Source of the DNA: Cytophagales bacterium
GTDB lineage: Bacteria; Bacteroidota; Bacteroidia; Cytophagales; Spirosomataceae
DNA: 64,000 bases
Direction: 5' to 3'
Assembly (NCBI GenBank): GCA_013298215.1
Contig: JAAFKE010000001.1
Span: forward strand, 10,692-74,691
The notes beneath the pieces were generated by a model. That model did no database searches and was not told where the DNA came from. It saw only the letters and a program-made list of their open reading frames with translations. Position 1 is the stretch's first letter; the number at the start of each line of letters is the position of its first letter. Position numbers and translations under genes: made by a program. Positions 1 to 64,000 of this stretch are shown piece after piece.

Positions 1-160
1 ACCCGTACAGACAGGGCATGCCCTGTCTAATAAACCCGTACAGACAGGGCATGCCCTGTCTAATAAACCCGTACAGACAGGGCATGCCCTGTCTAATAAA
101 CCCGTACAGACAGGGCATGCCCTGTCTAATAAACCCGTACAGACAGGGCATGCCCTGTCT
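1..160. repeat. 33-bp tandem repeat array built on a palindrome
   Basis: Five head-to-tail copies of a 33-bp unit start at 1, 34, 67, 100 and 133; the last is cut after 28 bp, and the array may continue left of the window. Each unit contains a perfect 20-bp palindrome (9-28 in the first copy; half-site AGACAGGGCA) preceded by GTAC. The same palindrome, with longer arms, lies inside hsdS at 843-870. The four complete copies look identical. The frame that starts at position 2 is open through the whole array and runs into the hsdS ATG at 191, reading PVQTGHALSNK per unit. Confidence 0.97.
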
Positions 161-190
161 CTACCCACAACAATAAAACAAAAATATTAT

Positions 191-1654
191 ATGATGAATA
201 ACCTACAACCCTACCCAAAATACAAACCGTCGGGCATCGCGTGGCTCGGCGATATTCCGCTGCATTGGGAAGTGAAACGAATTAAATATGTCTTTCAAGA
301 ACAAGATAAAAGAAGCGAAACAGGTTTAGAAAACTTATTGTCTGTGTCTCATTACACTGGTGTAACTCTCAAATCTGATAGAATTACAGAGGGAGAACTA
401 ATGACTAACGCAACTACATTAGTTGGGTACAAAATTGTTGAAGAAGGAGATTTAATAATAAATATTATGCTTGCATGGAATGGGAGTTTAGGAATATCAA
501 AATATCACGGCATAACAAGTCCCGCCTATTGTGTTTATAAATCTTTGATTGGTGGCGAAAAATATTTTGGGTATTTATTCAGAACTAAAAATGCTCAACA
601 AGAATTTAAAAAACAATCAACAGGCATAATTGATAGTAGGTTAAGGTTATATTCAGATAATTTTTTTGATATTAAGACCATTATTCCCACCCTCCCCGAA
701 CAAACCGCCATCGCCACCTTCCTCGATTACAAAACCGCCAAAATTGACCGTTTTATTGCCAAGAAAAAGCAATTGATAAAACTCTTAAACGAGCAAAAAG
801 CGGGGATAATTAATGATGCCGTTACCAAAGGCGTGTCATACGGTAGAGACAGGGCATGCCCTGTCTCTACAACAACAACAAAACCATCTGGCATTGAATG
901 GCTGGGCGATATTCCAGAACATTGGGAGGTGAGGAAATTAAAGTATGTTATAAATGGAAAATTAAAATATGGTGCAAATGAGCCAGGAGGCGACTTGCAA
1001 CCAAATGACCCAAGATATATTAGAATAACAGATTTTGATAAATCTGGTTTTTTAAGAAATGATACTTTTTGTTCTTTAAAAGCCGCGTTAGCAGAACCAT
1101 ATTTACTTAAAAATGGTGATATTCTATTTGCAAGAAGCGGTGCTACCGTTGGAAAGACATTTCAATTTAAAAATTATAATGGAGATGCGTGTTATGCTGG
1201 ATATTTGATAAAAGCTGAACCAAATGAGAGTATAGTGTTGAGTGATTATATTTTTCAATATACTTGTTCTGGTATATATGATAAGTGGAAAGGTTTTATT
1301 TTTAATAAAGCAACTATTGAAAATATTGGAGCAGATAAGTACTGTGACTTACCAATAATACTTCCCCCCCTTTCCGAACAAACCGCCATCGTGGCCCACA
1401 TCGAAGCCGAAACGGCCATCATCAATAAAACCATTGCGACGATAGAAAAAGAAATTGTTTTGGTGCAAGAATACAAAACGGCATTGATTGCCGAGGCGGT
1501 AACGGGCAAAATAGATGTGCGAGAATATGAAATTGATAAAATAGACGCAGAAACATTGCACACAATGTCTGAATATGAAAATGAATTGGAAGAAGAAATG
1601 AGTTTGGCGGCAGAGGACGAAGCAGATTATAACAACCAAGAAATAGACAAATGA
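191..1654 (+). CDS. hsdS: Type I restriction-modification specificity subunit S
   Basis: HsdS recognises the bipartite DNA target and docks the HsdM and HsdR subunits. The 487-residue protein shows the usual two-fold repeat. Two target recognition domains each begin with a PSGIxWLGDIPxHWEV motif (about residues 14-29 and 233-248). Each is followed by a conserved helical spacer that begins LPEQTAIA or LSEQTAIV. The ATG at 191 gives the expected short N-terminus before the first motif, but no clear ribosome binding site precedes it and the frame stays open to the window edge. It overlaps hsdR by 4 bp (ATGA), so the two are co-translated. hsdM is not in the window and is probably upstream. A palindromic element sits in the linker between the two halves (residues 218-227) and a degenerate one near the C-terminus. 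Confidence 0.95.
   Translation: MMNNLQPYPKYKPSGIAWLGDIPLHWEVKRIKYVFQEQDKRSETGLENLLSVSHYTGVTLKSDRITEGELMTNATTLVGYKIVEEGDLIINIMLAWNGSLGISKYHGITSPAYCVYKSLIGGEKYFGYLFRTKNAQQEFKKQSTGIIDSRLRLYSDNFFDIKTIIPTLPEQTAIATFLDYKTAKIDRFIAKKKQLIKLLNEQKAGIINDAVTKGVSYGRDRACPVSTTTTKPSGIEWLGDIPEHWEVRKLKYVINGKLKYGANEPGGDLQPNDPRYIRITDFDKSGFLRNDTFCSLKAALAEPYLLKNGDILFARSGATVGKTFQFKNYNGDACYAGYLIKAEPNESIVLSDYIFQYTCSGIYDKWKGFIFNKATIENIGADKYCDLPIILPPLSEQTAIVAHIEAETAIINKTIATIEKEIVLVQEYKTALIAEAVTGKIDVREYEIDKIDAETLHTMSEYENELEEEMSLAAEDEADYNNQEIDK
843..870. repeat. 28-bp palindromic element in the hsdS linker
   Basis: Perfect 28-bp palindrome with outer arms GTAGAGAC and GTCTCTAC and core AGGGCATGCCCT. It is translated in frame as GRDRACPVST between the first coiled-coil spacer and the second recognition domain of HsdS. 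It is the only coding copy here that is not read in the GTA-first frame. It is the same palindrome as in the 1-160 array. Confidence 0.95.
1547..1574. repeat. Degenerate palindromic element near the hsdS 3' end
   Basis: The segment reads GAAACATTGCACACAATGTCTG in the middle with decayed outer arms. It aligns with the core variant ATTGCA/GCAAT seen in hsdR at 3949-3976 and is read in the same frame (peptide AETLHTMSEY). The resemblance of ETLHTMS to ETLHAMS in HsdR supports common origin, but the copy is short and eroded. Confidence 0.55.
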
Positions 1655-4600
1655 ACCAGCAAACCGACACCACCGAAAAAGGCTTAGAAGCCCACATTGC
1701 GCACTATTTGGTTGAGGAGAACCATTTTTTGCTGCGCGAAAACAAGGCTTATGACAATGTGGCCTGTTTGGATACCGCCTTGCTGTTTGAGTTTTTAGAA
1801 ACGACCCAGCCCAAAGCCGTCGCCAAACTTAAAGTACACCACAAAGACCTTTACGAGCAAAAAATAATCAAACGCCTCAACGACCAAATACAGGCCAAAG
1901 GCATCATTGAAGTGTTGCGCAAAGGCATTACAGACGGCTTTACCGACACCAAATTGGAAGTATTTTATGATAAGCCCGTTTCGGCATATAATACAACCAA
2001 CAAAGCAAATTACGATGCCAATTTGTTTTCGGTGATGCGTCAGGTGTATTTTTCGGCTTCAACAAAGCAATCTTTGGACATGATGATTTTCATCAATGGC
2101 ATTCCCGTGATGTCATTTGAGTTGAAAAATGAATTGACCAAACAAAACGTCCACCACGCCATCAAGCAATACAAAGAAGACAGAGACCCCAACGAGGAAC
2201 TGTTTCGTTTGGGCAGATTAATGGTCAATTTTGCGGTGGACACCGAAGAAGTTTGGATGTGTACACAACTCAAAAAAGATAACTCCTATTTTTTGCCATT
2301 CAACAAAGGCAACCACAACGGGGCGGGAAATCCAGCGAATGAGGGCATCAAGACCGATTATTTGTGGAAGGAGATTTTGACAAAAGCAAGCCTAACCGAT
2401 TTGGTTCAAAACTTTTGCACCTATCTAAAAGCAGAAAAGAAACTCATTTTTCCTCGTTATCATCAGTTGCTTGCAGTCCGCAATCTTTTGGCCGATGCCC
2501 AAGCCAAAGGTTCGGGGCAAAAATATTTGATTCAACATTCGGCAGGTTCGGGCAAATCAAATTCCATAGCTTGGTTGGCGCATCAGTTGGTTGGTTTGCA
2601 CGATAAAACGGGCAAAGACAATATTTTTGACACCATCATTGTAGTAACCGACCGCAGGGTTTTAGATGTTCAAATCAGAAACAACATCAAGCAGTTTCAG
2701 CAAGTAAATGGGGTGGTTGAAGCCATAACCGAAGGAAGTAAACAACTCAAAGAAGCACTGGAAGAAGGCAAGAAAATCATCATCACCACCATTCAAAAGT
2801 TCCCGCACATCGTTGAGGAAATTGGCGAATTGCCATCAGCAAACTTTGCCATTATCATTGACGAAGCCCACAGCAGCCTAAGCGGACAAATGGCGCGGAA
2901 ATTAAACGAGGCATTATCGGTGGTGGTAGAGACGGGGCGTGCCCAGTCTCTACACGCCCCGTCTCTGGAAGACGATGAAATAGAAACCGAAGACAACGAC
3001 ACGATTACGGGCGAAGACTTGATAACCAACTTGATTAAATCAAGAAAATTGCTGCCAAATGCCAGTTACTTTGCATTTACGGCAACCCCAAAAAACAAAA
3101 CCTTGGAACTGTTTGGCGTTCCGCATACGGTAGAGACGTTGCATGCAACGTCTCTACACGACGCAACGTCTCTACGCGCAACGTCTTTTCGTGCCTTTCA
3201 TCTATATTCAATGAAACAAGCCATTGAAGAGGGCTTTATCATGGACGTTTTGCAGAATTACACCACCTACCAAAGCTACTACGCGCTCCTCAAAAACATT
3301 GAAGACGACCCAGAATACGATAAAAAGAAAGCACAAAAAAAATTAAAAGCATACGTCGAAAGCCACGACCACGCCATAAAAAAGAAAGCCATGTTAATGA
3401 TTGAGCATTTTATGGAAAATGTAATTCGTAAAAAACGCGTGGGCGGTTTGGCAAAGGCCATGTTGGTAACAAGTAGCCGAGCCAACGCCGTGCAATACAA
3501 AAAAGCCTTTGACGATTATTTGCATAAAATCAACAGTCCATACAAAGCAATCGTGGCTTTTTCGGGCGAAATAGACGGACAAACCGAAGCCAACTTAAAT
3601 GGGTTTTCGAGCAATTCAATCCCTTCGGAATTTGAGAAAAACGAGTATCGTTTTTTATTGGTGGCCAATAAATTTCAGACGGGTTTTGACCAACCGCTTT
3701 TGCACACGATGTACGTGGACAAAAAACTGGGCGGTGTCAATGCCGTTCAAACGCTATCCCGACTGAACCGAAGCCACCCCTTAAAGAAAGATACCTTTGT
3801 TTTGGACTTTGCCAACACAGCCGAGGAAATTTCAATGGCTTTTGCCCCCTATTTTGAAAGTACGATTCTGGCCGAAGCCACCGACCCAAATAAATTGTTT
3901 GACTTGCAAGATGCGTTGGATAATTTTCAGGTATATACCAGAGAACAGTTAGAGACATTGCACGCAATGTCTTTACCCGAGATGCACGCATCATTAGACA
4001 GGTCATCAGCAATTTTTAGAAATGATTTAACCGAAGAACAACAAACAGATTTTCGCGCAAAGGTTAAAACCTACGTGCGGTTATACATTTTCCTTTCGCA
4101 GATTGTGCCTTTCGAGAATCCGTATTTAGAAAGGCTCTACATTTTCTTGAACCATTTGCAAAACAAATTGGGCGGCGAAACGTCGGAGGATTTAGCCAAA
4201 GGTATTTTAGACAATATCAATATGGACAGTTACCGTTTGCAACTGGAAGCCACCACTAATATTGCAATGGAGCAAGGTCAGGATTTAAAGCCGATGCCAA
4301 CCGAAATGCGCGGCGGAAACAGTGAAGCCGAAATTGATAGACTTTCCAGTATATTGCAAACATTCAATGACCGTTTTGGCACTCAGTTTGAAAATGCCGA
4401 TAAAGTGCGACAAATGGTTGAAAACATAGCGCAAGACGTTGCAAAAAATGAAGAACTACTGAATTCAATTAAATATTCGGACGATCAAAACGCGCGAATA
4501 ACCAACGATAAAATCGCTCAACAAGAGTTGTTGAAACACGTGACCACCAATTTTGATTTTTACAAAGTAATTACCGACAACAAAGAGGCTAAAGAAGATT

Positions 4601-4674
4601 TTAACGCTATGTTATTTGGCATGGTGAAAGAAATATTTAACAAAGGACTCAACAGCGGAAATCACGCTAAATAG
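1651..4674 (+). CDS. hsdR: Type I restriction enzyme motor/endonuclease subunit R
   Basis: HsdR translocates unmethylated DNA using ATP and cleaves it. The 1007-residue protein has an N-terminal PD-(D/E)xK-type nuclease (D143, E157-L-K159), a Walker A loop AGSGKS (298-303), a DEAH box (404-407), motif III TATP (477-480) and motif VI QTLSRLNR (from 700), followed by a helical C-terminal region. It overlaps hsdS by 4 bp. Three palindromic elements are translated as part of the protein, at about residues 426-439, 494-513 and 767-776. They lie outside the motifs above, in the interval between DEAH and motif III, just after the TATP segment, and in the C-terminal part, so the catalytic core looks intact. 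The AT-rich composition fits an acquired locus. Confidence 0.96.
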   Translation: MNQQTDTTEKGLEAHIAHYLVEENHFLLRENKAYDNVACLDTALLFEFLETTQPKAVAKLKVHHKDLYEQKIIKRLNDQIQAKGIIEVLRKGITDGFTDTKLEVFYDKPVSAYNTTNKANYDANLFSVMRQVYFSASTKQSLDMMIFINGIPVMSFELKNELTKQNVHHAIKQYKEDRDPNEELFRLGRLMVNFAVDTEEVWMCTQLKKDNSYFLPFNKGNHNGAGNPANEGIKTDYLWKEILTKASLTDLVQNFCTYLKAEKKLIFPRYHQLLAVRNLLADAQAKGSGQKYLIQHSAGSGKSNSIAWLAHQLVGLHDKTGKDNIFDTIIVVTDRRVLDVQIRNNIKQFQQVNGVVEAITEGSKQLKEALEEGKKIIITTIQKFPHIVEEIGELPSANFAIIIDEAHSSLSGQMARKLNEALSVVVETGRAQSLHAPSLEDDEIETEDNDTITGEDLITNLIKSRKLLPNASYFAFTATPKNKTLELFGVPHTVETLHATSLHDATSLRATSFRAFHLYSMKQAIEEGFIMDVLQNYTTYQSYYALLKNIEDDPEYDKKKAQKKLKAYVESHDHAIKKKAMLMIEHFMENVIRKKRVGGLAKAMLVTSSRANAVQYKKAFDDYLHKINSPYKAIVAFSGEIDGQTEANLNGFSSNSIPSEFEKNEYRFLLVANKFQTGFDQPLLHTMYVDKKLGGVNAVQTLSRLNRSHPLKKDTFVLDFANTAEEISMAFAPYFESTILAEATDPNKLFDLQDALDNFQVYTREQLETLHAMSLPEMHASLDRSSAIFRNDLTEEQQTDFRAKVKTYVRLYIFLSQIVPFENPYLERLYIFLNHLQNKLGGETSEDLAKGILDNINMDSYRLQLEATTNIAMEQGQDLKPMPTEMRGGNSEAEIDRLSSILQTFNDRFGTQFENADKVRQMVENIAQDVAKNEELLNSIKYSDDQNARITNDKIAQQELLKHVTTNFDFYKVITDNKEAKEDFNAMLFGMVKEIFNKGLNSGNHAK
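2926..2966. repeat. Palindromic element plus half copy inside hsdR
   Basis: A 28-bp near-palindrome at 2926-2953 has perfect outer arms GTAGAGAC and GTCTCTAC and core GGGGCGTGCCCA. It is followed directly by a half unit ending in GTCTCT (2954-2966). Translated in frame as VETGRAQSLH then APSL, between the DEAH box and motif III of HsdR. Confidence 0.9.
3130..3189. repeat. Palindromic element with two extra half copies inside hsdR
   Basis: A perfect 28-bp palindrome (arms GTAGAGAC/GTCTCTAC, core GTTGCATGCAAC) at 3130-3157 is followed by two right-half copies, each containing GCAACGTCT (3158-3175 and 3176-3189). In frame it adds VETLHATSLH, DATSLR and ATSF. It sits between the ELFGVPHT and RAFHLYSMKQA segments of HsdR. 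Confidence 0.95.
3949..3976. repeat. Mildly degenerate palindromic element inside hsdR
   Basis: A 28-bp segment with slightly decayed arms (TTAGAGAC and GTCTTTAC) and core ATTGCACGCAAT. It is in the same reading frame as the two copies upstream and translates to LETLHAMSLP at residues 767-776. Confidence 0.85.
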
Positions 4675-4839
4675 CCACCGCACCAAGTCAGGCACATTTG
4701 TAAGGCACACAAAGCCAACGCACAAAAGAGCCTGCCTTGTGCCAACGCACAGGCAACAAGCTGCGGTTTTACACACACCCACATTGTAGATGACCGAGGA
4801 GAAAGAGCGAAGTTTTAATAATAGCTGAGACTGTCGCCT
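4675..4839. other. Intergenic segment with a repeated 11-mer
   Basis: The 165 bp between the converging hsdR and the reductase gene hold two direct copies of GCCAACGCACA (4714-4724 and 4741-4751). A small stem-loop (about 4734-4754) forms around the second copy, with TGTGC/GCACA arms. No terminator with a T-run and no open frame of interest is visible. It marks the border between the AT-rich restriction locus and the host-like genes. Confidence 0.5.
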
Positions 4840-5751
4840 TTACAGAGCTTCTACGCCGATCTGGTGCGCCAAGATGGCAATGCCCTCCTCGAAGGTACGG
4901 GGCTGGTAGCCAAGCTGTTGGCGAGCTTTATCTAAACTAAACCCCGTGCGCGGCGGACGGCGAGCGGGCTGGCTAAACGACGATCCGTCGGCTTCGGATA
5001 TAAGCACTTTATTTAACCTAAAATAATCGGCCGTTTTTATGGCCATCTCATGGGGAGTTAAAAAATCAGACCCCGAAATATTGAATATTCCTTCCGCCGC
5101 CTGGTCAACGATCAGGAAGCAACCCTCTGCCAGGTCTTCGGCGAGCGTGGGCGTTCGCCACTGATCCGTCACTACCTTGATGGGTTTGTTGTTTTCGAGC
5201 GAGTTTTTTACCCACAAAATAATGTTGGTGCGGCTCATGTCGTGGGCAATGCCATAGACCAATACTGTTCGCGCAATGCTCCAGCGAATGGGCGCGGTTG
5301 TTACTACTTTTTCGGCGGCGTATTTGCTCCAGCCGTAAAAACTTATCGGGTTGGGCGCGGCGGTTTCGGTGTAGGGGCCAGCGGTTCCGTCAAAAATAAA
5401 GTCGGTAGATAAGTGCAACAAAAAAACGTCGTGCGCGGCGCAGGCCCGCACCAGGTGTTCTACTGCCGTCACGTTTTGCAACCAGCAAGCGTCTTTTTCG
5501 GCCTCGCACTGGTCCACGTTTGTCATGGCCGCAGTGTGAATAATAGCGTGGGGCTTGGTGCGGGCAATCACCGCATCGACCTCATCTTGGTTGGTAATGT
5601 CCATCGCACAGTACAAATACCCGTCCGTGAACGGCAAGCGGTTGTGGCCCCGAGCCGTGGCCACAACTTCAATATCAGCTTTTTGAACCAGCAGCTCCAC
5701 TAATTTTTGCCCAAGCAAACCGTTAGAGCCCGTAATTAAAACACGTTTCAT
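4840..5751 (-). CDS. RmlD-like NAD(P)-dependent sugar-nucleotide reductase
   Basis: Short-chain dehydrogenase/reductase of the dTDP-4-dehydrorhamnose reductase family, 303 residues, the usual length. The N-terminal nucleotide-binding GSNGLLGQ motif (residues 8-15) and the catalytic YGWSK (YxxxK) are intact, and STDFIFDG resembles the family STDYVFDG segment. RmlD itself makes dTDP-L-rhamnose, but no other rml genes are here, so the substrate is uncertain; related stand-alone proteins in Bacteroidota act on unknown nucleotide sugars or resemble the MAT2B regulatory protein. It is a separate unit, 133 bp downstream of the GNAT gene on the same strand. Confidence 0.85.
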   Translation of the reverse strand: MKRVLITGSNGLLGQKLVELLVQKADIEVVATARGHNRLPFTDGYLYCAMDITNQDEVDAVIARTKPHAIIHTAAMTNVDQCEAEKDACWLQNVTAVEHLVRACAAHDVFLLHLSTDFIFDGTAGPYTETAAPNPISFYGWSKYAAEKVVTTAPIRWSIARTVLVYGIAHDMSRTNIILWVKNSLENNKPIKVVTDQWRTPTLAEDLAEGCFLIVDQAAEGIFNISGSDFLTPHEMAIKTADYFRLNKVLISEADGSSFSQPARRPPRTGFSLDKARQQLGYQPRTFEEGIAILAHQIGVEAL

Positions 5752-5884
5752 ACAATTAAGTTATTTCTGACTAACAGAATCATTATTTTTTTACTTCACT
5801 ACCCACCCAAACTCCGTTGGGCAAATTATTGCCGCCGCCATGGCATTACAGACGGTGATCTCGACGGATTCTACAAAAATACAA

Positions 5885-6388
5885 CTATACTTTTGTGGTA
5901 AAAAACCGATTATCCAGCGCCATCCTCGGAAAAGTAGCGGGCAACTCAACGGGATCGATGGCGGCATAGCCCAGTTTTCCATAAAACTTAATGGCCGCGT
6001 GCAGGTAGTCGAGCGTACCCAAATAAAGCTGGCCAATTTGCACTTGTTTGCACCAATCCAACAGGGTGTTGTGCAGTTTGTGGGCAGTTTGGTGCTGGTG
6101 TCCACGGTAATCGGCGCGCACAAACATTTTTCGGATACAACCACTTCCGTCGCCCATGTCTATGAGCGCAATTGTACCCACCACATCGTCGCCAACGACG
6201 GCGCACCAAAAATTGCCTTTTTTTATTTGGTAAAACGTTTCGATGTTTAGTAAATCGGGCTGGTCGTCGATCGTGATGGGTACGCCAAACTCTCCCTGCT
6301 GGATACCCGTAATCAAACGCGCAACTTGGTCTTTATAAATGGACAGGTAAGGAATAATTTTCACGAGAAAGGTTTTTATGGTGGTCAA
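5885..6388 (-). CDS. GNAT-family N-acetyltransferase
   Basis: 167-residue protein with a GNAT core. The acetyl-CoA binding stretch is RKMFVRADYRGHQHQTA in the middle, and the LYLGTLDYLHAAIKFYGKLGY segment is typical of GNAT motif B. The substrate cannot be told. It starts 10 bp after the ppk1 stop and is probably transcribed with it. The pyrophosphate-loop motif reads RGHQHQTA, less conserved than the canonical R/QxxGxG/A. Confidence 0.82.
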   Translation of the reverse strand: MTTIKTFLVKIIPYLSIYKDQVARLITGIQQGEFGVPITIDDQPDLLNIETFYQIKKGNFWCAVVGDDVVGTIALIDMGDGSGCIRKMFVRADYRGHQHQTAHKLHNTLLDWCKQVQIGQLYLGTLDYLHAAIKFYGKLGYAAIDPVELPATFPRMALDNRFFTTKV

Positions 6389-6398
6389 AATACTTGGT

Positions 6399-8645
6399 CT
6401 AATCGTCGGTAAAGAGGCTTGCCTTCATCATTTCTTCTTCCGACACTTCGTAGAACAACTGGTGAATATTAAAGGGTTCGCGGCCGTCGCCGAGTTCGCA
6501 GCGGGCATAGGTTCCGTCTTCTTGCATGTCATAGGAGTTCACGTTGTCGCGCAGGTTGTAGTCTAAAATATGGATCGCCTGCTGCCTCACACGGGGATTT
6601 GCCAGGGTGAAAAGCGACTCAATACGGCGGTCAAAACTCCGCACCATCACGTCGGCACTGCCACCGTATAGCTTCGGATTGTTGTTGTGGTGAAAGTAAA
6701 AAATGCGGGTGTGTTCCAAAAAATCACCCACAATAGAGCGCACCGATATGTTCTCGCTTAGGTTTTTTCGGTGCGGCCTAATACAGCATATTCCCCTCAC
6801 AATGAGCTTAATAGGCACACCCGCCTGCGACGCTCGGTAGAGTTCGTCGATCACAGCTTTGTCTTCGAGCGAGTTTATTTTCCAGCAAATTCCGCTGGGC
6901 AAACCCAGTTTGGCATTTTTGGTTTCGGCCTGAATGAGCTTAATAAGTTGCCGCCGCATGTCGCGCGGGGCGGTTATGAGGTACTGGTAACTTTCGGGCA
7001 GCGAGTGCCCCGTAATAACATTGAAAAACTCGGTGATGTCGCGGTTGTAAATCGGGTCGGCGGTCAAAAGGCCAATGTCGGTGTAGAGCCGCGCGGTGTC
7101 TTCGTTGTAGTTTCCACTGGCCAAATGCGAGTAACTCACCACACCCTGGTTTTCGGCCCGCACCACTTGCAGCAATTTTGTGTGGGTTTTAAATCGGCTT
7201 ATTCCGTGAATCACAAAACAACCAGCCTTTTGCAAACGCTGGGCTTCTCGGATGTTGTTTTCTTCGTCGAAACGTGCTTTCACCTCAAAGAGAACCGAAA
7301 CATGCTTGCCGTTTTCGGCGGCTTTGAGGAGCGCCTCGGTGATGCGCGAGCGTTTGGCGAGGCGATAAATGGTGAGCTTGATGGCCAAAACTTGCGGGTC
7401 GTCGGCGGCCTCTTCCAGGAGCTGAATCACCGGCTCGAAGTTGTTGTAGGGATGGTGCAGCAGAATGTCGCCTTCTTTGATGGTCTCAAAAATATCGGCA
7501 ATCTTGCCCGCCTCCACCCCGAAGGCAGGCACCGACGCTGGCACAGGCGGCGTGCTGGCCTTGAACTCGGGATGCCGCACAATTTGCCACAGGCTCGTAA
7601 AATCGATCATGCGCTCGGCCTCCACAATGTTGTGGGCATCTATTTCCCAGCGTTTTTTGAGCAGGTGCAACATCCATTCTGGAGCGTTGGGTTCTATCTC
7701 AACCCGCACCACGCGTCCCAATCGGCGATTTTTGATTTTCTGCCTAATCTCGTCAATAAAATCAATCTCAATATCGTCCGACTCCTCTACCGTAAAATCG
7801 CCGTTGCGGGTGATCCTAAAAAGGGAGATTGCTTTGATGTCTACGTTTCGGTACAATTTTCTGATCTCGTACCGAATAATTTCTTCGATTGATATAAAAA
7901 CGACCAAGTCTTTGCGCTCAAAAACAACGAAGCGCGGCAGGTTTTGGGGTATTTGCACAAAAGACAGCTTTTGGTTGTCCTCGTCGTCGCCCGCTTTTGA
8001 TGCGCCGTCTTGCTGGGTAATAACCCCAAAAATAAGCACTTTGGCCAGCAGCACGGGAAAAGTATGCGTGTGGTCGAACAACATGGGGGTGAGCATGGGG
8101 TAAATTGTGCGGTCGAAATACTCGATCGCTTTCTTTTGCTCCTTTTCGTTGAGGTCTTCAAACTTCGCTAATTTGAGACCATTGTCTTCAAAAATGGGGA
8201 TCAGCTGCGACGAAAAACAATCCTGTTGCAGGTCATCAAACTGTTGAATGGCGCTGAGGAGGGTCTTTCTAAACGGCACTTCGCGCAGTCCAGAGTAATC
8301 GATGCGCTCCTTGCCAAAATCTAAATAGTTGTACAAACTTCCCACCCGAATCGAATAAAACTCGTCTAAGTTGGAGGCTGTGATGGCCAAAAACTTCAAC
8401 CTTTCAAAGAGTGTACGGCTGGGGTTGCGGGCCTGGTCGAGCACCCTAAAATTAAACTGCAGCCAACTCAAATCTCGACTAATATAATCGGAGCGTTCGA
8501 TGGTTTGGCTCAGTTTTTCTTGCGAACGCGCAAACTGCTCCGAGTACTCGGAGATGGGTTCTTGGCGACCGAAAAATGAAAAAAGATTCGACAACGAACC
8601 TTTTTTCACGGTACTTATACTTTCTGGATTCTCTACTTTTTGCAC
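6399..8645 (-). CDS. ppk1: Polyphosphate kinase 1
   Basis: Makes inorganic polyphosphate from ATP reversibly. The 748-residue protein shows the PPK1 N-terminal signature (YISRDLSWLQFNFRVL, then AITASNLDEFYSIRVG) after a poorly conserved leader of about 50 residues. The phosphorylated histidine is expected at H488 in KTHTKLL, by alignment with E. coli H435. The second conserved histidine lies in FLEHTRIF (H645), and the ATP-binding arginines are in ARFDEENN and SADVMVRSFDRR. Lies 59 bp downstream of gyrB and 10 bp upstream of a GNAT gene, all on the minus strand, suggesting a gyrB-ppk1-GNAT transcript. Confidence 0.96.
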   Translation of the reverse strand: MQKVENPESISTVKKGSLSNLFSFFGRQEPISEYSEQFARSQEKLSQTIERSDYISRDLSWLQFNFRVLDQARNPSRTLFERLKFLAITASNLDEFYSIRVGSLYNYLDFGKERIDYSGLREVPFRKTLLSAIQQFDDLQQDCFSSQLIPIFEDNGLKLAKFEDLNEKEQKKAIEYFDRTIYPMLTPMLFDHTHTFPVLLAKVLIFGVITQQDGASKAGDDEDNQKLSFVQIPQNLPRFVVFERKDLVVFISIEEIIRYEIRKLYRNVDIKAISLFRITRNGDFTVEESDDIEIDFIDEIRQKIKNRRLGRVVRVEIEPNAPEWMLHLLKKRWEIDAHNIVEAERMIDFTSLWQIVRHPEFKASTPPVPASVPAFGVEAGKIADIFETIKEGDILLHHPYNNFEPVIQLLEEAADDPQVLAIKLTIYRLAKRSRITEALLKAAENGKHVSVLFEVKARFDEENNIREAQRLQKAGCFVIHGISRFKTHTKLLQVVRAENQGVVSYSHLASGNYNEDTARLYTDIGLLTADPIYNRDITEFFNVITGHSLPESYQYLITAPRDMRRQLIKLIQAETKNAKLGLPSGICWKINSLEDKAVIDELYRASQAGVPIKLIVRGICCIRPHRKNLSENISVRSIVGDFLEHTRIFYFHHNNNPKLYGGSADVMVRSFDRRIESLFTLANPRVRQQAIHILDYNLRDNVNSYDMQEDGTYARCELGDGREPFNIHQLFYEVSEEEMMKASLFTDD

Positions 8646-8704
8646 GGCTCAGAATCTATTTTATGGATGAGTAAGTTGGCAAACTACCTATTGTACTTGT
8701 TTTT

Positions 8705-10669
<1,965 letters not shown>

Positions 10670-10809
10670 TTAAACTATCATTATTTAATTATTTATTTCC
10701 ATAAAAGTGCGCATTTGTTGCATTTTTACGGGGTAAAGTTACAGCTTTTTGGGTGATTTACCTACTAAAAAGTGGGTAATTTTTGCCAACATTTCAGCTG
10801 GTCGGTCCG

Positions 10810-11664
10810 TTATTTTCGTTGGTAAAAATTCAGGCTAACCTCGGGTGCGTTGGCGCGCTCGCTGAGGGTAAAATACCCCGCGTTGGTTTTATCAAAACAA
10901 ACCGATTCGCCCTGCGGCTCAACGATATAGGGCAGCTGGGCGACCTTTTTTTTGAGGGCCTCCCCCACCGTTTGGGAGGCATTGCGCGGCCAATAATACA
11001 CGGTTGAATAGTTTTTGAGAATCAGTTCACTGCCATTAGAACTTACGCTCCCCGCCGTAATGGAGGTGTAGGGCAAAGTTGCCACCAGCTCGGCGGTGAG
11101 CGTGGCGTTGGTTGCCTGGGGGTAGGCCAGCCGATATACCCGCACGCTGGCCTCGCGTTTGCTCACAATCAAAAGGTCTTTTGTGATCGGATCGAAAAGC
11201 AGCGTTTCGGCATCGCGTTTGCCATCGGGATATTTGAAAGTAATGCGGTCAATTTTCGATATTCGTTCGCCCAGCGATTTTGGTTCTGGCAATTTATAAA
11301 TGTACGACAGTTCGTGCTGGGCATCGTTGTCGCCAATGTCGGCAATGAACAGGTAGTTTTGGCCGTCGATCTGCCCGCTGGCAAGGTCTTCCCAGTCGCG
11401 ATTTTGAATTTCTGGCAGGCTCATTTTTCCCGCCACACTTCCGTTATAGTTCAACAACGCAAGTTCGGGCGGGTTGCCCGAATCTTGCACCACCCAGAGG
11501 CTGTTGGCCACGGTGCGGCAGTTGACCATGCCCGATGCCTCGTCGATAATTCCTGGTTTGAGCGGGGCTTTTGTTGGCACGGCTTCAAAAATATCAATCA
11601 CCTCAATACCAGCAGATTGACTTCCACAGCCAATGAGCACAAGCAGCAATAGGTAGTTTTTCAT
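10810..11664 (-). CDS. Lipoprotein of unknown function, probably beta-propeller
   Basis: 284 residues, not recognised as a named family. The N-terminus has a lipoprotein signal (hydrophobic stretch then LIGC), so it is likely lipid-anchored in the envelope. The body has repeated aromatic- and aspartate-containing strands such as LWVVQDSGN, NRDWEDLASG and YLFIADIGDND. These resemble WD40/NHL-like or esterase-like propellers that report a substrate-bound blade structure, but that is inference. It is 5 bp downstream of the OmpA-type gene on the same strand, suggesting a joint envelope role. Confidence 0.8.
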   Translation of the reverse strand: MKNYLLLLVLIGCGSQSAGIEVIDIFEAVPTKAPLKPGIIDEASGMVNCRTVANSLWVVQDSGNPPELALLNYNGSVAGKMSLPEIQNRDWEDLASGQIDGQNYLFIADIGDNDAQHELSYIYKLPEPKSLGERISKIDRITFKYPDGKRDAETLLFDPITKDLLIVSKREASVRVYRLAYPQATNATLTAELVATLPYTSITAGSVSSNGSELILKNYSTVYYWPRNASQTVGEALKKKVAQLPYIVEPQGESVCFDKTNAGYFTLSERANAPEVSLNFYQRK

Positions 11665-11669
11665 GGTCG

Positions 11670-13334
11670 TTAGTTTTTCCTAATTATCATTTCCACGCGG
11701 CGGTTGAACTGGCGCGTCTCTTCGCGAGCGTTGCTGGCCACGGGGCGCGTGCCACCAAAACCTTTGCACACAATTCGGTAGGGCGCAATGCCGTTTTCGG
11801 TTAGATACGTCTTTATGAGTTCGGCGCGCTGGCGCGACAAATCGAGGTTCAGCTGAAAATCGTCTTGGTTGTCGGTGTGTCCGTGGAGCTCGATTTCTAC
11901 CCGCGCATACTCCCTCAAATAGCCCACCAGTTTGTCTAACTCGTCGTTCGAGCCAGCCAAAAACTCGTTTTTACTTTGCTTGAACCGTATCGTTTTGAGC
12001 ACAATACTGCGCCCTATTTCAACGGGTTGGAGCCTAAATATATTGTCTCTGCTGGCGTACTCAACCGTTTTTGCACGCGATATTGCCGTGGCCATCGAGA
12101 AAAAACCCATCGCATCAATCACCAAATTATACTCACAATTGAGCAAAACGGGTAGTCTGAACCTCCCGTCGGCCACTTTAACTTGCTGTATTTCGACCAT
12201 GTTACTGTCCATCACCAGCACCGTGGCGTTCATCACAGACTGCTTCGTGGCCGTGTTTACGAGTTGCCCCTGCAAATAATATTGTGGCTTGGCCTTGGCC
12301 ACCGCAGCGGGGGCGGGTGTTTTGATTGCCTCTTTCTTGGGCTCTGGTTTGGGCAAAACCACGGCGGGCACCGGTGCGATAACAACCTCTTTCTTGGGCT
12401 CTGGTTTGGACGGCACCACGGCGGGCACTGGTGCGATAACAACCTCTTTCTTGGGCTCTGGTTTGGGCAAAACCACGGCGGGCACCGGTGCGACAACAAT
12501 CTCTTTCTTGGGCTCTGGTTTGGGCAAAACCACGGCGGGCACCGGTGCGATAACAACCTCTTTCTTGGGCTCTGGTTTGGGCGGCACCACCGCCACGGTG
12601 GGCAGGGCTAAATTGGTCGGTGGTGTTTGGGTGGTTGTCTTCGCAATGGTCTCAATCTCGGTTTTAAGTCGGTCGAAATTTTCTTTGATTAGCTTTGGAT
12701 CCAGCACGCGGTCGTATATTTTAATGAGTGCCACCGCGCCAGGGCTGGCTTCGCGCGGCACCCGTTGGTCGTCCTGAAAAAAATTCAGCACGTTGTCATC
12801 GTTCAACAGTGCCTCGTTGTACTTGTCAGGAAATTCAATTTTCGACTTGCCATCGACGTACATTTTAATGCCGCTCGACTGCGCATCTCGGGCAAAAACA
12901 TAGTGAACGTACTCACCCTTCCGAACGGGCGCTTTGTCGCCCACAGCGTAGTTATAAAAATTAAGTTTACCGTTCAAAATGTAGCACCCGTTGTCGGTGT
13001 TGCCGTTTTTAAAGTCAATAACGCGTTTCCAGTTTTGCAACGAATCAAACTTAAAATACATTTCGATGGTGTAGTTGCCCTTGTCCAACATTCGGCCAGT
13101 GCTGTTGTCGAACTGCACCCCCGAGTTTTTTTCAAAAATATATACGGCACGTTTCACGTCGATTTCGGGCAAAAACTCGTCCGTAAAAAACCCCTCCCTG
13201 CCCAGCGCGCGCAACGGCGGGCACGCACCCGTGAGTTCCTGCAAGCCTTTATTAAAGTCATACACACAAACCCGTTGCGCCAGCGCGTTCGACGAAATGA
13301 AAAGAAACAGAAACGCAGCTTTGAGGTAATTCAT
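11670..13334 (-). CDS. OmpA-family envelope protein with LamG-like and Pro-rich repeat domains
   Basis: 554 residues from the ATG at 13334. The open frame reaches 13679, but that part overlaps the divergent transporter gene, and a clear signal peptide (MNYLKAAFLFLFISSNALAQ) starts at 13334. Order: a LamG/concanavalin-like domain (about residues 55-215), then a spacer of five roughly 19-residue units of the form KPEPKKEVVIAPVPAVVLP. A carboxypeptidase-regulatory-like beta domain follows, and then a C-terminal OmpA domain with HGHTDNQDDFQLNLDLSRQR and GFGGTRPV, which bind peptidoglycan. It probably tethers an outer-membrane or surface structure to the wall. The spacer is encoded by a 57-bp DNA repeat and could change length. 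Confidence 0.88.
   Translation of the reverse strand: MNYLKAAFLFLFISSNALAQRVCVYDFNKGLQELTGACPPLRALGREGFFTDEFLPEIDVKRAVYIFEKNSGVQFDNSTGRMLDKGNYTIEMYFKFDSLQNWKRVIDFKNGNTDNGCYILNGKLNFYNYAVGDKAPVRKGEYVHYVFARDAQSSGIKMYVDGKSKIEFPDKYNEALLNDDNVLNFFQDDQRVPREASPGAVALIKIYDRVLDPKLIKENFDRLKTEIETIAKTTTQTPPTNLALPTVAVVPPKPEPKKEVVIAPVPAVVLPKPEPKKEIVVAPVPAVVLPKPEPKKEVVIAPVPAVVPSKPEPKKEVVIAPVPAVVLPKPEPKKEAIKTPAPAAVAKAKPQYYLQGQLVNTATKQSVMNATVLVMDSNMVEIQQVKVADGRFRLPVLLNCEYNLVIDAMGFFSMATAISRAKTVEYASRDNIFRLQPVEIGRSIVLKTIRFKQSKNEFLAGSNDELDKLVGYLREYARVEIELHGHTDNQDDFQLNLDLSRQRAELIKTYLTENGIAPYRIVCKGFGGTRPVASNAREETRQFNRRVEMIIRKN
12337..12593. repeat. 57-bp coding tandem repeat in the OmpA-type gene
   Basis: Four full 57-bp units start at 12337, 12394, 12451 and 12508, with a partial fifth from 12565. 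Units differ at only a few bases and encode the 19-residue Pro/Lys-rich spacer unit. Because 57 is a multiple of three, gain or loss of units would keep the frame. Confidence 0.93.
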
Positions 13335-13381
13335 ACAAAATTGGGGAGTGGGGTTAGGGATTTTTGGCTTTTTTGCGACAA

Positions 13382-13411
13382 CGAAGGTACTAAAAATAGG
13401 GGTTTGGCCAA
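13382..13411 (-). promoter_or_regulatory. Possible promoter of the OmpA-type gene
   Basis: On the minus strand TTG (13411-13409) is followed after 19 bp by TACCTTCG (13389-13382), one base off the Bacteroidota TAnnTTTG element. It lies about 50 bp upstream of the start at 13334. Confidence 0.4.
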
Positions 13412-13446
13412 TCGAAGTCTCTGAAAAATGTCCGTAAATTGCGCCC

Positions 13447-14316
13447 ATGATTCGTAACATACTCATTGGTGTGGGCTTTGCCGCGCTCTGGTCGTCGGCT
13501 TCGGTGGCCACCAAACTTGGCATTCTCTCGGCCGACCCCCTGCTGGTGGCCAACCTGCGTTTTTTCGTTGCGGGCACGCTACTCGTTGGCGGCACGCACC
13601 TCACGCAGCCCGCAGCCCGCCTACCACACGGCCGCGAATGGGCGCAACTACTCATTTTTGGTCTGCTAAACACCACCATTTATTTGGCTTGCTTTGTGCT
13701 TGCCATGCACCAAGTAGCAGCGGGCATCGGGAGTTTATCAACCGCCGTGGGGCCGCTCATTATTGCGGTGTTGTCGGCGGTGTGGCTCAAACGCACCTTA
13801 AAATGGCGCGAACTCGCGGGCTTGTTTTTGGGGCTCGTGGGCGTGGGCGTGGCCACCTTTCCGCTTCTCCAAAACGCCAACGCCACCCCGCAGGGTTTGG
13901 CCATTTTGATGGTTGGCATCGTGGCGGTGTCGGTGGCCAGTGTGTATTATGCCGCCCAAAAATGGGCTCTTAGTAGCACACTCATAAACGGTTGGCAGGT
14001 GCTGCTGGGCGGTGTGGTATTGCTACCGTTTACCTTATATTATGCCGATTTCAAAAACGCGCACTTCGACCTTCGTTTTTGGGGGTCGGTGCTGTGGCTG
14101 GCCGTTCCGGTGTCGGTAGGAGCTTTGCAATTGTGGTTCTATTTACTGCGCCAAGATGCAGTCGGTGCTTCGCTTTGGCTGTTTCTTTGCCCTATTTTTG
14201 GGTTTATATTTGCCAATATACTCCTCAACGAGCCAATTACGGGCTTTACCGTCGTTGGCACGGCATCGGTCATGGGCGGGCTCTACTTGGCACAACGCAA
14301 AAAAACAACTGCGTAG
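13447..14316 (+). CDS. EamA/DMT-family transporter
   Basis: Inner-membrane protein of the drug/metabolite transporter superfamily, 289 residues with about ten hydrophobic segments in two EamA repeats. The N-terminal repeat begins near IGVGFAALWSSASVATKLG, a typical EamA start. The exported metabolite cannot be inferred. Divergent from the OmpA-type gene with 112 bp between. Ends 60 bp before pth. Confidence 0.88.
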   Translation: MIRNILIGVGFAALWSSASVATKLGILSADPLLVANLRFFVAGTLLVGGTHLTQPAARLPHGREWAQLLIFGLLNTTIYLACFVLAMHQVAAGIGSLSTAVGPLIIAVLSAVWLKRTLKWRELAGLFLGLVGVGVATFPLLQNANATPQGLAILMVGIVAVSVASVYYAAQKWALSSTLINGWQVLLGGVVLLPFTLYYADFKNAHFDLRFWGSVLWLAVPVSVGALQLWFYLLRQDAVGASLWLFLCPIFGFIFANILLNEPITGFTVVGTASVMGGLYLAQRKKTTA

Positions 14317-14376
14317 CCCGACCGAAATAAAACTTCGTTATTTTCAATTTTTAACCGTGCCAACGCGCACATTTCC

Positions 14377-14937
14377 ATGAAATACCTGATCGTAGGTTTG
14401 GGCAACATCGGCCCCGAATACATGATGACCCGCCACAACGCTGGCTTTTTGGTGTTAGACCGCCTTGCCGCTACCCACAATTTTAAGTTTAGCTTCCAGA
14501 AACTGGCCTTTACTGCCGAGTTTAAGCACAAAGGCAAACAAATCTATTTTATCAAACCCACCACTTTTATGAATCTCAGCGGCAAGGCCCTGCGCTATTA
14601 TATGGATGCCTACAAAGTGCCAATCGAAAACGTACTGGTGGTGGTGGATGAAATTCAATTGGATTTTGGGGTGCTGCGGCTCAAACCCCGAGGCTCGCAC
14701 GGGGGCCACAACGGCCTGCGAAACATCGAAGAGCTCCTCCAAACCCAAGAATACAACCGCCTGCGCTTTGGGGTGGGCAGCGATTTTGCCCGTGGGCGGC
14801 AGATAGACTACGTGCTGGGCAACTTTGCCAATGACCAAATGAAGGAATTATTCGTTCACCTCGACCGGGCTGGAGACATCGTGCTGAGTTTTTGTACTTT
14901 GGGCGTACAACAAACCATGAATAATTTTAATCAATAA
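14377..14937 (+). CDS. pth: Peptidyl-tRNA hydrolase
   Basis: Releases tRNA from peptidyl-tRNA that drops off the ribosome. 186 residues, the usual size. Conserved residues are visible: N10 in GLGNIG, catalytic H20 in TRHNAG, the FMNLSG segment, the VVVDEIQLDFG segment carrying the catalytic aspartate, and GSHGGHNGLRNIE. The aspartate region has E where many relatives have a second D. Downstream is about 170 bp of very AT-rich DNA without a clear terminator T-run hairpin. Confidence 0.96.
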   Translation: MKYLIVGLGNIGPEYMMTRHNAGFLVLDRLAATHNFKFSFQKLAFTAEFKHKGKQIYFIKPTTFMNLSGKALRYYMDAYKVPIENVLVVVDEIQLDFGVLRLKPRGSHGGHNGLRNIEELLQTQEYNRLRFGVGSDFARGRQIDYVLGNFANDQMKELFVHLDRAGDIVLSFCTLGVQQTMNNFNQ

Positions 14938-15109
14938 TTGCACTTTATAAAGAATTTTTAATTTTAAAAAATAAAAATTTTTGATATGTTTTTAAACACA
15001 CAACAAAATTATATTTCGATAAATACAAAATAATATGCACATAAATACTATTATTTGCGTCAATTAAGAATATTTTACCGAATAATATTTGGCTTTGCTA
15101 ATTTTAATA

Positions 15110-15140
15110 TTTGCAGATATAAATTTTGCATTTACCTTTG
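15110..15140 (+). promoter_or_regulatory. Bacteroidota-type promoter
   Basis: TTTG (15110-15113), 19 bp, then TACCTTTG (15133-15140), an exact match to the -33/-7 pattern of Bacteroidota sigma-70-like promoters. Expected transcription start near 15147, about 29 nt before the ATG at 15176. Confidence 0.75.
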
Positions 15141-15175
15141 TGTCGTTAAACAAACACAAAAAATTGAATTATATC

Positions 15176-15619
15176 ATGAAAGCCATCGTAAAAAGCATCA
15201 TCGTTGCAATCCTATTCAGCAACGCATCGTTTGCCGCCAACCAGAAAGTTGATAACCACCCAAAAGCAGCATTATTGACCAACGGCACAGAGAAATCGTT
15301 TTTCAAATACGTAGAAAATAAAAAAACACGCCTCACCAAAAAAGAAGATTGGAAAACTATTGTCGGAGTTGTGACTTCGTACAACCAAGAGCCGTCTAAG
15401 TTTTTGAACATGAACGAAGACCAAAAATTAGCGTTCAACAGTGCGGTAATCAGACTGACGAATAAATTGGGCAACCGCAGGGAAGCAGGCAACTGGAAAG
15501 CCAGCGTGCTGCACACTGCAAACAGAATAAACTTTGTTTGGAACTTGAACTGGGACAACATGACCCCAGTAGAAAACACTGAATCACTGGTCGTTGCGCC
15601 AATCGACAGTACATTTTAA
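15176..15619 (+). CDS. Small exported protein of unknown function
   Basis: 147 residues from the ATG at 15176; this start is chosen because it begins a clean signal peptide (MKAIVKSIIVAILFSNASFA) and lies just after a good promoter. The open frame reaches further upstream (15089), but that part is in the promoter. The mature part is basic and polar, with no recognised domain and no cysteine. It has its own promoter and terminator, so it is a single-gene unit. Confidence 0.82.
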   Translation: MKAIVKSIIVAILFSNASFAANQKVDNHPKAALLTNGTEKSFFKYVENKKTRLTKKEDWKTIVGVVTSYNQEPSKFLNMNEDQKLAFNSAVIRLTNKLGNRREAGNWKASVLHTANRINFVWNLNWDNMTPVENTESLVVAPIDSTF

Positions 15620-15670
15620 GTTAGAATTTTTTCGTAATGAGAAAAGTTTAAGGGTTTAGGAATAGTCGGC

Positions 15671-15703
15671 AAAAAGCCTCGCTCAACGTTAGCGGGGCTT
15701 TTT
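15671..15703. terminator. Bidirectional intrinsic terminator
   Basis: Stem AAAAAGCCTCGCT / AGCGGGGCTTTTT with a 7-nt loop, one G-U/mismatch position, followed by a T-rich run. Lies between the converging small exported protein gene and folA, and has A/T runs on both sides. Confidence 0.88.
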
Positions 15704-15714
15704 CTTTTTGTCTT

Positions 15715-16209
15715 CTACTGCCGCCGCTCATAAACCACAAAAGAGTAATCGAGCGGATTTTGGGCATCTGCCCCATGGTCGGTTTGGGTGGCAATGCCAA
15801 AAACGGCGTGGTCGATGTCAGGAAAAAACGCATCGCCTTCAAAAGTACCGTGTACCAATGTCAGATAAATTCGGTCGGCAAGTGCCATCGACTGGCGGAA
15901 AATTTCTTCGCCCCCCAAAATAAAAACCTCCGCCTGCCCCCGCACCTTTTCGATGGCCTGCGGCAAGCTACTGGCCAACTCAAAGCCCGCATCGAGCGGG
16001 TAAGCCGGCTGCCGCGACACCACCACGTTGCCCACCTTAGACCACACCCGGTCGGGCGAGTCGTAGCTCTTTCGGCCCATTATCATCATTTTGTTGGCCG
16101 TAACCCGCTCAAGGTTAGCCCAGTCGGCGGGTATGTGCGGCCACGGCAACTTGTTGTTCAAACCAATGGCGCGGTTGGTACTCATGGCGGCTATTAGACT
16201 AATAATCAT
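15715..16209 (-). CDS. folA: Dihydrofolate reductase
   Basis: Reduces dihydrofolate to tetrahydrofolate with NADPH. 164 residues. The N-terminal MIISLIAAMSTNRAIGLNNK and LPW, the active-site acid in PADWANLER, MIMGRKSYDS for NADPH binding, and VFILGGEEIFRQ are all in place. Stand-alone; divergent from the acyl-CoA ligase gene and convergent with the small exported protein. Confidence 0.94.
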   Translation of the reverse strand: MIISLIAAMSTNRAIGLNNKLPWPHIPADWANLERVTANKMMIMGRKSYDSPDRVWSKVGNVVVSRQPAYPLDAGFELASSLPQAIEKVRGQAEVFILGGEEIFRQSMALADRIYLTLVHGTFEGDAFFPDIDHAVFGIATQTDHGADAQNPLDYSFVVYERRQ

Positions 16210-16293
16210 GGTGTATTTTTGTTGGGGTGGCGTTCGCGCGTTTTAAATATTGTTTTAGAACCACCAGCACGCTGTTTTATACTGGTTTTGTTT

Positions 16294-16301
16294 TATTTTT
16301 G
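16294..16301 (+). promoter_or_regulatory. Promoter -7 element of the acyl-CoA ligase gene
   Basis: TATTTTTG matches TAnnTTTG, 36 bp before the ATG at 16337. No convincing -33 TTTG is seen at 19-21 bp upstream, so the call is tentative. Confidence 0.4.
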
Positions 16302-16336
16302 TCGAAATATGTCCTAAACTCATCACAACCAAAACC

Positions 16337-18052
16337 ATGCAGACCAACACCACAATCGATACCTTTCCGTGGCTCAAAGCCTACCCAGCGGGCGTTCCGT
16401 TCGAAATAAATGCCGATGCTTACGGTTCATTGTTAGACATGATGGACGAGGGTTTTACGGCCTTTTCGGCCCTGCCCGCCTACTCTAACATGGGCAAAGA
16501 ACTCACTTTTGGCCAAATAAACCAGCTTTCCGAACAATTTGCGGCCTACTTACAAAGTTTGGGTTTGCAAAAAGGCGACAGGATTGCCATTCAAATGCCA
16601 AATTTGTTGCAATATCCCGTGGCCATGTTTGGCGCGTTGCGGGCTGGGCTAACGGTTGTGAACACCAACCCGCTCTACACCCCGCGCGAAATGCAACACC
16701 AATTCAAGGATTCGGGGGCAAAGGCAGTCGTGATTTTGGCTAACTTCGCAGAAAATTTAGAAAAAATAATTAAAGACACCGACATTAAGCACGTGATCGT
16801 GACCGAAATTGGTGACATGATGGGGTTTCCAAAACGTTTGCTGGTGAATTTTGTGGTAAAGAGCATCAAAAAAATGGTGCCGCCATACAACCTGCCCCGC
16901 GCGGTGGCTTTCAACGACGCCCTCAGCAAGGGAGCTTCGCAGGCCTACAAAAAACCAAAAATGCAGAATACCGACCTCGCCTTTATCCAATATACTGGCG
17001 GTACGACGGGGGTTTCTAAGGGCGCCATGCTGACCCACCGCAATATTATTGCCAACGTGGAGGCCAATACTTTTTGGCTAAAACCCGTCTTAGACAACAT
17101 GACCGACCCAGGGGTGGTGGTGGCCGCCTTGCCGCTTTATCACATTTATGCGCTGACGGTCAATGCGTTATCGTCGCTCAAAAACGGTTCGATGAATATT
17201 TTAATCACTAACCCGCGCGACCTGGACGGTTTTATCAAAGACCTTCAAAAATACAAAGTAACCACCTTCACGGGCGTAAACACGCTTTACAACGGCTTGC
17301 TGAACCACCCAAAAATCGGGAGCGTAGATTTTAGTGCCTTGAAACTTACTTCGGCGGGCGGAATGGCCTTGCAGGGCGTGGTGGCAAGCCGCTGGAAAGA
17401 CCTAACGGGCAATTTGCCCACGGAGGGCTACGGACTGTCGGAAACATCGCCCGTGCTGTCGTCCAATCCGCTGTCGGACAACAACCAGATCGGTACGATT
17501 GGCGTGCCTTTTCCGAGCACTGAAATGCGGATTCTGCGCGACGACAACACGTGGGCCAACAGCGGGGAAGCGGGCGAAATCTGTGCGCTGGGGCCGCAGG
17601 TTATGCTCGGTTATTTTAAAAGACCCGACGAAACCGAAAAAGTGACCCACATCGACACCGCCGACGGACGAAGTTGGTTCAAAACTGGCGACGTGGGCGT
17701 GATGGACTCCAACGGATATTTCAAAATTGTGGATCGCAAGAAAGACATGATCTTGGTGTCGGGCTTCAATGTGTATCCCAACGAAATTGAAGACGTGGTG
17801 GCCAAGTGCAGCGGCGTTTTAGAGGTGGCTTGCGTGGGGGTTGCCGACGATAAATCGACGGAAGCCGTAAAAATATTTGTGGTTAAAAAAGACGAGAGCC
17901 TCACCAAGGAGCAGATTATGGCCCACTGCCGCGAAAACCTAACGGCCTACAAATGCCCAAAACACATTGAGTTTAGGAGCGAATTGCCCAAAACAAACGT
18001 CGGAAAAATACTGCGCCGCGCACTGAGAGACGAACAAACCACCAATAAATAA
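16337..18052 (+). CDS. fadD: Long-chain fatty-acid-CoA ligase
   Basis: Activates fatty acids to acyl-CoA via acyl-adenylates. 571 residues. ANL-superfamily motifs in order: the phosphate loop YTGGTTGVSKGAMLTHRN (from residue 219), GYGLSETSP, WFKTGDVG, the hinge VDRKKDMILVSGFNVYPNEIED, and the catalytic lysine K557 in NVGKILRR. The FadD-type length and N-terminus favour long-chain substrates. One base overlap (TAATG) with the downstream sugar kinase shows translational coupling, an unusual partner for a fatty-acid enzyme. Confidence 0.93.
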   Translation: MQTNTTIDTFPWLKAYPAGVPFEINADAYGSLLDMMDEGFTAFSALPAYSNMGKELTFGQINQLSEQFAAYLQSLGLQKGDRIAIQMPNLLQYPVAMFGALRAGLTVVNTNPLYTPREMQHQFKDSGAKAVVILANFAENLEKIIKDTDIKHVIVTEIGDMMGFPKRLLVNFVVKSIKKMVPPYNLPRAVAFNDALSKGASQAYKKPKMQNTDLAFIQYTGGTTGVSKGAMLTHRNIIANVEANTFWLKPVLDNMTDPGVVVAALPLYHIYALTVNALSSLKNGSMNILITNPRDLDGFIKDLQKYKVTTFTGVNTLYNGLLNHPKIGSVDFSALKLTSAGGMALQGVVASRWKDLTGNLPTEGYGLSETSPVLSSNPLSDNNQIGTIGVPFPSTEMRILRDDNTWANSGEAGEICALGPQVMLGYFKRPDETEKVTHIDTADGRSWFKTGDVGVMDSNGYFKIVDRKKDMILVSGFNVYPNEIEDVVAKCSGVLEVACVGVADDKSTEAVKIFVVKKDESLTKEQIMAHCRENLTAYKCPKHIEFRSELPKTNVGKILRRALRDEQTTNK

Positions 18053-18984
18053 TGCAGCAACGCAAGTACGCGCTCGTGGCCATGGGCGAGCTTTTGGCCG
18101 ATCTGATCGGGAGCGATTTTAGTGAAAACCTACTCAATACCAAACGGTTTGACAAATTTCAGGGCGGCAGCCCCGCCAACTTGGCGGCAAACATGGCGCG
18201 TTTGGGCAACCAAACGGCCATCGTGTCGTGCGTGGGAAACGATAATTTGGGGGTATTTTTAAAAAATGAAGTGGCCAAAACGGGCGTAGATGTGCGCTTT
18301 GTGGCCAACGACTCCGAGATGCCAACGAGTACGGTGCTGGTGTCGAGAACAAAAGGAACGCCCGATTTTATAGCCTACCGCACCGCCGACCGCGACCTGC
18401 ACCCGCACCACATTGCGGATGAACTACTGGCGCAAGCACTTTTTTTTCATACTACTTGTTTTGCGTTGAGCCAAAACCCAGCCCAAAATACCATCATCGA
18501 GGCCGCTCAACGGGCTGCATCGGCGGGTTGCCAACTGAGTTTAGATGCCAACTACGCACCCCAAATCTGGCCCAACCGCCAGCAAGCACGGCTGGTTATT
18601 GAAGCGTTTTGCCAACACAAAGCGTTTGTGAAGATCAGCGACGACGATGCCGAGCGCCTTTTTGACCAACGACTGACCAACGACGCCATCATCGAGCAGT
18701 TTCATGCCTGGGGAGCAGCGCTGGTTTGCCTAACCTTGGGTGCGCAGGGGAGCATAGTTTCGACCGAAAACGGTGCCAAACGTGACTTCGTACCCAGCCA
18801 AGCGGTGGAGGTGAAAGATGCCACTGGCGCGGGCGATTCGTACTGGGCGGGGTTTTTGACTGCCCACCTCGACGGAAAAACACCCCTTCAATGCGCCAAA
18901 GCTGGAGCCAGTTTGGCGGTTCTGAAACTAAGCACGGTAGGCCCGCTGCCGCCAGTAGTAGATCGGTCGGTGCTGTACGGCTAA
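18052..18984 (+). CDS. PfkB-family sugar kinase (fructokinase-like)
   Basis: 310-residue ribokinase-fold kinase. PfkB signature 1 is in KFQGGSPANLAANMARLG, and signature 2 with the catalytic aspartate is DATGAGDSYWAGFL near the C-terminus. The overall form is closest to fructokinase or 2-keto-3-deoxygluconate kinase, but the substrate is not fixed. Start ATG overlaps the fadD stop by one base. Its stop overlaps the stop of the converging small membrane gene. Confidence 0.88.
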   Translation: MQQRKYALVAMGELLADLIGSDFSENLLNTKRFDKFQGGSPANLAANMARLGNQTAIVSCVGNDNLGVFLKNEVAKTGVDVRFVANDSEMPTSTVLVSRTKGTPDFIAYRTADRDLHPHHIADELLAQALFFHTTCFALSQNPAQNTIIEAAQRAASAGCQLSLDANYAPQIWPNRQQARLVIEAFCQHKAFVKISDDDAERLFDQRLTNDAIIEQFHAWGAALVCLTLGAQGSIVSTENGAKRDFVPSQAVEVKDATGAGDSYWAGFLTAHLDGKTPLQCAKAGASLAVLKLSTVGPLPPVVDRSVLYG

Positions 18985-19166
18985 CTGTTTTTGGGGCGGT
19001 AGATCCGTTCCAAAAACCAGACGATGCACGAAGAAAGCAAGGAGAAAAACCAAAGAATGGCCGCCATTACCGCCGTGAACACCGACACAAAAGGGTACAT
19101 GACCACGAAGGCGCAGTGCCAAATAATGTAACCAGCCGATGATTTGTCGGGCGCGGGCTTGGGCAT
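18981..19166 (-). CDS. Small membrane protein of unknown function
   Basis: 61 residues with one long or two short hydrophobic segments (from about IIWHCAFVVMYPF through AAILWFFSLLSSCIVWFL) and a positively charged tail. It begins 1 bp after the stop of the LysM gene, which argues for a real co-translated gene, but no family is recognised. Its 3' end overlaps the pfkB-like gene in the converging direction. Confidence 0.55.
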   Translation of the reverse strand: MPKPAPDKSSAGYIIWHCAFVVMYPFVSVFTAVMAAILWFFSLLSSCIVWFLERIYRPKNS

Positions 19167-19167
19167 A

Positions 19168-20145
19168 TTATTCTGCTAAATAGTTTACCTCGACCATAAA
19201 ACGGCGGTTGCCTGGCGACAGTTTTTCTTGGGCGCGCGCCGATAGTTTTATCAAGATGCGGTCGTTGGCACCAATTTCGGCCAATTTTCCGATTACTTTC
19301 ACCCATATTCCCACCCCCGTCGATACGTTTCGCACCTGCAACAGCGTGCCAACCGACGCGCTGCGGTGCAAGGCAAGGTATTTGTTAGAATTGTCGTTGG
19401 CATCTATCACCTCCGCCACGCCCGACTCCACCATCCGCTTGCCACTTACCGACACCTTGGCGGGGCGCGGTGGCGCGTCGGTTTCCTCTTCGGTTGGTTT
19501 GGGTTGGCTTTTTTCGGCCGCCTTTTTGGGTACCTCCTTCGTTTTTATCGGCTCGGCAAGGGCTATTTTTGCGCTATCGGTCTTTGGGGCAACCGCCAAA
19601 TCTGCCTTCGATCTGCCCGATTCTTTGAAGGCCACCTCCGACACGATGAGTTCTTGCCCCGCCGTGAGACCATCCTGTAAAAGCCCGTTCCAACGCCTAA
19701 TATCGGCCATACTAACACCGTTTTGAATGGCCACTCGGTACAAATTTTGCCCCTCCTCCACTTTATAAATACCTCTAAGCGCGGGTTTGACCACGGGCTC
19801 GGCGGTGGGTGCAGGCTTAGGCGCATCTACTTTTGGGGGCTCAATCTTGGCAACCGTTTCTTTTGGTTTGGCGGCCGTACTTTTGCCAGCGTAGGGCACG
19901 AGCAGCCTTTGGCCAGTAGCCAAGTTATCGCCAAGCCCAGGGTTGGCGGCTTTTAGGGCTTGGATGGTTGTCTTGTATTTTCGCATGACGGCGTATAAAG
20001 TTTGGCCACCCTCTACTTGGTGCAACACAAACGTTTTTCCATCTTTTTTTTCGCTGCCGACCGAATCTACGGGATACGCTTTTGCCCAAACTGACGCACC
20101 AGTTGTGAAGATCAAAAATAAAATTACCTTAATTTTTGTGGCCAT
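19168..20145 (-). CDS. Exported protein with two LysM repeats and an RlpA-like barrel
   Basis: 325 residues. Signal peptide (about residues 1-22), a first LysM (HQVEGGQTLYAVMRKY, residues about 43-85), a Pro/Lys linker, a second LysM (KVEEGQNLYRVAIQNG), and a long Lys/Pro-rich linker. The C-terminal domain resembles the double-psi beta-barrel of RlpA-like proteins (LHRSASVGTLLQVRN through ILIKLSARAQEKL). LysM binds peptidoglycan; the RlpA catalytic triad is not evident, so enzyme activity is uncertain. Sits 21 bp after the DUF4905-like gene and 1 bp before the small membrane gene. Confidence 0.88.
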   Translation of the reverse strand: MATKIKVILFLIFTTGASVWAKAYPVDSVGSEKKDGKTFVLHQVEGGQTLYAVMRKYKTTIQALKAANPGLGDNLATGQRLLVPYAGKSTAAKPKETVAKIEPPKVDAPKPAPTAEPVVKPALRGIYKVEEGQNLYRVAIQNGVSMADIRRWNGLLQDGLTAGQELIVSEVAFKESGRSKADLAVAPKTDSAKIALAEPIKTKEVPKKAAEKSQPKPTEEETDAPPRPAKVSVSGKRMVESGVAEVIDANDNSNKYLALHRSASVGTLLQVRNVSTGVGIWVKVIGKLAEIGANDRILIKLSARAQEKLSPGNRRFMVEVNYLAE

Positions 20146-20166
20146 GTCTAATTACCTGCTATTTGA

Positions 20167-20862
20167 TTAATTGAATCCGAGGACAACAAATTCATTTTTA
20201 TTTTTTACAAAGTAAAGGTTTTTATCCGAAATCAGAAAAGAAACCGGGGTTAGGCCCACCAAGTTGTTAGCCAACGGCTCCGAAAGCACCGTTTTACCGT
20301 TTTTATCGACTACCAAAATGGCTTGATTTAATTCGTTGTCGGTGCGGTAGTAAAACGTAAGCACCACGTGGCCATTGAGTTCGGCGTACTCGATGGTTTC
20401 GACGGGCTTATTTTTGGTCTGGTTGCAGACAAACCGCGCCATTTCCTCAAAGTGGGTACTTTCGGCGGTATATGCGGCTGGAAATTTGAAAAAATGTTGG
20501 GCTGCGGTAGTTGCAATCGGTATTTGAGTTGCTTCGGCGGTTGTTCCGTCGGCGGCATTGAGCATAAAAGTACCGCGCGGAGCGGGTTGAGTAGCATCAG
20601 AAAACTGTTTGATAACAACCAAACCACGCTGAAAGCCCGCCAAACTTTCCCACCAATCTGCTGCCCGCCGCTGCCACACAACAGCACCCGAAACCCCGTC
20701 GATGGCAGTCCAACGCACACTTTTAGTGGCCTTGTTTCGGGTTTCGACGATTACCAACTGGGCAGACTGTTCGGTGGGTATTTCGTCGAAAACAACCCGC
20801 CACACCTGCCCCTCAAAACAATGGCTCGCTACAACCTCCATGGCATAAAAAAAATAGTTCAA
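20167..20862 (-). CDS. DUF4905-like hypothetical protein
   Basis: 231 residues without signal peptide or membrane segment. The content of alternating strands (VWRVVFDE, AQLVIVETRN, HVVLTFYYRTD, AILVVDKNGK, NLYFVKNKNEFVVLGF) suggests an incomplete beta-propeller-like fold and resembles the Cytophagales family DUF4905, recalled rather than searched. The start could instead be the ATG at 20841 (MEVVASHC). Probably first gene of the unit that includes the LysM protein and the small membrane protein. Confidence 0.65.
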   Translation of the reverse strand: MNYFFYAMEVVASHCFEGQVWRVVFDEIPTEQSAQLVIVETRNKATKSVRWTAIDGVSGAVVWQRRAADWWESLAGFQRGLVVIKQFSDATQPAPRGTFMLNAADGTTAEATQIPIATTAAQHFFKFPAAYTAESTHFEEMARFVCNQTKNKPVETIEYAELNGHVVLTFYYRTDNELNQAILVVDKNGKTVLSEPLANNLVGLTPVSFLISDKNLYFVKNKNEFVVLGFN

Positions 20863-20978
20863 ACAAAACTACGGCTTTCGGGAGTCAGTTTGCAAAACAA
20901 TTCTGAAAAGCATCGGTCAAGAGTTTCGTTAAGGTGGGTATTTTAACTTATTTTGCAGTCCAAAAATACAGACCTTCC

Positions 20979-22169
20979 ATGACCAATCGATACGCCCAGC
21001 GCGGGGTTTCATCCCAAAAAGAAGACGTACACCGCGCCATTGCCCAGTTAGACAAGGGGCTTTTTCCGAAGGCTTTCTGCAAAATTGTCCCCGACGTACT
21101 GTCGGCCGACCCTGACTTCTGCACCATCATGCACGCCGACGGCGCGGGAACAAAATCGTCGTTGGCCTACTTGTACTGGCGCGAAACGGGGGATCTTTCG
21201 GTGTGGCGGGGTATTGCCCAAGATGCCGTGGTGATGAACACCGACGACCTGATTTGTGCGGGTGCAACTGGGCCGATGCTGCTGTCGTCGACCATTGGGC
21301 GCAACAAAAACTTGATTCCTGGCGAAGTCATCGCCGAGATAATCAGCGGAACGGAAGAGGTTTTGGCCATGCTACGCGACCACGGAATTGAGATTTATAG
21401 CACTGGCGGCGAAACCGCCGATGTGGGCGATTTGGTGCGAACGATCATCGTGGATAGCACGGTGGTGGCGAGGATGAAACGCGCCGACGTGATCTCGAAC
21501 GACAACATTCGGGCGGGCGACGTGGTGGTGGGTTTGGCATCTTACGGGCAGGCAGCCTACGAAAAAACGTATAACGGTGGCATGGGTTCAAACGGACTGA
21601 CATCGGCGCGGCACGACGTTTTGGCGCACGAGTTGGCCGCCAAATACCCCGAAAGTTTCGACCCAAACATAGACAAGTCGTTGATATACAGTGGAAAAAA
21701 GCAACTGACGGAAGAAATGCCAGCCACGGACGATCAACCAGCCATTTCGGTGGGACAACTTATCCTGTCGCCCACGCGCACCTACGCGCCAGTGGCCAAA
21801 GTGCTGCTCGACGAGCTCCGCCCGCACATTCACGGCATGGTCCATTGCAGCGGCGGCGCACAAACCAAGGTACTGCACTTTATCGAAAACCTCCACGTTA
21901 TTAAAGACAATTTGCTGCCCATTCCGACGCTATTCAGGCTCATTCAGTCGCAAAGTAACACGGCCTGGCGCGAAATGTACGAGGTCTTCAACATGGGGCA
22001 TCGGCTCGAGGTGTACTTGGCGGAGCAACACGCCGAGCGCGTTATCGAAATAGCAAAATCGTTCGGGGTTGAGGCCCAAATCATTGGCCGAGTAGAAGCG
22101 CACCCGCGTAAGAAAGTGACGATTCGCAGCGAGGTGGGCGAATTTGAGTACGAACCGCCCACTTTATGA
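20979..22169 (+). CDS. purM: Phosphoribosylformylglycinamidine cyclo-ligase (AIR synthase)
   Basis: Fifth step of purine synthesis: ATP-dependent closure of FGAM to AIR. 396 residues from the ATG at 20979, chosen because MTNRYAQRGVSSQKEDV is the conserved start of the Bacteroidota form; the frame itself reaches 20934. HADGAGTKSS, MNTDDLICAGA, STGGETADVGDLVRT and YNGGMGSNGLTSARHD are the substrate- and ATP-binding motifs. Longer than E. coli PurM (345) as usual in this phylum. Its stop TGA falls within the ATGA that also forms the first, dead copy of the hyuA start. Confidence 0.95.
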   Translation: MTNRYAQRGVSSQKEDVHRAIAQLDKGLFPKAFCKIVPDVLSADPDFCTIMHADGAGTKSSLAYLYWRETGDLSVWRGIAQDAVVMNTDDLICAGATGPMLLSSTIGRNKNLIPGEVIAEIISGTEEVLAMLRDHGIEIYSTGGETADVGDLVRTIIVDSTVVARMKRADVISNDNIRAGDVVVGLASYGQAAYEKTYNGGMGSNGLTSARHDVLAHELAAKYPESFDPNIDKSLIYSGKKQLTEEMPATDDQPAISVGQLILSPTRTYAPVAKVLLDELRPHIHGMVHCSGGAQTKVLHFIENLHVIKDNLLPIPTLFRLIQSQSNTAWREMYEVFNMGHRLEVYLAEQHAERVIEIAKSFGVEAQIIGRVEAHPRKKVTIRSEVGEFEYEPPTL

Positions 22170-22200
22170 CCTACCGCCCCGGCATTGATATTGGTGGCAC
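22153..22200. repeat. 48-bp direct repeat, copy 1 (purM end / hyuA start remnant)
   Basis: Identical at 46 of 48 positions to 22661-22708. Holds the last codons of purM, the ATGA junction, and what would be the first codons of hyuA (MTYRPGIDIGGT). Here the frame soon leaves the hyuA sequence, so this copy is only a remnant. Confidence 0.95.
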
Positions 22201-22223
22201 AATAGAAAATTCCACTAACTTTG
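22191..22223 (+). promoter_or_regulatory. Likely promoter of the DUF2281/PIN module
   Basis: TTG (22191-22193), 22 bp, then TAACTTTG (22216-22223), an exact match to the TAnnTTTG element. Start expected near 22230, 13 nt before the antitoxin ATG. The -33 part lies inside the duplicated hyuA fragment. Confidence 0.55.
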
Positions 22224-22242
22224 TAAAAAACAACTTATCGCC

Positions 22243-22443
22243 ATGTCAAATATACAGTTGTATCATCAAATCATGACTTTACCACAAGAAATGCAGCACC
22301 AAATAGCAGATTTTGTGGAGTTTTTGAAGTACAAAAATCAAAATCAAAATCCTAAAAAACGAACAGCAGGTTTGGCAAAAGGGTTGGTTGAAATGACCCC
22401 AGACTTTGAAGAACCCTTGGAAGATTTTAAAGATTATGTGTAA
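22243..22443 (+). CDS. DUF2281 antitoxin-like protein (VapB type)
   Basis: 66 residues with the DUF2281 layout: a LYHQIMTLPQEMQHQIADFVEFLKYK-like helical N-terminus and the conserved tail EEPLEDFKDYV. Members usually sit before a PIN-domain toxin and are thought to act as VapB-type antitoxins. Overlaps the start of the PIN remnant by 8 bp, the normal arrangement. It lies between the two 48-bp repeats, so it is part of an inserted module. Confidence 0.85.
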   Translation: MSNIQLYHQIMTLPQEMQHQIADFVEFLKYKNQNQNPKKRTAGLAKGLVEMTPDFEEPLEDFKDYV

Positions 22444-22660
22444 TGGATTGATTGACAAAAGTATGTTCATATTAATAGAGCAATCCGGCTTTCAGTTACT
22501 CCCTATTTTCCCCAATCATTTACTCAAAAATGCCCGTTTGGAGTCGTATCACCGCGACCCATTCGATAGATTAATAATTGCACAAGCCATTACTGAAAAT
22601 TTCACAATTATTACCAAAGATGCCCTTTTTAGTGCTTATCGGGTTGATTTGCTTTGGTAA
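22436..22660 (+). pseudogene. Truncated PIN-domain (VapC-like) toxin
   Basis: From the ATG at 22436, overlapping the antitoxin stop, the frame codes only about 74 residues. The C-terminal half of a PIN toxin is clear: EQSGFQLLPI, then YHRDPFDRLIIAQA, TIITKDALF and the final VDLLW. The N-terminal part with the first catalytic aspartate (LLDTxxxLW) and the middle glutamate is missing, so only some acidic residues remain. An internal deletion just after the start is the simplest reading. It is probably not an active nuclease. Confidence 0.75.
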
Positions 22661-22708
22661 AACCGCTCACTTTATGACCTACCGCCTCGGCATTGATATT
22701 GGTGGCAC
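22661..22708. repeat. 48-bp direct repeat, copy 2 (working hyuA start)
   Basis: Second copy of the purM/hyuA junction, two C/T differences from 22153-22200. It provides the true hyuA start codon at 22674. The two copies bracket the antitoxin/toxin module exactly. Confidence 0.95.
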
Positions 22709-24755
22709 TTTCACCGACCTTGTATTATTGGAAGAACAAACGGGCAACTTGTTCTTTGGCAAAACCCTTACGACCTACGACAACCCCGCCAACGGAATTT
22801 TGAAGGGAACGACCGAACTCCTCGAAAAACGGGGTATCACCGCGTCCCAAGTGCGCAATATTGTGCACGGCACCACGCTCGTGACCAACGCCGTGATTGA
22901 ACGACGCGGCGCAAAAACGGGCTTAATTACGACCAAAGGATTTGAGGATGTACTGGAAATTGGCCGCGAACTCCGATACGACATTTACGACATTTTCTTG
23001 ACCGTCCCCGAGCCGCTCGTACCGCGCAATTTGCGCCTGGGCGTGGCCGAACGCATTGATTTTCAAGGCAATATCATAACCCCGTTGGACCTGCCAGCCG
23101 TCGAAACCCAGGTAGACAAACTGGTAGCCGAAGGTTGCCAGTCCATTGCCGTTTGCTTTTTGCAGTCTTTCACCAATCCTACCCACGAGCGCGCCGTGGG
23201 AGATTTTATTAAACAAAAATACCCGAATATTTACGTCAGTTTGTCGGTGGACGTGATGCCCGAAATACGTGAGTACGAACGCGCTTCGGCCACGGCCATG
23301 AACGCCTACGTGCAACCCATTACCGATCAGTATTTGAGCAATCTCCGCGACCGACTGCACGCGTTGGGTTTTGGGGGAACAATAGAAATTATGATTTCGA
23401 GCGGGCGCTTGACCACCCTGGACGGCGCGCGCAAAACGCCCATTCAGCTTTTGGAGTCGGGGCCAGCGGGCGGAACAATGGCGGGGGTTTTTTACGGAAA
23501 ACTAACGGGCATCAAAGACCTGTTGGCTTTCGATATGGGTGGTACTACGGCCAAGGCATCGATGATTTTTAACCTAAAACCCGAAATCACCAATCAGTTT
23601 GAGGCGGCGCGGGTGATGCGCTTCAAAAAGGGCTCGGGGCTGCCCGTCAGGATTCCCGTCATCGACATGATCGAGATCGGCGCGGGCGGCGGCAGCATTG
23701 CCTACGTAGATAAACTGGGGCTACTCAGAGTTGGGCCCGAAAGTGCGGCATCCGAGCCAGGCCCCGCCTGCTACGGGCGTGGCGGCACGCGCCCCACCGT
23801 AACCGACACCGACTTGGTGCTGGGCTACTTGAACCCCGATTATTTTTTGGGCGGCACCATGCAGCTCGACCTCGAAGCCGCCCGAACGGCCATCGACCAG
23901 CACATTGCCAAACCACTGAATATCAGCATCGAAGCCGCCGCAATGGGCGTGCACCGCATCGTGAACGAAAACATGGCCAACGCCGCGCGGGTACACATTT
24001 TAGAGAAAGGCCACGACCCGCGCCTGTATAGCATGACGGCATTTGGCGGGGCGGGGCCCGTGCACGCTTTTGGCGTGGCGCGGCTCTTGGGCAGCCCGCA
24101 GGTTGTAGTGCCCGTTGGCTCGGGGGTGCTGTCGGCGTTGGGTTTTTTGGTGTCGCCCGTGGCCAACGAAAGCATCCGCAGCTACGTTTGCTCAATGAAT
24201 ACGATCGACTGGCAACGACTGAACGGCTACCTTGCCGAAATGGAAGCCGAAGGGCTGGCGTTTTTGGAACAAGCGGGGGTCGTCGATCTGCCCATTACCA
24301 TCGCTCGCGTGGCTGATATGCGCTACTCTGGGCAGGGCCACGAGATCAGCGTGGAGATTCCAGACGGTGTTTTGCTGCAAAACTCGGCACTAAAAATAGA
24401 AGAAAACTTCAAAAAAGAATACCACCTGCGCTACGGAAAACTCATTGAAGGCATTGGCATTGAAGCCGTTACGTGGCGGGTTGTTGTGAGCGGCCCAGTG
24501 CCAGAAGTTATCCCACGGCAAGTGGTGGCTACGTCCCAAAATTCGGAACACGCCCTGAAAGGCTACCGAAAAGTATTGCTGGCAGGAGAACCACTCGCCT
24601 CGAACGTGCCCGTGTATGGACGCTACGACCTGCAAGTTGGCGACAGTTTCGACGGCCCAGCCGTTATTGAGGAGATCGAGTGCACTTTTGTGGTGGGGAC
24701 AAATGCCACGGTGCGAATTGACGAATTTCGTAATATTGTAGTAGAAATGCACTAA
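22674..24755 (+). CDS. hyuA: Hydantoinase/oxoprolinase family subunit A
   Basis: 693 residues from the ATG at 22674. The frame extends upstream to 22578, but that overlaps the PIN remnant, and MTYRLGIDIGGTFTDLVLLE is the canonical start. ASKHA-type ATPase fold with IDIGGTFTD, HGTTLVTNAV, DMGGTTAKAS, GAGGGSIAYVD and AFGGAGPVHAFG. The family includes N-methylhydantoinase, 5-oxoprolinase and acetone carboxylase subunits; with HyuB it opens cyclic amides at the cost of ATP. The substrate is not determined. Originally it likely overlapped the purM stop directly. Confidence 0.93.
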   Translation: MTYRLGIDIGGTFTDLVLLEEQTGNLFFGKTLTTYDNPANGILKGTTELLEKRGITASQVRNIVHGTTLVTNAVIERRGAKTGLITTKGFEDVLEIGRELRYDIYDIFLTVPEPLVPRNLRLGVAERIDFQGNIITPLDLPAVETQVDKLVAEGCQSIAVCFLQSFTNPTHERAVGDFIKQKYPNIYVSLSVDVMPEIREYERASATAMNAYVQPITDQYLSNLRDRLHALGFGGTIEIMISSGRLTTLDGARKTPIQLLESGPAGGTMAGVFYGKLTGIKDLLAFDMGGTTAKASMIFNLKPEITNQFEAARVMRFKKGSGLPVRIPVIDMIEIGAGGGSIAYVDKLGLLRVGPESAASEPGPACYGRGGTRPTVTDTDLVLGYLNPDYFLGGTMQLDLEAARTAIDQHIAKPLNISIEAAAMGVHRIVNENMANAARVHILEKGHDPRLYSMTAFGGAGPVHAFGVARLLGSPQVVVPVGSGVLSALGFLVSPVANESIRSYVCSMNTIDWQRLNGYLAEMEAEGLAFLEQAGVVDLPITIARVADMRYSGQGHEISVEIPDGVLLQNSALKIEENFKKEYHLRYGKLIEGIGIEAVTWRVVVSGPVPEVIPRQVVATSQNSEHALKGYRKVLLAGEPLASNVPVYGRYDLQVGDSFDGPAVIEEIECTFVVGTNATVRIDEFRNIVVEMH

Positions 24756-24780
24756 AATCATCAGCACGAAACTTTATTTT

Positions 24781-25365
24781 ATGCCAGTAAATACCGTTGC
24801 CATACAGCCTATGCAGGCCGAAGAGTTGTCCGAGTTGTGTCAGCAGATTTACCGAGAAGTGTATCCGTATTTGTGGCACGATGGCGGCGAGTGGTATATG
24901 CAAACGCGCTACAATGCACTTCAATTGAAAACCGAAATTGAACACCCGAACGTGGCTTATTATTTTATTGAAAATACTGATAATCAATTCGTTGGACACC
25001 TAAAACTAAATCTTGACTCTAACGCAATAGCAGGCAATACCAAGTCGTATGGCGATAGTTTAACAAAATTGTATGACCCTGAAACTGCCCAAGAAATGGC
25101 CTCACTGAGTGGCTTAGAATTGGAGCGTATCTACCTTTTAAGCAACGCAACGGGCAAAGGAATGGGCCAAGAAACGCTTAATTTTGTACTAAAAGAAGCC
25201 CAATTGCTGCACAAAGATTACGTGTGGTTGCACGTGATGGATAGCTCGCCCGCCAAAAAATTGTACGAAAAGAACGGCTTCGTAGCCTGCGGCGAAACCA
25301 TTTTACCTTTTGATTTGATGAAGCCCCAATACCGACGAATGTTTAAAATGTGGAAAAAAATATGA
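24781..25365 (+). CDS. GNAT-family N-acetyltransferase
   Basis: 194 residues. LERIYLLSNATGKGMGQETLNFVL is the acetyl-CoA-binding motif A, and VWLHVMDSSPAKKLYEKNGF is motif B with the usual Tyr/Gly. Lies between hyuA (25 bp upstream) and hyuB (4-bp ATGA overlap), where hyuA and hyuB are normally adjacent, so it may act on the product or an antibiotic-like substrate of the same pathway. That link is inference from position. Confidence 0.88.
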   Translation: MPVNTVAIQPMQAEELSELCQQIYREVYPYLWHDGGEWYMQTRYNALQLKTEIEHPNVAYYFIENTDNQFVGHLKLNLDSNAIAGNTKSYGDSLTKLYDPETAQEMASLSGLELERIYLLSNATGKGMGQETLNFVLKEAQLLHKDYVWLHVMDSSPAKKLYEKNGFVACGETILPFDLMKPQYRRMFKMWKKI

Positions 25366-27035
25366 CCTCTCAAAAATACGACCCCATTACGCTCTCTATT
25401 TTGTGGGCGCGGCTGCTGGCCATTGTAGATGAGGCTGGCACTACCCTCCAACGCACCAGTTTTAGCACTGTCACGCGTGAGTCGAACGATTTTGCGGTGG
25501 TGCTCATGGACGCGCAGGGGCGCAGCATTGCCCAGTCGAGCATTAGCGTACCGTCGTTTTTGGGCGTGTTACCCATGCTCACTCAGGCACTCTTGCGCGA
25601 CTATTTTCCGTTAGAAACTTGGCAAGACGGTGACGTTGTGATGACCAACGATCCTTGGCTCTGCGCGGGCCACAAACCCGACATTGGCTTGGTATCGCCC
25701 ATTTTTAGACAAAATAATTCCTCCATCGGGGGGGAAGGGGGGCTGGTCGGTTTCATCGGCACCATTGCCCACTCGCCCGACATGGGCGGCGCACTTTGGG
25801 GTGCGGGCGCACGCGATTTGTACGAAGAAGGACTGATGATTCCTCCCACCAAACTCTACGAAGCGGGCAAACCCAACCAAATGCTGTTCAACATCATCGA
25901 AGCCAACGTGCGCGCCAGTCGCCAAACGCTGGGCGACATCAGGGCGCAGGTGGCCTCTAACGAGCAGGGAATCAGGTCATTGAGCAAAATGATGGACGAA
26001 AACAACATGGCCGACTTGGAAGCCCTTTCTGAACAAGTCATCGAAGCCTCCGAGAAAGCCATGCGCGAGGCCCTCCGCAAAGCCCCTGACGGCACGTACT
26101 GCTACGAATACGATGCCGACGGCGATGGCCTCAACGAGCCTGTGCACATCAAGTGCGCCATAACGATCAAAGACGACGAAATCGAAGTAGATTACGAAGG
26201 CACATCGGGCGCGCACTCGCTGGCCATCAATGCCGTCAAAAATTACGTGTATGCCTACACCGCCTACCCCATCAAGTGCGCTTTTAGTCCCGACGTACCC
26301 AACAACGAAGGCGCGTTTCGGCCCATAAAAGTCAAAGCGCCCAAAGGTTCGTTGCTCAACGCCCAAAAACCCGTGCCGCTCGGCGGGCGGAATATCACGG
26401 GTAATATTCTGCACGCGCCCGTTTTTGGGGCGTTGGCGCAGGCCGTGCCGCTGCAAGTGCAAGCCGACTGCGGTAGCGCGTGCTGGTGCATGGTTTTGAA
26501 CGGTCAAAAAGACATTGTACTCCAAACACCCAACGGCACGGAAAAAGCCCAGACTGAGTTTGTTGAATATTTTTTCTTGAACGGTGGCTACGCCGCACGG
26601 CCGCACTTAGACGGCGTGAACGTGTTGAGTTTTCCGACCAACGTGGCCAACGTGCCAATCGAAGTGTTGGAGCGCGACGCACCGATTTTGGTAACCGAAA
26701 AAAGTTTGCGCCCCAATACGGGCGGCGCGGGCAAATATCGCGGCGGTTTGGGGCAAACGTTTGCCTTCAAAATGGTTGGCAAAGAACCCATTAATTTTTC
26801 TATTTTGACCGAAAAAACCAAAACCTTCCCGCACGGAATCTGCGGCGGGGAGAACGGCGGCGGTGGTAGTTTTGACATTCAGCCGCCACGTTTTTTGCCG
26901 CCCAAAGGCTTAACCAAACTCTACGAAGGCGAACTCGTAACACTCAATCTGCCAGGCGGCGGAGGCTACGGCCCCAAAGCCGAGCGCGACGCGGCAGCTA
27001 TTGCAAATGACGAAGCATTGGGCTATATTTCGTAA
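25362..27035 (+). CDS. hyuB: Hydantoinase/oxoprolinase family subunit B
   Basis: 557 residues from the ATG at 25362, which overlaps the GNAT stop by 4 bp; a GTG four codons earlier (25350) is possible but less likely. Motifs of the HyuB/5-oxoprolinase C-terminal half: RESNDFAVVLMD, TNDPWLCAGHKPDIGL, IAHSPDMGG, EEGLMIPP, and GGAGKYRGGLGQ. Together with HyuA it forms an ATP-dependent amidohydrolase. Its last 14 codons and 3' flank are repeated at 28271-28311. Confidence 0.93.
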   Translation: MTSQKYDPITLSILWARLLAIVDEAGTTLQRTSFSTVTRESNDFAVVLMDAQGRSIAQSSISVPSFLGVLPMLTQALLRDYFPLETWQDGDVVMTNDPWLCAGHKPDIGLVSPIFRQNNSSIGGEGGLVGFIGTIAHSPDMGGALWGAGARDLYEEGLMIPPTKLYEAGKPNQMLFNIIEANVRASRQTLGDIRAQVASNEQGIRSLSKMMDENNMADLEALSEQVIEASEKAMREALRKAPDGTYCYEYDADGDGLNEPVHIKCAITIKDDEIEVDYEGTSGAHSLAINAVKNYVYAYTAYPIKCAFSPDVPNNEGAFRPIKVKAPKGSLLNAQKPVPLGGRNITGNILHAPVFGALAQAVPLQVQADCGSACWCMVLNGQKDIVLQTPNGTEKAQTEFVEYFFLNGGYAARPHLDGVNVLSFPTNVANVPIEVLERDAPILVTEKSLRPNTGGAGKYRGGLGQTFAFKMVGKEPINFSILTEKTKTFPHGICGGENGGGGSFDIQPPRFLPPKGLTKLYEGELVTLNLPGGGGYGPKAERDAAAIANDEALGYIS

Positions 27036-27040
27036 AAATT
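27000..27040. repeat. 41-bp duplicated hyuB end, copy 1
   Basis: The end of hyuB coding AIANDEALGYIS plus stop and a few bases. It matches 28271-28311 at 36 of 41 positions. Together they flank the Uma2 gene pair. Confidence 0.88.
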
Positions 27041-27069
27041 CAAGTTTTGACTATTAAAATATTGGTGAC

Positions 27070-27621
27070 GTGGAAGCAATTGCCGAAAAAACACTTACCT
27101 ACAACGACCTCCTTAAATTGTATCCCGATGAGGCCAGGGTTGAACTTATTGACAACGAAATTTACGAGATGTCTGCTCCTAATTTAGAACACCAAGAAAT
27201 TGTCTTGGAGCTGGCCGTATCTATCCGCCAGTATGCCAAAGACAAACAACTCGGCAAAGTGATCGTTGCCCCTTTTGACGTGGTAATCAATGAAAATCTG
27301 GTTGTGCAGCCAGACATTACTTTTGTTGGCACAGCCAATATTCTCAACTTGCAACAAAGAGGATATTTTGGTGCGCCCGATTTATTGGTCGAAGTTATTT
27401 CTCCGTCCAGCTATACCCGCGACAACTCTAAAAAGAAAAAAATATATGCTGAAGCGGGCGTAAAAGAATATTGGATTGTAGAACCAGCCAACCAAGTAGT
27501 AGAAATTTGGAAGTTAACGGGCAAGGAATACGAACTCCACAGCTACTTGATTGAAAGCGGCGTGGCCCACTCGGCCATTCTGGAAGGATTTGAAGTGGCT
27601 GGCAAAAGCATTTTTGGATAA
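27070..27621 (+). CDS. Uma2-family (DUF820) nuclease-fold protein
   Basis: 183 residues with a GTG start. Restriction-endonuclease-like fold of Uma2: VELIDNEIYEMS, DVVINENLVVQPDITFV, PDLLVEVISPSS and EYWIVEPANQVVEI, with the D-E-xxK-type acidic residues in QPD and LLVEV. Function of the family is largely unknown; it is abundant in Cyanobacteria and Bacteroidota and may be linked to mobile DNA. No partner is obvious. First of two adjacent Uma2 genes. Confidence 0.88.
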   Translation: MEAIAEKTLTYNDLLKLYPDEARVELIDNEIYEMSAPNLEHQEIVLELAVSIRQYAKDKQLGKVIVAPFDVVINENLVVQPDITFVGTANILNLQQRGYFGAPDLLVEVISPSSYTRDNSKKKKIYAEAGVKEYWIVEPANQVVEIWKLTGKEYELHSYLIESGVAHSAILEGFEVAGKSIFG

Positions 27622-27644
27622 TTTTCAACCTTGATTTCAAAAAC

Positions 27645-28241
27645 ATGGAAACGCAATTGCTCGCCCCGCCCAAACGCAAAAGTCGCAAAATACCCGCCGC
27701 GCTCATTCGGGAAGAATTGCGCGGGCAACCGCTGTATTACCGAGGCTACAAAGACGTGCTGAATGGCTCAAAACAAATCGAAGAAATCATGGGAAGTAGT
27801 TCTTTGCAGTCAATTATTGTTGCCATTGTGGCGTTTTTCATCAAATCGCGGGTCGATAACAAATTATACTGGACAGCCACCAACGAAGCAGGGCTGCATT
27901 TGGGACATAAAAACAACCTTTCGACCGATATTGGCGTGTTTTTGAAAGAAAAAGTGGTGCTGAACGACAAATATTTTGAGGTTGCTCCCGAAATGGCCAT
28001 TGAGGTGGACGTAAAGATTGATACCGACAAAGAACTGGACTATATTTTCTCAAAATCGGAAGAAATGATGCAGTTTGGTACGCAGAAAATTTGCTGGATT
28101 ATTACCAAAAACAAAAAAATATTTGTCTTCACTAAAAACGAAACCGCTCTCATTTTTGACTGGGACAAAGACATTCAGCTCACCGAATCTATTACCATTA
28201 ATCTCCAAAAACTCCTCGACGAGGAAGGCGTACAATGCTAA
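27645..28241 (+). CDS. Second, divergent Uma2-family protein
   Basis: 198 residues with a basic N-terminus. The nuclease-like core is recognisable: LSTDIGVFL and EMAIEVDVKID (EVD replaces the more usual EV(I/L)SPSS), then FGTQKICWIITKNKKIFVF. It is not closely similar to the preceding Uma2 gene, so the pair probably did not arise by a recent local duplication. Gap of 23 bp to the first Uma2 gene. Confidence 0.78.
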   Translation: METQLLAPPKRKSRKIPAALIREELRGQPLYYRGYKDVLNGSKQIEEIMGSSSLQSIIVAIVAFFIKSRVDNKLYWTATNEAGLHLGHKNNLSTDIGVFLKEKVVLNDKYFEVAPEMAIEVDVKIDTDKELDYIFSKSEEMMQFGTQKICWIITKNKKIFVFTKNETALIFDWDKDIQLTESITINLQKLLDEEGVQC

Positions 28242-28270
28242 TAAATATTCGACGGTACCAAGCCAGTGCC

Positions 28271-28311
28271 ATTGCAAAAGAGGAATCGTTGGGCTATATT
28301 TCGTGAAAATT
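28271..28311. repeat. 41-bp duplicated hyuB end, copy 2
   Basis: A remnant reading AIAKEESLGYIS then stop, at the same spacing before the methyltransferase that the true hyuB end would have had. 36 of 41 bases match 27000-27040. Confidence 0.85.
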
Positions 28312-28335
28312 TAAAATCAGACAAACTACTCAAAG

Positions 28336-29532
28336 ATGGCAACTCCCATAAACCTACCTCCTGTTCATAATAAACTGGCCAAACACGCGGCGTTCCCCGA
28401 GTTCGACCACGACGAAACGGCGCGGTATAATTTCTTGACCAACCTCAACAAACACCTTTCCACGGTGGTGTCGCCGGGCAACAAAATAGCCTTCGAGAAG
28501 CGCGTGCGCCCCCAATTTATTGCCAATAATGGCCGCGATTTTGAGACTCCCGACGAGGTAAAAGCCGCCATGCTACAAAACCAAAACTACCAAACGTGGT
28601 CGGCATTGCGCCGCTCTACCATGGAAATGCGCCAGCAAGCAGGACGCGCCACGGTGCTGCGCCAAGCCGACGAATTGGCCCAAAAGGTGGCTGATCTCAA
28701 CGCCAAAAGCCCGCAAAGCCTCACGATTAATCCCGACGTGAAAGCTCCCCATTACATGACTATGTTCGACAGCCACATTATGCCAGGGAGCTACCACACA
28801 GAACTATTCCCCGGCGACGTGTCGAACGCGGCCAGTTACGATGCTGGCCTGTTTGTGACCAGTGCTGGAATGTTGGGCAAATATACCGACGGCGGCGGAA
28901 AAGCCCTAACTACTTGGCTTAAAAGTACTTATCCAAATTTTAAACCCAAAAGAATATTGGATATTGGGTGCGGACTGGGGCACAATACCCTCCCACTCGC
29001 GCTGGCATTTCCTGATGCCGAGGTGGTAGGAATCGACACGGGAATCCCGATGGTGCGCTACGGACACGCCCGAGCGGTTGGCTTAGGGATCGAAAACGTT
29101 CGTTTTATGAATTTAGATGCTACCCAAACGGGCTTTGAGGCCGAATCATTCGATTGGATTCAGACCACGATGTTTTTGCACGAAACATCCACGCAGGCCA
29201 TGCACAAACTAATCAATGAGATATACCGAATGCTCCGCCCGGGTGGTTTGAGCCTGCACATTGAACAACCCCAGTACACGCCCCAAATGTCGGTTTACGA
29301 GAAGTTTATTCGAGATTGGGACGCGCTCTACAACAATGAACCATTTTGGGGAGCCATGCACGACGTGGACGTTCGGACGTGGATGACCTCGGCGGGCTTC
29401 AAAGAAGAAAACCTGCTGCAATTTGGCGCCAAGGCCGAAAACGACATGGAATATCCCAAAAATCCTAACGCCGCAGAGGTCGAAGACCACGGCCGCAGTC
29501 CGATTTGGAACGTATTTGGAGCCTGGAAATAA
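28336..29532 (+). CDS. Class I SAM-dependent methyltransferase with a long N-terminal region
   Basis: 398 residues. The last half is a class I methyltransferase: motif I ILDIGCGLGHNTLP (about residue 212), EVVGIDTGIPMV (motif II acidic residue), NLDATQTGF, and the post-motif MLRPGGLSLHIEQP. The first about 190 residues are a separate, unrecognised region. Substrate unknown. It starts a three-gene group with two small genes downstream and may originally have been the neighbour of hyuB. Confidence 0.85.
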   Translation: MATPINLPPVHNKLAKHAAFPEFDHDETARYNFLTNLNKHLSTVVSPGNKIAFEKRVRPQFIANNGRDFETPDEVKAAMLQNQNYQTWSALRRSTMEMRQQAGRATVLRQADELAQKVADLNAKSPQSLTINPDVKAPHYMTMFDSHIMPGSYHTELFPGDVSNAASYDAGLFVTSAGMLGKYTDGGGKALTTWLKSTYPNFKPKRILDIGCGLGHNTLPLALAFPDAEVVGIDTGIPMVRYGHARAVGLGIENVRFMNLDATQTGFEAESFDWIQTTMFLHETSTQAMHKLINEIYRMLRPGGLSLHIEQPQYTPQMSVYEKFIRDWDALYNNEPFWGAMHDVDVRTWMTSAGFKEENLLQFGAKAENDMEYPKNPNAAEVEDHGRSPIWNVFGAWK

Positions 29533-29577
29533 AATGTATCGGCTTTTGCCAAACCACCCACCACCACCACACCTCGC

Positions 29578-29937
29578 ATGATAAACGACATCTTACTGTC
29601 CTCGAATAAAGCCAAGGGCAAACGCCCCTATTTTTTAGAAAATCCAGAAGTGGAGCGCGTACTCAATATTACCATGGTTGTGGCCATGGAACTGGGCGTG
29701 ATGCACGAACGATTGGATACAATTGAGCGGTTGCTCGAAAAAAAGGGTATTATGGCCAAGGCCGAGATCGATGCCTTCGAGCCCAACAACGAGGAGGTCA
29801 TAGAAAGGCAACTTTGGCACGCCCGCTACATTGCCCGGGTGCTCAGAATTGTGCAGCAAGAACTCGAAAGCCTCCAACAAGACCCCGAACATAACCTCAG
29901 CATGGAGGAAGTGGCCGAGCGTTTGAGACACTCGTAG
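29578..29937 (+). CDS. Small helical protein of unknown function
   Basis: 119 residues, mostly predicted helix with many charged residues, and no recognised family. A segment ERVLNITMVVAMELGVMHERLDTIERLLEKKG looks amphipathic. Ends 3 bp before the NTF2-like gene and starts 45 bp after the methyltransferase, so it is probably co-transcribed with both. Confidence 0.72.
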   Translation: MINDILLSSNKAKGKRPYFLENPEVERVLNITMVVAMELGVMHERLDTIERLLEKKGIMAKAEIDAFEPNNEEVIERQLWHARYIARVLRIVQQELESLQQDPEHNLSMEEVAERLRHS

Positions 29938-29940
29938 CCC

Positions 29941-30360
29941 ATGACCCCCCTACACACAATCGACAATTTTTACCTGGCCATTATTGCCAAAGACGTGGCG
30001 GGTATATGCCGCACCTACGTTGAGTCGGAGGAGACTTACGTAGTGCTCGAAGGTCCCCGCTACACTACGTTGGGCTACACAAAAATTGCCAAGGGCTGGG
30101 CCGACTTTTGCAGTTCTGCACTGCTGCTCAAAAAAATTGATTGGCTCGAAGGCCCCTTTGAAGAGACCAGCACGGACATGGCCTGGGTGGGCGGCCAAAT
30201 AATGCTTACCGTGGAGGTGAACGCCCGCCAGTTTTCGGTGCAGTTCAGGGCTACGTTTGTGTTGCGAAAAAACCAGGAAAACCACTGGCAGATCAAACAC
30301 GAACACGTGTCGGCTCCGCTGGTGGATCCCTACGGAATTGGGGACTGGTTGAAAAAGTGA
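29941..30360 (+). CDS. SnoaL/NTF2-like protein
   Basis: 139 residues with the ketosteroid-isomerase/NTF2 cone-fold pattern of small Bacteroidota SnoaL-like or DUF4440 proteins. Layout is a helical start (IDNFYLAIIAKDVAGI) then strands ending in ATFVLRKNQENHWQIKHEHVSAP. This fold binds small molecules or catalyses isomerisation; the ligand is unknown. Last gene of the methyltransferase group, followed by a terminator. Confidence 0.75.
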   Translation: MTPLHTIDNFYLAIIAKDVAGICRTYVESEETYVVLEGPRYTTLGYTKIAKGWADFCSSALLLKKIDWLEGPFEETSTDMAWVGGQIMLTVEVNARQFSVQFRATFVLRKNQENHWQIKHEHVSAPLVDPYGIGDWLKK

Positions 30361-30367
30361 GTCATTT

Positions 30368-30398
30368 CTCCCCTTGTTTGTGCGCCAAACAAGGGGAG
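30368..30398 (+). terminator. Terminator after the SnoaL-like gene
   Basis: Perfect 13-bp stem (arm CTCCCCTTGTTTG) with a 5-nt loop, followed by GTTTTG on the plus strand. It lies between converging genes and could also slow transcripts from xylA, whose stop is at 30407. Confidence 0.85.
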
Positions 30399-30406
30399 GT
30401 TTTGAG

Positions 30407-31738
30407 CTAAATGTACTGGTTTACAATATTTTCTAACCACTCTTGGCGGCCAGATTTGAGAACTGGCTCTCCGTTTTGGAGGGCATAACTGCGCAGGTCT
30501 TCGAGCAACAACTTACCCTCTGCAAAGGCTTTACCGCTGCCAGCATCGAACGACGCGTACCGATCTTTCCTAAACTGGCGGTACTGCGATTTTTCCAGCA
30601 CATCGTTTGCAATCAGCAGGGCGCGGGCAAACGTGTCCATTCCACCAATGTGGGCGTAGAAAATATCCTCCAAGTCAGTCGAATTTCGGCGTGTTTTAGC
30701 GTCAAAATTCACCCCACCGGCCGTTATTCCACCCGCTTCAATAATTATCAGCAATGACTCGGTAAGTTCGCCCAAGTTCATCGGAAACTGGTCGGTATCC
30801 CAACCGTTCTGGGCATCACCCCGGTTGGCATCTATACTGCCCAACATTCCCGCGTCGGCGGCGGCTTGCAGCTCGTGCTGGAAAGTATGCCCCGCCAGCG
30901 TGGCGTGGTTTACCTCCACGTTTAGTTTGAAATCTTGGTCTAAACCGTGCTGGCGCAGAAAGCCAATGACCGTTTCGGAGTCGAAATCGTACTGGTGCTT
31001 GGTGGGTTCGCAGGGCTTGGGTTCAATAAAAAACGTTCCTTTAAAACCATTTTTGCGGGCATAGTCGCGCGCCATGGTGAGAAAACGCGCCAAATGTTCC
31101 TTTTCGCGCTTCATGTCGGTGTTCAGCAACGACATATAGCCCTCGCGCCCACCCCAAAAGACGTAGTTCTCTCCGCCGAGTGCAATGGTGGCATCGATGG
31201 CGTTTTTTACCTGCGTACCAGCAAGCGCCAAAACGCCAAAGTCTGGGTTGGTGGCGGCCCCGTTCATGTAGCGCGGATTAGAAAAAACGTTGGCCGTGCC
31301 CCAGAGTAGTTTCACCCCACTTTCGGCCTGTTTTTGTTTTAGGTAATCAACAATTTGGCTCAGATTAGATTCATACTCGCCTATGTTTGCCCCCTCATCC
31401 ACCAGATCAATATCGTGGAAACAATAATAAGGAACGCCCAGCTTTGTAATAAACTCAAAGGCGGCATCGGCTTTTTGTTGGGCGCGCGCCATGGTGCCAT
31501 TGCCCACATCCCACGGAAATTGTTTGGTGCCAGGCCCAAACGGGTCGCCGCCAGTGCCGCAAAACGTGTGCCAGTAGCACACCGCAAAGCGCAGGTATTC
31601 TTCCATCGTTTTGCCAGCCACTACCCTATTTTTGTCGTACCATTTGTAGGCCAAAGGATTGTCCGAGTCGCGGCCTTCGTAAAGCACTTTATCAACCGAC
31701 TTAAAATAAGTTTTGTCTCCGAACGTAATTGTAGTCAT
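30407..31738 (-). CDS. xylA: Xylose isomerase
   Basis: Converts D-xylose to D-xylulose. 443 residues, the normal class II length. Conserved segments: [10 protein letters not shown] with the catalytic histidine, [40 protein letters not shown] with metal ligands, and [17 protein letters not shown]. No xylulokinase gene follows; the Nudix-type regulator lies directly upstream. Confidence 0.96.
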
Positions 31739-31756
31739 CTGTTTTGTTGTTTTCTG

Positions 31757-31771
31757 TTGTCAATCCGACAA
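31757..31771. promoter_or_regulatory. Candidate operator upstream of xylA
   Basis: Inverted repeat TTGTC-N5-GACAA in the 100 bp between the regulator gene and xylA, 19 bp before the xylA start. It has the size expected for an NrtR-type Nudix regulator, but the site was not compared with others. Confidence 0.4.
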
Positions 31772-31838
31772 TTAGAGAACGCCACAGCCATAATCTACTT
31801 AAATTAGCAGAAAAAATATTGGCAACTTAGCCGATAAA

Positions 31839-32552
31839 TCAAGAAGCCATAAAGTTCATAAAGGAGTTGAACTGCTGGCTGTATTTTTCTTTGTTTACTT
31901 CGTACAAAAATGCTCCCTTTTTAGAACTTCCACGGTGTTTTTCGTCCAATTTCAACAATAGGTTCGTAGAAAGTATCTTGCGGCTAAAATTTCGTTTGTC
32001 GATGGTTGTCCCAAAAATGGCCTCATAAAGTTTTTGAAGTTGCGGTATCGTAAACTTTTGGGGGAGCAGCTCGAACCCAATCGGGTGCTGCGAAGCCTTG
32101 TATCGGAGCGATTTTATGGCCATTTTCACCATGTCGCGGTGATCGAAGAGTAATTCTGGCAGCTCGTTCAGCGAAAACCAATTGGCGTGAAAAGTATCCG
32201 ATATTTTCTGTTCGTAGTCTTGCACGTTCACCAGTGCAAAATACGCCACCGAGACCGTCCGCTGCACGGGGTCGCGGAGGGGCTCGCCAAAGGTGTGGAG
32301 TTGCTCCAAATAAATGTCGCGCAGCCCAGTGAGCTCGTACAAAATTCGATCGGCGGCCTGCGCCAAACTCTCGGTGGGTGTGAGCCAACCGCCCATCAGC
32401 GACCACGTTTGTTTATCAACCTCCACACCTCGGTTTACCAACAATAATTTGAGTTCTAAGCCATCGAAGCCAAAAATAATGGAGTCGAGTGCCACTAAAC
32501 ATTCCGTTTGCTGTTGGTACTGCGCCAACATTCCCGCTTTTTGGTCAATCAC
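31839..32552 (-). CDS. Nudix-domain transcriptional regulator (NrtR/AraR type)
   Basis: 237 residues: an N-terminal Nudix domain (about 20-150) followed by a winged-helix domain (about 165-225, with FTIPQLQKLYEAIFG and KRNFSRKILST). The Nudix box reads GGWLTPTESLAQAADRILYELTGL, where the REUXEE catalytic glutamates are replaced, so it senses rather than hydrolyses. Relatives in Bacteroidota regulate arabinose and xylose use. Position just upstream of xylA points to xylose. The start is a GTG; an ATG seven codons later is also possible. Confidence 0.83.
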   Translation of the reverse strand: MIDQKAGMLAQYQQQTECLVALDSIIFGFDGLELKLLLVNRGVEVDKQTWSLMGGWLTPTESLAQAADRILYELTGLRDIYLEQLHTFGEPLRDPVQRTVSVAYFALVNVQDYEQKISDTFHANWFSLNELPELLFDHRDMVKMAIKSLRYKASQHPIGFELLPQKFTIPQLQKLYEAIFGTTIDKRNFSRKILSTNLLLKLDEKHRGSSKKGAFLYEVNKEKYSQQFNSFMNFMAS

Positions 32553-32621
32553 AAATAGTAGAGTTTAAGGTTTTTTGTATCAAAACACCGAACAGCAAAT
32601 GATTTACTATTGAGCAGCTAT

Positions 32622-33164
32622 CTACGGCTCAATGAATACAGAAATGGTGTCTGACTCAACAATGTTGCTTATGTTGTTTGCGCGGTCTCGGATGCGCACA
32701 ACGAACTTAACTATTTGGATTCGCGAAGTAGTTGAGCGAAAAAATATTTGCGAGAAATCTAATTTACCTTCAATCGGCCCCGCTTTTTCGCCCGATGGCC
32801 GCAGCGTAGGAAAAAACAACTTACTGTTTATCTGCGACGGTATTTCCTCGAAGCGAGTACCCACTTTTTTGAAAGTACGCAGCTCGTAATTGCCCCAGGT
32901 GCTATAAATTGGATTTTCGGGTCTTTCGGTTTTTCGGTCAAAACCCAGATCACCGTCGCCGTCGCGGTAGCCAATCGTGAGCGATAGCGAGTCTTTCAGG
33001 GCGCGGGGCCCCGAAAACGGATCGGGTACCGTAAAACCCGTCACGCCCAAAAATTCGATTTGCGGCTTGGGTTCGTTGGCATAGTCGGGGGCTTTTATGC
33101 AACTATAAATGCCCGACGACAGCAACGCAATGAACAAAGTGAGCTTAATTATTGTCTTATTCAT
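32622..33164 (-). CDS. Hypothetical lipoprotein
   Basis: 180 residues from the ATG at 33164, chosen because it begins a lipoprotein signal peptide (hydrophobic stretch ending GIYSC). The longer frame to 33266 overlaps the divergent LuxE-like gene. The body resembles small Bacteroidota lipoproteins with a GDGDLGF segment and beta strands ending RIQIVKFVVRIRDRANNISN, often an Ig-like or calcium-binding fold; no function known. Only 27 bp separate it from the LuxE-like gene. Confidence 0.82.
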   Translation of the reverse strand: MNKTIIKLTLFIALLSSGIYSCIKAPDYANEPKPQIEFLGVTGFTVPDPFSGPRALKDSLSLTIGYRDGDGDLGFDRKTERPENPIYSTWGNYELRTFKKVGTRFEEIPSQINSKLFFPTLRPSGEKAGPIEGKLDFSQIFFRSTTSRIQIVKFVVRIRDRANNISNIVESDTISVFIEP

Positions 33165-33191
33165 ACGTGTTTTGAAAGATTGAATGAAAGT

Positions 33192-34211
33192 ATGGATGAT
33201 TTGAAATCGAGAATAGTGGCAATCGGGGCCGAGCATTTTGACGAATTGGCCTTGGAAATATTCCAATTGCAGGCCAAAAAAAACGCTGTTTACGGTTTAT
33301 TTCTCAAAAACTTGGGCGTAAATCTCCGCAACATTCACCAAATTGCCCAGATTCCGTTTATGCCAATCGGGTTCTTCAAAAATCATGAAATTTTGACGGG
33401 AAACCAAACAATTCGGGCAGTTTTTGAAAGCAGTGGCACCACAGGACAATCTACGAGCCGCCACCTGGTTTCGGATTTGGCCTTTTACAGAACCGTTGCC
33501 CAAACTATTTTTGAGCAAAAGTACGGTGCGCTGTCAAACTTCCACGTGCTGGCTCTCTTGCCGTCTTACCTCGAACGAAATAACTCCTCGTTGGTGTATA
33601 TGGTTCAAGATTTTATCGAAAAAAGCGGGTCGGCGCACTCGGGTTTTTTTCTGACCAACACCCAAGAGCTCGTGCAAACGCTCCGCCGTCTGTGCCAAAA
33701 CCCCGACGGGCGCAAGATACTACTCATGGGCGTTACGTTCGGTTTGTTGAACTTGGCCGAAGCTGGTTTTGACCTCGATTTTTTGCACCAGGCCCCAAAC
33801 CTGATCGTCATGGAAACTGGCGGCATGAAGGGCCGCCGCCGCGAAATGCTCCGGCAGGAGGTTCACCAGGTGCTAACTCGGGCGTTTGGGGTGGCGGTTG
33901 TGCACTCAGAATACGGCATGACCGAACTGCTCTCGCAGGGGTATTCGGGCGGCAGCGGTGTTTTTGACACCCCACCTACGATGCGCGTTTTGCTGCGCGA
34001 CATCAACGACCCGTTTTGCGTCTATCCGCCTCATTACGAGCGCACTGGCGGCATCAACGTGGTAGATCTGGCCAACATCGACTCCTGCTCGTTTATAGAA
34101 ACCCAGGACCTGGGGCAATACGTTTTTGAAGGCCAAGACCCGCAACAATTTCGGGTCATTGGCCGTTTTGATAACTCCGACGTGCGGGGTTGTAATTTAA
34201 TGACACTCTAA
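33192..34211 (+). CDS. LuxE-like acyl-protein synthetase
   Basis: 339 residues from the ATG at 33192, which avoids overlap with the lipoprotein gene. Similar to the LuxE/PF04443 family of ANL enzymes that activate fatty acids: the short phosphate loop FESSGTTGQSTSRH, METGGMKGRR and VVHSEYGMTELLSQGY. In luminous bacteria LuxE feeds acyl groups to a reductase; in Bacteroidota the homologues often sit with surface-polysaccharide or lipid genes. The natural acceptor is unknown here. 12 bp before the DUF2027-Smr gene. Confidence 0.85.
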   Translation: MDDLKSRIVAIGAEHFDELALEIFQLQAKKNAVYGLFLKNLGVNLRNIHQIAQIPFMPIGFFKNHEILTGNQTIRAVFESSGTTGQSTSRHLVSDLAFYRTVAQTIFEQKYGALSNFHVLALLPSYLERNNSSLVYMVQDFIEKSGSAHSGFFLTNTQELVQTLRRLCQNPDGRKILLMGVTFGLLNLAEAGFDLDFLHQAPNLIVMETGGMKGRRREMLRQEVHQVLTRAFGVAVVHSEYGMTELLSQGYSGGSGVFDTPPTMRVLLRDINDPFCVYPPHYERTGGINVVDLANIDSCSFIETQDLGQYVFEGQDPQQFRVIGRFDNSDVRGCNLMTL

Positions 34212-34223
34212 AATACGTTTATT

Positions 34224-35270
34224 ATGAACATCGGCGACCGTGTGAGGCTACTCCACTCCAAAGAACAGGGCATTATTGTTGGTTTCAAATCGGGAGATAT
34301 AATTGAGGTCGAGATCGAAGACGGCTTCAAATTACCCATCCTAAAACGCGAGTTGGCGGTAATATCGGCCTACGAAGACAAAGCCTTTAAGGCCGCTCCC
34401 GCCGTGGTGGCGCGCGCCGAGGAAGCCAAAACCAAGGGTGTGGTAGCCGAAAAAGGCCTGTTTGTGGCGTTCCAGCCCAGCAACGACCGCGACGTGGTTA
34501 TGTTTCTGATTAACAACACCGACTGGGATCTGCCCTTCATGCTTTCTACGGGGTCCGAACGCTACTACCGAGGGTTGGCGGGCGGGTTTCTTATGGCCAA
34601 AACGCACATAAAGATCACCGAACTTTCTACCGCCAATTTCGATGCCTGGGGAACATTTACCTTCCAAGCACTTTTCTATTCTTTTGGGTATATCCCAGAG
34701 CGCGCGCCCTTCGTGAAGCGTTTCAAGTGCCGCGCCGACACTTTTTTTAAGAATAAGAAAAAAGCACCAATTTTAGACAAAGAGGCTTACCTCTTTCAGT
34801 TGGATGCCGACGTGCTGCCCCAAAATATAGTTGTAGCCACGGTAGAACCCGCTGTTGCGGCTACCGGAATGCCTGCCACGCCCACGCCCCAACCACCCGT
34901 CATTGGTATCAGTCCAGAGAAATTAAGGGAAAATATGCTCGAAAGAAACACCCGCTCCGCACCCGTTTCGGCGCAACAGTTTCAGCGGCCAACGGCTATT
35001 ATCGACCTGCACATCGAACAGCTCACCAAAGACTTTATGACCCTAAACAATGCCCAAATGCTCGAAATGCAGTTGGTTTCCTTCAACAAACAGTTGGAGC
35101 AAGGCATAGCGAGCGGCATGGATTTTATGACTTTTATCCACGGCGTGGGCAACGGCACACTCCGCACCGAGATTCAGCGCTGCCTCAGCAAGCACCCCAA
35201 CGTGGCGTATTTTGAGGATGCCCAAAAAGAAAAATTTGGCTACGGAGCCACCCGCGCCAAAATCAAGTAA
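34224..35270 (+). CDS. DUF2027 and Smr domain protein
   Basis: 348 residues. The N-terminal MNIGDRVRLLHSKEQGIIVG is an SH3-like/KOW stretch; a DUF2027 region follows (about 70-200) and a Pro/Thr linker. The C-terminal Smr domain shows IDLHIEQL and FIHGVGNGTLRTEI, where Smr proteins carry nicking-endonuclease or ribosome-rescue-related residues (HGxGxGxLR). Family common in Bacteroidota; role unresolved, possibly in RNA or DNA processing or in rescuing stalled ribosomes. Probably co-transcribed with the LuxE-like gene. Confidence 0.88.
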   Translation: MNIGDRVRLLHSKEQGIIVGFKSGDIIEVEIEDGFKLPILKRELAVISAYEDKAFKAAPAVVARAEEAKTKGVVAEKGLFVAFQPSNDRDVVMFLINNTDWDLPFMLSTGSERYYRGLAGGFLMAKTHIKITELSTANFDAWGTFTFQALFYSFGYIPERAPFVKRFKCRADTFFKNKKKAPILDKEAYLFQLDADVLPQNIVVATVEPAVAATGMPATPTPQPPVIGISPEKLRENMLERNTRSAPVSAQQFQRPTAIIDLHIEQLTKDFMTLNNAQMLEMQLVSFNKQLEQGIASGMDFMTFIHGVGNGTLRTEIQRCLSKHPNVAYFEDAQKEKFGYGATRAKIK

Positions 35271-35274
35271 AAAA

Positions 35275-35305
35275 TAGTTTCTGCTGGCTATGCCAGCAGA
35301 AACTA
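35275..35305 (-). terminator. Terminator of the SAM methyltransferase gene
   Basis: Perfect 14-bp stem with a 3-nt loop overlapping the methyltransferase stop codon. On the minus strand the stem is followed by TTTTTT (35274-35269 region). On the plus strand no T-run follows, so its main role is for the minus-strand gene. Confidence 0.85.
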
Positions 35306-35896
35306 AGCCCCCAGTACCGAGATTACAAATGTATTTTTGTTGGTAGATACAGTCGTCTGGTCTATTTTTTGGTAGCTGCACGCATCCATTTCGACGTGCC
35401 ACTTGGCGTTTCGGCCACCGTCGTCGTTTATGCTGACAATAAAAATACCGCCCTCGTTGAGGTAAGGCGCAAAGCGGTCTAACGCTGCCTGCACCGACGG
35501 GGCGTAGTAAATGGCCTCGTTTATGATAATGACATCGAATTTTTCTTTGGGCTGGTAGGTGTTCATATCGGCCACCTCAAAAAACGTTTTTTCGTCGGCC
35601 AGTTCTGCCCTGGCGGCTTCAATGGCCACATCCGACAGGTCGGTAACCAGGTAGCGGCCGTACTTCGATTTGTCGAAACGCTGCACCAAAACCCCTGGCC
35701 CCGCCCCAAGTTCTAAAATACTACCTTGGGGTTTGAGGTGTTGGGCGTAGCCTACGATCACGCTAAAACGCGACAGCTCGTTGAGGTCGGCCAGGTTGTC
35801 CCAGCGGCCAGCGGCATATTGGTAATTCCAGCGGTCGCGCCCCTGGCGGAGTACCTTTCGCTTGTATAAATCTTCGAGTTGGGTAAAAATAGACAT
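35303..35896 (-). CDS. Class I SAM-dependent methyltransferase
   Basis: 197 residues. Motif I SILELGAGPGVLV, VTDLSDVAIEAAR for the ribose-binding acidic residue, and DVIIINEAIYYAP as motif IV-like. The RWDNLADLNELSRFSVIVGY start resembles small-molecule methyltransferases near sugar or lipid genes. Substrate unknown. 14 bp after the MazG-like gene on the same strand. Confidence 0.85.
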   Translation of the reverse strand: MSIFTQLEDLYKRKVLRQGRDRWNYQYAAGRWDNLADLNELSRFSVIVGYAQHLKPQGSILELGAGPGVLVQRFDKSKYGRYLVTDLSDVAIEAARAELADEKTFFEVADMNTYQPKEKFDVIIINEAIYYAPSVQAALDRFAPYLNEGGIFIVSINDDGGRNAKWHVEMDACSYQKIDQTTVSTNKNTFVISVLGA

Positions 35897-35910
35897 GGTT
35901 TTAGGTTTGG

Positions 35911-36387
35911 TTATTGGTCAGTAGAAACAACTGTTTGGAGATTGGCAGGCGAATAAAAAACCGATTTCAGCGTTTTGTCGTCGGAGGTTCGATAGACCAA
36001 ATACGCGCCATTGTCCTCTTTATAATACGCCTCAACGCCTTTTTGGGTGCGGTAATGGGCCACGGTGGTCTCGGCTTCGGCCAACGTTCGGCAGGCTTTC
36101 GACATATTTGAGCGTTGCACTTCGTCGAAAAGCGCCTTAAACCTATCGCCGAGGCCAAATTCTAAAACCGCCCCCGCCAGCACGTATTGAAGGTCGCAGA
36201 GTGCATCGGCAATTTCTACGATGTCGTTGGCCGCGATGGCCTCCTGCAATTCACGGAGCTCTTCGGCCAGCAGCGAAACGCGCAGGTTGCAACGATCTGT
36301 GGCTGGTATCTGTGGCCGAGCTAAAATAGGGTGCTTAAAAGTGCGGTGGAAGCCAGCCACCGCGTTGAGCGAGTCGGGGGTTTGCAT
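35911..36387 (-). CDS. MazG-like/phosphoribosyl-ATP pyrophosphohydrolase-like protein
   Basis: 158 residues of the all-alpha NTP pyrophosphohydrolase superfamily. LLAEELRELQEAI and EIADALCDLQYVL carry the ExxE...ExxD metal-binding pattern. The C-terminal 60 residues are an added, less conserved part. Likely hydrolyses a nucleoside triphosphate or a nucleotide-like metabolite; the exact substrate is not evident. 14 bp upstream of the methyltransferase, so the two may act together. Confidence 0.83.
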   Translation of the reverse strand: MQTPDSLNAVAGFHRTFKHPILARPQIPATDRCNLRVSLLAEELRELQEAIAANDIVEIADALCDLQYVLAGAVLEFGLGDRFKALFDEVQRSNMSKACRTLAEAETTVAHYRTQKGVEAYYKEDNGAYLVYRTSDDKTLKSVFYSPANLQTVVSTDQ

Positions 36388-36430
36388 GAATTGAGTTTAA
36401 GTTGGCACTAAAAATACGGGTATGATTTAT

Positions 36431-37000
36431 TTATAACAGATTGGTTTTGAAGAGTTTAATGGCAATGGCTATCAAGATGAGGCCAAATATTTTGCGCAGC
36501 ACGTCCGTACCAACCTTGCCAAGTTTTTGCTCAATCCAGACCGACGAACGCAGCACGGCGTACACAAAAACGAGGTTAATGAAAATACCAGCCAGTATAT
36601 TTATTTCTTCGTAGGCGGCTTTGAGCGATATGATCGTTGTCATGGTGCCCGCCCCTGCTATGATCGGAAAGGCAATTGGCACGATCGACGTGGCACTGGT
36701 GTGGGTCTCTTCGTGCTTAAAGATGTTTCGCCCCAGAATCATTTCTAAGCCGATCAGAAATAAAATTAAAGCCCCCGCCACGGCAAACGAGCTTATATCG
36801 ACACCAAATAACTTGAGAATATTTTTGCCAAGGTACAAAAACGCAATCATCAAGCCACCCGCCACCAGCGTGGCCTTGCCCGCCTCCAACCCACCCGACT
36901 TACGGCGCAGGTCGATCACGACGGGAATGGACCCCAGAATATCAATGACCGAAAACAAAATGAGCGACACCGCCGCTATTTCTTTGAAGTTGAACACCAT
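36431..37000 (-). CDS. MarC-family integral membrane protein
   Basis: 189 residues, about six transmembrane segments, with the family segments FSVIDILGSIPV (N-terminal) and IVPIAFPIIAGAGTMTTIISL. The family's transport activity is not established. It ends 43 bp upstream of the MazG-like gene start (read on the minus strand), and the rpoC terminator lies upstream of it. Confidence 0.9.
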   Translation of the reverse strand: MVFNFKEIAAVSLILFSVIDILGSIPVVIDLRRKSGGLEAGKATLVAGGLMIAFLYLGKNILKLFGVDISSFAVAGALILFLIGLEMILGRNIFKHEETHTSATSIVPIAFPIIAGAGTMTTIISLKAAYEEINILAGIFINLVFVYAVLRSSVWIEQKLGKVGTDVLRKIFGLILIAIAIKLFKTNLL

Positions 37001-37087
37001 TTTATTGAAACGTTTGGCAAAAGTAGCTTTTTAGATGCGTTTGGCCAAATCCAAGGATCAAATGCACTTGGCCAGGTGGCCAAAACG

Positions 37088-37129
37088 AAAAAAGGCCTAC
37101 TCCGTTGTTCAACAGAGCAGACCTTTTTT
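37088..37129 (-). terminator. Terminator after rpoC
   Basis: 20-bp stem with three G-U type pairs and a 2-nt loop, arms AAAAAAGG/CCTTTTTT, with a T-run on the minus strand after the stem. Sits 18 bp after the rpoC stop and closes the transcription block that begins near 50.4 kb. Confidence 0.9.
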
Positions 37130-37146
37130 CGTTTTAATCTTTACAT

Positions 37147-41481
<4,335 letters not shown>

Positions 41482-41537
41482 ATTGATTAAGTCGTTAGTC
41501 TATTAGTCGAAAGTCAATAAATATATTGTAGGGAGGA

Positions 41538-41563
41538 AGTTGTGGGTTTTCACACCCACAACT
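41538..41563 (-). other. rpoB-rpoC intercistronic stem-loop
   Basis: 10-bp perfect stem (AGTTGTGGGT / ACCCACAACT) with a 6-nt loop, starting 10 bp after the rpoB stop on the transcribed strand. No T-run follows, so it is not a simple terminator; it may mark an RNA processing or pausing site. Confidence 0.7.
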
Positions 41564-41573
41564 CACGACTAAA

Positions 41574-45431
<3,858 letters not shown>

Positions 45432-45536
45432 TGTCAGTGAAAGTTTTAGTTTTTAGACATGAAAGCGTCACATCAACTCTGATGTAACGCAAGGAAGCAA
45501 AAGATAGTTTGCTTTTACCAAATATATATAAACAGT

Positions 45537-45565
45537 ATTAGACCTGACAAAATGCCAGGTCTAAT
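45537..45565 (-). other. rplL-rpoB intercistronic stem-loop
   Basis: Perfect 10-bp stem (ATTAGACCTG / CAGGTCTAAT) with a 9-nt loop in the 171-bp gap between rplL and rpoB, lacking a T-run. In E. coli this gap holds an attenuator and an RNase III site; a similar regulatory role is possible but not shown. Confidence 0.65.
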
Positions 45566-45602
45566 TCTATGACGGATGCAAGCACCCGGTACGCCAACGT
45601 AC

Positions 45603-45986
45603 TTACTTTACTTCAACTTCTGCGCCAGCGTCTTCGAGTTGCTTCTTCAAAGCAGCAGCCTCGTCTTTGCCGATACCCTCTTTAACGGGCTTTGGTGCAT
45701 TATCAACGAGTTCTTTGGCTTCTTTCAAGCCAAGACCTGTCAGGTCTTTCACCAATTTAACAACTGCCAATTTCTGGCCACCTGCTGCCTTCAATATTAC
45801 ATCGAATGCGGTTTTCTCTTCAGCAGCGGCTGGGGCATCGCCACCTGCGGCCGCACCAGCCATCATTACGGGAGCAGCAGCTGCTGGCTCGATGCCGTAA
45901 TCGTCCTTAAGAATCTGTGCGAGTTCGTTTACTTCTTTTACAGTGAGGTTTACCAACTGCTCTGCGAAGGCTTTCAAATCTGCCAT
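45603..45986 (-). CDS. rplL: Ribosomal protein L7/L12
   Basis: 127 residues: N-terminal dimerisation helix ([19 protein letters not shown]), an alanine/glycine-rich hinge, and the C-terminal domain [24 protein letters not shown] that recruits translation factors. 53 bp after rplJ. Confidence 0.98.
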
Positions 45987-46039
45987 TGTATTTATATTTA
46001 AAATTTGTTACGTGATTAATTTATTTTAAAATCTTTTAC

Positions 46040-46573
46040 TTACCCTTCGCGTTCCGAAAGGGTTTTGAGGATACCAGCTAACTTGCCCCCACCGCTGGTC
46101 AATGCCGAAACGACATTTTTGGCTGGTGATTGCAGCAGTCCGATAACGTCTCCAATTAATTCTTGCTTTGATTTCAGGTTTAGGAGTATATCCAACTGAT
46201 CGGCACCAATAAAAAGGCTGTAATCAACTGATGCTCCTTTAAGTTTGAGCTTGTCGCCGCCACTCTCTTTTTTGAAATCTTTGAGCAATTTAGCAGGCAC
46301 TTTACCCGACTCTGGGTGAAACAAAACGCCCGAAAATCCCTTCAACACTGTATCGTTGAAAGATGTGTAATCGGTGTCCAAAGTTTCGAGTGCCTTGGCA
46401 ATCAATGTGTTCTTTACTACCCGATACTCTACGCCGCGCTGGAAACACATCCGGCGAAAGTTATTCACTTGGGCCACTGTCAGACCAGTAGATTCGGTAA
46501 TGTAGAAGTAGGGGATTGTCTGGAATTTCTGACTTAGTTCGCCAATAATTACCGCTTTTTCTTCTTTTGTCAT
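46040..46573 (-). CDS. rplJ: Ribosomal protein L10
   Basis: 177 residues with the N-terminal MTKEEKAVIIGELSQKF, YRVVKNTLIAKAL, and a helical C-terminal tail that binds L7/L12 dimers. It starts 2 bp after the rplA stop, so there is no room for the long autoregulatory leader known before rplJ in E. coli. Confidence 0.97.
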   Translation of the reverse strand: MTKEEKAVIIGELSQKFQTIPYFYITESTGLTVAQVNNFRRMCFQRGVEYRVVKNTLIAKALETLDTDYTSFNDTVLKGFSGVLFHPESGKVPAKLLKDFKKESGGDKLKLKGASVDYSLFIGADQLDILLNLKSKQELIGDVIGLLQSPAKNVVSALTSGGGKLAGILKTLSEREG

Positions 46574-46575
46574 GA

Positions 46576-47274
46576 TTAAATTCCAATTACTGTGCTTTTG
46601 TCAATCACTACACCTGGGCTCATCGTACTCGACAGGTGAATGCTCTTCACATAAGTACCCTTAGACGATGATGGTTTCAGACGCAACAACGTAGTAAGAA
46701 CCTCTTGCGCATTTTGAGCAATTTGCTCGGGCGTAAAAGAAACTTTACCTACACTTGTGTGAATGATACCCGTTTTATCGACCTTGAAATCGATTTTACC
46801 AGCCTTCACTTCTCTCACGGCTTTGCCCACGTCGAGTGTCACCGTTCCAGATTTTGGGTTAGGCATCAAGCCTCTTGGTCCTAAAATCTTACCCAATCTA
46901 CCTAACTTTGCCATCACTGTGGGCATCGTTATTATTACGTCTACGTCAGTCCAGCCTTTTTCGATTTTTTGGATGTACTCATCCAACCCAACGAAATCTG
47001 CCCCAGCCTCGGTTGCATCTGCCTCCTTGTCGGGAGAGCAAAGCACCAACACCCTAACGACTTTACCAGTACCGTGCGGAAGTGCTACCACTCCGCGAAC
47101 CATCTGGTCTGCTTTGCGCGGATCAACTCCCAGTCGGACATCAATGTCAACCGAAGCGTCGAACTTCGTGTATGCAATGTCTTTCAGGATTGACGCCGCC
47201 TTCTCGATCGAATACGCCTCGGTGAGGTCGTACTTGGAGAGTGCTTCTTTTCTTTTTTTAGTTAATTTTGCCAT
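46576..47274 (-). CDS. rplA: Ribosomal protein L1
   Basis: 232 residues with the L1 pattern: [49 protein letters not shown]. Forms the mobile L1 stalk and in many bacteria represses its own operon by binding the rplK-rplA message. 36 bp after rplK. Confidence 0.98.
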
Positions 47275-47310
47275 CTTTCAAATGTCGTTTGTCGTAAAAC
47301 TGCTGGTTGA

Positions 47311-47754
47311 TTAATTATCCCAAGGGGCATTTCCCTCAACCGTCACACCCATACTACGCGCTGTACCTGCTACCATTTTCATGGCAGATTCTATCGTGAA
47401 GCAGTTCAAATCGGGCATCTTGGTTTCGGCGATTGTTCTCACTTGGTCCCACGACACCTTTCCGACCTTCTTACGGTTCGGTTCGGCGGAGCCAGCCTTT
47501 GTTTTGGCGGCTTCTAACAACATAACCGCTGCTGGCGGTGTTTTGATGACAAAATCGAACGATTTGTCTTTGTAATACGTGATAAGCACCGGGCATATCA
47601 TTCCCATTTTGTCTTGCGTGCGGGCATTGAACTGCTTACAGAATTCCATAATGTTCAAACCCTTAGAACCTAACGCAGGACCAATTGGGGGTGATGGATT
47701 TGCCTGGCCACCTTTGCATTGTAGTCTCACGAAACCTACTACTTCTTTCGCCAT
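47311..47754 (-). CDS. rplK: Ribosomal protein L11
   Basis: 147 residues: [29 protein letters not shown], the thiostrepton-binding C-terminal domain ending in [10 protein letters not shown]. Target of L11 methyltransferase in other bacteria. 91 bp after nusG. Confidence 0.98.
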
Positions 47755-47845
47755 TGCTTTAGTTTTTTGGCGTCGCTGGTCTTATCGCACTTAATGCCTA
47801 ACAAGTGGAAGCCTCTTCGGCGTGCTCCCAGCAACTTTTTTTAAA

Positions 47846-48412
47846 TTAAACTTCTTTCTCTACTTGTGCGTAACTCAACTCCACGGGGGTTGCCCTCCCG
47901 AATATTTTCACGACGACGTTCAATTTCTTTTTGTCGTCAAAAATTTCTTCCACTGTACCAATAAAACCACTGAACGGCCCATCGGTTACTTTCACGCTCT
48001 CGCCCCGAATGTACGAGATTGTCGGTGCTATAACTGCGCCCTCCACTACACTTTCCTCGGCCCTGCCAAGTATTCGGTCTATCTCGGCCTGGCGCAAAGG
48101 TACGGGCACTTTCGACCCAGCGGTCATGTTGCCCAGAAAACCCAACACACCTGGCATGGTAGTTATCAAGTGATTTGCCTCACCGTGGGTAAGATCGGCG
48201 GAAATAATAATGTAGCCTGGGAAAAAGGACTTTTCGCGAACGCGCTTTTTATTATTGCGCATTTCGTAGATTTTTTCCGAAGGAATCAAAATTTGGGGGA
48301 TAAAATCCTCTAACTTCTGGCGGGTAATCTCGTTTTCGAGGTAGGATTTAATTTTTCTCTCCTGACCAGATACAGCCCTAAGTACGTACCAATTTATGTT
48401 ACTCATAGCCAC
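47846..48412 (-). CDS. nusG: Transcription termination/antitermination factor NusG
   Basis: 188 residues: the NGN domain with WYVLRAVSGQERKIKSYL and FFPGYIIISADLTHGEANHLI, then the KOW domain GESVKVTDGPFSGFIGTVEEI. Binds RNA polymerase at the clamp and couples it to Rho or ribosomes. 32 bp after secE. Confidence 0.97.
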   Translation of the reverse strand: MAMSNINWYVLRAVSGQERKIKSYLENEITRQKLEDFIPQILIPSEKIYEMRNNKKRVREKSFFPGYIIISADLTHGEANHLITTMPGVLGFLGNMTAGSKVPVPLRQAEIDRILGRAEESVVEGAVIAPTISYIRGESVKVTDGPFSGFIGTVEEIFDDKKKLNVVVKIFGRATPVELSYAQVEKEV

Positions 48413-48444
48413 TTATAAATTACAGACGGTCGGTTTAGTGTCCG

Positions 48445-48636
48445 TCAAAATGATGAATACAATAAATTTAGCGCGTTCTCGAAGGCATAGTCCATGATAC
48501 CTACCACAAGAGCAAATATTAGTGACCCCACCAACACGAGCGTGGTACTAGATTGAAGGCTACCGAAGGTTGGCCACGTAACACTGTGCTGGACTTCGTC
48601 CCAAGATGCTTTCAGGAAATCAATAATATTGTTCAT
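48445..48636 (-). CDS. secE: Preprotein translocase subunit SecE
   Basis: 63 residues from the ATG at 48636 (a longer frame runs upstream but through tRNA-Trp). Short SecE of the non-enterobacterial type: amphipathic helix NNIIDFLKASWDEVQHSVTWPT, then one transmembrane helix LVLVGSLIFALVVGIMDYAF. Stabilises SecY. Located between tRNA-Trp and nusG as in many bacteria. Confidence 0.93.
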   Translation of the reverse strand: MNNIIDFLKASWDEVQHSVTWPTFGSLQSSTTLVLVGSLIFALVVGIMDYAFENALNLLYSSF

Positions 48637-48663
48637 TGCTCGATTGTTGTATGTATCAACTTG

Positions 48664-48734
48664 CACGGGTACTAGGACTCGAACCCAGACCAAAGGTTTT
48701 GGAGACCTTCGTTCTACCTTTAAACTATACCCGT
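48664..48734 (-). tRNA. tRNA-Trp (CCA anticodon)
   Basis: 71-nt cloverleaf read on the minus strand: acceptor ACGGGTA/TACCCGT with discriminator G, anticodon loop CTCCAAA (CCA), and a canonical GTTCGAGTC T-loop. The CCA end is not encoded (CAA follows). Lies between tuf and secE. Confidence 0.95.
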
Positions 48735-48762
48735 GTATGTGTGTACCCTAAAATTTGGAGTG

Positions 48763-48793
48763 CAAAGGTAAGGAACCAAAAGATAAAAAACAA
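48763..48793 (-). promoter_or_regulatory. Promoter of the tRNA-Trp-secE-nusG-rpl-rpo block
   Basis: On the minus strand TTG (48793-48791), 20 bp, TACCTTTG (48770-48763), matching the Bacteroidota promoter exactly at the -7. The -33 falls inside the 5' arm of the tuf terminator stem. Start expected near 48756, about 22 nt upstream of the tRNA. Confidence 0.75.
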
Positions 48794-48824
48794 GTGTGCG
48801 CCAGAGTGACGCACACTTGTTTTT
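48787..48824 (-). terminator. Terminator after tuf
   Basis: 14-bp perfect stem (AAAACAAGTGTGCG and complement) with a 10-nt loop, then TTTTTT on the minus strand, 18 bp after the tuf stop. Overlaps the next promoter. Confidence 0.92.
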
Positions 48825-48841
48825 ACGATTTAATCTTATAA

Positions 48842-50029
48842 TTAGTCTAAGATCTCGGTAACTTGACCCGCACCTACTGTACGGCCACCCTCACGGATCG
48901 CAAAGCGCAAACCGCGCTCCATGGCAATCTTGTTGATGAGTGTTACTTCCACTGTGATGTTATCACCTGGCATAACCATCTCTACGTTGGCTGGCAACAT
49001 GATCTCGCCAGTTACGTCGGTTGTACGGAAGTAGAACTGTGGGCGGTACTTGTTGAAGAACGGCGTGTGACGGCCACCTTCTTCTTTTGAAAGTACGTAG
49101 ACCTCGGCTTTGAATTTCTGGTGTGGCTTAACCGAACCTGGCTTGCAAATAACCATTCCACGACGGATAGCTTCTTTCTCGATACCACGGAGGAGTAAAC
49201 CTACGTTATCTCCAGCTTCGCCACGGTCAAGTATTTTGCGGAACATTTCTACGCCAGTTACTACCGACTTCATGTTTTCTGCACCCATACCAAGGATTTC
49301 AACTGCCTCGCCCGAGTTTACGATACCGCGCTCGATACGACCAGTGGCTACTGTACCACGGCCTGTAATCGAGAACACGTCTTCGACTGGCATCAAGAAT
49401 GGAAGCTCAGTCTGACGTGGAGGCAATGGGATAAAGCTATCAACAGACTCCATCAACTGCTCGATGGTTGCTACCCACTTGGCATCTCCATTCAAACCAC
49501 CCAAGGCAGAACCTTGAATAACAGGAATGTTTTCGCCGTCGAAGTTGTAGAAACTCAACAGGTCGCGGATTTCCATTTCAACGAGTTCCAACAATTCTGG
49601 ATCGTCCACCATGTCTACCTTGTTCATGAAAACAACCAACTGTGGTACACCTACCTGGCGCGCCAACAGGATGTGCTCACGTGTTTGTGGCATCGGACCG
49701 TCAGTTGCAGCCACCACAAGGATAGCTCCGTCCATCTGGGCAGCACCAGTAACCATGTTCTTCACGTAGTCAGCGTGTCCTGGGCAGTCCACGTGGGCGT
49801 AGTGACGATTTTTAGTTTGGTACTCCACGTGTGAAGTATTGATGGTGATACCGCGCTCTTTTTCTTCGGGAGCGTTATCAATTGACGAGAAGTCACGCTT
49901 CTCTGCCAAACCTGAACCTGCCAATACCGAAGTAATCGCGGCGGTTAAAGTTGTTTTACCGTGGTCAACGTGACCGATTGTACCGATATTGACGTGTGGT
50001 TTTGACCTGTCAAATAATGCCTTTGCCAT
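48842..50029 (-). CDS. tuf: Elongation factor Tu
   Basis: 395 residues. GTPase motifs GHVDHGKT (19-26), DCPGHADY (around 81-88) and NKVDMV (around 136), and the C-terminal beta barrels with GRIERGIV. Brings aminoacyl-tRNA to the ribosome. Preceded by three tRNA genes and followed by its own terminator, as in the tufB cluster of E. coli. Confidence 0.99.
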
Positions 50030-50101
50030 TGTATGAAACGCTTTTTACTTTTTTGAATTTATCTTTTATATGCTTACTAAAATCTTACAAGTACCTTAAT
50101 G

Positions 50102-50173
<72 letters not shown>

Positions 50174-50228
50174 TTTTGAACCATGAAATCGCAAATGATA
50201 ATATTGCTTTACCATCTGCGACTGTTTG

Positions 50229-50301
50229 AGCGGAAGACGAGGTTCGAACTCGCGACCTATAGCTTGGAAGGCTATCGCTCTACCAACTGAGCTACTTCCG
50301 C
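50229..50301 (-). tRNA. tRNA-Gly (TCC anticodon)
   Basis: 73-nt cloverleaf: acceptor GCGGAAG/CTTCCGC, anticodon loop CTTCCAA (TCC), T-loop GTTCGAACC. Second tRNA of the cluster. Confidence 0.96.
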
Positions 50302-50311
50302 TTTTGAATGG

Positions 50312-50394
50312 TGGGGGCGGATGGATTCGAACCACCGAAGACGTACGTCAGCAGATTTACAGTCTGCCCCATTTGGCCACTCTGGTACACCCCC
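50312..50394 (-). tRNA. tRNA-Tyr (GTA anticodon)
   Basis: 83-nt class II tRNA with a long variable arm and anticodon loop ACTGTAAAT (GTA). Acceptor GGGGGTG/CGCCCCC has one G-U pair; discriminator A. First gene of the cluster, 43 nt after the predicted start of transcription. Confidence 0.96.
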
Positions 50395-50443
50395 AAAACA
50401 ATGATGATCGAATTTAAAAGAACGCTTTTTGATTTTCGAGTTG

Positions 50444-50474
50444 CAAAATTACGGTCTTTCTGCCAATTATCAAA
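50444..50474 (-). promoter_or_regulatory. Promoter of the tRNA-Tyr-Gly-Thr-tuf operon
   Basis: On the minus strand TTTG (50474-50471), exactly 19 bp, TAATTTTG (50451-50444): a perfect match to the Bacteroidota -33/-7 pattern. Start expected near 50437. Confidence 0.85.
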
Positions 50475-50507
50475 TGTTTGTTAGAAAATATTTTATTAAT
50501 TTTATTC

Positions 50508-51935
50508 TTACAAATTCTTGCGGTAGTCTAATGGCGGCTTGCGGTCGCCGACGAGCGGCTTGTACTTGAAGTCAGCTCCGCGAACGGCCTCCAATTCTGA
50601 TTTGGCCTTGCTAATAATCGACGGGTCGTTGACGAGGTCGATGGCGGTCATGGCCATGCTTTTGGCCGCCACGAGCATTCCTTTAAAACCAATACTCATG
50701 CCGTCGGCGGCGGTGGCTTGCCACGTGTGGGCGGCAGTGCCGGGTATCCAAGTGGCTGGGTTCATGCCCACCGTTGGCACAACCCAACTTACATCGCCCA
50801 CGTCGGACGATGCTGGGAAATACCCCCTTCGGTACGGTTGAACGTCGCTTGCGTTGGTAATGGGCGGTACTTTGGTGGTAAAAGACTCCCTCATTTTGTT
50901 GGCAAAGGCCAACTCCTGGGCGTTGTACTTGACCCCGCCCACGCGCATCAAGTTGGCGTGCATTACTTTGGCCAGTGTTTCGTTGGGCAAAATATTATAG
51001 AGCCCGTTCATGATTTCGTATTTCATGGTAGTTCCCGTGCCCAGAGCTGCACCTTCGGCGGCCTTCACGATGCGGTCGAAAATTTCTTGGACACCGCGCA
51101 CGTCTGGATGCCGAAACATATACTCGACCTCAGCAAAGTCTGGCACCACGTTGGCCGCCAGACCTCCCTTTGAGATCACATAGTGAATCCGCGCTTTTTC
51201 GTCCACGTGTTCGCGCATCATGTTCACCATGTAATTCATGGCCTCCACACCGTCTAACGCCGACCGACCGCGCTCGGGGGCGGCGGCGGCGTGGGCGGTT
51301 TGGCCGTAGAACCTAAAATTGGCCTGCGAAACGGCCAAACAGGTGCTGGCATCGGCGTTGTTGCTGTCGCCAGGATGCCAATGAATGACCGCATCAACGT
51401 CGTTGAAGAGCCCCGCCCGCACAAAATATACCTTGCCACCGCCGCCTTCTTCGGCTGGTGTGCCGTAGAGCCTTACCGTGCCTTTCTTACCCGTTTTTAT
51501 AAACCAGTCTTTGAGCGCCACGGCTGCGGCCATAGACCCCGTTCCGAACAAATTGTGGCCGCAGCCGTGGCCGTTTCCGCCCGCCACAATTGGTTTTGGG
51601 TACGGCACCGAGTCTTGCGACAGCCCTGGGAGGGCATCGAACTCGGCCAAAATACCGATAATGGGCTGGCCGCTGCCATACGAGGCAATAAAAGCCGTGG
51701 GCATCTCGGCCACGCCCGCCTGCACACTAAAGCCCTCTTTGCGGAGTTCGTCTTGCAGCACCTTGGTACTTTTACTTTCGAGGTAGCCCAGTTCGGGGTG
51801 GCTCCAAATTGTGCGCGCAATTTGGCAGTAGTTTTCGTATTTTTTATCTAACTGGTTCAGCACCAGTTGTTTTTCGTCTTGTGCCACTGCCGTTATGGCG
51901 CACATGAGCATTGCAATGAATACACTTTTTTTCAT
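50508..51935 (-). CDS. Exported M20-family amidohydrolase
   Basis: 475 residues with a signal peptide (first about 19 residues). M20D zinc peptidase features: EFDALPGLSQD, GGNGHGCGHNLFG with metal-binding histidines, TPAEEGGGGKVY with the catalytic and metal glutamates, and IHWHPGDSNN. It resembles AbgB, the p-aminobenzoyl-glutamate hydrolase subunit. AbgB is normally cytoplasmic, so an exported version probably hydrolyses N-acyl amino acids or related amides in the periplasm. Own transcription unit between the tRNA operon promoter and the divergent aldo/keto reductase. Confidence 0.86.
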   Translation of the reverse strand: MKKSVFIAMLMCAITAVAQDEKQLVLNQLDKKYENYCQIARTIWSHPELGYLESKSTKVLQDELRKEGFSVQAGVAEMPTAFIASYGSGQPIIGILAEFDALPGLSQDSVPYPKPIVAGGNGHGCGHNLFGTGSMAAAVALKDWFIKTGKKGTVRLYGTPAEEGGGGKVYFVRAGLFNDVDAVIHWHPGDSNNADASTCLAVSQANFRFYGQTAHAAAAPERGRSALDGVEAMNYMVNMMREHVDEKARIHYVISKGGLAANVVPDFAEVEYMFRHPDVRGVQEIFDRIVKAAEGAALGTGTTMKYEIMNGLYNILPNETLAKVMHANLMRVGGVKYNAQELAFANKMRESFTTKVPPITNASDVQPYRRGYFPASSDVGDVSWVVPTVGMNPATWIPGTAAHTWQATAADGMSIGFKGMLVAAKSMAMTAIDLVNDPSIISKAKSELEAVRGADFKYKPLVGDRKPPLDYRKNL

Positions 51936-52048
51936 GTTGGGTTGGAATTTGAAACTTTAAAAGCCTAAAATTAACACGAATCTCTGTTTTAACAGTGTGT
52001 TGTGCCGCAGAATTTCCGAAATTTGCTCCCTTGAAAATTATATGGTTA

Positions 52049-53081
<1,033 letters not shown>

Positions 53082-53189
53082 GCAAAAAGAACCGCCACGG
53101 AAGCAGTTGTTGGGGGGCGTAGCAAACAAAGTTGGGCTTTTAGTCGTAATCTCTTAAATTTATTTTTCAATCGGGCGGCGGTTCTGGGC

Positions 53190-54275
53190 TTGACGTTTCT
53201 CAAACCTCCCAACTTCGCAAAGCCCCGTTCGTACATTGTGGTGTTGAAAAAAATAGGTATTTTTGCTTTGTTTGCGCTGGTTGGGTTGGCCGTTTTCTAC
53301 CGCGACCCGCTGGCCTACGGACTTGCCCAGGCGCGCGGGCAGTTCGGTATTTTGTACCACGCCCGCCCAACAACCGATGTGCTGGCCGACCCCACCCTCC
53401 CCGACTCGCTCAAAGCACGCATCAGACTGATCGAAGAGATCAAAAAATACGCTATCGATTCGCTCGGTCTCACGGCCTCAAAAAGCTACACTACTTTCTA
53501 CGACCAGCACAATAAACCTATTTTGTGGGTCATTACGGCGGCCCAAAAATACCGTTTAGTGGCCAAAGAATGGTCGTTTCCCGTTATCGGCACGTTTGCC
53601 TACAAAGGTTTTTTTGATTCGACCAAAGCCGCTACTACCCAAAAAATGCTCGACGACGAGGATTTCGATACCGACATCGGCGAGGTGTCGGCGTGGAGTA
53701 CGCTGGGATTTTTTAAAGACCCGATTCTGTCGAGTATGTTGTACCGAAGCGAGGGGAGTTTGGCCAATCTGATTATCCATGAAATGACCCACGGCACATT
53801 ATTCATCAAGGATAACCTCGAATACAACGAGAATTTGGCCAGTTTTGTGGGCGATTACGGGGCGATCCGCTTCTTGAAACACCGTTTTGGAGCCGCCTCT
53901 ACGCCACTCAAACGGTACGAATACAACAAAAAATACGGCGATGCCTACGCCAACCACGTGCTACGGGGAGCAAAACAATTGGATAGTTTGTACGCGCGTT
54001 TTGAAAAACAAAAATTGAGCTATGGGGCAAAAGATTCACTTAAAATAGCTGTAATTCAGCATATTATGAATAATACCGATACGCTGATGGGCGGCAGCGC
54101 AACACAACAAAACCGCCGTTGGAACAAAGAGAAATTGCCCAACAATGCTTTTTTTATCGGATATTTGACCTACCGATCGCAACAAAATGAGTTTCAGCGG
54201 GAGTTTGAAACCCGCTTCAAAAGCAATTTTCCGACCTACTTAGCGTTTTTGAAGGCAAAATACCCGTCGCTGTGA
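53190..54275 (+). CDS. Membrane-anchored putative aminopeptidase (HEMTH metalloprotease)
   Basis: 361 residues with one N-terminal membrane segment (about residues 20-38) and an extracytoplasmic HExxH zinc motif in LIIHEMTHGTLF followed by LASFVGDYGA with a downstream glutamate. Matches the Bacteroidota/Proteobacteria putative aminopeptidase family (PF10023). The start is uncertain: TTG at 53190, or GTG/GTG/TTG at 53238-53246, which begin nearer the membrane helix. It overlaps the DUF3108 gene by 4 bp. Confidence 0.82.
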   Translation: MTFLKPPNFAKPRSYIVVLKKIGIFALFALVGLAVFYRDPLAYGLAQARGQFGILYHARPTTDVLADPTLPDSLKARIRLIEEIKKYAIDSLGLTASKSYTTFYDQHNKPILWVITAAQKYRLVAKEWSFPVIGTFAYKGFFDSTKAATTQKMLDDEDFDTDIGEVSAWSTLGFFKDPILSSMLYRSEGSLANLIIHEMTHGTLFIKDNLEYNENLASFVGDYGAIRFLKHRFGAASTPLKRYEYNKKYGDAYANHVLRGAKQLDSLYARFEKQKLSYGAKDSLKIAVIQHIMNNTDTLMGGSATQQNRRWNKEKLPNNAFFIGYLTYRSQQNEFQREFETRFKSNFPTYLAFLKAKYPSL

Positions 54276-55078
54276 GTAAACCTTTTGCAAGAATAAAAAT
54301 TACCGTTGCCGTACTTGGGGTGGCCCTAACTACCACGGCACTGCATTTGCGCCACAACTACCGGCGGGTGGTGAACGACAGTTTTGTGGCGGGCGAGTAC
54401 TTCGAATACCGCGTGCACTACGGCCTGCTGAGTGCCGCCGAAGCCAAGGTGAACGTGTCGCCGATTGTTCAGACCGTGAACGGGCGGCCTTGTTATAGAA
54501 TTGATGTTTTCGGGCGAACCGTCGGTGCGTTCGACTGGATAACGACCATCCGCGACAACTGGCGGTCATACGTGGACACGGCTGCCGTTGTGTCCCAAAA
54601 ATTTTACGTCAATATTGTCGAAAACAAGTACCGAAAAGAGGAAACTGTTGTTTTTGACCATCCTAACAACAAGGTGCGCTCGGAAGAAGCCGACGAAAAA
54701 ATGTCTTTCAATACGCCCGACAACGTGCAAGACGTAATAAGCGGCTACTACTACCTGCGCACGTTGGACTACAACAAGTTAGACGCTGGCGACGTGGTAT
54801 CGGTACCCACTTTTTTTGACGACACTGTTTTTCAGACAAAAATCCGCTTTCGTGGCCGAGAGGTGATAAAAACCAAGTTTGGGCGCATCAATGTCATCAA
54901 ACTAAACCCAGTTATTCCAGAAAATAAGCTCTTCAAGGGCGAAAACGCCATCCGAATATTTATTTCTGACGACACCAACCACGTTCCGGTGCGGGTAGAG
55001 GTAGACTTGTGGGTGGGTTCGATGGTCATGGAGATGAAAAAATATGGCGGTCTCCGGTCTCCTTTCAAGTGGTTTTAA
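54272..55078 (+). CDS. DUF3108 envelope protein
   Basis: 268 residues with GTG start overlapping the peptidase stop by 4 bp. N-terminal hydrophobic segment (signal anchor), then the DUF3108 beta fold with FEYRVHYGLLSAAEAKV and PTFFDDTVFQTKIRFRG. The family is exported and of unknown function; in Bacteroidota it often sits with LptE or flippase-like genes. Confidence 0.86.
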   Translation: MSKPFARIKITVAVLGVALTTTALHLRHNYRRVVNDSFVAGEYFEYRVHYGLLSAAEAKVNVSPIVQTVNGRPCYRIDVFGRTVGAFDWITTIRDNWRSYVDTAAVVSQKFYVNIVENKYRKEETVVFDHPNNKVRSEEADEKMSFNTPDNVQDVISGYYYLRTLDYNKLDAGDVVSVPTFFDDTVFQTKIRFRGREVIKTKFGRINVIKLNPVIPENKLFKGENAIRIFISDDTNHVPVRVEVDLWVGSMVMEMKKYGGLRSPFKWF

Positions 55079-55121
55079 GTTTCAAACAAACGCTATCATT
55101 CAACTCTAAAAAACGCTACTT

Positions 55122-56126
55122 ATGAATGTAAAAAATACCCTAAAATACCTCATTTCGTTGGCCGTGGCGGGTGGTTTGATGTGGTTTGTGTTTAAAGACA
55201 TGGACTTGGCCGCCATGTGGGCCAAATTCGAGAACGCCAACCACGCGTGGCTCATTTTGGTGGTAATCTTTACGGTGGTGGCCGCGTGGAGCCGCGCCGT
55301 TCGTTGGAAAATGCTGCTCGAACCACTTGGCTACCAGCCCAGTAGCCTCAACACAACGGTGTCGGTTTTTACTGGTTATTTTGCCAACCAGCTCGTTCCC
55401 CGGGCGGGTGAGGTCACGCGGTGCGCCACCCTCAACCGCACCGATTCTGTGCCCGTAAACCTCAGTTTTGGCACTGTGGTGGCCGAGCGGGTTTTCGACT
55501 TGCTAAGTTTGCTGTTGCTCATTGCGCTGGCTTTCGTGCTGGAGTTTAAGCGGTTAAGTGCTTTTTTTATCAATCTATTTGGCTCAAAAGTTGGCATGGG
55601 CAAACAGGGAAGCAGTGGCCTCGGCGTTTTGGCAATAATCGGACTTTTGGGGTTATCGTTGGCGGTGCTTGGGGTGTGGTTTTACAAAAAAAACGCGGCC
55701 AAGCTGCGCCAAAACGCGCTGTTTGTTAAAACCGAATCTTTCGTAAAGGGGCTTATCGACGGTCTTTTGAGCGTGAGAAAGTTGCGCAACCCGGCGGCAT
55801 TTTTGTTTCATACGGTGCTGATCTGGCTCATGTACTTTCTGAGTTCTTACGTCTGTTTTTTTATACTCACCGAAACGGCCCATCTGTCGCTGCTGGCTGG
55901 CCTGACCGTGCTCATTATGGGCGGCCTCGGAATGTCGGCTCCCGTGCAGGGGGGTATTGGCCCGTACCATTTGTTTGTGAGCAGCGCGTTGGTTTTATAC
56001 GGCCTCTCAAAAGAAAACGGCTTGGCCCTGGCCACCTACATCCACGGCACGCAAATGATTCTGATGCTCGTTTTGGGGGGACTTTCATTTTTGTACGTGT
56101 TGATAAAAAATCCGAAAAAACCGTAA
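55122..56126 (+). CDS. Flippase-like UPF0104 membrane protein
   Basis: 334 residues, about eight transmembrane segments, resembling the lysylphosphatidylglycerol synthase transmembrane region (UPF0104/AglD-like flippase fold). Conserved: WSRAVRWKMLLEPLGY, NQLVPRAGEVTRCATLNR and GMSAPVQGGIGPYHLFVSSAL. Lacks the catalytic synthase domain, so it is likely a lipid or polyprenyl-linked-sugar translocase. Follows DUF3108 after 43 bp. Confidence 0.88.
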   Translation: MNVKNTLKYLISLAVAGGLMWFVFKDMDLAAMWAKFENANHAWLILVVIFTVVAAWSRAVRWKMLLEPLGYQPSSLNTTVSVFTGYFANQLVPRAGEVTRCATLNRTDSVPVNLSFGTVVAERVFDLLSLLLLIALAFVLEFKRLSAFFINLFGSKVGMGKQGSSGLGVLAIIGLLGLSLAVLGVWFYKKNAAKLRQNALFVKTESFVKGLIDGLLSVRKLRNPAAFLFHTVLIWLMYFLSSYVCFFILTETAHLSLLAGLTVLIMGGLGMSAPVQGGIGPYHLFVSSALVLYGLSKENGLALATYIHGTQMILMLVLGGLSFLYVLIKNPKKP

Positions 56127-56159
56127 ATTGCGGGACATTGTAATCCCTACCCTGAAGTT

Positions 56160-57845
56160 ATGAAAACAACGGCCTGGCTGTTTTTGGTGTTTTTGCCTTA
56201 TTTTTTGTCCGCTCAACTTTTTGAAAATTCTGCCGAAAGAGACTACCGGAACGCCCATGCACGCTACAAAACAGGGCAATTTGAGGCGGCCATGGCGGCT
56301 TTTGCCCCCCTCACCGACGGTAAAAGTGGCAGCAGTAACGTGCCTTTCGCGCAGTATTTCTACGCCCTTTGTGCCACCAAACTGAGCCGCCCCACCGAGG
56401 CCCGCACCATGCTCAAACAACTCATTGAGCAGTTCCCGAGTTGGAAAAACATCGACGAAGCCTACTACTTGCTGGCCGATGCGTGTTTCAAAGGAAACCG
56501 TCACGAAGAAGCCGTTGAGTACACACTGAACATCGGAGATTCGTCGATAAAAAAAGATGTCGAAAATCTTAAAAGACTGTATATTAATCAATTAAACGAT
56601 TTAGAGCGACTAAAAAGCATCCAGCGAGAATACCCCAGCGACCGTGCCATTGGACTCGCGTTGGTAAACCTGATTCAAAAATCGTCGAACGATAAGGTAG
56701 ATCTGGCACTTTCTGATGCCATCACCAACCGTTTTGGGGTGGCTACCGCACCTGGGCCAACTGCCTCCGCACCCATCAAACGCCCAGCCAGCAACTGGCA
56801 AAAAGGCTATTTCAACGTAGCCGTGATGCTTCCGTTTAGGCTAAAAAACATAGACCCTGCCGCCCGCAACCGCAACAACCAGTTTGCATTGGATTTGTAC
56901 GAGGGCATAAAGTTGGCAAAAGCAAAACTGCAAACCGAAAACATCATTGTCAATCTGTTTGCCTACGACGTGGGGCCAAACGCCGACGATATAATTGATG
57001 TGGTAAATAATTCAAATTTTGACCAAACCGACTTCGTCATCGGGCCGCTCTACAACGAATCTTCTAAGTTGGCCTCTTTGCACGCCGAAGAAAACAAAAT
57101 ATTTATGGTTCATCCAACGGGCATGAACGTTGATCTGGTCGCGAGCCATCCGAACAGTTTTTTGTTCAAACCCAGTTTTGAGACGCAAGCAGCCAAGGCG
57201 TTGGCTTTTGCCGCTACCCTCAGTACAACCAACAACCGAAAAGTAGCTATTTATTACGGTGCCTCTAAAAAAGACTCTACGCTGGCGGCAAGCTACCAAA
57301 ACGTGGTTAAAGAGGCTGGATACCAGGTGATTGACTACCGAAAAACGCGCGAAAAATTAGATTCTGCCGCTGCAATCGGTGCCTACAACAAGCCCGCCCA
57401 CGTGTTTGTGTCGAGCAGCAACGATACCGATGGACAAAAAGTGTTGGCCATGATGGCAAGAAAACGGGTCGATGTGCCCACCCTCATCACGGCTTCGGCG
57501 TTCGATTTTCAACGCATTTCGAGTGGCGTTTTTGCTGAGAGAGAAGTCTATTTATTAGACCCCGATTACATCAATACCAGCCGCCAGGCAGTCCGCGATT
57601 TTCAGGCCAGCTACATGGCCAAACGCAACATCATACCGTCGGTGTATGCCATGGCTGGCTACGACCTCATGCTGTTCTACGGCAGGATGCTGCAACGCTA
57701 CAAAGAACGCCTGAAAGCGGGTTTGGCCGCCCGAAAGTACGAAGACGACTACTTACTTTCGGGCTTCGACTATACCAAAAGCAGCGACAATCAAGTTGTG
57801 CCAATTGTTCGGCTCGATGGACAACACTTCGTACCCGTCCGCTAA
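56160..57845 (+). CDS. TPR and periplasmic ligand-binding protein
   Basis: 561 residues: signal peptide, a TPR-like helical N-terminus (residues about 20-150, RYKTGQFEAAMAAFAPL), then a type I periplasmic-binding fold (LppC/penicillin-binding-protein-activator or leucine-binding type) with NVAVMLPFRLKN and DFVIGPLYNESSKLA. In Proteobacteria LpoA has this layout and activates a peptidoglycan synthase; here the role is inferred from architecture only. Convergent with galK, with 5 bp between stops. Confidence 0.82.
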   Translation: MKTTAWLFLVFLPYFLSAQLFENSAERDYRNAHARYKTGQFEAAMAAFAPLTDGKSGSSNVPFAQYFYALCATKLSRPTEARTMLKQLIEQFPSWKNIDEAYYLLADACFKGNRHEEAVEYTLNIGDSSIKKDVENLKRLYINQLNDLERLKSIQREYPSDRAIGLALVNLIQKSSNDKVDLALSDAITNRFGVATAPGPTASAPIKRPASNWQKGYFNVAVMLPFRLKNIDPAARNRNNQFALDLYEGIKLAKAKLQTENIIVNLFAYDVGPNADDIIDVVNNSNFDQTDFVIGPLYNESSKLASLHAEENKIFMVHPTGMNVDLVASHPNSFLFKPSFETQAAKALAFAATLSTTNNRKVAIYYGASKKDSTLAASYQNVVKEAGYQVIDYRKTREKLDSAAAIGAYNKPAHVFVSSSNDTDGQKVLAMMARKRVDVPTLITASAFDFQRISSGVFAEREVYLLDPDYINTSRQAVRDFQASYMAKRNIIPSVYAMAGYDLMLFYGRMLQRYKERLKAGLAARKYEDDYLLSGFDYTKSSDNQVVPIVRLDGQHFVPVR

Positions 57846-57850
57846 ATATT

Positions 57851-59008
57851 CTAACAATTTACCACGGCAACGCCCTCTTCGAGACGCACAAAAATCGGTT
57901 CGGGCCTCCAGCCTATTTCCCGTTCGTAAGCCGCCGAAAGCTCCTCCAACACAATGGCGGTGGCACGTTTGTGAACAATATTGAGCGTGCAACCGCCAAA
58001 GCCGCCACCCATCATGCGCGCGCCCAGAACACCCTTTTTTGTCTTGGCAAGTGCCACCAGCAGGTCAAGTTCGGGGCAGCTCACCTCGTACATTTGGCTC
58101 AAACCCGCGTGTGCCTCAAACATACAGCGTCCCACCGTAGGCAAGTCGTGGGCTTGCAGGGCGGCGGTGGCGTTTCTGACTCGCTGCTCTTCTTGCACCA
58201 CAAAGCGCACCCTTTTGTACTGATTTTGGGTGAACTTTTCTTGGTACGTTTCAAGCATTTTTTCGTTTATGTCGCGCAGTGTTTGCACATTTGGTTGGTA
58301 CTTTTGCAGCGTTGCAAGTGCCGTCTCGCAGTCGTTGCGGCGGTCGTTGTAGGCCGACTCCGCCAGCGAGTGTTTCACTTTTGTGTTGATGAGAACCAAC
58401 TCGTAGTCGCCCAAATTGAGCGGAAAATAACTGTAACTGAGGTCGCGGCAGTCGAGACAGATCACGTGGTTTGCCCTGCCGTGCAGCGAGGCGAACATAT
58501 CCATAATGCCGCACATGGTTCCAATAATATGCTCGGCACGCTGGGCAACAAACGCCATGTCGAGCCTGGTGAGCGACCAACCGAAGAGCGTGTTCAAGCC
58601 AAAGATAAACCCACTGCACAACGCCGCCGACGACGACAGCCCGCCGCCGCTCGGAATGTCGCCGCCAAATACCACGTTTAGGCCACCCGTTGGCTTCAGG
58701 CCGCGCTCGCGCAAGGCATCTAAAACAGCCAAAAAATAATCTTCCCACGACTGCCTGAGAGCGAGCGAATCGTCGAGAAAAATAGAAGCCCGTCGGTCAA
58801 AATTGACGGCACGCAGGTTTATAATCGGTTCTTCGTTGGCCGAAAAACAAAAGTACATGGCTTTGTCAATGGCGGCGGGCGTTACGAAGCCGTGGTTATA
58901 ATCGGTGTGTTCGCCGATGAGATTGATACGGCCTGGGGCGCGTACCACCAGCGCGGGCGTTCCGTATTGTTGTTTGAAAACCGCCAGAATTTCTTGTTTT
59001 ATTTGCAC
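57851..59008 (-). CDS. galK: Galactokinase
   Basis: Phosphorylates galactose to galactose-1-phosphate. 385 residues. GHMP-kinase motifs: APGRINLIGEHTDYN near the N-terminus, GGDIPSGGGLSSSAAL, and MMGGGFGGCTLNIV. No galT or galE is nearby. Divergent from tadA over a palindromic promoter region. Confidence 0.94.
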   Translation of the reverse strand: MQIKQEILAVFKQQYGTPALVVRAPGRINLIGEHTDYNHGFVTPAAIDKAMYFCFSANEEPIINLRAVNFDRRASIFLDDSLALRQSWEDYFLAVLDALRERGLKPTGGLNVVFGGDIPSGGGLSSSAALCSGFIFGLNTLFGWSLTRLDMAFVAQRAEHIIGTMCGIMDMFASLHGRANHVICLDCRDLSYSYFPLNLGDYELVLINTKVKHSLAESAYNDRRNDCETALATLQKYQPNVQTLRDINEKMLETYQEKFTQNQYKRVRFVVQEEQRVRNATAALQAHDLPTVGRCMFEAHAGLSQMYEVSCPELDLLVALAKTKKGVLGARMMGGGFGGCTLNIVHKRATAIVLEELSAAYEREIGWRPEPIFVRLEEGVAVVNC

Positions 59009-59019
59009 GATATTAATTG

Positions 59020-59039
59020 CTTAGATTTGCAAATCTAAG
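59020..59039. promoter_or_regulatory. 20-bp palindrome between galK and tadA with two -7 elements
   Basis: Perfect palindrome, half-site CTTAGATTTG. TAGATTTG, a TAnnTTTG match, occurs on the plus strand (59022-59029) and the minus strand (59037-59030). The minus copy would start transcription about 16 nt before galK. No good -33 was found at the right spacing for the plus copy (TTTG at 59002-59005 is 16 bp away). Confidence 0.55.
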
Positions 59040-59077
59040 GGTTGCAGGGGCATTAGTTTTAAACCAACGGTGGAAAG

Positions 59078-59521
59078 ATGATTTTTTTTTCGGACGAGTA
59101 CTACATGGAAATCGCCTTGCAGCAGGCGCAGCTTGCGGCCCAAAACGGCGAGATACCCGTGGGGGCGGTGGTGGTGTGCAACAACCGCATTATTGCCAAA
59201 ACCCACAACCAAACCGAACAGCTCACCGACGTGACGGCCCACGCCGAGCTGCTGGCCATTACGGCGGCAGCAGGTTTTTTGGGGAGTAAGTACCTGAAAG
59301 ACTGCACCTTGTACGTAACCCTCGAACCTTGCTTGATGTGTGCGGGCGCACTTTTTTGGTCGCAGATCGATAAAATTGTGTTTGCCGCCCGAGACGAGAA
59401 AAGAGGGTTTGGCCAGGTTTCAAAAACAGTTTTGCACCCCAAAACCAAAGTTACGGGCGGTGTATTAGAGAAAGAATCGCGGGAGATTTTAGAGAAATTT
59501 TTCCGACAGATGCGAACATAA
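59078..59521 (+). CDS. tadA: tRNA-specific adenosine deaminase
   Basis: Makes inosine at the wobble position of tRNA-Arg(ACG). 147 residues. Zinc and catalytic residues H55-A-E57 (TAHAEL) and C85/C88 in EPCLMC are intact; the HAE glutamate is the proton shuttle. Ends 55 bp before sodB. Confidence 0.95.
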   Translation: MIFFSDEYYMEIALQQAQLAAQNGEIPVGAVVVCNNRIIAKTHNQTEQLTDVTAHAELLAITAAAGFLGSKYLKDCTLYVTLEPCLMCAGALFWSQIDKIVFAARDEKRGFGQVSKTVLHPKTKVTGGVLEKESREILEKFFRQMRT

Positions 59522-59576
59522 AAACCACCGCTGGCGTTACCAACGTAACTATTATTTCACTTAAATTTATATCCTG

Positions 59577-60185
59577 ATGACTTTCGTCTTAGATCCACTT
59601 CCCTACGCAAACGATGCCTTAGAGCCGCATTTCGACAAATTGACCATGGAAATACACCATGATCGCCACCACCAAACCTACGTGACCAACCTCAACAACG
59701 CGGTTGCTGGCACAGACATGGAAGGCAAAAGCATCGACGAACTCATGGCTGGTATGAGCAAGTTGCCAGCGCCCGTGCGCAACAACGGCGGCGGACACTA
59801 CAACCACTCGTTTTTCTGGAACACGCTGTCGGCCAACGGCGGCGGCGAGCCCGTGGGTACGCTGGCTGCGGCGATAGATGCAAAATTTGGGTCTTTTTCG
59901 GCCCTCAAAGACGAATTTAAGAAAGCCTGCGTAGGCCGCTTTGGGTCGGGCTGGGCTTGGCTGTGCGTAGACAAAAAAGGCGAGCTCTGCGTGTGTTCGA
60001 CCCCAAACCAAGACAACCCAACAATGGACTTGGCCGAATGCCCTGGCGCACCCATCATCGGGCTGGACGTTTGGGAGCACGCCTACTACTTGAAGTTTCA
60101 GAACAAACGCCCCGACTACGTGGACGCATTCTGGAACGTAGTAGATTGGAACACCGCCGAGGCACGTTTCGAGGCAGCCAAGTAA
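59577..60185 (+). CDS. sodB: Superoxide dismutase, Fe/Mn type
   Basis: 202 residues. The four metal ligands are found in [14 protein letters not shown] (H27), [10 protein letters not shown] (second histidine), and [25 protein letters not shown] (aspartate and histidine). Whether iron or manganese is used cannot be decided; no signal peptide. Followed by the mutA gene in convergent direction, 65 bp away. Confidence 0.96.
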
Positions 60186-60250
60186 TAATTTCGAATGATG
60201 GAGTGATAGAATGAATGACTAAATGAACAATTATCAACAAGAAAAGTTAG

Positions 60251-61642
60251 TTATTCATCAACCGCTTCGCAGATTCTTTTCGCTGAAAGTAGCCTGAAAG
60301 GCACATTTTCAACAATCCCGCTCGGTGCAGTTGCCTGGGCGGGATTGTTGTTTTCTGGCTCCCTAAATTTATTGACTCCCACCATCACCGTTGCGCCGCC
60401 ACGGAGGGCTTCGCACCTGGCTTCGTAGGTCGATTCGATGAGGTCTTGCACAAAATTTTGCTCAAAAGCAGCCACAAAGCCCCCTTTCTCTTCGATCTTT
60501 AAAAATAACTCCCATGCATTTTGTGCCAACTGATGGGTTAGGTTCTCCACGTAGAAACTCCCCGCTGCGGGATCATTTATTTTATCAAAGTGGCCTTCCT
60601 CTTTCATTAGAATAGAAATATTGCGCGCAATTCGTTCCGAAAAAGCATTGTTTGGATCGAGATCAGCGTCGTAGGCGTGCGTGGTCAGCGCGTCGGCGTT
60701 GCCAACTACTGCCGCCATAGACTGGGTGGTGGCACGCAGCAGGTTGGTATGGGGCGAGGACGTGGCATCAAAAAAATGGGAGGTCTCGGCCGCAATAAAA
60801 AGTCGGTGTGCCTCATTGTTAGACAGCCCAAATTGCTCTAAAACCACGCTCCAAAGGTAACGAAGGGCGCGAAGTTTGGCTATCTCCACGAAATAGCTCG
60901 TACCGACCGAAACCGAAAACTGAATTTTTGGAATGATGTCCGACAGGGGTAGCCCCAAATCGGTGAGTTTATCGATGTAGGCCACGGCACTTGCCAACGC
61001 ACAGGCCAACTCTTGGGTGGCGGTTGCGCCCGCGTGGTGAAAAACGTGCGACTCGACGGTAATGGGTCTAAAATTGGGCGACGAACGCGTTTTTATAATT
61101 GTATCCCGCAAAGATTCGTAATTCGTTGGGCGCATCGAGCCCGTTTTTGCCCAATGGGCGTGGGCATCGTCCGCTATTCCGCCCCGCATTTGGTAATTAA
61201 TAAAGCCAAGAAGGCGCGAAACGAGTCCGGCGGCTTGGTTTTTTACCCTAAAATGTATCGAAACTTCGCTGAGTTTTATGCCGTGGAGGAGTTTAGGAAA
61301 GACCACCGAATGAACATCTACCTGGGTCAAATCTAACGTAAAACCATCGACTCCTTTGGCCATAAGCCCCAGCAGTTGGGCGTTTGTGGCAGACTCAGTC
61401 TCAAAAACAACGGTTTGTAAATTGAGCCAGCCCGCACCTTTTCGTTCTTGGTGCTGCCTAATCTCTTCGTTGTTAAATAGTTGGGTGTCTTTTTCGGTAT
61501 AATAAGGCTGAATGTCAAAACCCTCGATGGAGTTCCAGACCAACGTTTGGTCAAAATCTTTGCCTTTGAGGTCTTTGATGGCTTGCGCCTTCCATTGGGC
61601 GTAGTCGGTTGGGGCAAAGTCGGCAAAAAAAGAACTATTCAT
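60251..61642 (-). CDS. mutA: Methylmalonyl-CoA mutase small subunit
   Basis: 463 residues, similar to the catalytic-fold beta subunit: FQ-type motifs NYESLRDTIIKTRSSPNFRPITVESHVFHHAGATATQELACALA, DPAAGSFYVENLT and FVQDLIESTYEARCEALRGG. It ends before the C-terminal cobalamin-binding domain of the large subunit, as the small subunits are inactive structural partners with a remnant of that domain or none. No mutB is in the window, so the partner must lie elsewhere. Confidence 0.88.
   Translation of the reverse strand: MNSSFFADFAPTDYAQWKAQAIKDLKGKDFDQTLVWNSIEGFDIQPYYTEKDTQLFNNEEIRQHQERKGAGWLNLQTVVFETESATNAQLLGLMAKGVDGFTLDLTQVDVHSVVFPKLLHGIKLSEVSIHFRVKNQAAGLVSRLLGFINYQMRGGIADDAHAHWAKTGSMRPTNYESLRDTIIKTRSSPNFRPITVESHVFHHAGATATQELACALASAVAYIDKLTDLGLPLSDIIPKIQFSVSVGTSYFVEIAKLRALRYLWSVVLEQFGLSNNEAHRLFIAAETSHFFDATSSPHTNLLRATTQSMAAVVGNADALTTHAYDADLDPNNAFSERIARNISILMKEEGHFDKINDPAAGSFYVENLTHQLAQNAWELFLKIEEKGGFVAAFEQNFVQDLIESTYEARCEALRGGATVMVGVNKFREPENNNPAQATAPSGIVENVPFRLLSAKRICEAVDE
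60310..60350 (+). terminator. Candidate sodB terminator within the mutA 3' end
   Basis: Perfect 12-bp inverted repeat (CAACAATCCCGC and complement) with a 17-nt loop inside the last codons of mutA. On the plus strand it is followed by TTTTCT. It could end sodB transcription, but the loop is large and the segment is also coding. Confidence 0.4.
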
Positions 61643-61765
61643 GTACTGGCTTGGTTGAAATGAAACATTTGTGGCCCGCTAAGTTATAACGTAATTTTGG
61701 ATAAAAATTAATTTTTTGCCCCGTTTTTAGCATCCGCATCTTAACAAATTATCAAAAGATTTTGC

Positions 61766-61773
61766 TATTTTTG
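61766..61773 (+). promoter_or_regulatory. dnaA promoter -7 element
   Basis: TATTTTTG matches TAnnTTTG 28 bp before the dnaA ATG. The -33 element at the usual spacing is not obvious (TTA at about 61741). The mutA-dnaA intergenic region is otherwise AT-rich and divergent. Confidence 0.45.
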
Positions 61774-61801
61774 CAACCCTTTTGCCCCATTTTATTATAA
61801 A

Positions 61802-63223
61802 ATGACCACCCAACGCGACGTAAATACTGTCTGGAATCACTGCCTGCAAATTATTCGGGAGAATATCTCGGAGCAGAGTTTTGGTACGTGGTTTGCGCCC
61901 ATCATACCGCTGCGGCTCACTGGCAATACGCTCATTATTCAGGTGCCGAGTCAGTTTTTTTACGAATGGCTCGAAGAAAATTACGTTCACGTGTTTCGGA
62001 AAGCCCTGGATGCCACCATTGGCCGCGACGGAATGCTGGAGTACTCGATCATTGTTGATACTGGCAACGACAAGCACAAACCCGTGGCAGTGAACGTGCC
62101 AAACCAAAAATCGCCGCAGACATCGAGCCCCGACCGGCCCAACGCCGACCCGCGCAAGCCCCAAATTGATGCCCGCCGCGATTTTGACTCCAACGAACTC
62201 AATACCTACATTAACCCCAATTATTCGTTCGACAATTTTGTGGAGGGCGACTGCAACCGCCTGGCGCGGTCGGCGGGCTTTGCCGTGGCGCAGCGGTCGG
62301 GTGTTACGTCGTTCAACCCGCTGATGCTCTACGGCGGCGTGGGGCTGGGCAAAACGCACCTCATTCAGGCCATCGGCAATTATATTCGCAACAACTCGCC
62401 CCAAAAAACGGTGCTGTACGTGTCGTCCGAGAAATTTACGAACCAGTTTATTAACTCCATTAGAAACAACAAACTGCAAAACTTCACCGACTTCTACATG
62501 CAGGTAGATGTGCTGGTGCTGGACGACGTGCAGTTTTTGTCGGGCAAAGAAAAAACGCAGGATACGTTTTTTCACATCTTCAACCACCTGCACCAGTCTG
62601 GCAAACAGATCATTATGACCTCCGACCGCGCCCCGCGCGACTTGGAGGGTATGCAAGATCGGCTGCTGTCGCGCTTCAAATGGGGACTAACCGCCGACCT
62701 GCAACAGCCCGACTTTGAGACGCGCATTGCGATTATCCAGAAAAAATTGCAATCCGAGGGTATTTATATCGACAACGGGGTGATCGAATACTTGGCCCAC
62801 AGCGTGAACACCAACGTGCGCGAGTTGGAGGGCGTGGTGGTGTCGTTGATCGGGCAAGCCACTTTTTTGCGCCAAGAAGTAACCCTCGATTTGGCCAAAA
62901 GTATCCTCAAAAACATCGTCACCCGCGAAGAAAAAGCGGTCAATATCGACACCATTCAGGAAACAGTGGCCGACTATTTTGACATGAACGTGGCCGACCT
63001 GAAAGGAAAAAGCCGCCGCCGCGAACACGTGTACCCGCGCCAAATTGCGATGTATATGGCCAAAGAACTCACCGATTTGCCCTTGAAATCAATCGGTTAT
63101 CACTTCGGCGGGCGCGACCACAGTACGGTCATCCACGCCATTCACAACGTGAACGATCTCCTCAAAGAAGACAACGATGCCGCCCGCGAAACGGTGGACA
63201 AGCTCAAAGGGTATTTTAAGTAA
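61802..63223 (+). CDS. dnaA: Chromosomal replication initiator DnaA
   Basis: 473 residues. Domain I at the start (NTVWNHCLQIIRENISEQSFGTW), a linker (domain II, about 90-130), the AAA+ domain III with the P-loop GGVGLGKT at residues 178-185, DVLVLDDVQFLSGK and SDRAPRDL, and the DNA-binding domain IV with GGRDHSTVIHA near the C-terminus. Binds ATP and DnaA boxes at oriC. A standard start at 61802 gives the canonical N-terminus. Confidence 0.98.
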   Translation: MTTQRDVNTVWNHCLQIIRENISEQSFGTWFAPIIPLRLTGNTLIIQVPSQFFYEWLEENYVHVFRKALDATIGRDGMLEYSIIVDTGNDKHKPVAVNVPNQKSPQTSSPDRPNADPRKPQIDARRDFDSNELNTYINPNYSFDNFVEGDCNRLARSAGFAVAQRSGVTSFNPLMLYGGVGLGKTHLIQAIGNYIRNNSPQKTVLYVSSEKFTNQFINSIRNNKLQNFTDFYMQVDVLVLDDVQFLSGKEKTQDTFFHIFNHLHQSGKQIIMTSDRAPRDLEGMQDRLLSRFKWGLTADLQQPDFETRIAIIQKKLQSEGIYIDNGVIEYLAHSVNTNVRELEGVVVSLIGQATFLRQEVTLDLAKSILKNIVTREEKAVNIDTIQETVADYFDMNVADLKGKSRRREHVYPRQIAMYMAKELTDLPLKSIGYHFGGRDHSTVIHAIHNVNDLLKEDNDAARETVDKLKGYFK

Positions 63224-63234
63224 ACGCTGGGGCT

Positions 63235-64000
63235 ATGCTGTTTTTTGTACCCCGAAAATCGCTCGACACCGCCCGCTGGAACGCGTTTGTGGCCAGTTCT
63301 CCGCAAAACATTATGTACGGTTACGCGTGGTACTTGGACATTGTTTGCCCGCGTTGGGAGGCTGTTGTCCAAACCGATGAGTCGGGCCGCTGGCAGGCGG
63401 TTTTTGCCGTACCGCTCCGCCAAAAATACGGCTTTTGGGTGGTGCACCAGCCGCTTTTCTGCCAGTTTCTGCCCGTTTTTTCGTTGCCCCACTTAGACCT
63501 TCCACCGCCATTTGACGCATTTTGGAAGGCCATAAAAAACCGTTTTTGGTACGTCTCTATCCTGAACGTGCCACACTGGCCTGGGGCAGAGAAAACAGAT
63601 TTTGCGCCAATACGCAGCAATTTGGTGCTGCAACTCGGGGGTTCTTACGCCCAAATTCGCGGCAAATACAGTGCCGACCGCGAGCGGAACTTGGCAAAAG
63701 CCCAGAAATCGAACTGGCAAATTGATGAAAGCCAAGACCTTGAACCGCTCATCGGGATGTTCAAAGCCAACCACGCTCATTTGATGCAAAACGGGGTTTC
63801 GGAAAAAGCCTATGGCATCCTGCGGCGTTTGTATGCCGAGGCCAACGCCCAAAACTTGGCACTGCTTTGCTACGCCAAAAGCGGCGGCAAAACCGAAGCG
63901 GGCGCGTTGTTTTGGGTGAGCGACCAGCGCATTATTTATATTTTCAACGCGGCCACCAAACACGGACGCGCGGCCAACGCCAGGACGCTGATTATTGATA
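63235..64000 (+). CDS. FemAB/BioF2-like acetyltransferase, 3' end cut by the window
   Basis: A frame starting with ATG at 63235, 12 bp after dnaA, is open to the window edge (about 255 codons seen). N-terminal segment LFFVPRKSLDTARWNAFV, then QNIMYGYAWYLDIVCPRWEA and the YSADRERNLAKAQ segment are typical of Bacteroidota GNAT-fold proteins annotated as BioF2-like or FemAB-like acetyltransferases that attach amino acids or acyl groups to lipids or peptides. The end and exact product are not visible. Confidence 0.75.
   Translation, partial: MLFFVPRKSLDTARWNAFVASSPQNIMYGYAWYLDIVCPRWEAVVQTDESGRWQAVFAVPLRQKYGFWVVHQPLFCQFLPVFSLPHLDLPPPFDAFWKAIKNRFWYVSILNVPHWPGAEKTDFAPIRSNLVLQLGGSYAQIRGKYSADRERNLAKAQKSNWQIDESQDLEPLIGMFKANHAHLMQNGVSEKAYGILRRLYAEANAQNLALLCYAKSGGKTEAGALFWVSDQRIIYIFNAATKHGRAANARTLIID

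Follow-up and report, generated by a model that had tools for sequence, protein, structure and literature searches.

The type I restriction operon analyzed here, from a Cytophagales bacterium, carries members of a single palindrome family in all four of its genes and in a tandem array, and the RAYT-like gene embedded in it is likely the cognate transposase of these repeats. The family is confined to this operon in the host genome and dispersed in related genomes, and RAYTs recur in restriction operons across the order. The window is a 64,000-nucleotide stretch of contig JAAFKE010000001.1 (positions 10,692 to 74,691), and window positions are obtained by subtracting 10691 from contig positions. 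Features to its left are given by their position in locus L027 (G000:C1:1-16700), which spans the whole operon.

The operon is already under way where the window starts. Its order is hsdM, RAYT, array, hsdS, hsdR, with every gene on the plus strand. hsdM lies at L027:8041-9921 and the RAYT-like gene at L027:9918-10523, some 170 bp to the left of the window; hsdS, encoding a specificity subunit of 487 aa, occupies window 191..1654 (L027:10882-12345), and hsdR, encoding a restriction subunit of 1007 aa, occupies window 1651..4674 (L027:12342-15365), both with intact frames. The three hsd genes were assigned by Pfam and NCBIfam matches, and their N6_Mtase, Methylase_S, HSDR_N, and SWI2_SNF2 domains (Pfam) identify a type I restriction-modification operon. 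The hsdM stop and the RAYT start overlap by 4 bp, and the RAYT gene is translationally coupled between hsdM and hsdS.

The palindrome has the form GTAGAGAC-N12-GTCTCTAC, with GTAG/CTAC at both ends, and a pattern search found five matches in the window where 0.05 were expected. In hsdS, a copy with exact arms and core AGGGCATGCCCT (window 843..870; L027:11534) reads in frame as RDRACPVST within the linker joining both target-recognition halves, and an eroded copy with core ATTGCACACAAT (window 1547..1574; L027:12238) reads in frame as ETLHTMS near the C terminus, agreeing by eye at 22/28 positions with the hsdR 3949-type copy. Three sites lie in hsdR. Site 1 (window 2926..2953; L027:13617; core GGGGCGTGCCCA, arms exact) falls in the interval from the DEAH motif to the next helicase motif and is followed immediately 3′ by an extra half copy, ACGCCCCGTCTCT, seen on the plus strand at 2954..2966 by sequence inspection. 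Site 2 (window 3130..3157; L027:13821; core GTTGCATGCAAC, arms exact) follows TATPKN..LELFG and is trailed by two more plus-strand half copies of the GCAACGTCTCTAC type at 3158..3189, which TRF reports as a period-18 array (L027:13836-13877). Site 3 (window 3949..3976; L027:14640; core ATTGCACGCAAT, two arm mismatches) lies in the variable C-terminal part of HsdR, where about 15 homologue residues have been replaced rather than added to. All of these full, eroded, and half copies had been described in an earlier note on this DNA, which was also right that the hsdR insertions avoid the ATPase motifs, as judged from homologues, and that four of the five coding copies in the window are read GTA first, the exception being the copy at 843.

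That note had placed the family nowhere else in the window, which proved wrong: a plus-strand tandem array of the same palindrome, with a 33-bp unit comprising core and arms, fills window positions 1 to 164 with five copies. TRF and pattern searches extend the array leftward beyond the window, to L027:10553-10855 in full, with an assembly gap of 10 Ns inside it; its final copy (window 137-164; L027:10828) has one arm mismatch. The unit equals 11 codons, and the array ends 27 bp upstream of the hsdS start. Array length could differ among strains and influence hsdS expression. Pattern searching left of the window revealed identical copies in hsdM (L027:9671-9698), in an open frame, and in the RAYT gene (L027:10227-10254), in frame as VETGHALSL at residues 104 to 112. 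Every coding copy in the operon is in an open frame, and one core, AGGGCATGCCCT, is present at four sites: hsdM, the RAYT gene, the array, and hsdS.

All copies of the operon's family in the host genome lie within about 5 kb (C1:9671-14667). We found no further copy with up to two arm mismatches across the 3.55 Mb of this genome, and allowing three added three matches, all nonpalindromic and each with three mismatches. Exact copies do occur in 17 of 59 related genomes, with 36 in G038, or roughly one per 100 kb. By the refuting condition set in the earlier note, the element does not count as dispersed in the host, where a single operon contains the family; among relatives the family is dispersed.

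Comparison with homologous operons gave a partial history of the insertions. In G056, from a different family of the same order, hsdM, hsdS, and hsdR abut one another (HsdM 79% and HsdR 73% identical), and this operon lacks a RAYT, as well as any REP at the matching hsd positions, including that of the eroded copy near the HsdS C terminus. The G008 hsdR (80% identical) lacks sites 2 and 3, so that site 2 is empty in both homologues, and carries GTAAAGACAAGGCATGCCTTGTCTCAAC at exactly the place of site 1; this is the sole match with up to two arm mismatches in the G008 genome. At site 1 the host and G008 differ at 7 of 28 bases (21/28 the same), and their hsdR DNA is 77% identical overall, a similarity in divergence that points to a repeat that was inherited and then drifted. 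HsdM, HsdS, and HsdR homologues are mostly without REP segments, and the insertion points in HsdR and HsdS coincide with places where homologues vary in length. In L095, another RAYT-bearing operon, a REP and a half copy lie in frame in hsdM.

The cores are fully or nearly self-complementary, as had been claimed, and they covary across genomes: among 48 copies with 43 distinct cores, picked by their arms alone, 242 of 288 core pairs were Watson-Crick, against a maximum of 160 in 2000 shuffles. We rejected the further idea that cores had been compensated in place within this operon, because the only site shared with G008 has diverged about as fast as the hsdR gene around it; the different cores are best read, from these comparisons, as separate repeat lineages. 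The suspected frame bias likewise needs no special cause. A perfect palindrome is identical on its two strands and necessarily has TAG in one of its three frames, which leaves two usable frames and makes additional frame selection unnecessary. Of 99 REP copies in viral contigs, 35 lay within long open frames, never in the TAG frame, and the other 64 lay outside such frames.

A search for a RAYT near the palindromes, as the earlier note had proposed, led to the gene just left of the window. It matches the NCBIfam model REP_Tyr_transpos (NF047646) at an E value of 2e-19 in two stretches around an insert, scoring 69.9 bits, below the curated cutoff of 80; eight other RAYTs embedded in restriction-modification (RM) operons scored 57 to 75 bits, all below the same cutoff. 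It has no Pfam match. The low score and the missing Pfam match probably arise because the insert splits the domain. The protein also matches PDB 4er8 (E. coli TnpAREP). Its motifs occur in the order NHVH (82), the in-frame REP peptide (104 to 112), WQ (163), and YIINNP (184), corresponding to the NH[IFV]H, WQ, YIxNNP series of subclass 2.4, with an in-frame REP between HuH and Y. The gene is also flanked on both sides by REPs less than 1 kb away, at L027:9671-9698 and in the array at L027:10553-10855. By these sequence features, we classify the palindromes as double-foot REPs, which accompany RAYT/TnpAREP transposases of subclass 2.4.

TnpAREP proteins of subclass 2.4 and their double-foot REPs have been reported in Bacteroidetes, with in-frame insertions in their own transposase genes (PMC6006769). 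The present system shares with them the GTAG/CTAC ends, the hairpin, NHVH, WQ, and YIxNNP, the REP within the transposase gene, REPs within 1 kb, and a Bacteroidota host. It differs in the setting of the gene, which is embedded in a type I restriction operon and coupled within it, and in the distribution of the REPs, which also occupy hsdM, hsdS, and hsdR in frame and are absent from the rest of the genome; restriction goes unmentioned in the main text of that report. The intragenic GTAG REPs of PMC3733652 are similar in being GTAG-tagged palindromes, single or grouped, within coding genes, many of them for DNA processing, but those families are mostly genome-wide, unlike the operon-confined REPs here, and the survey placed GTAG repeats outside Bacteroidetes, in other phyla, and is silent on restriction genes. 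The parallel drawn by the earlier note with Rickettsia palindromic elements is apt for behavior, since both are short palindromes inserted in frame where protein linkers tolerate them. Membership in that group was rejected: its elements end in CGTC (PMC3733652), and here there is no CGTC tag, GTAG/CTAC stands at both ends, and a RAYT accompanies the repeats. The broader proposal of a mobile-type palindromic element inserted in frame is well supported. The element itself is of a known kind, and its operon-resident setting is new.

To determine how often RAYTs reside in restriction operons, we surveyed 241 genomes of the order. The RAYT query (E value of 1e-10 or better) matched 84 of them at 113 loci, and the same genomes held 167 HSDR_N loci. 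At least 10 of the 113 RAYT loci were within 5 kb of HSDR_N, compared to 0.15 to 0.19 expected from hsdR density and an assumed 1.0 to 1.3 Gb of total sequence (P ~1e-14). Counted from the other side, at least 10 of 167 hsdR loci have a RAYT within 5 kb, and most restriction operons have none. When flanks were examined for 116 RAYT loci, pooled from the order sample and a sample of relatives, about 18 shared an operon with hsd or related methylase genes, all co-directionally and often with gaps of -4 to +6 bp to the neighboring gene; at L119, L202, and L205 the methylase is of another type. Among immediate co-directional neighbors, the commonest Pfam domains were Methylase_S (7/61) and N6_Mtase (5) upstream and HSDR_N (8/62) downstream. 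The host genome has a RAYT at both of its hsdR loci, L027 and L091. In this second type I operon (L091; G000:C8:13001-33000) the RAYT lies at 10017-10538 between hsdS and hsdR, and no palindrome of the L027 family was found there.

RAYTs embedded in RM operons retained intact motifs more often than others (14/16 versus 53/98; P = 0.013). They were also more often coupled to a neighbor (12/16 versus 8/92; P = 6e-8), a contrast that is partly circular, as the way embedding was judged feeds into the coupling figure. On a tree of 95 RAYTs, built from our own hits only, 13 changes are required to account for the RM labels, of which 8 or more are forced by well-supported branches, and a single origin for RM-linked RAYTs was rejected on this basis. 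Searches further afield returned one relative in genome contigs, a close RAYT followed by hsdM in a Bacteroidales MAG (L088), and three distant RAYTs on plasmids, of which the one inspected was not near restriction genes. A phylum-level search of the wider family gave a weaker, same-strand association among the matches listed (G475, G540, and G299; by eye). In three related genomes (L096, L129, and L130) a RAYT sits tightly between genes of 431 and 452 aa, indicating that coupled insertion in operons extends beyond restriction genes. At L145:9368-10646, two tandem RAYT genes lie directly 3′ of a long methylase gene, each with its own GTAG(G/A)GGC-type REP. RAYT domains also occur within open frames of 1147 and 1288 codons (G506:C53:1341-1658 and G310:C1:142098-142427), possible fusions to a larger protein. 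We found no report of a RAYT-restriction operon association in the literature searched, mostly open-access papers, and the recurrent pairing seems previously undescribed.

We consider it probable, judging from sequence comparisons, that the REPs are double-foot elements of the operon-resident RAYT, an HUH-Y1 single-strand transposase. These repeats would have spread near its gene. The RAYT would nick REP hairpins exposed as single strands and rejoin them mainly close to its own gene. Copies landing in the TAG-reading frame or in rigid protein parts would be purged, so that the survivors would be open-frame copies in linkers, and the half copies and the 33-bp array may have grown by slippage. 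The RAYT presumably has no mobility of its own and would be carried between genomes by a horizontally spread, selectively kept restriction operon, which could account both for the recurrence of RAYTs there and for their staying intact. Clean insertion fits unevenly, since hsdR site 3 replaces sequence. Moreover, local spread, import of an already loaded operon, and gene conversion between copies would each be expected to yield the same picture.

An operon imported whole from a REP-rich genome with genome-wide copies, with no movement here and no local part for the RAYT, is unlikely on balance but a serious contender. Relatives such as G038 could supply such a source, with their 36 exact copies, transfer of restriction operons is known, and several core types coexist in the operon. 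However, G038 averages about one exact copy in every 100 kb, so a 5-kb stretch holding seven separate sites and an array would still be strongly clustered. The core is the same at the four AGGGCATGCCCT sites around the RAYT, and G008, with one site in common, also lacks any other copy at up to two arm mismatches. The possibility that no element exists, and that the segments are chance low-complexity or conserved HsdR/HsdS sequence, is close to negligible. The window would be expected to hold 0.05 matches, HsdM, HsdS, and HsdR homologues mostly lack the segments, and the same 28-mer is present in many genomes, mostly outside long frames; the insertion-free homologous operon already refutes this reading.

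We regard as quite improbable a working role for the RAYT within the restriction system, such as reshaping hsdS via border REPs or acting on DNA that the restriction complex has opened. REPs do lie at all three borders of the hsdS halves here, and such a role might also produce what was seen in many lineages, namely RAYTs that recur in restriction operons, run in the same direction, are coupled, and are more often intact than other RAYTs. Site-specific recombinases adjoining hsdS are known in pneumococci (PMC11709252); those PsrA-type phase-variable loci likewise link a DNA-processing enzyme to a type I locus, but theirs is an invertase acting on hsdS genes, whereas here we find an HUH transposase, one hsdS, and no silent cassettes. 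No silent hsdS cassettes were seen near the RAYT-bearing operons examined, and a shufflon was rejected because no locus showed more than one hsdS. The C-terminal hsdS REP is eroded and has a different core, most restriction operons manage without a RAYT (one lies within 5 kb of at least 10 of the 167 hsdR loci), RAYTs are coupled in a few other operons too, and PADLOC returned nothing beyond one marginal match (E value of 0.0093).

Other accessory genes are known in type I loci. A reading of RAYTs as genuine accessory genes of restriction operons, whose HUH nuclease and REPs act on incoming single-stranded DNA, hsdS, or the operon itself and are retained for their use in defense, strikes us as rather doubtful; a defense role is possible, and no observation requires one. 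How RAYTs function and spread without mobility of their own is the question that their recurring restriction-operon home addresses, and it offers an answer that is concrete and can be tested: RAYTs hitchhike on a mobile defense system or serve it. An operon with REPs in every gene, alongside a homologous operon free of them at the corresponding hsd sites, provides a clean case for watching REP insertion.
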